A stretch of DNA of 20,082 nucleotides, taken from the IMG/VR virus record IMGVR_UViG_3300020395_000141, positions 1-20,082 of that record; one strand, 5' to 3'. This DNA is from a virus. The position numbers were made by a program, and so were the translations under genes. Below, one piece after another: positions 1-20,082 of the stretch (positions are counted from its first letter, which is position 1; the number at the start of each line of letters is the position of its first letter). The notes under the pieces are model-generated. The model did no database searches and was not told where the DNA came from. It worked only from the letters and a program-made list of their open reading frames with translations.

Positions 1-210
1 TTTCACTTTAGGAAAATTGAAATACAATCATCTGGTTCGAGAGATGCTGACGGTGACACGTTTGCTATATCTGGAACTAAAATGAGAAGAGCAGCATTTG
101 CTGGTGACTTTAAAACTTTTAGGAAGGGTATTCCAACAGCATTAAAAGATCCAGATTGCAAAGCTCTAATGGAAGAAATTAAGCAACGATTACCTGCGAA
201 ATTCAAATGA
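1..210 (+). CDS. Nucleotidyltransferase-like protein, C-terminal part (partial)
   Basis: The window opens inside this gene; 69 C-terminal residues are readable in the first frame. The motif ISGTKMR (about residues 24-30 of the fragment) matches the ISxTKxR signature near the C terminus of HIGH-type nucleotidyltransferases (cytidylyl-, nicotinamide-nucleotide- and pantetheine-phosphate adenylyltransferases), where it contacts the nucleotide phosphates. It is followed by a short helical tail (AAFAGDFKTFRKGIP) of the kind seen in phage members. The substrate cannot be told because the N-terminal HxGH half lies outside the window. The stop codon overlaps the next gene's start by ATGA, so the two are probably co-translated. 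Family membership is fairly likely; the exact enzyme is unknown. Confidence 0.6.
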   Translation, partial: FHFRKIEIQSSGSRDADGDTFAISGTKMRRAAFAGDFKTFRKGIPTALKDPDCKALMEEIKQRLPAKFK

Positions 211-578
211 GTATTATGAGTTTTATTAATAAATTATTACCAAAAAAAATTGTAGAGACAAACCTTAAACGTTTGTCTAGATTTTTTGATTTAACACAAG
301 ATCCTTTTACTCCTTCTTATCTAGATAAGAGTGAGAAGAAAGAACCAATTCCATATGATCATTGGTTTGATGATGTTCCAAGACCTGAAGAGGAGATAGC
401 AGATAACTATCAATCAAGACATGAGTACACTCCTGACTATGAGAAGAGTGCTGAAGAGGTAGTGACCATGCATGAGAAAATGTATAGAATTGCTACTGCA
501 AAATACAATCCATTTGCTGTAGGTGGATCCGAGCAATTAGGTGGGTCTGAAGAATGGCACGATTCAAAACCAGGTTAG
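207..578 (+). CDS. Hypothetical protein, 123 aa
   Basis: Not recognised. The start codon overlaps the upstream stop as ATGA, which supports this start; a second ATG three codons later (216) is an alternative. The protein is acidic and polar with a basic N-terminal segment (NKLLPKKI), has no obvious membrane segment, and ends in a Gly/Ser-rich tail (VGGSEQLGGSEEW) that may be disordered. The next gene begins two bases after its stop. Tight packing and good codon structure make it a real gene; function is unknown. Confidence 0.7.
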   Translation: MSIMSFINKLLPKKIVETNLKRLSRFFDLTQDPFTPSYLDKSEKKEPIPYDHWFDDVPRPEEEIADNYQSRHEYTPDYEKSAEEVVTMHEKMYRIATAKYNPFAVGGSEQLGGSEEWHDSKPG

Positions 579-579
579 T

Positions 580-870
580 ATGAAGAATTTTAAAAAAATA
601 AGAGAACAAGCACTTCGTCAGCAGGTTAGACAGACTCAAGTGTTCTCTGAAGGTGATCATATAATGAACTCTAATACTGGAGACAAAGGAGTTATAAAAA
701 GGAAGGGTGGTAATTATGTCATTGCTATTTCAGAGCATGGAGAGATGTTTCGTGCATGGATAAAGGATATTAGACTTATCAATTACCATGAGAGTATAAA
801 TAAAGACAGAAAAAGTACTATCTTCACACATGGAAAGGCAAAAACCAGTCAACAGTGTTCAACACAATGA
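580..870 (+). CDS. Small KOW/SH3-like hypothetical protein, 96 aa
   Basis: The ATG at 580 follows the previous stop by one base; an upstream GTG at 541 would add 13 residues overlapping the neighbouring gene and is less likely. Residues about 23-60 (EGDHIMNSNTGDKGVIKRKG, then GNYVIAIS and MFRAWIKDI) read as a small beta-barrel of KOW/SH3 type, a fold I associate with small conserved cyanophage proteins. The role is unknown. The last 41 bases overlap the next gene in another frame, and a perfect TATAAATA late promoter box lies inside the C-terminal part, so the tail codons double as a promoter and leader for the downstream gene. Confidence 0.65.
   Translation: MKNFKKIREQALRQQVRQTQVFSEGDHIMNSNTGDKGVIKRKGGNYVIAISEHGEMFRAWIKDIRLINYHESINKDRKSTIFTHGKAKTSQQCSTQ
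795..802 (+). promoter_or_regulatory. T4-like late promoter box TATAAATA
   Basis: The sequence TATAAATA is an exact match to the T4 late promoter core recognised by the phage sigma factor gp55. In T4 transcription starts about 6 bases downstream, here near 808, leaving about 20 bases before the ATG at 830. It sits inside the end of the upstream gene, so the 830 gene could be transcribed late independently of it. Confidence 0.6.
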
Positions 871-1468
871 TGAGTATTCGAAAGCACTGATCGAATCGTA
901 CTCCCAATGGATGGGTGGAACAGGTTTCCAACAGTCCGAACCAATTGCTATTGAGGAGGATGGAATTCCTGCCGAGCAGAAGCAAGGTAGTGGTGAAGGT
1001 GGTGGAGAATTTGATACTCCTATTGGTAAGGTTCCTGCAGTGGAGAAGGATGAGTCATCATCTATCCCTGAACTACAGAAGAAAGGTGGTGAAGATAACT
1101 TTACAATCAAAGATCCAAAAGCAAATGCTGGATCACCTGATCCTGCTGTAAATTTACGTGTTGGTGCTGGTGTTAAGCAATCACATGGTGCTGAAATACG
1201 TGACGTAACAAAGGTTCCTGCTGCTATTGCTAGAGAAGAAGTTGAGAAGACAAATGAGGAAAGAATTGATGAACAGTGGGATATAGTTAACAAAGCATTA
1301 GAAACTCTTGGTGAACTAACTGAAGCAAAGTACCATGTACGTGGTGTTAAATTATCAGATTTAAAAGAGAAAAAAGAGAGTACTGCAAAGAGACTCTTCG
1401 AGTATAGTAAGAAGGTTAAGAGCAAGGAGAAGTGTGATACAGAGGAGAAGGTAGAAGAAAAAAAGTAA
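830..1468 (+). CDS. Hypothetical acidic protein with Lys/Glu-rich C terminus, 212 aa
   Basis: Not recognised. The N-terminal part contains SKALIESYSQWMGGTGFQQS, followed by a low-complexity Gly/Glu/Pro-rich middle (residues about 50-110, probably disordered) and a helical, highly charged C-terminal region likely to form a coiled coil (from about residue 135 to the end). The start at 830 overlaps the upstream gene by 41 bases and lacks a clear Shine-Dalgarno site; its support is the TATAAATA box 28 bases upstream. The large minus-strand reading frame opposite it (859-1425) is a shadow. A late-expressed virion-associated or assembly protein is possible but not shown. Confidence 0.65.
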   Translation: MERQKPVNSVQHNDEYSKALIESYSQWMGGTGFQQSEPIAIEEDGIPAEQKQGSGEGGGEFDTPIGKVPAVEKDESSSIPELQKKGGEDNFTIKDPKANAGSPDPAVNLRVGAGVKQSHGAEIRDVTKVPAAIAREEVEKTNEERIDEQWDIVNKALETLGELTEAKYHVRGVKLSDLKEKKESTAKRLFEYSKKVKSKEKCDTEEKVEEKK

Positions 1469-1488
1469 CATCGGCAAGCGTTGAGATA

Positions 1489-1605
1489 ATGCCTGATATC
1501 AAAGACGGTGCCGAAGACAAAGGGAATAAGAAAAAGAATAAGAAATATTTACTAAAGGCTATAAAATCTCAAAAAGATGATAAGCCTGTTAAAAAAACAT
1601 ACTAA
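1489..1605 (+). CDS. Lysine-rich small protein, 38 aa
   Basis: A short reading frame starting at ATG 1489 encodes a very basic peptide with KGNKKKNKKYLLKAIKSQ and KKTY at its end. It fills most of the gap between the 830 gene and the lipase. There is no strong ribosome binding site, and the stop codon lies within a late promoter box. Position and the absence of another use for this stretch favour a real gene; the lysine bias could also simply reflect AT-rich sequence. Function unknown; a small nucleic-acid-binding peptide is conceivable. Confidence 0.4.
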   Translation: MPDIKDGAEDKGNKKKNKKYLLKAIKSQKDDKPVKKTY

Positions 1606-1608
1606 ATA
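1601..1608 (+). promoter_or_regulatory. Late promoter box ACTAAATA
   Basis: ACTAAATA differs from the T4 late core TATAAATA at the first two positions and lies 21 bases upstream of the lipase ATG at 1629, a normal distance for a late promoter with a short leader. The same CTAAATA core recurs at 10585. Confidence 0.45.
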
Positions 1609-1628
1609 GCGACAGTTGCTATTTTAAA

Positions 1629-2222
1629 ATGACGTTACCAAAGGAGGTAATCCTTGAGGCACTTAAGTGTTGTAGGGATGTGTATCCTCATAGTCAAGAC
1701 TATTTGGTTAGCAGGAAGATTTCAAATTATACTATTCTTGCTGTAGAAGGAACTAATGAGACTACAGACTGGGTAACCAATCTGAAGTTTCTTATTAAAC
1801 GTGACGATTGTCACAGAGGATTCAAGAACAATGCTAACAGGACACTAGCAGAACTAGTGGTAGCATATGAGGGATTGAATCCAGAGAGGAAACTTGTTAT
1901 TGCAGGTCACTCTCTTGGTGGAGCTACCGCAACATTAATTGCTGATTTATTATGGGAGTCAGGTAATAAGAATGTTGCACTTGTAACTGCTGGATCACCT
2001 AGACCAGGTGGACGTAAGTTAAGAAAGAGGATTAAGGATCTTGAACATCTTCGGTTTGTGCATGGTGATGACATTGTTCCAGGGACTCCTCCTTGGCTCG
2101 CTGGCTATGTACACACTCATCCAGTTATTAAATTAAAGGATGAAAAGGATACAAGATTTGATGGAGTAACAGATCACAATATGGGTGATTACTATGACGC
2201 AGCAGTTAAGTACTACTCATGA
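1629..2222 (+). CDS. Class 3 lipase-like alpha/beta-hydrolase, 197 aa
   Basis: Reads as a lipase class 3 (Lipase_3) family serine hydrolase. The nucleophile elbow is GHSLGG at residues 93-98 (Ser95). FVHGDDIVP (residues 143-151) supplies the likely catalytic Asp147 or Asp148, and His183 in TDHNMGDYY is the likely catalytic His. VEGTNETTDW near residue 40 corresponds to the oxyanion-hole region of the family. At 197 residues it is shorter than many secreted lipases but keeps all three catalytic positions. No signal peptide or membrane segment is seen. It overlaps the next gene, a small membrane protein, by 4 bases (ATGA), and a late promoter box lies just upstream. Late expression beside a membrane protein suggests a role in attacking host lipids at lysis or in a virion; this is inference. 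Confidence 0.8.
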   Translation: MTLPKEVILEALKCCRDVYPHSQDYLVSRKISNYTILAVEGTNETTDWVTNLKFLIKRDDCHRGFKNNANRTLAELVVAYEGLNPERKLVIAGHSLGGATATLIADLLWESGNKNVALVTAGSPRPGGRKLRKRIKDLEHLRFVHGDDIVPGTPPWLAGYVHTHPVIKLKDEKDTRFDGVTDHNMGDYYDAAVKYYS

Positions 2223-2401
2223 GTTTGATATTTTTAATGATCAAACCCTTGCTTTTAATGTTAGTAAGGAAGGTCTTCAAGAAACAGATGAAGCAATTTG
2301 CTGTTGAGATGCTTGAAGATTATGCTAAATATACTGATAACGACGTGGACGATCAACTGGTCGCACGGGTGAAAAAGGCAATGAGACTGGGAGCAGTCTA
2401 A
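2219..2401 (+). CDS. Single-pass membrane protein, 60 aa (holin-like candidate)
   Basis: The start overlaps the lipase stop by ATGA. The N terminus (residues 1-18, MSLIFLMIKPLLLMLVRK) is hydrophobic and long enough to cross or lie in a membrane, followed by a basic stretch (KVFKKQMKQ) and an amphipathic tail with YTDNDVDDQLV. Small phage proteins with a hydrophobic N terminus and a similar DNxxDD tail occur next to lysis genes, so a holin or holin-accessory role is possible. There is no direct proof and only one clear hydrophobic segment. Coupling to the lipase suggests the two act together at the membrane. Confidence 0.6.
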   Translation: MSLIFLMIKPLLLMLVRKVFKKQMKQFAVEMLEDYAKYTDNDVDDQLVARVKKAMRLGAV

Positions 2402-2414
2402 AGGTTGTCGAACA

Positions 2415-2422
2415 CATAAATA
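2415..2422 (+). promoter_or_regulatory. Late promoter box CATAAATA
   Basis: CATAAATA matches seven of eight bases of the T4 late core and lies 37 bases before the ATG of the putative virion protein at 2460, in one of the few non-coding gaps of this region. This fits late transcription of a structural gene. Confidence 0.6.
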
Positions 2423-2459
2423 AAAACAGGCAAAAAGATTTTATTACGGACGTAAGCAC

Positions 2460-3005
2460 ATGGCACTCTGGGGTAATAGCGATAACGTAACTTCGGCTGG
2501 AACAGTCTGGTTGAATTATGCCACTGGTATTGTAACTGCAACTGGCACAGCATTTGGTGCTTCTGGTTCAGCACAGGAAGGTGACGTTATAAGGTTTGGT
2601 AACATCTCTCAAGCGGGGATAGGTACATATTTTGGTGACGCAGTAATTGTAAGCATTGCAAGTGCTACGCAATTAACAATTGGTTCTACTGCAGGATTAA
2701 GTGGTGTGGCGATTGCTGGCACAGACTTTACCGTAACACAGCAACCTAAGTATACTGTCCTTGATTCATCCCAGAGTGAGAATAGTTCAGTAGGTGTCGC
2801 TGACCAACTAACTTATGGTGTTGCTGATGCAAACCTAACTAATACTGCTACTTCTAAGTATGAAGTTGCTCACGGTGGATGGGTTGGTGTTACAACTTAC
2901 GTCGATCAGCATGGAGAACTTAGAGTTAAGAAAGAGACTCTAGTGGCAATGTCTGGAATTACAACTGGAAACGTACCTGTATACGATACAAACCCAACAG
3001 TCTAA
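2460..3005 (+). CDS. Probable virion structural protein, 181 aa
   Basis: Starts MALWGNSDNVTSAGTVWLNY and consists almost wholly of beta-prone, Gly/Thr/Ser/Ala-rich sequence, with paired elements such as VTATGTAFG, GDVIRFG, YFGDAVIVSI and LTIGSTAGLSG. The C-terminal half carries HGGWVGVTTY and HGELRVKKETLVAMSG. I recognise this overall pattern from structural proteins of T4-like cyanophages, but cannot assign it to a named T4 gene. There is no signal peptide or transmembrane segment. A late promoter box precedes it. The place in the particle is unknown. Confidence 0.65.
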   Translation: MALWGNSDNVTSAGTVWLNYATGIVTATGTAFGASGSAQEGDVIRFGNISQAGIGTYFGDAVIVSIASATQLTIGSTAGLSGVAIAGTDFTVTQQPKYTVLDSSQSENSSVGVADQLTYGVADANLTNTATSKYEVAHGGWVGVTTYVDQHGELRVKKETLVAMSGITTGNVPVYDTNPTV

Positions 3006-3024
3006 AAAACTGCATTAATATGAT

Positions 3025-3417
3025 ATGATATTTAATGAATTGAATGATGGTAACTTTTTATTATTTGCCATTCAAAACTATGAGAATCCTCAAGCGGTGA
3101 CAAAAGAGGATTTCGATAAAGATCTAAATCATTTTAAATACATTAAAAGACTATTAAAACGGTATAAGAATACGGGTCAACTTAAGACTCATTTGCTTAT
3201 TAACCATTTTATAGTCTTATATAATATATTTGGTGATGCAACAACTCCTATGTTGTTTTATAAGATAGAAGATGATTTATGGGATGTGATGAAGACATTC
3301 ATCATATTTTTGAATAGGATGCCAGATCATCCTAAGACAAAATTTCATGATATTCCAGTTGATCTGGATTGCTTGGCAGAACTTCACAAGGTATATAAAG
3401 ATGGCGACGAATCTTGA
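3025..3417 (+). CDS. Conserved phage hypothetical protein, 130 aa
   Basis: All-alpha protein with a conserved-looking core: LLFAIQNYENP, then HFKYIKRLLKRYKNTGQLKT, then LLINHFIVLYNIFGDA, then MLFYKI and LNRMPDH. This arrangement is familiar to me from a small T4-like phage family of unknown function (possibly the one named DUF7207), recalled from memory only. The start at ATG 3025 is preferred over nearby out-of-frame ATGs. It overlaps the following gene by 17 bases. No enzymatic motif is visible. Confidence 0.7.
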   Translation: MIFNELNDGNFLLFAIQNYENPQAVTKEDFDKDLNHFKYIKRLLKRYKNTGQLKTHLLINHFIVLYNIFGDATTPMLFYKIEDDLWDVMKTFIIFLNRMPDHPKTKFHDIPVDLDCLAELHKVYKDGDES

Positions 3418-3607
3418 TCGCATAATACAAATGATTAGGACTCTCGGTAAAGTTGAAGAAGAGGGAGCAGTTGCTGCACCTACAAATAATATTGGTGGTG
3501 GACAGATTGGTGGGTCTATACAGGCAGGAGATGATCCTCCAGTACGTAAAAAGAAGAAGAGATATATCTATGCAAAAAATACCAGAAAGCATTGGACGGT
3601 AGAGTAA
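3401..3607 (+). CDS. Small basic/Gly-rich hypothetical protein, 68 aa
   Basis: The ATG at 3401 (MATNLDRIIQMIRTLGK) is preferred over an upstream ATG at 3347, which would add 18 residues wholly inside the preceding gene. The protein has an N-terminal helix, a Gly-rich flexible linker (residues about 30-43) and a strongly basic C terminus (VRKKKKRYIYAKNTRKHW). This layout resembles small cyanophage proteins found near virion genes; the basic tail might bind nucleic acid. The stop overlaps the next start (TAATG). Function unknown. Confidence 0.6.
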   Translation: MATNLDRIIQMIRTLGKVEEEGAVAAPTNNIGGGQIGGSIQAGDDPPVRKKKKRYIYAKNTRKHWTVE

Positions 3608-3981
3608 TGTCTGAAGGTATTAATGCTGCCATACTGGAGAGGTTAGAAAAGGTTGTTCAATCTCTACAAGATAATTCTGTAAAGATGGGTGAACTTCTGG
3701 CAGTTCATAATGAGAAATTAGATAAGCAAGATCGTATAGATGCTGTATTGTTTGAGAAGGTGGAGTCAGTTCACCGTGAAGTAAACCGTAAAGCAGAGGA
3801 GATTAAGAAGGGTTGTGAAAGAGATATACGTAAAGTTGACGACAGACTCCGTATCATGGAGAAGAAGATGTGGACTATATTTGGTGCTCTTAGTATTATA
3901 TCTTTCATCGTTAGTCCAGTCGGACAATTAGTTATTAAAAATTTTATGCCACCAACGCCAGTAGAGAATATATCAAAATAA
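3607..3981 (+). CDS. Coiled-coil protein with C-terminal membrane anchor, 124 aa (XhlA-like layout)
   Basis: The ATG at 3607 shares a base with the upstream TAA; an earlier in-frame ATG at 3592 is less likely. Residues about 5-85 are charged heptad-like sequence (ERLEKVVQSLQDNSVKMGEL through EKVESVHREVNRKAEEIKKG), predicted coiled coil. Residues about 89-111 (WTIFGALSIISFIVSPVGQL and following) form one membrane segment, with a short Pro-rich end. A cytoplasmic coiled coil ending in a single anchor is the layout of XhlA/hemolysin-type phage accessory proteins that work with holins. Sequence evidence stops at that resemblance. A late promoter box begins inside its stop region. Confidence 0.65.
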   Translation: MSEGINAAILERLEKVVQSLQDNSVKMGELLAVHNEKLDKQDRIDAVLFEKVESVHREVNRKAEEIKKGCERDIRKVDDRLRIMEKKMWTIFGALSIISFIVSPVGQLVIKNFMPPTPVENISK

Positions 3982-3984
3982 ATA
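3977..3984 (+). promoter_or_regulatory. Late promoter box AATAAATA
   Basis: AATAAATA keeps the TAAATA core of the T4 late box and lies 22 bases before a small reading frame at 4007. It overlaps the stop codon of the coiled-coil gene. Confidence 0.4.
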
Positions 3985-4006
3985 ATCTTGATTGCATTGA
4001 GCAACC

Positions 4007-4129
4007 ATGATTAGATCAGAGAGTGTGTATTATTGGTTAACGGTTACAAACAAGGTAATCCTGTATACAGGACTTATGAGTGCTTGTTTATGGGAATCAA
4101 ACGTTGACAGTAGATTCTGGCAATGCTAG
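4007..4129 (+). CDS. Small hydrophobic protein, 40 aa
   Basis: A short reading frame from ATG 4007 to TAG 4129 encodes a peptide with a moderately hydrophobic middle (YYWLTVTNKVILYTGLMSAC). It follows a late promoter box by 22 bases and fills the gap before the primase. Its 3' end is overlaid by the primase promoter at 4104-4132. There is no convincing Shine-Dalgarno site. It may be a genuine small late gene or a chance frame. Confidence 0.35.
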   Translation: MIRSESVYYWLTVTNKVILYTGLMSACLWESNVDSRFWQC

Positions 4130-4132
4130 ACT
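4104..4132 (+). promoter_or_regulatory. Sigma70-type early promoter upstream of primase
   Basis: TTGACA at 4104-4109 is a perfect -35 box; a 17-base spacer leads to TAGACT at 4127-4132 (4 of 6 to TATAAT). The expected start is near 4139, just ahead of the primase ATG at 4156. TGTCAA at 4133-4138 is the reverse complement of the -35 box, giving a 6-base inverted repeat across the promoter. It marks the switch from late-type genes to the replication block. Confidence 0.6.
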
Positions 4133-4155
4133 TGTCAAGCATATAGATTTGTGTA

Positions 4156-5133
4156 ATGGATTACGTTGACACTAGATTTATTGGTCTAGTATCATCACGC
4201 TTGAGTAAGTTTAAGAGGGTTAAACCTAACCTTTATAACTTCCGTTGCCCTATTTGCGGAGACTCTAAGAAGCATAAAAATAAAGCTAGAGGGTATCTAT
4301 ATGCCCAGAAGACACATACTAACTATAAGTGCCATAACTGTGGTGCTAGTTTGTCTTTTCATAATTTTCTCAAACAGATAGACGTTGTTCTGCACAAGCA
4401 GTACGTCATGGAAAAATTTCAGTCGGGTTACAACACCGAACAGGTTGTTGAACCCGATTTTAATTTTGAGAAACCAAAATTCAAACCTAAACCACTTGGT
4501 CTAGATCTACCAAAAGCAAGTACAAATGTTGCTGCTGTAACATACTTAGAAGGTAGAAAACTTGATCCGAATAAATTTTATTATGCGGAGAATTTCAAGA
4601 GGTGGACTAATACTCAAGTCCCTACTTTTGGACAGAGTGATTTAAAATATGATGAACCAAGGATTATTATTCCTTTGTATTATCAAAACAATCTAGTTGG
4701 ATTCCAAGGCAGAGCACTTGGTCCCAGCAAGATTAAATATATTACTATAATGATTGATGATGAAGCACCAAAGATCTACGGACTGGATAACATCAGAGGA
4801 GATGCTCCAGTCTTCGTTACAGAAGGACCGTTCGACAGCACGTTTCTTCGCAATAGCATCGCTATGTGCGGTGCAGACGGTGATGTTAGGAAGTGGGGTG
4901 TTAGCACTCCTGTTTGGGTTTATGATAACGAGCCAAGGAATAAGGAAATTACAGCAAGAATCTCCAAGTCCATCGACAGAGGTGCGTCCGTTGTCATCTT
5001 CCCAAACAATGTAAAACAAAAAGACATAAATGATATGGTATTAGCTGGGCATGATGTACAATCTGTGGTAGAATCTAATGTATATTCTGGTTTAGAAGCA
5101 AAACTTAAGTTCACATCTTGGAAGAGAATATGA
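4156..5133 (+). CDS. 61: DNA primase (T4 gp61-type), 325 aa
   Basis: Makes RNA primers for lagging-strand synthesis together with the gp41-type helicase. An N-terminal zinc finger is visible: Cys31 and Cys34 (CPICGDS) with Cys59 and Cys62 (CHNCG), the DnaG/gp61 template-recognition module. A TOPRIM-like catalytic core follows: Glu223 in VFVTEGPFDSTF and an acidic residue in VWVYDNEPRN (Asp259), then KQKDINDM. The length of 325 aa is close to that of T4 gp61 (about 340). The ATG at 4156 follows a sigma70-type promoter, which fits early or middle expression. It overlaps nrdA by 4 bases (ATGA), so primase and reductase are probably translated from one message. Confidence 0.85.
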   Translation: MDYVDTRFIGLVSSRLSKFKRVKPNLYNFRCPICGDSKKHKNKARGYLYAQKTHTNYKCHNCGASLSFHNFLKQIDVVLHKQYVMEKFQSGYNTEQVVEPDFNFEKPKFKPKPLGLDLPKASTNVAAVTYLEGRKLDPNKFYYAENFKRWTNTQVPTFGQSDLKYDEPRIIIPLYYQNNLVGFQGRALGPSKIKYITIMIDDEAPKIYGLDNIRGDAPVFVTEGPFDSTFLRNSIAMCGADGDVRKWGVSTPVWVYDNEPRNKEITARISKSIDRGASVVIFPNNVKQKDINDMVLAGHDVQSVVESNVYSGLEAKLKFTSWKRI

Positions 5134-7454
5134 GTAACGGTCTCAAGGTTGTTAAAAGGAATGGATCTATTGATCCTATAGATTTAGGTAAGATACATGT
5201 CATGGTAGAACAGTGCTGTGACGGATTAGCAGGTGTCTCTGCTAGTCAGGTTGAGATACAATCTGGTATTCAATTCTATGATGGTATGAGTACTGCTGAG
5301 ATACAGGAGATCCTTATTAGATCTGCTAGTGATCTCATCGACTTAGAACATCCAAACTATCAATTTGTTGCAGCACGTTTACTTTTGTATAGTATTCGTA
5401 AGCAAATCTTCGGAAGATTACGTGATCTCCCTGATTTATTGGAACATGTTACGGAGTGTGTTGATAAAAGCATCTATGACGCAGAGATTTTAGCTAACTA
5501 TACAGAAGAAGAATTTGCAGAAGCGAATTCATTTATAGACCATAGTAGGGATTTTTTATTCACCTACGCAGGGTTACGTCAAGTCGCTGACAAGTACTTA
5601 GTTCAAGACAGAAGTACTGGTGAAGTGTATGAGACTCCCCAGTTCATGTACATATTGATCGCAATGACGATCTTTGCAAAATATCCTATAGAAAAGAGGC
5701 TCGATTATGTCCGACGATACTACGACGCAACAAGTAAGCACAAAATCAACATCCCCACCCCGATCATGGCGGGAGTACGGACCCCTATTCGTCAATTTGC
5801 ATCTTGTGTTCTGGTTGATTCTGATGACACCCTCGATAGTATCTTTAGCTCTGATATGGCTATTGGCAAATATGTCGCACAGAGGGCTGGTATTGGTATT
5901 AATGCGGGGAGGATCAGAGGAATCAACTCCAAAATCAGAGGAGGTGAAGTACAACACACAGGTGTGGTCCCCTTCCTCAAAAAATTTGAGAGCACTGTCA
6001 GATGCTGTACTCAGAACGGTATCAGGGGTGGATCAGCAACTGTCCACTTTCCTATCTGGCATAAGGAAATCAGAGACATCCTCGTCCTCAAAAACAACAA
6101 AGGAACCGAAGACAACCGAGTCAGAAAACTCGACTACTCCATCCAGTTAAGTAAATTATTTTATGAGCGATTTATCAAAAGTGAGGATATTAGTTTATTC
6201 TCTCCTCACGATGTTCCTGGTCTCTATGACGCTTTTGGTACTGACGAGTTCGACGGACTCTACGAAAGATACGAACGGCAGGAGGATATTCCGAGAGAGA
6301 CTATCTCTGCCCAAGAACTTATCTTAGATCTCCTTAAGGAGAGAGCAGAGACTGGACGTATCTATATCATGAATATAGATCATTGCAATACTCATTCATC
6401 CTTTAAGGATATGGTGAGGATGAGTAATCTCTGTCAAGAGATCACTTTACCTACAGTACCTATTCAACACATTGATGATAATGAAGGAGAGATTGCTTTA
6501 TGTATTCTTTCTGCTATCAATGTTGGTAAGGTGAGATCCGATAAGGAACTAGAAGAGTTGTGTGATCTCTCTGTTCGTGGACTTGAAGAACTAATAGATT
6601 ATCAGAGGTATCCTGTACAGGCAGCAGAGACCGCTACAAAGGCACGTAGATCTCTTGGTGTTGGATTCATTGGTTTGGCACATTATCTTGCTAGACTTGG
6701 TTATAACTATGGATCACAAGAGGCATGGGATGCTGTTCATGGACTATCAGAATCCTTTCAATATTTCCTTTTAAAATCTTCTAATGAGATTGCAAAAGAG
6801 AAAGGTGCATGTGAGTATTTTGATCGTACCAAATATGCTGATGGAATCCTTCCTATTGATACATACAAGAAGGACGTAGATGAAATTTCATCTGAGGAAC
6901 TTCAGCATGACTGGGATGGCTTACGTACAGATATCACCACCTACGGTTTACGGCACTCAACATTGTCCGCACAAATGCCTTCGGAGAGCAGTTCCGTTGT
7001 GTCAAATGCAACCAATGGTATCGAACCACCTAGAGATTACTTGTCCATTAAAAAATCAAAGAAGGGACCTCTTAAGCAGATTGTTCCGTCTTATGGGTCT
7101 TTGAAGAATAACTACACATTATTGTGGGATATGCAATCCAATGAGGGTTACATCAATGTCGTAGCAGTAATGCAGAAGTTCTTTGATCAAGCGATTAGTG
7201 GTAACTGGTCTTATAATCCAGAACATTATGATGATAATGAGGTTCCTGTATCAGTTATGGCACAGGATTTATTAACCACATACAAGTATGGTTGGAAGAC
7301 ATCTTATTATCAGAACACTCATGATATGAAGAGTGATGATGAACCAACACATCCTGTAGGATGGCATGATGATGTTCCAGAATCAAAAGAATCATTATTG
7401 TCAGAGTTATGTAATATAGATGATGAAGATGATTGTGAGTCGTGTAAAATATAA
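5130..7454 (+). CDS. nrdA: Class Ia ribonucleotide reductase, alpha subunit
   Basis: Reduces ribonucleoside diphosphates to deoxyribonucleotides for phage DNA synthesis. The start is taken as ATG 5130, overlapping the primase stop by ATGA; a TTG at 5118 would add four residues. Residues about 1-90 form an ATP-cone regulatory domain. The catalytic set is complete: Cys226 (QFASCVLVD) and Cys458 (EIALCILSAINVG) as the redox pair, Cys435 with Asn433 and Glu437 (MSNLCQEITLP) at the radical site, and the radical-transfer tyrosine region in PSYGSLKNNYTLLWDM. The C terminus ends in CESCKI (Cys769, Cys772), the swinging thiol pair that accepts electrons from thioredoxin or glutaredoxin. At 774 aa it has normal family length. 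nrdB follows directly. Confidence 0.95.
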   Translation: MSNGLKVVKRNGSIDPIDLGKIHVMVEQCCDGLAGVSASQVEIQSGIQFYDGMSTAEIQEILIRSASDLIDLEHPNYQFVAARLLLYSIRKQIFGRLRDLPDLLEHVTECVDKSIYDAEILANYTEEEFAEANSFIDHSRDFLFTYAGLRQVADKYLVQDRSTGEVYETPQFMYILIAMTIFAKYPIEKRLDYVRRYYDATSKHKINIPTPIMAGVRTPIRQFASCVLVDSDDTLDSIFSSDMAIGKYVAQRAGIGINAGRIRGINSKIRGGEVQHTGVVPFLKKFESTVRCCTQNGIRGGSATVHFPIWHKEIRDILVLKNNKGTEDNRVRKLDYSIQLSKLFYERFIKSEDISLFSPHDVPGLYDAFGTDEFDGLYERYERQEDIPRETISAQELILDLLKERAETGRIYIMNIDHCNTHSSFKDMVRMSNLCQEITLPTVPIQHIDDNEGEIALCILSAINVGKVRSDKELEELCDLSVRGLEELIDYQRYPVQAAETATKARRSLGVGFIGLAHYLARLGYNYGSQEAWDAVHGLSESFQYFLLKSSNEIAKEKGACEYFDRTKYADGILPIDTYKKDVDEISSEELQHDWDGLRTDITTYGLRHSTLSAQMPSESSSVVSNATNGIEPPRDYLSIKKSKKGPLKQIVPSYGSLKNNYTLLWDMQSNEGYINVVAVMQKFFDQAISGNWSYNPEHYDDNEVPVSVMAQDLLTTYKYGWKTSYYQNTHDMKSDDEPTHPVGWHDDVPESKESLLSELCNIDDEDDCESCKI

Positions 7455-7482
7455 TGGAAAATTACAACTTTCAAGTATCCTC

Positions 7483-7487
7483 AGGAG
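7483..7487 (+). promoter_or_regulatory. Ribosome binding site deciding the nrdB start
   Basis: AGGAG lies five bases before the ATG at 7493. The alternative ATG at 7454 overlaps the nrdA stop (TAATG) but has no comparable site, so 7493 is preferred. Confidence 0.6.
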
Positions 7488-7492
7488 TTAAT

Positions 7493-8647
7493 ATGAAGAA
7501 GAACAGTGTTAAGGGGATGACGGTATTTAATACCGACAAGGTTAATACTAAGAAGCAACCAATGTTCTTTGGAGCACCATTAGGTGTTCAACGTTATGAT
7601 AATTTTAAGTATCCTCAGTTTGAGAAACTGACTACTATGCAACTGGGATACTTTTGGAGACCTGAAGAGGTATCCTTACAGAAGGATAGAGGAGACTATC
7701 AACAGTTACGTCCAGAGCAGAAGCATGTATATACTTCTAATCTGAAGTACCAGATAATGCTTGATAGTGTTCAAGGTCGTGCTCCTGGTATGGCATTCCT
7801 TCCTTATTGTTCTTTACCTGAGTTAGAATCATGTATGGAAGTATGGTCATTCATGGAGATGATCCATAGCAGATCGTACACTTATATTATTAAGAATGTA
7901 TATCCAGATGCTTCTGAGGTTTTTGATACTATACTAGATGACAAACGTATCTTAGATCGTGCTGCTAGTGTAACAGAATCTTATGATACTTTTCTTAACT
8001 ATGCACAAGAGTGGGGTCAGGGAAGTATGTGGAGACAAGATTCAAAAGGATCTCCATCAGAAGAATGGACTAGAAAAGATTTAAAACGTTCACTTTATAG
8101 AGCAGTCGCCAATGTTAACATCCTTGAAGGTATTCGCTTTTACGTCTCTTTTGCTTGCAGCTTTGCCTTTGGTGAACTCAAACTTATGGAAGGGTCAGCA
8201 AAAATTATCTCCCTTATCGCCAGAGATGAGAACCAACATCTTGCCCTCACGCAAAATATATTAAACTTCTGGAGGAAGGGTGATGATCCTGATATGGTTC
8301 AGATAGTTAAAGAAGAGGAAGAGTGGACATATAAGATGTTTGATAGGTGTGTGAATGAAGAGAAAGCATGGGCAGAGTATTTGTTTAAGGATGGAAGTAT
8401 GATAGGATTGAATGACAAACTACTTCAGCAGTATGTTGAGTGGATTGCCAACCGTCGTATGAAGTCCATTGGTTTAAAACCAGCATACGATATACCTGCT
8501 AAGAATAATCCACTACCTTGGACAGCACACTGGATCTCTTCTAAGGGATTACAAGTAGCACCACAGGAGACAGAGGTTGAATCTTATGTTGTTGGTGGTA
8601 TCAAGCAGGATGTTAAAAAGGACACCTTCTCAGGATTTAAATTATGA
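7493..8647 (+). CDS. nrdB: Class Ia ribonucleotide reductase, beta subunit
   Basis: Generates and holds the tyrosyl radical used by NrdA. With the start at 7493 the protein has 384 aa; the upstream ATG at 7454 would add 13 residues unlike the family N terminus. Di-iron ligands are visible: Glu122 and His125 in MEMIHSRSY, Glu212 in NILEGIRFY, and Glu246 and His249 in IARDENQHLALTQ. Tyr129 matches E. coli Tyr122, the radical tyrosine, so this is a conventional Fe-tyrosyl class Ia protein rather than a radical-free variant. It is adjacent to nrdA, as in other T4-like cyanophages. Its stop overlaps a tiny membrane-peptide gene by ATGA. Confidence 0.95.
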   Translation: MKKNSVKGMTVFNTDKVNTKKQPMFFGAPLGVQRYDNFKYPQFEKLTTMQLGYFWRPEEVSLQKDRGDYQQLRPEQKHVYTSNLKYQIMLDSVQGRAPGMAFLPYCSLPELESCMEVWSFMEMIHSRSYTYIIKNVYPDASEVFDTILDDKRILDRAASVTESYDTFLNYAQEWGQGSMWRQDSKGSPSEEWTRKDLKRSLYRAVANVNILEGIRFYVSFACSFAFGELKLMEGSAKIISLIARDENQHLALTQNILNFWRKGDDPDMVQIVKEEEEWTYKMFDRCVNEEKAWAEYLFKDGSMIGLNDKLLQQYVEWIANRRMKSIGLKPAYDIPAKNNPLPWTAHWISSKGLQVAPQETEVESYVVGGIKQDVKKDTFSGFKL

Positions 8648-8721
8648 CCACATTTATAGTATGGGTATGTATTACAATTCTGTTGTACATATTTTTGAAA
8701 AATACAATTAACAATGCGTAA
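8644..8721 (+). CDS. Membrane micropeptide, 25 aa
   Basis: A very short gene starting with ATGA at the nrdB stop. Residues 3-19 (TFIVWVCITILLYIFLK) form a single membrane segment of ideal length, followed by a short polar tail. It overlaps the next gene by 8 bases. The two end-to-end overlaps and the clean hydrophobic segment argue for a translated peptide; the small size keeps the confidence moderate. The function is unknown; small single-pass peptides in phages often modulate host membrane proteins or lysis. Confidence 0.5.
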   Translation: MTTFIVWVCITILLYIFLKNTINNA

Positions 8722-9418
8722 ATATATTTTTGATGTTGATGGGACTTTGACTCCTAGTAGGAAGAAGATTGAACCAGAGTTCGCAGAGTTCTTCCGAGAG
8801 TTTATTAAAAACAATCATGTCTCTCTGGTTACTGGTAGTGACCGTGAGAAGACCTTAGAACAGGTTACACCAGAGATTTATAATTCTTGTAAGAGAGTTT
8901 ATAACTGCTCTGGTTCTGATGTGTATGAGGGAGATCTTATTATCTATAGAGATGAATGGGATTTACCTAAAGATGTAGAGATGCATCTAAAAGATGAATT
9001 GAACTTTAGTAAGTTCCCAGTTCGCAATGGTAATCATATTGAGAAGAGACCAGGTGGAGTTAATTTTAGTATCTTAGGTAGAGATCCTGATCCAATGCTT
9101 GGTAGGAAAGAATATATTAGTTGGGATAATATACATGGTGAGAGAACTTACATAGCAAGAAGACTTTTATATAACTTTCCAGACTTAACTGTAGCACTTG
9201 GAGGACAGACAGGTATTGATATAGGACCAAAGGGATCTGATAAGAGTCAGATTCTAAGAGACTTTGATAAGACTGATGATGTACACTTCTTTGGTGATAT
9301 GATGAAGGAAGGTCAGAATGACTATCCTTTAGCAATGGCAATACTTGATAATATGATGGGTACAGTTTATAATGTGGAAGATTATAAAGAGACTTGGAAA
9401 TTATTACTAAATATTTGA
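8714..9418 (+). CDS. Eukaryotic-type phosphomannomutase-like HAD protein, 234 aa
   Basis: The N terminus YIFDVDGTLTPSRKKI (Asp7, Asp9) is the HAD nucleophile motif in the form typical of PMM1/PMM2-type phosphomannomutases, which convert mannose-6-P and mannose-1-P. Further family landmarks are EKRPGGVNFSILGR (residues 110-123, substrate phosphate and sugar binding), Lys173 or Lys177, and HFFGDMMKEGQNDYPLA (residues 191-207, with Asp195, Asn202 and Asp203 as HAD motif IV). The length is near that of human PMM2 (246 aa). A general sugar-phosphatase role is the main alternative. A GDP-mannose 4,6-dehydratase begins at the right end of this window, which supports a mannose-nucleotide role. It overlaps the micropeptide upstream. 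Confidence 0.75.
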   Translation: MRKYIFDVDGTLTPSRKKIEPEFAEFFREFIKNNHVSLVTGSDREKTLEQVTPEIYNSCKRVYNCSGSDVYEGDLIIYRDEWDLPKDVEMHLKDELNFSKFPVRNGNHIEKRPGGVNFSILGRDPDPMLGRKEYISWDNIHGERTYIARRLLYNFPDLTVALGGQTGIDIGPKGSDKSQILRDFDKTDDVHFFGDMMKEGQNDYPLAMAILDNMMGTVYNVEDYKETWKLLLNI

Positions 9419-9439
9419 CATGACAATAAAGATTATGGG

Positions 9440-9910
9440 ATGGAACCCACCACAAAGACCTCAAATAGTGAAGGAGATTATGAAAACCCCTGGATATATC
9501 AAGGTTCAACTTTCACTTCTGCTGATATTGGCGACTTCTTCGGTTACGTCTACTGCATTACAAATATCAAGAGCGGTAGGAAGTACATCGGTAGGAAGAA
9601 CTTCCAACAGCATCGAAAGCATAGAGGTAGCAGACGCAAACGGACGAGTGAGAGTAACTGGAAGGCATACTACGGAAGTTCTAAAGAACTTAACGAAGAC
9701 AGGAAACTTCTGGGGAATAGTACATTCAAAAGAGAAATCCTCGGACTCTATCAATCTCAAGGAAAAGTAAATTACGAAGAGACAAGACAGTTATTTTTAA
9801 ATAATGTTTTAACTGAGTCCCTTGATGATGGTACTCCTGCATATTACAACAGTAATGTATTAGGGAGATATTATAAAAAAGATTATTATGAAGGTTCAGG
9901 AGACACATGA
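9440..9910 (+). CDS. GIY-YIG-like endonuclease, 156 aa
   Basis: Residues 35-55 contain GYVYCITN, then SGRKYIGRKNF, a GIY-YIG nuclease core with the Arg after the second motif (Arg52). WKAYYGSSKEL, then FKREILGLY and Glu113 or Glu114 in NYEETRQLF follow, as in small phage nucleases. The catalysed reaction would be DNA strand cleavage; this type includes both homing (Seg-like) and repair-type enzymes. No DNA-binding C-terminal domain of the I-TevI kind is seen, so a free-standing nuclease is favoured. The ATG at 9440 is chosen; a frame from 9420 overlapping most of the gene has no meaningful protein. It overlaps the next gene by 23 bases. Confidence 0.7.
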   Translation: MEPTTKTSNSEGDYENPWIYQGSTFTSADIGDFFGYVYCITNIKSGRKYIGRKNFQQHRKHRGSRRKRTSESNWKAYYGSSKELNEDRKLLGNSTFKREILGLYQSQGKVNYEETRQLFLNNVLTESLDDGTPAYYNSNVLGRYYKKDYYEGSGDT

Positions 9911-10388
9911 CATTATAATTAAAGATTATCCATATGCAGATTCTATTGATGTAGATTACTTCCCTTTAACTAGAGAAGTATATAATGCTGATGGTGGACT
10001 TACAAATGTTAGAGCACTTCAGACTGAGGTATATTATGATGTAGTAGATCCTAATATTAAAAATCTTTTTGATTGGGCATTAGGATTTCTTCCACAGGCA
10101 GACATATCAACACATGAGGTTGACCACTATTGGATAGCAAAGTATAATAGAGGAGACTTCACAGTAAGTCATACTCATTATCCATGTCTTTATTCGTTTG
10201 TTTACTTTGTAAATTCTCCTAAAGGGTCTTCCCCATTAGTGTTTACAACCAGTAAGCAAAGTGTAGAATCAAAGAGTGGAAGGATTGTAATCTTTCCTGG
10301 ATTTTTAGAACACTATGTTCCTGAGAATCAATGTGATAATAGAGTTATTATTGCAGGAAATTCCTATTTTACAGGACATTTATTATGA
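9888..10388 (+). CDS. 2OG-Fe(II) oxygenase-like protein, 166 aa
   Basis: Double-stranded beta-helix protein. The candidate metal triad is His95 or His97 (VSHTHYP) and His142 (PGFLEHYVP), with Arg152 (DNRVIIAGN) as the 2-oxoglutarate anchor. The intervening strands (LYSFVYFVNSP, GRIVIFPG) fit the fold. The first motif reads HTH instead of the usual HxD, a variant also seen in phage relatives annotated as 2OG oxygenases. The substrate is unknown. The start at 9888 lies inside the nuclease gene; no better in-frame start exists. It overlaps the next gene by 4 bases. Confidence 0.6.
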   Translation: MKVQETHDIIIKDYPYADSIDVDYFPLTREVYNADGGLTNVRALQTEVYYDVVDPNIKNLFDWALGFLPQADISTHEVDHYWIAKYNRGDFTVSHTHYPCLYSFVYFVNSPKGSSPLVFTTSKQSVESKSGRIVIFPGFLEHYVPENQCDNRVIIAGNSYFTGHLL

Positions 10389-10588
10389 ACGAGACCACGA
10401 ATGAGATTGTTACATTTGTACATGAATGGTCTATTGACCGTATATCAGAACTTTGGTATGAATCAGATGATGATCATAAGCGGAGGTTTGATGCTATGGC
10501 AATTTATGATGAATTTGCTGAGTGGACAGCAGAAGATCCAGACAAACGTGATCAAATAGAGGTCCTCTCAATTAAAAGTTTTTCCTAA
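10385..10588 (+). CDS. Small acidic hypothetical protein, 67 aa
   Basis: Starts with ATGA on the preceding stop. Acidic, probably helical (IVTFVHEWSIDRISELWYES, then EFAEWTAEDPDKRDQIEVL), Trp-rich for its size, with no membrane segment or motif. Not recognised. It is the last gene before a 128-base non-coding gap. Packing supports it as a real gene. Confidence 0.6.
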   Translation: MNETTNEIVTFVHEWSIDRISELWYESDDDHKRRFDAMAIYDEFAEWTAEDPDKRDQIEVLSIKSFS

Positions 10589-10591
10589 ATA
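10585..10591 (+). promoter_or_regulatory. Late promoter box CTAAATA
   Basis: CTAAATA overlaps the stop codon of the preceding gene and has the same core as the box at 1601. It heads the gap before the genes at 10717 and 10940; late transcription of the wall hydrolase would make sense, although the leader to 10717 would be long (about 120 bases). Confidence 0.4.
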
Positions 10592-10716
10592 ATTATTACC
10601 TTCACGGGTAAAATCAGCCAAGTAGAAGAATTTTGACATGTGGTAGCAATTTATTTTGCTCCGCTTTTTACGTTTCATGTACACATTTTTCTATGTTGGG
10701 TTACTAGTACAACTTA
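10592..10716 (+). other. Non-coding gap with partial promoter-like sequence and a weak hairpin
   Basis: TTGACA at 10633-10638 is a perfect -35 box and continues as TGTGGTAG, closely like the promoter at 11683, but at 17 bases downstream only TTGCTC is found, so a -10 box is missing. AGCAA (10645-10649) and TTGCT (10656-10660) form a 5-bp hairpin followed by a short T run (10663-10667), a weak terminator at best. TTACC and GGTAA near 10600 form another small hairpin. No gene is seen here. Confidence 0.35.
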
Positions 10717-10926
10717 ATGACAAGCAAGTATACTAGGGACATGCTAGTCAAGTCCATAGTTGCAAATCGTATGTCAGACGTAGATTCATCAGGAGATAAT
10801 GCACAGTACGTCAGTCAACTTAAAGATTTGTATCGGAAATGGGAGCATGTTTCGTCAGAGGAGTTAATCCTCATGTATAATAAGATTCAAAAGACTGCTA
10901 TCACACTAAGTCACTTAACCCCTTAA
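10717..10926 (+). CDS. Hypothetical helical protein, 69 aa
   Basis: Not recognised. Helical and charged throughout (MLVKSIVANRMSDVDSSGDN, then YVSQLKDLYRKWEHVSSEEL and ILMYNKIQKTAI), with no membrane segment or metal motif. It follows the non-coding gap and precedes the wall hydrolase by 13 bases, so both may share a transcript. Size and layout would also suit a small regulator, but no helix-turn-helix is clear. Confidence 0.6.
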   Translation: MTSKYTRDMLVKSIVANRMSDVDSSGDNAQYVSQLKDLYRKWEHVSSEELILMYNKIQKTAITLSHLTP

Positions 10927-10939
10927 AAGTTTTTTTGTT

Positions 10940-11344
10940 ATGATTCCAATCCCTTTAGTATGTTTAATGTACTCTACTCTCGATCCATCTGAGTATGTAG
11001 AGATAGCAAGAGTAGTACAAGTTGAAGCATACCGACATTCTAACGACGAATACGGTGTTGCTGCTAACATTATGAACCGAGTTGCATCTGACGACTTCCC
11101 AGATTCTATAACGGGAGTTACTAAGCAACCCCATCAATACGATGGATTAAAAAAATTTCCGAATAAGAAGATAGATCCAGAATTAGTCGCAAAGTTATCA
11201 TCACCCAAAGGGCAACTCGGTGTTTGTAATGCTCTGAATAAATTGGAAGGACGTAAGTATTTTAAGGGACAATCACAACTATATAATAGGGTTCCAGAAG
11301 AGGACCCCATGTTCCATCCTAATGGAAATTTTTATCACCACTGA
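10940..11344 (+). CDS. SleB-like cell wall hydrolase, 134 aa
   Basis: Resembles the SleB / Hydrolase_2 family of peptidoglycan-cleaving enzymes. The signature is ARVVQVEAYRHSNDEYGVAA (residues 23-42) with Glu29 as the likely catalytic acid, then NIMNRVASDDFPDSITGV (the family's NRV-xx-fPdtv pattern) and QPHQYDGL, ending with RKYFKGQSQLY and DPMFHPNGNFYHH. It would cleave host peptidoglycan at lysis or act in a virion. The N terminus (IPIPLVCLMY) is hydrophobic but too short for a convincing signal peptide, so export would need a holin; an alternative start is the internal Met10. About 134 aa is compact but covers the catalytic domain. Confidence 0.75.
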   Translation: MIPIPLVCLMYSTLDPSEYVEIARVVQVEAYRHSNDEYGVAANIMNRVASDDFPDSITGVTKQPHQYDGLKKFPNKKIDPELVAKLSSPKGQLGVCNALNKLEGRKYFKGQSQLYNRVPEEDPMFHPNGNFYHH

Positions 11345-11349
11345 CGATT

Positions 11350-11682
11350 ATGGACTTAGACAAGAACCAAGGTATTAAGCATGTTAATAGGAATGACCTA
11401 GGAGATTTTGGTGCAGATAATGTATCTGGGTTTATGGATTACATTGCCCAACAGGTAGGGGATGATGAGAATTCAATCTTACCTGCTGTAATGCAAAAAA
11501 ATACTGAGTCGATGGCATTGTATAATATGTCAAGAGCTCATCGTGAGAATTTAGATATTGTTACAGGTGCTCCTACCAAAGGATATAACAATAATAATTT
11601 TGACGACTATGATGATGATCCTAAGTTTGAGAAGAAGAAACCAAACCAACTCTTCTCAGATCATTACACACCTAAGAGGTAG
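11350..11682 (+). CDS. Hypothetical protein, 110 aa
   Basis: Not recognised. The N-terminal two thirds are helical (LGDFGADNVSGFMDYIAQQV, NTESMALYNMSRAHRENLDI). The last third is low complexity, with NNNNFDDYDDDP followed by KFEKKKPNQ, and probably disordered. It begins 5 bases after the hydrolase stop. Its TAG stop is followed immediately by the -35 box of a strong promoter, so a new transcription unit starts here. Function unknown. Confidence 0.65.
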   Translation: MDLDKNQGIKHVNRNDLGDFGADNVSGFMDYIAQQVGDDENSILPAVMQKNTESMALYNMSRAHRENLDIVTGAPTKGYNNNNFDDYDDDPKFEKKKPNQLFSDHYTPKR

Positions 11683-11711
11683 TTGACAAGTGGTAGTCAC
11701 TCATGTATAAT
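11683..11711 (+). promoter_or_regulatory. Consensus sigma70 promoter
   Basis: TTGACA (11683-11688), a 17-base spacer, and TATAAT (11706-11711): perfect matches at both boxes with ideal spacing. The start of transcription is expected near 11718. This is the strongest host-type promoter in the window and should be used by the cyanobacterial RNA polymerase right after infection. It points into the structured non-coding stretch that follows. Confidence 0.85.
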
Positions 11712-11748
11712 ACCTTTGTTGCAACGGCGGTTGTGACAGGGAGTGACT
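11695..11748 (+). repeat. 8-base inverted repeat flanking the -10 box and start site
   Basis: AGTCACTC at 11695-11702, in the promoter spacer, is the exact reverse complement of GAGTGACT at 11741-11748. The 38 bases between hold the -10 box and the predicted start. The arms could be paired operator half sites bringing a repressor to both sides of the promoter. Confidence 0.45.
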
Positions 11749-11935
11749 GAATAATCTTTCTGGCATATAGCTGGATAAGGTGATGAGACACAGGTGGTGC
11801 TGCTGGTTCTAGTGAACCAGAATCGACTTACCAGTCGGGTCTCAGGCAGGGATGTAATCTTACTTACTGTAGTAATGCCCGTCTCTTGTTGGTAATACAG
11901 GAATCCAACCTCCCACCTTTACTATTTTAAAAGCG
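11718..11935 (+). ncRNA. Putative structured RNA or 5' regulatory leader
   Basis: About 215 bases downstream of the consensus promoter contain no plausible gene but many perfect stems. CTGGTTC (11803-11809) pairs with GAACCAG (11814-11820) around a TAGT loop. CGACT (11824-11828) pairs with AGTCG (11833-11837). TGAGAC (11784-11789) and GTCTCA (11839-11844) enclose both. TTACT (11860-11864) pairs with AGTAA (11871-11875), flanked by GGCA/TGCC (11845-11848, 11876-11879). GTTGG (11888-11892) pairs with CCAAC (11905-11909). A small CAAC/GTTG hairpin lies near the 5' end (11722-11733). AGGTGG (11792-11797) can also pair with CCACCT (11913-11918), an alternative to the first set. No tRNA, tmRNA or RNase P signature was found. 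Whether it is a free RNA or the leader of the 11936 gene is open: no terminator is obvious before that ATG. Confidence 0.55.
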
Positions 11936-12148
11936 ATGGTTACTAAAACTGAGTTGATACATTGGAGACTACAAGCAGTATTGAGAGAGCATAGTTTCCC
12001 AGATTTAGAATACATCGGAGAGAGACCAAGTTATAAGACAGGTGATAATGTTCCTTGGTATCGTATAGGAAAAGCAGAAGTTCCTATTGATGCTATAACA
12101 GAATTTGAATGTGAGGAAGATGAAGATGGATCAGAGGATACCGAGTAA
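11936..12148 (+). CDS. Small acidic hypothetical protein, 70 aa
   Basis: First gene after the structured leader. Contains LIHWRLQAVLREHSFPDLEY, WYRIGKAEVPIDAITEFE, and an acidic tail (CEEDEDGSEDTE). No family recognised. The start ATG at 11936 has no strong Shine-Dalgarno site, so its translation could depend on the leader structure. It overlaps the cupin gene by about 23 bases. Confidence 0.6.
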   Translation: MVTKTELIHWRLQAVLREHSFPDLEYIGERPSYKTGDNVPWYRIGKAEVPIDAITEFECEEDEDGSEDTE

Positions 12149-12701
12149 AAAGAAGTCTCCTGATGATCTTTACCTTCAGACAGCATCTAAAGTAATCTCA
12201 GATCATGAGATAGATATTGATGAAGAAAAGATATTAGATCTTCTACAAATTAAATATAGATGGCCAGAACCTTCATTAGAAGTTATCAATCAATGTGGTA
12301 ACGTATCTAATGGATTTTTTGATTCTAAAGGGTATCTCTATTATGATAGATGGAAAGTTTTATATGACTTAGGATTCACAAGTCTTTTAAACAATATAAT
12401 GGACTTAACAAGTGACCTAAGAGAATTAGATAATAAACTGTATAAATTAAAAGGATCGGAGACTAATGCTAACTTATATCTCAGTCATGGGAGTGAGTTT
12501 AATAGATCTAGTTTTGATCCACATAAACATGAGTATCATGTAATTGTTAAACCCATTTATGGCACATGTGTATGGGAAGTAAATGGAAGAAAACAGACTG
12601 CTGATCCTAGTAGTGTTATTATATTACCAGCAGGTACAATGCATGCTGTAGTAGAGAATAAAGAACCACGATTATCTTTAACAATTAATATGTCAGGTTA
12701 G
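12126..12701 (+). CDS. Cupin (JmjC/2OG-like) metal-binding protein, 191 aa
   Basis: The C-terminal half carries both cupin motifs: DPHKHEYHVIVKPIYG (His133, His135, Glu136) and LPAGTMHAVVEN (PxGxxHxxxN form, His173), joined by the strand pair CVWEVNGRKQ. This is a single-domain cupin with an N-terminal helical part (residues 1-110) that has no clear relatives. It probably binds Fe or another metal and may be an oxygenase of the JmjC-like type, but the lysine or threonine that would anchor 2-oxoglutarate could not be assigned. Starts at 12105, 12120 or 12126 are possible; GAGG at 12113-12116 suits 12120 or 12126. Confidence 0.65.
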   Translation: MDQRIPSKKKSPDDLYLQTASKVISDHEIDIDEEKILDLLQIKYRWPEPSLEVINQCGNVSNGFFDSKGYLYYDRWKVLYDLGFTSLLNNIMDLTSDLRELDNKLYKLKGSETNANLYLSHGSEFNRSSFDPHKHEYHVIVKPIYGTCVWEVNGRKQTADPSSVIILPAGTMHAVVENKEPRLSLTINMSG

Positions 12702-12705
12702 AACA

Positions 12706-12948
12706 ATGATAGTAAGATGTAAAGAATGTAAAACTGAGATAACTAGTTCATCTAAACCTCAGGGTTGCGGATGTCCTAATAGACTGATAGTATATGACGA
12801 ACAGGTTAGTGCCAATGATCTTAGTAAGGTTATAATGGTTCAGAACCATGCCAAAGATCAATCATCATCTTTAAGTAAGGATGATATTGCTTGGCAAGAA
12901 CAAAGACGAAAGCGTAAAGTTCGTAAACTAAATTTTGAGGTACGTTAA
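12706..12948 (+). CDS. Small zinc-ribbon protein, 80 aa
   Basis: The N terminus MIVRCKECKTEI and SKPQGCGCPN provides four cysteines (Cys5, Cys8, Cys21, Cys23), forming a small zinc ribbon. A middle segment (YDEQVSANDLSKVIMVQN) and a basic C terminus (QRRKRKVRKLNF) follow. A family of small T4-like phage proteins has the same CxxC/CGCPN, NDLSKV layout (I recall DUF7695, not checked). It could bind nucleic acid through the basic tail. The stop overlaps the next start (TAATG). Confidence 0.65.
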   Translation: MIVRCKECKTEITSSSKPQGCGCPNRLIVYDEQVSANDLSKVIMVQNHAKDQSSSLSKDDIAWQEQRRKRKVRKLNFEVR

Positions 12949-13571
12949 TGCCAGCAGCAATTGAAAAATGGATAGGTTTATATCTCAGAGAGATCTGTGA
13001 TATACATGTTCCTTATGATGTACCACCTGGAAGACCACCAGAAGAGAAGGTAGGTCATACTATTGGATTTGATTTTAAAGGCAAGCAGATACTTGTTTGT
13101 CCTTATTGTATTGAATATAAGAATAAGTTTGACTATCTTAAAGAGGAGTGGTATGCCATCAAAGATAAGCATTCACCTGATTATGTAAAGGATAAGATTA
13201 TTAAACTTGCTAATAATATTAGGGTAATGGAATCTGGACGTGTAGGTGATGTTGGTTGGGATGTTAAATACCTATGTGATCCTACGGAGTTTACTCCTAG
13301 GCAACGTGCTCATATTGCTCTTAAAAGTTTCCCTCTCATGAAGAAATTCTTGTACAGTGGGATGATGGGTCTCAAGGCAAAACCTGGAGACGTAATCGCA
13401 TCACACCCTACAGGATTTAAATGGGATCTTGGACACACAAAGCATTCCGAGAAGAAAGGATCTCATCAAAGAAGTGTACTCTCTAAAAAGTATTTTAATT
13501 TTGGAGATGTTAAAGAAGATGGGATGCAATATGCATATTATGATGAGAACTTCCAGTTACAACCTATTTAA
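12948..13571 (+). CDS. Hypothetical protein with CPYC motif, 207 aa
   Basis: Not recognised. Visible elements are an early CPYC motif (residue about 51, a single Cys pair), ESGRVGDVGWDVKYLCDP, a helical stretch (RQRAHIALKSFPLMKKFLYS), and a conserved-looking C-terminal part rich in His, Lys and Gly (HPTGFKWDLGHTKHSEKKGS). The His-rich end could be metal- or phosphate-binding. There is no membrane segment. The start overlaps the zinc-ribbon stop by one base; the next gene, an oxygenase, begins two bases after its stop, so all three probably belong to one operon. Confidence 0.55.
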   Translation: MPAAIEKWIGLYLREICDIHVPYDVPPGRPPEEKVGHTIGFDFKGKQILVCPYCIEYKNKFDYLKEEWYAIKDKHSPDYVKDKIIKLANNIRVMESGRVGDVGWDVKYLCDPTEFTPRQRAHIALKSFPLMKKFLYSGMMGLKAKPGDVIASHPTGFKWDLGHTKHSEKKGSHQRSVLSKKYFNFGDVKEDGMQYAYYDENFQLQPI

Positions 13572-13573
13572 AA

Positions 13574-14161
13574 ATGTTTATTAACGAAGCAACTAAAATA
13601 GATACCAGTATATTTACAGATAATCTAGAACAGATTAAGAAGGATTATATTAGGTTTAGGGATAGGCAATACTTCTTTGACTATTCTCATACTTATAATC
13701 TTACTGCTAATGCTGGAGACTTCTCTGATTTTGTTCCAACACAGACTGGATATAAGTGGCAAGTATGTCCTATGATTTTTAATCGCTATGCGATTAGGGT
13801 TGTACCTTTAGAGATAAGACAGTCTTTTACAACTGATCTTTTATTAGCACAAGAAATAAAACCAGTTCTTGCTGTGTTCTCTATACTAGAATCAGGGGCA
13901 GAGTTAGATCCACATTCTGATGGTGATAAGAGAATAGATCCACAGTATTGGGATTCTACTGTATATAAATTCCACTTTGCTTTAGATGTACCAGAGGATG
14001 GTGATAGTGGATTAGTATGTGGAGGTGAGACAAGATTATTAAAGAATGGAGATCTTAATATATTTGATGAGGAAGGAGAACATTATGCATATAATAGAAG
14101 TACTGGTAGAAGAGGAGTTCTGATAGTCTCCTACATAAAAGCTGAGATTGACAAGGGTTAA
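13574..14161 (+). CDS. Aspartyl/asparaginyl beta-hydroxylase-like 2OG oxygenase, 195 aa
   Basis: Matches the Asp/Asn beta-hydroxylase family of 2OG-Fe(II) enzymes. ELDPHSDGDKR (His114-x-Asp116) and GEHYAYNRSTGRRGVLIVSY (His170, with Arg179 or Arg180 as the 2-oxoglutarate anchor) supply the facial triad and co-substrate site. The strand YKFHFALDVPEDG and the loop VCGGETRLLKNGDLNIFDEE lie in family order. The length is typical of the free-standing catalytic domain. The substrate is unknown; family members hydroxylate Asp/Asn in proteins or small molecules such as siderophore precursors. The promoter of the next unit lies within its last codons. Confidence 0.75.
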   Translation: MFINEATKIDTSIFTDNLEQIKKDYIRFRDRQYFFDYSHTYNLTANAGDFSDFVPTQTGYKWQVCPMIFNRYAIRVVPLEIRQSFTTDLLLAQEIKPVLAVFSILESGAELDPHSDGDKRIDPQYWDSTVYKFHFALDVPEDGDSGLVCGGETRLLKNGDLNIFDEEGEHYAYNRSTGRRGVLIVSYIKAEIDKG

Positions 14162-14176
14162 TTGCCCATGTAAAAT
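14148..14176 (+). promoter_or_regulatory. Sigma70-type early promoter
   Basis: TTGACA (14148-14153), a 17-base spacer, and TAAAAT (14171-14176). It resembles the 11683 promoter beyond the boxes: both read TTGACAAG at the start and CATGTA at the spacer/-10 junction. The start is expected near 14183, leaving about 10 bases before ATG 14194. It opens the oxygenase unit 14194-16187. Confidence 0.7.
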
Positions 14177-14193
14177 ACTTGTAATTGAATGAT

Positions 14194-14802
14194 ATGATGG
14201 AACCACATAACGTTACAGATCATGCTGCTTGGTACTTTGTTGAGAAAGTACCTGATAAGTTAGTTGATATCATGGTTGAAGAACTTGAAGAGATGGAGAG
14301 GGATAGAGTTCCTTTTGAAGATGCTGGTGTAGGTGGTGATTTACATGGAAGAAATGATCGTGCGGTAAGAAATTCAAAGGTACAATGGTGGTATGAAGAT
14401 CATTGGGCATGTAGTTTGATGTCTCATTATATTGGAATTGCAAATAGAAGAAATTGGGAATATGATTTAAATCTGTTAGAGAGTATTCAGATCTCTGTTT
14501 ACCTAGGAAAAGATCAAGGTGGTGGAGAAGGTGGTCACTATGGATGGCATAGTGATTATGGTACATCTAAGAGAGGAGATTGGACACGTAAATTAAGTGC
14601 AAGTCTTTTAGTCTCAGACCCAAGTGAATATGAGGGTGGAGATCTTATACTATTAGACTATCATAATAACGAAGTTAAAATGCCTAAAGAGAAGGGTTCA
14701 ATAATTGTTTTTGATTCTAGACTTCCGCATAAAGTTACTCCTGTAACTACTGGTAGAAGAGTGTCTTTAGTAACTTGGATGTATGGTCCTAAGTTGAGAT
14801 GA
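14194..14802 (+). CDS. 2OG-Fe(II) oxygenase, PKHD/prolyl hydroxylase-like, 202 aa
   Basis: A clear oxygenase of the prolyl 4-hydroxylase superfamily. The triad is GWHSDYG (His119, Asp121) and RLPHKVTP (His179), with Arg188 or Arg189 in TGRRVSLVTWMYGP as the 2-oxoglutarate anchor. The core strands RKLSASLLVSDPSEYEGGDL and GSIIVFDSRLPHK are very typical of PKHD-type hydroxylases. The ATG at 14194 is preferred; a TTG at 14185 and an ATG at 14197 are alternatives. The early promoter start maps about 10 bases upstream. It overlaps the next gene by 4 bases. The substrate is unknown. Confidence 0.85.
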   Translation: MMEPHNVTDHAAWYFVEKVPDKLVDIMVEELEEMERDRVPFEDAGVGGDLHGRNDRAVRNSKVQWWYEDHWACSLMSHYIGIANRRNWEYDLNLLESIQISVYLGKDQGGGEGGHYGWHSDYGTSKRGDWTRKLSASLLVSDPSEYEGGDLILLDYHNNEVKMPKEKGSIIVFDSRLPHKVTPVTTGRRVSLVTWMYGPKLR

Positions 14803-15449
14803 AATGGCCCAAGTTTACAAAGGAAGGTTTTAGAAAAGTAAAATTACCACAGGATTTGTATGTAGAAATCTTTGGTCATTATAGTCAAGGGTTTAATCCT
14901 AATCAAGTTACTGAGGATTATACTTTTTTTGATGAACAATTTGATGAATTAGTTGCTGATGGTTCAATAGCAGTTAGAGGTTCAGACACACCAATATCTT
15001 TAATAGATCATATTCCTGATGAATTAATTAATAGATGGAGTGAACGTTTAAGACCTATGATGGAGAGATGGTCTAATACATCTCTTGTTTATTCTGCTGG
15101 GTATGGTATTAGAGAATATATTCCAAACTCTATTCTTTGTTGTCATAGAGATAGGAAGCAGACCCATGTAATCAGTTGTATTATTTTTATTGACGAATCT
15201 CCAAAGGGAACTAATTGGCCTTTGGAGTTTGTTGATCATGAAAAGAATATACATAAAGTGGTCTTCGAGAGGGGAGATATGCTATTATATGAGAGCTTAT
15301 GTCCCCACTCAAGAATCACACCATTCAGGGGTGATTACTATAGGAATATGTATTTCCATTGGAGACCAGCAGACTGGGATGATTCCCCCTATAATGGCAA
15401 GGTTAAATACTCTTGCTTACAAGAAGTACTCGACGAGGAAGTCCAATGA
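14799..15449 (+). CDS. 2OG-Fe(II) oxygenase (prolyl 4-hydroxylase-like), 216 aa
   Basis: Starts with ATGA on the previous stop. The C-terminal half has ILCCHRDRKQTHVISCIIFI (His116-x-Asp118), GDMLLYESLCPHSRITPFRG (His170), and Arg177 or Arg182 for 2-oxoglutarate, in the order expected of the fold. The N-terminal 100 residues are helical and include a WSERLRPMMERW segment, as in related phage oxygenases. Both key motifs are intact, so catalytic activity is likely. The substrate is unknown. Confidence 0.75.
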   Translation: MKWPKFTKEGFRKVKLPQDLYVEIFGHYSQGFNPNQVTEDYTFFDEQFDELVADGSIAVRGSDTPISLIDHIPDELINRWSERLRPMMERWSNTSLVYSAGYGIREYIPNSILCCHRDRKQTHVISCIIFIDESPKGTNWPLEFVDHEKNIHKVVFERGDMLLYESLCPHSRITPFRGDYYRNMYFHWRPADWDDSPYNGKVKYSCLQEVLDEEVQ

Positions 15450-15718
15450 AACCCTTAGAGAAAAATGCAACTGAAACAATTACACTAGAGGAATTTAGAG
15501 ATAACTTCCAAGGTGTTGTAAGTCAATGCGAACGAGGACAAAATTATCGAATTGAAAGTGAGTTTGGTTTACTAGAACTTAGAGTTCTTGATGATACTAG
15601 ACATGTAAGACCATTGGTAAAACCAACTTGGCCTCCTGCAGATACATATGCTGGCAATTTTAAATCAGAAGAGTATCGTGAATTTGAGCGTAGATTAGAT
15701 GGACCATGTGATATCTGA
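15446..15718 (+). CDS. Small protein with Phd/YefM-like N terminus, 90 aa
   Basis: The ATG at 15446 overlaps the previous stop (ATGA) and has GAGG nearby; an upstream ATG at 15413 is less likely. Residues about 10-50 (ETITLEEFRDNFQGVVSQCE, GQNYRIESEFGLLELRVL) follow the layout of Phd/YefM antitoxin N-terminal domains: strand, helix with an Asn-Phe pair, then a beta hairpin. There is no recognisable toxin beside it. The remainder (PTWPPADTYAGNFKSEEYRE) is not family-like. It could be a lone transcription regulator, an antitoxin against a host toxin, or unrelated. Confidence 0.5.
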   Translation: MKPLEKNATETITLEEFRDNFQGVVSQCERGQNYRIESEFGLLELRVLDDTRHVRPLVKPTWPPADTYAGNFKSEEYREFERRLDGPCDI

Positions 15719-16187
15719 TAACTTTTTAGATAGAGAATCTTTTGAATCTATCAAAGAAGTTGTTATGGGAAGTAATACTATCCCGTGGTTTTTATCATGG
15801 GGTGTATCTTCTGAAAATGCAGAAGGAGAAGGTGCGTATTTTACACACACCTTCTATTCTGACTATCAGATTATTAGTGAATATTTTAAACTCTTAGTAC
15901 CTATATTCAAACAAGTTAGACCAAAAGCTTTGATACGGGCAAGAGCAAATATGTCATATCAAACATCTGAAAGGATCTATCATGGTATGCATACTGATTA
16001 TCCTTATGAGCATAAAGGTTTAATATTATATCTGAATGATAATGACTCTTGTACTGTTCTTGAGGATGGTACTGAGGTTGAATGTAGAGAGAATAGAATT
16101 TTATTTTTTGATCCAAGTAAAGAACATTCTAGTACAACATGTACAGATCAGACAGTTCGTTCGATTATTATTGTGAACTATTTTTAG
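15699..16187 (+). CDS. 2OG-Fe(II) oxygenase-like protein, 162 aa
   Basis: Compact double-stranded beta-helix oxygenase: YHGMHTDYPYEHKGLILYLN (His98-x-Asp100), RENRILFFDPSKEHSSTT (His143), and Arg154 in TVRSIIIVNYF as the 2-oxoglutarate anchor. All four positions are present. The start ATG lies 20 bases inside the upstream gene. It is the last gene of the 14194 unit; its stop is followed immediately by a new promoter. The substrate is unknown. Confidence 0.75.
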   Translation: MDHVISDNFLDRESFESIKEVVMGSNTIPWFLSWGVSSENAEGEGAYFTHTFYSDYQIISEYFKLLVPIFKQVRPKALIRARANMSYQTSERIYHGMHTDYPYEHKGLILYLNDNDSCTVLEDGTEVECRENRILFFDPSKEHSSTTCTDQTVRSIIIVNYF

Positions 16188-16216
16188 TTGACTACATAAT
16201 GTAGTTCCACTATAAT
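16188..16216 (+). promoter_or_regulatory. Sigma70-type early promoter
   Basis: TTGACT (16188-16193), a 17-base spacer, and a perfect TATAAT (16211-16216). It lies just after the stop of the preceding gene. The start is expected near 16223; TGGTT/AACCA (16216-16220 and 16226-16230) forms a small hairpin there. It drives 16240-18574. Confidence 0.75.
16191..16205 (+). repeat. Perfect 7-base palindrome in the promoter spacer
   Basis: ACTACAT (16191-16197) and ATGTAGT (16199-16205) are exact reverse complements around one central base, overlapping the -35 box and filling the spacer. This is the size and position of a dimeric repressor operator. Confidence 0.5.
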
Positions 16217-16239
16217 GGTTGGGTAAACCAATCAGAGCA

Positions 16240-16455
16240 ATGACTCTCACAACTAAGTTCAAGAAGGACCTAAGCACATTACGTGCTGCTGTAAACAAAG
16301 AAATTTACTTAGATGTTAAAAATCCAAAACTGTATAAAAAGATTAGACGTTATTATCAGAATGAGTTAGAGTTCACAGGGGAAGATCCTGAAAGAGAATA
16401 CACTTCAATCATGGAGTGTATTGCTGAAGATTTACAATCGGTTGAAGTTACGTGA
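16240..16455 (+). CDS. Small charged hypothetical protein, 71 aa
   Basis: The ATG at 16240 is preferred because a TTG at 16219 would lie at the expected transcription start. The protein (FKKDLSTLRAAVNKEIYLDV, then NPKLYKKIRRYYQNEL) is helical and basic in its first half and acidic in its second. It looks like a small protein found in several cyanophages next to oxygenase genes, from memory only. Its stop overlaps the next gene's GTG start (GTGA). Function unknown. Confidence 0.65.
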   Translation: MTLTTKFKKDLSTLRAAVNKEIYLDVKNPKLYKKIRRYYQNELEFTGEDPEREYTSIMECIAEDLQSVEVT

Positions 16456-17087
16456 TTAGGAAAGTTAGATTGACACATGAAAATGAAGAGGGGGTTGTTA
16501 TAAAACCCTCTGTCTTTTTAAAACAAGATTTTATTGGTGTCTGGGATGATGTATTCCCAGATAACTTTTGTGAGTTTATAAAGAACTACGTAGATACTAG
16601 TTCATATCTTGCTGGTCGAGACACACCTTACGTACAAGATAAACAAATTTGCATATCTGCATTTTCTCCAGCAGAAGCAGACTATTGTATGGAAGGGGTT
16701 AATCATTGTTTAAAGCAATATATCAATTGGTATCCATATTTAAAAAACTTTAGTTATCATAGTAGTTTGTGTCTATTACAAAAGACAGAACCATTACAAG
16801 GTTATCATCCATTTCATTGTGAAGATACTACATGGGATGCTGTTCAAAGAACTTTAGCATGGATGGTATATTTTAATGATGTTGATGAAGGTGGTGAGAC
16901 TGAATGGTTATACCAACAATTAAAGATACAACCTAAAGCAGGTAGAGTTGTAATTTGGCCAGGTGCATTTACACATTTGCATAGAGGTAATCCACCAATG
17001 AGTGATAAGTATATTGCGACTGGATGGTATGTGTCCAGTCAGGGGATGTATGAACATGAAGTCAGTAGTCAAGATCCCCCATCTTGA
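16452..17087 (+). CDS. 2OG-Fe(II) oxygenase-like protein with HxE variant, 211 aa
   Basis: The GTG start at 16452 is coupled to the upstream stop. The core GYHPFHCEDTTWDA, LAWMVYFNDVDEGGETEWLY, GRVVIWPGAFTHLHRGNPP and KYIATGWY is that of a common cyanophage oxygenase family. The first metal pair reads His122-x-Glu124 instead of HxD; His175 is the distal ligand. The 2-oxoglutarate anchor is not the usual Arg on the last strand: Lys186 or Arg178 may replace it. Glu can serve as an iron ligand, so the protein may still be active. It overlaps the radical SAM gene by 38 bases, which suggests strict co-expression. Confidence 0.7.
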   Translation: MIRKVRLTHENEEGVVIKPSVFLKQDFIGVWDDVFPDNFCEFIKNYVDTSSYLAGRDTPYVQDKQICISAFSPAEADYCMEGVNHCLKQYINWYPYLKNFSYHSSLCLLQKTEPLQGYHPFHCEDTTWDAVQRTLAWMVYFNDVDEGGETEWLYQQLKIQPKAGRVVIWPGAFTHLHRGNPPMSDKYIATGWYVSSQGMYEHEVSSQDPPS

Positions 17088-17859
17088 ATGGCACGTTACC
17101 GACTCATGTAATTTTACTTGTTTAGGTTGTGGACATTATACTAATGATGGATATAGAAAAGATTTTAGTGTTGATGAATTAAAATCATGGTACTTACCTT
17201 GGGTTGATAAGATTAGACCAAGGGAATTATCTATGCTTGGTGGTGAACCTTTATTGAATAAGGATCTTATAGAGATCATCTATATGACCAAAGAGGTTTG
17301 GAATATAGAATCCGATCAGCAATTTGAATTGGTAAGTAATGCTTTATTAATTAATAAACATCCTGATCTTCCTAAAGCATTACGTGATACTGGTTGTAGT
17401 CTAACTATTACAAAACATTCTGAAGATCCAACATACTTAAAATTATTTGATAAGTCTATTAAAACTATTGATGAATGGGGTATAGAATATGTTATTCATG
17501 ATGCAACTCACTATTGGTTGAAAGGGTATGCTGGATATGGTTCTAATATTAAACCGTTAAAAGGAGACTTCCAAGAGAGTTGGAATAACTGTCCAACTGG
17601 ACAGGAGAATTTTCAATTGTATAATGGTAAGATATATAAGTGTGCTCCTTTAGCATATCTTCCCACACAAAAAGAAAAGTATCCTGATTTATCTGAAGAA
17701 TGGAATCCTTACCTCAAGTATATACCATTAGAACCTGATGGTAATATAGAAGAATTCTTTTCTAGAGAAGCAGAACTGGTTTGTTCTATGTGTCCAAATA
17801 GTACTGAGTTGATGAGTAAACCTTCACCTTTAAATCCACCATCTTATTATGCAAAGTGA
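17050..17859 (+). CDS. Radical SAM enzyme with extra C-terminal cysteines, 269 aa
   Basis: The radical SAM motif CxxxCxxC is Cys20, Cys24 and Cys27 (DSCNFTCLGCGHY), preceded by the strand LEWHVTD. The SAM-binding GGEPLL starts at residue 64. Four later cysteines, Cys181, Cys198 (YNGKIYKCAP) and Cys245/Cys248 (CSMCP), resemble a SPASM/twitch-type site for an auxiliary Fe-S cluster, often found in peptide-modifying radical SAM enzymes. The start is taken as ATG 17050, preceded by AGGGG at 17041-17045; ATG 17056 is an alternative and ATG 17002 would add 16 unlikely residues. It lies between a 2OG oxygenase and a beta-helix protein. The substrate is unknown. Confidence 0.8.
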   Translation: MNMKSVVKIPHLEWHVTDSCNFTCLGCGHYTNDGYRKDFSVDELKSWYLPWVDKIRPRELSMLGGEPLLNKDLIEIIYMTKEVWNIESDQQFELVSNALLINKHPDLPKALRDTGCSLTITKHSEDPTYLKLFDKSIKTIDEWGIEYVIHDATHYWLKGYAGYGSNIKPLKGDFQESWNNCPTGQENFQLYNGKIYKCAPLAYLPTQKEKYPDLSEEWNPYLKYIPLEPDGNIEEFFSREAELVCSMCPNSTELMSKPSPLNPPSYYAK

Positions 17860-18574
17860 TTATCTTTACAGTAAGAACGATGTCTTCTCAGAAGATTTGA
17901 GATTAGATATACTCAAGTCATCTGAGAAGCATTTTGCTAATAACTTAGTTGATGGTGATAATGGAATCTTACAGATAACAGAAGCTATTATTGATTGTCA
18001 TGGTCTATCATTAAGTCCAAGTTCATTCTTCCCATATTCAGAGAGATGTTGGAATATATTTTGTTTAAAGATTAGGGATTTGGTATATGAGTATTGTGAT
18101 AAGTCAGATATAAATTGGTCTTCAATGATTCCATTTTCTTGTTGGGGTGAAAGGATAACTTATAAACCATTTGAAGGAGTACCTAGACCTAAGTGGGAGC
18201 ATAGAATATTCTCTCGTTTATATGAGAGTAATAAGAATGTTCCTGATACTTGGAATCAAATGGGTGGTAGTGTTGGATTAAGAAATACAAATGAACCTAG
18301 AATATCTACTGATATTCAGGTACATAAAACTTTTATTAGGTGTGTTTATTATCTACAGACCGATGGATTATTCGGAACTCATGTTGAGACACCAGAAGTT
18401 TATCATCATACTGGTGTAGAGAATTCTGTATTTATTTTTAATACTAGTGAACTTCCAAATTATAATATTCTTCCACATAATCCTAGGACTATAGAGAAGA
18501 CACCACCTACTAATATAATATTTGACTGGTATATTAATGATCCTTTTGAAGTACCTGATTGGGTCTTACCTTAA
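17849..18574 (+). CDS. Beta-helix oxygenase-like protein lacking metal ligands, 241 aa
   Basis: Similar over its length to the two minus-strand proteins that follow: FCLKIRDLVYEYCDKSDINW and FSCWGERI match their LAILQYCKLADIDHTRI and LFAARL segments, and RISTDIQVHKTFIRCVYYLQ matches the first metal strand. Where the best-preserved paralogue has HAH the sequence reads STD (residues 153-155), and the distal His position is Asn205 (LPNYNILPH). It is therefore either inactive or uses other ligands; His158 and His178 are nearby candidates. It overlaps the radical SAM gene by 11 bases and the convergent gene by 4. Confidence 0.6.
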   Translation: MQSDYLYSKNDVFSEDLRLDILKSSEKHFANNLVDGDNGILQITEAIIDCHGLSLSPSSFFPYSERCWNIFCLKIRDLVYEYCDKSDINWSSMIPFSCWGERITYKPFEGVPRPKWEHRIFSRLYESNKNVPDTWNQMGGSVGLRNTNEPRISTDIQVHKTFIRCVYYLQTDGLFGTHVETPEVYHHTGVENSVFIFNTSELPNYNILPHNPRTIEKTPPTNIIFDWYINDPFEVPDWVLP

Positions 18575-19305
18575 TCTGGGTATCCTTCTACATCTGTTAG
18601 GTTAACATCAATTTCTATAGTGCGTCTTCCAACATCTTTAATTACTTCATATGGTGGATAGATTGCAGCATGCATTAACTTAGGGTTGAATACAAAAGCA
18701 CTGTTTGCATTTGGTTCATGGAAGTATAATTGTTTAGTATCTGTTTGCACCATTGTTCCATATTCAGAACCAGGTATCTCTAAGTATATTATTAATTTCA
18801 CTACATTATTTGGTGCAGAACCAGTATCACTATAAACATTTCCTACAGGACAGTTTCTTCCATTCTCTCTGTGTAGATTATTAAAGGCAGAGTATCTATT
18901 CCATCTTGCTAATGCTTTTTCTGGATTTTGTTCTGGAAGTTTAAAAAGTCTTGCAGCAAATAAAGAATGTAAACCTATTCTAGTGTGATCTATATCTGCT
19001 AATTTACAGTATTGAAGTATTGCTAATCTAGATCTCTCTAATACTGTCTTCCACATACCAGTATCATTCTCTATATCTCTTAAGAATCCGTCAGACTTCT
19101 CTGGTGGGAATTGATCATAACCTATTAACTCACCTTCTTTACGTAGAGGAGATGTACAGACTGTTATATCAATTGGTTTAATCTTAGCGTCAGTAATTCT
19201 TTTATCACAATCTTCTATTAGATCTTTAACAATATTATCAGGGAGAAATTCATGGAATTTGCAGAAGTAGTTTCCATTAATTTTTTGTATCTGTGCTCTA
19301 GTCAT
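18571..19305 (-). CDS. Beta-helix oxygenase-like protein, variant metal site, 244 aa
   Basis: Minus-strand gene. The start at 19305 is set by a strong Shine-Dalgarno site (AAAGGAGA, five bases upstream); an earlier ATG at 19344 would overlap the neighbour. It is a paralogue of the 19307 gene: NYFCKFHEFLPDNIVKDLI aligns with YHFYKVYNFLPEEELKERF, and both have xFPPExS and HxAIYPP. The first metal strand reads GNVYSD (Tyr158-x-Asp160, no His), while His212 (MHAAIYPP) and Arg227 or Arg228 remain. Catalysis as a normal 2OG oxygenase is doubtful; binding or an altered chemistry is possible. The gene ends tail to tail with the 17849 gene, sharing TTAA. Confidence 0.65.
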   Translation of the reverse strand: MTRAQIQKINGNYFCKFHEFLPDNIVKDLIEDCDKRITDAKIKPIDITVCTSPLRKEGELIGYDQFPPEKSDGFLRDIENDTGMWKTVLERSRLAILQYCKLADIDHTRIGLHSLFAARLFKLPEQNPEKALARWNRYSAFNNLHRENGRNCPVGNVYSDTGSAPNNVVKLIIYLEIPGSEYGTMVQTDTKQLYFHEPNANSAFVFNPKLMHAAIYPPYEVIKDVGRRTIEIDVNLTDVEGYPD

Positions 19306-19306
19306 A

Positions 19307-19963
19307 TCACTCTCCTTTATATAATACCCTATCAATGTATGCATAGTCTGCTACCACTGTTATTCTAGGGTGCTTCTGTGTCATATTTAATGGTGGATAT
19401 ATTGCACTATGCTCTAGTCTACCATCAAATATTATTAATGAGTTTTCTTGTCCTACATTAGTTTGATATGTATCACCTGGGAATTTTATACTAGTCCCAT
19501 ATTTTGGATGAGGATTTGTTAGATAGTAAACTGTAGTGATGGGATTGAATTTATGATGAGCATGCATATTACCTTTGGTACTATGCTGTCTCATTCTTTT
19601 TTCTAAATCTTTTAGGTCATGTTCCCCTTCAAAATCTAAGTCCTTAAGTCTTGTGATCCAGGATGAATGTAATTCTATAGTGTTGTTTAGGAGACCTATT
19701 ATCTCACAATATTTTTTTATATGTATATCTAATCTTCTATAATATTCTTTCCATAAAGGTTCGTTATCAAATCCCAGTTCCAGTAATCTCCATGATGCTT
19801 CTGGTGGGAATACTTCTTCAGTAATTGGTTTTCTATTTTCTTCTAACCACTTTGTAGCAGATGTAAATCTTTCTTTTAACTCTTCTTCTGGTAAAAAGTT
19901 ATAAACTTTATAGAAGTGGTAACCATATGCTTTTACGACCTTTACTTTTTCCACAAGCATCAT
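19307..19963 (-). CDS. 2OG-Fe(II) oxygenase-like protein, 218 aa
   Basis: Minus-strand gene, first of a two-gene unit. The likely metal site is GNMHAHHKFN (His134, His136), and GRLEHSAIYPP supplies His185, with Arg200 in HPRITVVADY as the 2-oxoglutarate anchor. The strands TTVYYLTNPHPKYGT and NSLIIFDG complete the fold. HxH replaces HxD, as in the 9888 protein. This is the most complete of the three paralogues (17849, 18571, 19307). The start may be ATG 19963, ATG 19960 or a GTG a little further in. Its expression should be late, from the CATAAATA box upstream. Confidence 0.65.
   Translation of the reverse strand: MMLVEKVKVVKAYGYHFYKVYNFLPEEELKERFTSATKWLEENRKPITEEVFPPEASWRLLELGFDNEPLWKEYYRRLDIHIKKYCEIIGLLNNTIELHSSWITRLKDLDFEGEHDLKDLEKRMRQHSTKGNMHAHHKFNPITTVYYLTNPHPKYGTSIKFPGDTYQTNVGQENSLIIFDGRLEHSAIYPPLNMTQKHPRITVVADYAYIDRVLYKGE
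19311..19318 (-). promoter_or_regulatory. Strong ribosome binding site AAAGGAGA
   Basis: On the minus strand AAAGGAGA precedes the ATG at 19305 by five bases. It lies within the last codons of the upstream gene and decides the start of the 18571 gene. Confidence 0.7.
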
Positions 19964-19991
19964 TGATATGTAAGATTATTTATGCTATACT
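19963..19991 (+). promoter_or_regulatory. Sigma70-type early promoter for gmd
   Basis: TTGATA (19963-19968), a 17-base spacer, and TATACT (19986-19991), with 5 of 6 matches at each box. The start is expected near 19998, 15 bases before the dehydratase ATG at 20013. Confidence 0.65.
19977..19984 (-). promoter_or_regulatory. Late promoter box CATAAATA on the minus strand
   Basis: Read on the minus strand the sequence is CATAAATA, identical to the box at 2415. The expected start near 19971 leaves about 8 bases to ATG 19963. It overlaps the spacer of the divergent early promoter. Confidence 0.55.
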
Positions 19992-20012
19992 CAGAACAAT
20001 AATACCCATACT

Positions 20013-20082
20013 ATGAAGACAGCTTTAATAACTGGAATCACGGGTCAGGATGGATCGTACCTTGCGGAGTTACTTCTAGAGA
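20013..20082 (+). CDS. gmd: GDP-mannose 4,6-dehydratase, N-terminal part (partial)
   Basis: The first 23 residues ([20 protein letters not shown], then LLE) are readable before the window ends. [16 protein letters not shown] is the NADP-binding Rossmann start diagnostic of GDP-mannose 4,6-dehydratase, the first enzyme of GDP-fucose, GDP-rhamnose and GDP-perosamine synthesis; other short-chain dehydratases do not share the GQDGSYL sequence. It converts GDP-mannose to GDP-4-keto-6-deoxymannose. It has its own early promoter. The phosphomannomutase-like gene at 8714 could supply the precursor. Confidence 0.85.

Follow-up and report, generated by a model that had tools for sequence, protein, structure and literature searches.

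Oxygenase-rich genomes and glycan islands are both already known from cyanophages, the viruses of marine cyanobacteria. The 'LPS' islands of P-SSM2, S-CAM9 and ACG-2014f (PMC3037559) lie after nrdB/GIY-YIG and a conserved marker gene (g16219 below), and hli, ferredoxin and psbA lie downstream of the site in the isolates examined. The islands of P-SSM2 and ACG-2014f share genes for GDP-mannose dehydratase (Gmd), GDP-fucose synthase (Fcl) and transferases of families GT11, GT6 and GT25, and that of P-SSM2 also has a PhyH gene inside. S-SCSM1, the oxygenase-richest published isolate that we found, carries 24 2-oxoglutarate (2OG) oxygenases in 229 kb (PMC9602691), and its island combines the GDP-fucose pathway and fucosyltransferases with orthologues of two of the oxygenases described here, P4 and P5. 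Within a dense row of genes, these flank an O-FucT gene (PF10250, 1e-15); the O-FucT family name is no proof of a protein acceptor. In S-SCSM2R and in the relatives L049/L050, the neighbours of a radical SAM enzyme related to ours include glycosyltransferases, a StrB1-like amidinotransferase (PDB 1bwd, 1e-60) and a DegT aminotransferase, together with a P5-like/P7-like fusion protein.

The window analyzed here, a 20,082-nucleotide stretch of a cyanophage genome, has its island at the same site as the 'LPS' islands. Its region from 9888 to 19963 holds about 20 genes, of which nine are of the 2OG-oxygenase type, one is a cupin and one encodes a radical SAM enzyme. This amounts to nine oxygenases in 10 kb compared with 24 in 229 kb in S-SCSM1, in line with the unusual density remarked on in a preliminary description of this DNA, whose open reading frames were all found in place. 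The 'LPS' islands of the examined isolates lack the radical SAM enzyme, P3, P8 and P10, whereas the type found in the window has up to eight oxygenase-type genes before Gmd. The S-SCSM1 island likewise differs in having no radical SAM enzyme, P3, P8 or clear P10, in the O-FucT gene between P4 and P5, and in oxygenases that are spread genome-wide. The S-SCSM2R cluster shares a radical SAM relative (41%), oxygenases and glycosyltransferases with the window, but differs in its aminotransferase and amidinotransferase, in its fused P5/P7-like domains, and in having no P3 or P8 and only a weak P10. The features of the window are as follows.

8714..9418, + strand: phosphomannomutase (PF03332), kept in the closest relatives
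9888..10388, + strand: P1, 2OG-FeII_Oxy_5 oxygenase (PF13759, 4e-9)
12126..12701, + strand: P2, cupin (AraC_binding, 2e-6; Cupin_2)
13574..14161, + strand: P3, aspartyl/asparaginyl-hydroxylase-type oxygenase (PF05118, 1.6e-14)
14148..14176, + strand: conserved promoter-like site TTGACA-17-TAAAAT before P4
14194..14802, + strand: P4, PKHD/P4H-type 2OG oxygenase (PF13640, 7e-16)
14799..15449, + strand: P5, oxygenase (phrog_2954, 5e-10)
15699..16187, + strand: P6, phrog_274 oxygenase (2e-42)
16219..16455, + strand: g16219, conserved cyanophage protein, not an oxygenase (T4-GC249 in P-SSM2), marking the insertion site of the island
16452..17087, + strand: P7, P4H-type oxygenase (PF13640, 1e-9)
17050..17859, + strand: radical SAM enzyme (PF04055, 2.6e-10; CX3CX2C)
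17849..18574, + strand: P8, P10 paralogue without metal-binding residues (hhalign, predicted fold)
18571..19344, - strand: P9, P10 paralogue (BLASTP, 7e-18 against P10)
19307..19963, - strand: P10, 2OG oxygenase (AlphaFold pLDDT 91; P4H/2OG structure matches)
19963..19991, + strand: promoter-like site TTGATA-17-TATACT at the contig end, before the Gmd operon seen in L003/L004

Enzymes of the block

The preliminary description had counted about nine beta-helix proteins and a radical SAM enzyme. That count holds with two amendments: P8 has no metal ligands, and P2 matches cupin families only, with no accepted 2OG-oxygenase family match. The fold was assigned to P10 and P8 by a model and fold search, to P1, P3, P4 and P7 by Pfam, to P5 and P6 by PHROG profiles only, and to P9 by homology to P10. 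The motif HSD (114-116), H170 and RR179-180 is invariant or nearly so among six aligned P3 homologues. Invariant residues were also found in P4 (HSD..H..RR; closest solved structure, PiuC), in P5 (HRD..H..R), which overlaps P4 by 4 bp, and in P7 (HxE..H..K). The P4 orthologue in S-SCSM1 is 52% identical, and S-SCSM1 is the sole isolate with a P5 relative (46%). The metal ligands of P1 and the HTD..H..R motif of P6 were read from sequence only. Two of the profiles carry wrong labels, phrog_2954 as ferrochelatase and phrog_274 as endonuclease V.

P9 has HxE..H..R, and this duplicate of P10 occurs in some lineages only; P10 has HxH..H..R instead of HxD in a predicted P4H-like fold. No direct profile link was found between P10 and P7 or P4, and the unity of the oxygenases therefore rests on fold and motif. 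Most of the proteins had been thought too diverged for simple duplicates, which is accurate outside the P9/P10/P8 group (best pairs, E about 0.002 by BLASTP), while these three are paralogues. The structures closest to P7 are the Bacillus anthracis P4H and the PBCV-1 viral collagen P4H. For P7, P10 and P8 together, the closest structures are protein or proline hydroxylases, which suit a sugar substrate no better than a protein one.

With iteration, the P8 and P10 HMMs drifted into one another, so the homology of the two proteins rests on the hhalign comparison of separately built alignments (98.9%, E 1.6e-17). P8 matches PHD/P4H folds, with a model of modest confidence (pLDDT 65) that is better in the core strands. 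The metal ligands are missing in 20 of 20 homologues, none of the three positions being conserved. P8 is probably a catalytically dead pseudo-oxygenase, and it may act as a partner of P10 that has no catalytic role.

The radical SAM enzyme likely starts at the ATG at 17050, which is preceded by AGGGGA and gives a 38-bp overlap with P7, confirming the overlap described earlier; our alignments start at 17068, leaving the core unaffected. Four auxiliary cysteines (C175, C192, C239, and C242 in alignment numbering) are invariant in 19 sequences, and in every homologue the CX3CX2C core begins so near the start that there is no room for an N-terminal peptide-binding domain (RRE). The four cysteines and the absence of an RRE-like N-terminus liken the protein to Twitch enzymes that act on small molecules, such as BtrN (PMC6231123). 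It shares with BtrN a small size and a sugar-type gene context, and may also have a single auxiliary cluster, as predicted from the four cysteines. However, BtrN and the window enzyme have no detectable sequence match (none in PDB at E<=10), and membership of the BtrN group by sequence was rejected. A cellular origin was also rejected after one pattern-based, non-exhaustive GTDB scan returned no cellular relative, and the enzyme is apparently phage specific.

Conservation of the block and the adjoining fucose operon

The 40 contigs encoding the radical SAM enzyme represent 21 lineages, 19 of which keep the order P3, P4, P5, sometimes P6, P7, radical SAM enzyme, P8 and P10 (duplicated as P9), with losses. 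P6 was found in 4 of the 21, and P1 and P2 are sporadic and lie outside the block. The block consists of seven or eight oxygenase-related enzymes, one of them apparently dead, and the radical SAM enzyme. The complete block is absent from 50,697 phage records, and among the oxygenase-rich genomes and glycan islands known from cyanophages it is a new form. Its ordered co-occurrence spans lineages whose proteins are only 40-60% identical and more than one phage background, and fits a single pathway with a shared substrate. This was the earlier proposal, which is supported in part, for most of the genes, the sporadic neighbours P1 and P2 excepted. Independent occurrence, which would have counted against it, is not seen for the core of P8, P10 and the radical SAM enzyme; P7- and P4-type oxygenases are widespread without the radical SAM enzyme and also common without glycan genes, and P3 occurs without the radical SAM enzyme in L059, L084 and L085. 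Distance correlations with the radical SAM enzyme were 0.70-0.87 for block genes versus 0.74-0.78 for backbone genes. As these are not clearly above the backbone values, transfer of the block as a unit is not supported and was rejected.

In 18 of 18 lineages with continuing contigs, the next cluster is a glycan operon starting with Gmd. It encodes Gmd and Fcl, a fucosyltransferase of family GT11, an ABO-type transferase of family GT6 and additional transferases, family assignments that are certain at the level of Pfam profiles (in L004: PF16363, 8e-151; GT11 PF01531, 5e-25; GT6 PF03414, 5e-24). GT11 and GT6 are side by side in L004, as in ABO/H-type glycan synthesis, where alpha1,3-Gal/GalNAc is added to a fucose-alpha1,2-Gal product. 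The window contig ends just before Gmd, while L003, 98% identical to the window, runs on into Gmd-Fcl-GT11. Five relatives (L003, L004, L008, L009, L169) have Gmd, Fcl and glycosyltransferase genes at the nrdB-to-hli hotspot and belong to the cyanophage 'LPS' island. The radical SAM gene lies directly before Gmd in two lineages where all block oxygenases are absent (L044, L047), and P3 accompanies Gmd/Fcl/GT11/GT6 without the radical SAM gene in L084 and L085. No O-FucT match was found in the IMG/VR relatives.

Candidate substrates

Because the block adjoins a GDP-fucose/GT11/GT6 operon in relatives, tailoring of a glycan or glycoconjugate is favoured over DNA modification, and the earlier view that the substrate is invisible from sequence was too pessimistic. 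The oxygenases and the radical SAM enzyme probably tailor the sugar or the acceptor of a fucosylated glycoconjugate, although we hold this with restrained confidence, and within a phage island that builds glycans the block would be the front end, responsible for tailoring. As far as sequence similarity indicates, Gmd and Fcl would convert GDP-mannose to GDP-fucose, GT11 would add fucose, and GT6 (ABO-transferase family) and the other transferases would lengthen the chain; the phosphomannomutase could supply GDP-mannose for the Gmd/Fcl steps. By an oxidation or epimerisation of the Twitch type, the radical SAM enzyme may remove hydrogen at a carbon of the sugar or acceptor. The oxygenases may hydroxylate positions on either, and the result would be a carrier bearing a fucosylated glycan of an unusual kind. 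The likeliest carrier would be a virion protein or the surface of the host cell, altered in the course of infection, and this alteration might, speculatively, block competing phages or change adsorption. The linkage could also reflect shared island residence, as oxygenases occur all over cyanophage genomes. The fucose-glycan link offers a specific, testable substrate class, set against the standing 2-oxoglutarate-drain proposal. The block may help explain the ABO-family transferases of cyanophages. It also brings a conserved oxygenase that is probably dead and a radical SAM enzyme apparently specific to phages.

Protein hydroxylation is a credible alternative that falls short of being probable: the oxygenases would hydroxylate Pro, Asn or Lys of a virion or host protein and so create glycosyltransferase attachment sites. 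In Skp1, P4H acts first and GlcNAc-Gal-Fuc follows; in collagen, hydroxylysine is followed by a GT25 transferase. The block and its operon resemble the Skp1 pathway in a P4H-type enzyme and putative alpha1,2-fucose and alpha1,3-linked sugar transferases, but the transferases belong to other families and there is no known target protein here. P7 is closest to prolyl 4-hydroxylases (1e-7), P10 and P8 to P4H folds, P3 belongs to the Asp/Asn hydroxylase family, islands of this kind include genes for GT25 and O-FucT, and the cluster showed no flippase or polymerase that spans the membrane. However, a similar fold does not fix the substrate, and the cluster has no conserved substrate protein. Collagen-like repeats (PF01391) were found in only 1 of 9 relatives, and a collagen-like virion substrate was rejected as a general rule. 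We regard as rather doubtful a phage hydroxylate-then-glycosylate pathway with no cellular counterpart, in which several 2OG hydroxylases, a pseudo-oxygenase partner and a Twitch-type radical SAM enzyme would make sugars or acceptor residues ready for a fucosylated glycan of blood-group-like type, displayed on virions or the infected cyanobacterium.

Lipid or LPS tailoring, with P3 hydroxylating acyl chains like LpxO or OlsC and the other enzymes modifying the outer core of host LPS, is unlikely. The literature names the island 'LPS' (PMC3037559) and P3 matches LpxO (1.8e-5) and OlsC (5.6e-5), but these matches fall far under curated cut-offs (24 versus 500 bits) and reflect a shared superfamily, and the cluster has no acyl or lipid genes. 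A chance build-up of unrelated accessory genes is improbable and already disfavoured: variation at this island is known, and P1, P2 and P6 come and go in this plastic hotspot, but chance does not account for the ordered co-occurrence across diverged lineages and backgrounds. A RiPP-like pathway, very improbable, was rejected; the radical SAM enzyme weakly resembles several peptide maturases and YydG, but it lacks an RRE, persists beside Gmd where the other enzymes are missing, and has no conserved precursor-like ORF nearby, since the small ORFs encode a core phage protein and a Phd-like antitoxin. Least probable is that the oxygenases, abundant in cyanophages, mainly consume 2-oxoglutarate and reprogram the host under nitrogen stress, a published hypothesis (PMC3037559): it leaves the strict order, the fusion, the radical SAM enzyme, the dead paralogue and the glycan linkage unexplained, and several conserved families would not be needed for uncoupled turnover.

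Promoter-like sites

Host-type promoters had been described as leading the gene units. The regional total of promoter-like sites is unexceptional (69 versus 52.7 ± 9.5), but the site before P4 is conserved and near-perfect, scoring at least 11/12 in 9 of 17 relatives versus 3% of control stretches.

Oxygenase genes and a pseudo-oxygenase

The window, a complete IMG/VR record of 20,082 bases, is from a T4-like cyanophage, as judged from its nrdA/nrdB region (74 to 84% against cyanophage records). About 20 genes lie between 9888 and 19963. Nine of these (P1 and P3 to P10) are assigned to the 2OG-oxygenase fold from Pfam or PHROG matches, homology, or structure; structures were predicted for two proteins in all. 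The block referred to below comprises P3, P4, P5, sometimes P6, P7, the radical SAM gene (rSAM), P8, and P10/P9.

8714-9418, eukaryotic-type phosphomannomutase (PF03332)
9888, P1, oxygenase fold
12126, P2, cupin
13574, P3, oxygenase, metal/2OG-binding residues HSD..H..RR
14194, P4, oxygenase, HSD..H..RR
14799-15449, P5, oxygenase, HRD..H..R
15699, P6, oxygenase fold
16452, P7, oxygenase, HxE..H..K
17050 (likely ATG start), rSAM, overlapping P7
17849, P8, oxygenase fold
18571, P9, opposite strand to the rest of the block, duplicate of P10, HxE..H..R
19307, P10, opposite strand to the rest of the block, HxH..H..R

The binding residues of P4, P5, and P7 are invariant among homologues, as are those of P3 except for one A replacing S in HSD. 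The preliminary description had counted the gene at 17849 as a probable beta-helix protein. This holds for the fold, which P8 shares with its homologue P10 (hhalign 98.9%, E 1.6e-17), but not for enzyme activity, if that was meant: none of the three metal-ligand positions is kept across 20 homologues. P8 is best called a pseudo-oxygenase.

Other window genes include a Phd-like antitoxin (phrog_375; 15461-15718) within the block, with no adjoining toxin gene; an endolysin-like cell-wall hydrolase (PF07486; 10940-11344); and a lipase-like alpha/beta hydrolase recognized solely by its GHSLGG motif (1629-2222). A conserved 207-aa protein of no recognized family (12948-13571) adjoins P3, is flipped in about half of the lineages, and is absent from the isolate loci examined.

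Recurrence of the block

Searching IMG/VR with rSAM recovered 43 loci; 40 contigs, including the window, collapsed into 21 lineages at 97% identity, the relatives being metagenomic contigs, several near-identical. The order P3-P4-(P5)-(P6)-g16219-P7-rSAM-P8-P10(-), in which g16219 is a conserved cyanophage gene marking the island insertion site, recurs at protein identities as low as 40 to 60%. P8 is present in 19/21 lineages, P4 in 18, P7 in 17, P3 and P10 in 16 each, P5 in 15, and P6 in 4, while P1 and P2 are sporadic. The two lineages without P8 (L044 and L047) have none of the oxygenases, and the remaining P10 absences are contigs that stop at or within P8. Block genes are closely packed, and several overlap by 4 to 38 bp when rSAM is taken to begin at its likelier start, in keeping with co-transcription.

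Scanning with P3 found the block on most P3 contigs of sufficient length; two contigs (L084 and L085) carry P3 and glycan genes without rSAM, and on another (L059) P3 adjoins a purC-like gene. P7-type oxygenases occur on dozens of marine contigs without block or glycan genes. Since P3 and P7 are found elsewhere without rSAM, the block signature is P8, P10, and rSAM. Distance correlations do not tell joint transfer of the block apart from common descent.

A glycan operon and the proposed function

The window stops 119 bases past P10. A contig with block proteins 93 to 100% identical (L003) runs on into Gmd (GDP-mannose dehydratase), Fcl (GDP-fucose synthase), and GT11, and Gmd follows the block in all 18 lineages whose contigs continue. 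Gmd is followed by Fcl, GT11, and GT6, then by a transferase-like gene without a name and a HAD/nucleotidyltransferase fusion, and then by more transferases, with a GT25-type gene last. GT11 and GT6, which adjoin each other here, are the families to which the blood-group transferases H (alpha1,2-fucosyl) and A/B (alpha1,3-Gal/GalNAc) belong, and the phage enzymes may have these specificities. The phosphomannomutase, kept in the closest relatives, could supply mannose precursors. A simple hydropathy scan found no transmembrane segments in the cluster proteins examined, and thus no flippase or polymerase was seen.

Read from sequence alone, the locus encodes a GDP-fucose pathway and a GT11/GT6 chain with an attached block of intact-site oxygenases and rSAM. 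With moderate confidence, we predict that the block serves glycoconjugate tailoring in the broad sense: rSAM and the oxygenases would modify either sugars of the chain or its acceptor, with P8 as a putative non-catalytic partner. Sugar tailoring and hydroxylation of a protein acceptor are about equally likely; the latter is a rival in its own right because its predicted chemistry differs, so that the confidence in glycoconjugate tailoring overlaps that in this protein route and the two are not parts of a single total.

One argument for sugar tailoring comes from L044 and L047, in which rSAM directly precedes Gmd with no oxygenase in between and is therefore part of the glycan operon. Furthermore, a protein of about 424 residues in the isolate S-SCSM2R and two contigs (L049 and L050) fuses P5-like and P7-like oxygenase domains. 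In S-SCSM2R and L050, transferases and the rSAM relative lie in the same cluster as this fusion, together with enzymes of amino- and guanidino-sugar chemistry: a DegT-type aminotransferase and an amidinotransferase, the S-SCSM2R copy of which resembles StrB1 (1e-60). A sequence search gave no match between rSAM and the Twitch-type dehydrogenase BtrN. Protein hydroxylation is suggested by the isolate S-SCSM1, in which orthologues of P4 and P5 (52% and 46%) flank a GDP-fucose O-fucosyltransferase (PF10250) in a closely packed row between the markers g12706 and g16219, and by the prolyl 4-hydroxylase-like nearest structures of P7 and P10. This type of O-fucosyltransferase was found in no other phage of the collection.

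Genes reading like cyanobacterial SLH-domain porins directly follow the glycan operon in two contigs (L044, 19392-20270; L169, 916-2460) and are suggestive of host outer-membrane remodelling. G007, the contig behind L025, has very long ORFs of 1548 and 3201 aa (31812-44501) in which collagen-like repeats abound; this phage also has rSAM, P8, and P10. Transaldolase-, G6PDH-, and 6PGDH-like genes immediately precede P3 at the island of L085 (4562-9157).

Relation to known islands and annotations

Comparable islands occupy the same site in P-SSM2, S-CAM9, ACG-2014f, SynMITS9220M01, and S-SCSM1. Published work terms such cyanophage genes LPS genes (PMC3037559) and counts 24 oxygenases in S-SCSM1 (PMC9602691). 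P-SSM2 already has a PhyH-type gene inside its glycan island. Oxygenase-rich cyanophages and glycan islands are thus already known; the oxygenase/rSAM block preceding the island is the new part. In 50,697 phage records, P3 had no match, P5 matched S-SCSM1 only, P10 had one weak match, and rSAM had two (41% and 27%). A pattern-based GTDB scan found no cellular relatives of rSAM, which is apparently phage-specific. Literature searches on fucose, radical SAM, and the oxygenases of cyanophages gave no title, abstract, or consulted passage describing such a block, conserved in order and containing both a dead paralogue (P8) and rSAM.

PHROGs 2954, 3531, and 274, labeled "ferrochelatase" or "DNA endonuclease V," match window proteins with 2OG-oxygenase active-site motifs, e.g., P5. 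The S-SCSM1 orthologue of P4 is named ferrochelatase in NC_070962, yet it matches PF13640 (2e-17). In marine phages, "ferrochelatase" and 2OG oxygenases are reported to be enriched together (PMC11561400), and such mis-annotation may account for part of this.

Follow-up and report, generated by a model that had tools for sequence, protein, structure and literature searches.

The window examined here, a 20,082-base virus record analysed at its full length, contains one copy of the manA RNA (Rfam RF01745) at 11720-11919 on the plus strand, immediately behind a perfect sigma-70-type promoter. A survey of some ninety copies of this RNA suggests that each virus carries a single manA, nearly always with a promoter of its own and whatever gene comes next. 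The reading preferred here, to which about even odds (roughly 0.5) are given, is that manA may be a self-contained, promoter-driven phage RNA unit, acting in its own right rather than as a switch for the next gene. What the sequences show directly is membership of the family, the fold, a promoter consensus that is conserved, a single copy in each record, and neighbours that change; that manA is transcribed at all, that it works independently of the next gene, and what its target might be are inferences.

Comparison of the whole window with Rfam 15 (cmscan) gave one match, to manA, with 175.7 bits against a gathering cut-off of 55.2 (E 1e-47), covering model positions 1-192, the full length of the model. 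All of the family helices are formed in the window copy, without a single non-standard pair in the alignment to the consensus. An earlier sequence-only reading of this DNA had found no named RNA to which the element could be matched; this was wrong, as it belongs to an already described family. The manA family was published from marine metagenomes and T4-like cyanophages and rated as certainly an RNA, cis-regulatory, and probably a riboswitch (“cis-regulatory Y, riboswitch y”), with one of its pairings marked “pseudoknot?” (Weinberg et al., 2010; PMC2864571). Its Rfam type is also cis-regulatory. Release 14.3 of Rfam brought a corrected model, the structure from the source alignment having 48 significantly covarying pairs (PMC7779021), and cyanophage S-CREM1 is among the other reported carriers (PMC9964418). 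A literature search, reaching few subscription journals, found no published ligand or functional test for manA; an RNA-seq paper on P-HM2 infection counted intergenic reads and did not discuss the manA RNA.

The window includes nrdA and nrdB (ribonucleotide reductase), a gene for a SegE-like endonuclease, and several for 2OG-Fe(II) oxygenases, a content that points to part of a T4-like cyanophage genome. The promoter is preceded by a plus-strand ORF of 110 aa without an assigned family (11350-11682), whose stop codon abuts it; 16 nt past the RNA begins a plus-strand ORF of 70 aa (11936-12148) belonging to phrog_2020, annotated as of unknown function. The stretch between had been described as holding no credible gene, and indeed there is no plus-strand ORF of at least 40 aa within 11712-11935, while on the minus strand only a 51-aa ORF (11860-12015) overlaps it. 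No tRNA or tmRNA was found in the window. Elsewhere in the window, four 2OG-Fe(II) oxygenase or Asp/Asn hydroxylase-like genes fall within one 7-kb stretch (9888-10388, 13574-14161, 14185-14802, and 16452-17087); several adjacent genes of about the same size lack a Pfam match and may encode divergent oxygenases. A radical SAM protein (PF04055, 17002-17859) is encoded among them, overlapping one, and together these genes could possibly form a peptide- or sugar-modifying cluster. A HAD-type phosphomannomutase-like gene (PF03332, 8714-9418) lies behind nrdA and nrdB; by sequence inspection, phosphomannomutase-like genes are also found directly behind manA in three other contigs (L025, L026, and L117).

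The RNA opens with a 5′ hairpin of variable sequence (11720-11725 with 11730-11735), followed by one strand of the closing helix P1, GGGAG/CUCCC (11739-11743 with 11910-11914). Within P1 are a hairpin at 11759-11775; a multibranch arm, closed by an enclosing helix (11784-11789 with 11839-11844) and containing hairpins at 11791-11802, 11803-11820, and 11823-11838; an outer helix (11848-11854 with 11880-11886) carrying an inner hairpin (11860-11863 with 11872-11875); and a 3′ hairpin stacked on P1 (11888-11892 with 11905-11909). All are parts of the Rfam structure and on the plus strand. The five stems picked out in the sequence-only reading are real, and all belong to this fold; missed were the hairpins at 11720-11735 and 11759-11775, P1, and the outer helix at 11848-11886.

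For a single sequence, the predicted folding energy is only mildly low (z -1.56, with 11 of 200 shuffles as good), so folding alone is no proof of a structured RNA; the covariance-model score provides that, and covariation among relatives confirms it. Seventy-one mutually different copies were aligned without fitting to any structure, and the pairs of the Rfam fold counted. Two-sided changes occur at 37 of its 55 pairs, and 91.7% of cells pair, falling to 33-49% when the partners are slid by one to three columns. Covariation amounts to 441 cells versus 138 in shuffles, and none of 500 shuffles, which ignore relatedness, reaches the observed value for any of five measures. P1 and the 3′ hairpin are paired in 100% of copies, with compensatory versions of P1 (GGGTG/CACCC and AGGAG/CTCCT) and two-sided changes at three of the five 3′ hairpin pairs; the enclosing helix of the multibranch arm is 99% paired (two-sided changes at five of six pairs) and the outer helix 98.6% (seven of seven). 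The 5′ hairpin has two-sided changes at all six pairs, and the inner hairpin of the outer helix is poorly aligned (61.8%). Several unpaired stretches, for example GUGACUGAAUAA and GGUGAUGAG, are invariant. Absence of covariation in homologues had been set beforehand as a result that would count against a structured RNA; the comparison came out in favour of structure, and with the family score and the conserved promoter described below it strongly supports the earlier proposal of a promoter-driven structured RNA. A further proposal, that AGGTGG and CCACCT might pair to give a competing fold, fared less well: the letters are present in the window, but their conservation is at chance level, with all six pairs possible in three of 71 copies and a covariation of 0.085 against a shuffled mean of 0.088.

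The promoter, TTGACA-17-TATAAT at 11683-11711 on the plus strand, had been recognized from the letters alone, and is the only 12/12 consensus match in the window. Transcription is predicted to start at about 11718-11720, a start 5-15 nt past the TATAAT being expected; with the promoter so close to the RNA, the 5′ end of the transcript is expected at the 5′ hairpin itself or slightly ahead of it. For comparison, the best sigma-70 match just before the RNA was scored in 91 copies, no two of them more than 95% identical. A predicted promoter matching the consensus in at least 11 of 12 bases stands directly before manA in 83 of the 91, compared to 0.8% of random stretches from the same contigs and 3.1% of the stretches before 523 other ORFs. 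Among named phages, 12 of 14 have 11 or 12 of the 12 promoter bases in this position. Conservation to this degree argues that the promoter belongs to the conserved unit.

A blastn search with the window copy returned 39 phage records, all from cyanophages or marine viruses, and one with the more divergent P-TIM40 copy a further eight. By comparison, 497 records encode a major capsid protein of the T4-like kind that is close to the one in cyanophage P-RSM4; the 47 manA-bearing records are a lower bound on what is a minority of these. Searching 30 viral records with the family model gave exactly one copy in each; among these records are 17 named phage genomes (16 named isolates and one assembled genome, metaG-MbCM1). 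The manA contigs were drawn from among the matches listed for exact 19- and 22-base patterns from the conserved core, at least 120 for each. A search for bacterial copies with an 18-base pattern yielded six contigs (Methylophaga, Methylophilus, Domibacillus, and Arenicellaceae), none with a manA match and therefore chance hits; a search of plasmids gave no match.

The position of manA varies considerably among phages. It follows gp23, encoding the major capsid protein, in P-RSM4, S-TIM4, S-SSM5, P-HM1, MED4-213, P-RSM1, and metaG-MbCM1 (annotated there as a gp24 precursor gene); it follows pstS in P-SSM3, P-SSM4, and S-SSM4 and a ferredoxin gene in P-SSM7, and in P-SSM2 it lies between regA and purL. 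It precedes gp32 in P-HM2, talC in P-RSM6 and P-TIM40, and a tRNA-Gly gene in S-SSM7. The manA coordinates are 4771-4969 in P-HM2, 142837-143034 in P-SSM2, and 169071-169265 in P-TIM40. With ORFs and terminators called mechanically, the next ORFs of 92 sampled copies form 39 clusters, of which gp32 (19 copies) and talC (11) are the largest, their families having been assigned by inspection and from annotated relatives; the preceding ORFs of 84 copies fall into 50. Diversity is somewhat lower among the downstream neighbours than among those upstream (Simpson index 0.061 vs. 0.030), mostly due to gp32 and talC. Homologues of the phrog_2020 ORF are found in P-SSM2, P-HM1, P-HM2, MED4-213, P-TIM68, and S-SSM7, all of which carry manA, each far from it.

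The closest comparison to the window is a syntenic contig (L004), with 81-86% identity extending as far as the RNA's end and a manA that is 97% identical. In L004, some 490 bases with a different ORF separate manA from the phrog_2020 homologue (4250-4740, corresponding to 11916-11967 in the window). An ORF has been gained or lost exactly at the 3′ border of manA; the RNA is better preserved than the sequence around it, although the gene behind it has been exchanged.

The 3′ side of manA is also variable. Of the 92 sampled copies, 14 are followed by a conserved hairpin, 13 by another intrinsic terminator, eight by a tRNA gene, 17 by a T-run only, and one by a glutamine-riboswitch-like element; the remaining 39, the window copy included, have none of these. 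A terminator of its own, as might be expected of a small RNA gene, is thus present as a hairpin or intrinsic terminator in 27 of the 92, with a T-run alone in 17 more. No terminator-like site was found between the RNA and the phrog_2020 ORF in the window, so that this ORF probably shares a transcript with manA, whose RNA would then also be the 5′ leader of the phrog_2020 mRNA.

The conserved hairpin, GACCUAAGAUGCAACUC...GAGUCGGGCAGAUGGUC, occurs in one lineage (for example L038:1155-1191, L052:2898-2934, and L085:1124-1159, and in some 110 further contigs). Scanning 2.9 million viral contigs located it at 114 places, 112 of them within 100 nt behind manA; the remaining two sit at the ends of their contigs, where one still shows the tail of manA. 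The distance from the manA model to the start of the hairpin is 5-15 nt (median 7), and U-runs usually flank the hairpin, before it in 104 of 117 cases and behind it in 68 of 117. Two copies have a G-C to A-T change at the base of the hairpin. It has no match in Rfam; a kink-turn was considered by eye, but the strands fit uncleanly and the idea was dropped. Where tRNA genes follow, they can be very close: tRNA-Asn genes (L031, L144, L082, L006, L046, and L133) and tRNA-Gly or unnamed tRNA genes (L077, L021, and L045) lie within a few bases of the manA end, and that of S-SSM7 (L269) all but touches it. A manA transcript with a tRNA gene starting at its end would require processing to separate the two.

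The conserved promoter, the single copy, the freely changing next gene, and, in one lineage, the companion hairpin are what indirectly favour a self-contained RNA. In outline, a host-type RNA polymerase would start at the sigma-70 promoter immediately before manA, early in infection; with the promoter right in front, the transcript would begin with manA's own 5′ hairpin, and the RNA would fold into a multibranched structure closed by P1. Kept as one copy per genome with its own promoter, manA would act as an RNA in its own right, its transcript stopping at a terminator in certain phages and continuing into the following gene in the rest. A more specific version, in which manA is an autonomous, position-shifting early RNA that works in trans on the machinery of the host or of the phage, from one promoter-driven copy and with a dedicated 3′ hairpin-terminator in one lineage, is put forward tentatively, at rather less than even odds. 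Three features count against a self-contained unit: the 39 copies without terminator, tRNA gene, or T-run look like leaders, the genes downstream are slightly less varied than those upstream, and variable terminators behind an aptamer also resemble the expression platforms of riboswitches.

The published assignment (Weinberg et al., 2010; PMC2864571) leads to the most serious alternative, a cis-acting riboswitch or protein-sensing leader that would respond to a metabolite or factor changing during infection and control the next gene, either by closure of P1 followed by a U-run or terminator, or at the level of translation. The next gene is often within 8-50 nt, gp32 and talC recur downstream, and 33 of 92 copies have a T-run immediately after P1, compared with 5% of random positions; a riboswitch would also be compatible with variable terminators and with many target genes, and 39 copies resemble plain leaders. 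A consistent link to the genes of one pathway is not seen, however, given the 39 downstream clusters among 92 copies; the single copy per genome stands before unrelated genes, a tRNA gene comes next in eight copies, and between L004 and the window the next gene was swapped while the RNA stayed. Some known signalling-molecule riboswitches also precede diverse genes. Nor is an expression platform able to exclude the aptamer fold, or to be excluded by it, evident in the window, where P1 ends 21 nt ahead of the start codon, clear of any evident ribosome site; in 13 other copies, terminator arms show no excess complementarity to manA of the antiterminator type (p 0.19, n = 13, a weak test). Overall, a riboswitch or sensing leader is considered a substantial possibility, short of an even chance.

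It is improbable, on the other hand, that manA is a general leader cassette, a strong promoter with a stable 5′ structure that protects and insulates any phage mRNA behind it without sensing and without a role in trans. Promoter and RNA do occur together, with many different genes behind them and, in the window, without a terminator, all of which such a cassette would explain; but the invariant unpaired stretches far exceed what stability would need, one copy per genome would be odd for a general cassette, and a third of copies have terminators or tRNA genes behind them. Finally, a chance promoter next to chance stems in an intergenic gap, to which the unremarkable single-sequence folding energy might have pointed, is refuted by the match to the curated family, the covariation, and the conservation of the promoter.

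In itself the window copy is ordinary for its family, and the survey of copies matters more. The fixed promoter, the single copy, the loose tie to the next gene, and the companion hairpin of other phages are absent from the published accounts of manA that were found. Since 2010 manA has been an orphan riboswitch candidate, with its gene links (mannose, nucleotides, chaperones, photosynthesis) taken as clues to a ligand. If these genes are only bystanders of a mobile, self-promoted RNA, searching for a ligand among them is misguided, and cyanophages would possess their own abundant small RNA, with transcript ends predicted by the conserved promoter and the companion 3′ hairpin.

Compared with the manA family as described, the window copy shows no departure: it has the same helices, the same kind of host (cyanophage, marine), and the same position between genes. 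The wcaG RNA (RF01761) is likewise structured and known from marine metagenomes and T4-like cyanophages, and was treated alongside manA (PMC2864571); both are present in phage S-CREM1 (PMC9964418), but wcaG is a different family, without a match in the window. The glutamine riboswitches (RF01739 and RF01704) are also structured RNAs of cyanophages, sometimes only a few hundred bases from manA, as on both sides of it in one contig (L072:1194-1242 and 1707-1803) and in another at L023:312-360; they differ from manA in structure and in having a known ligand, and are absent from the window. It seems that manA tends to cluster with small RNAs of other kinds.
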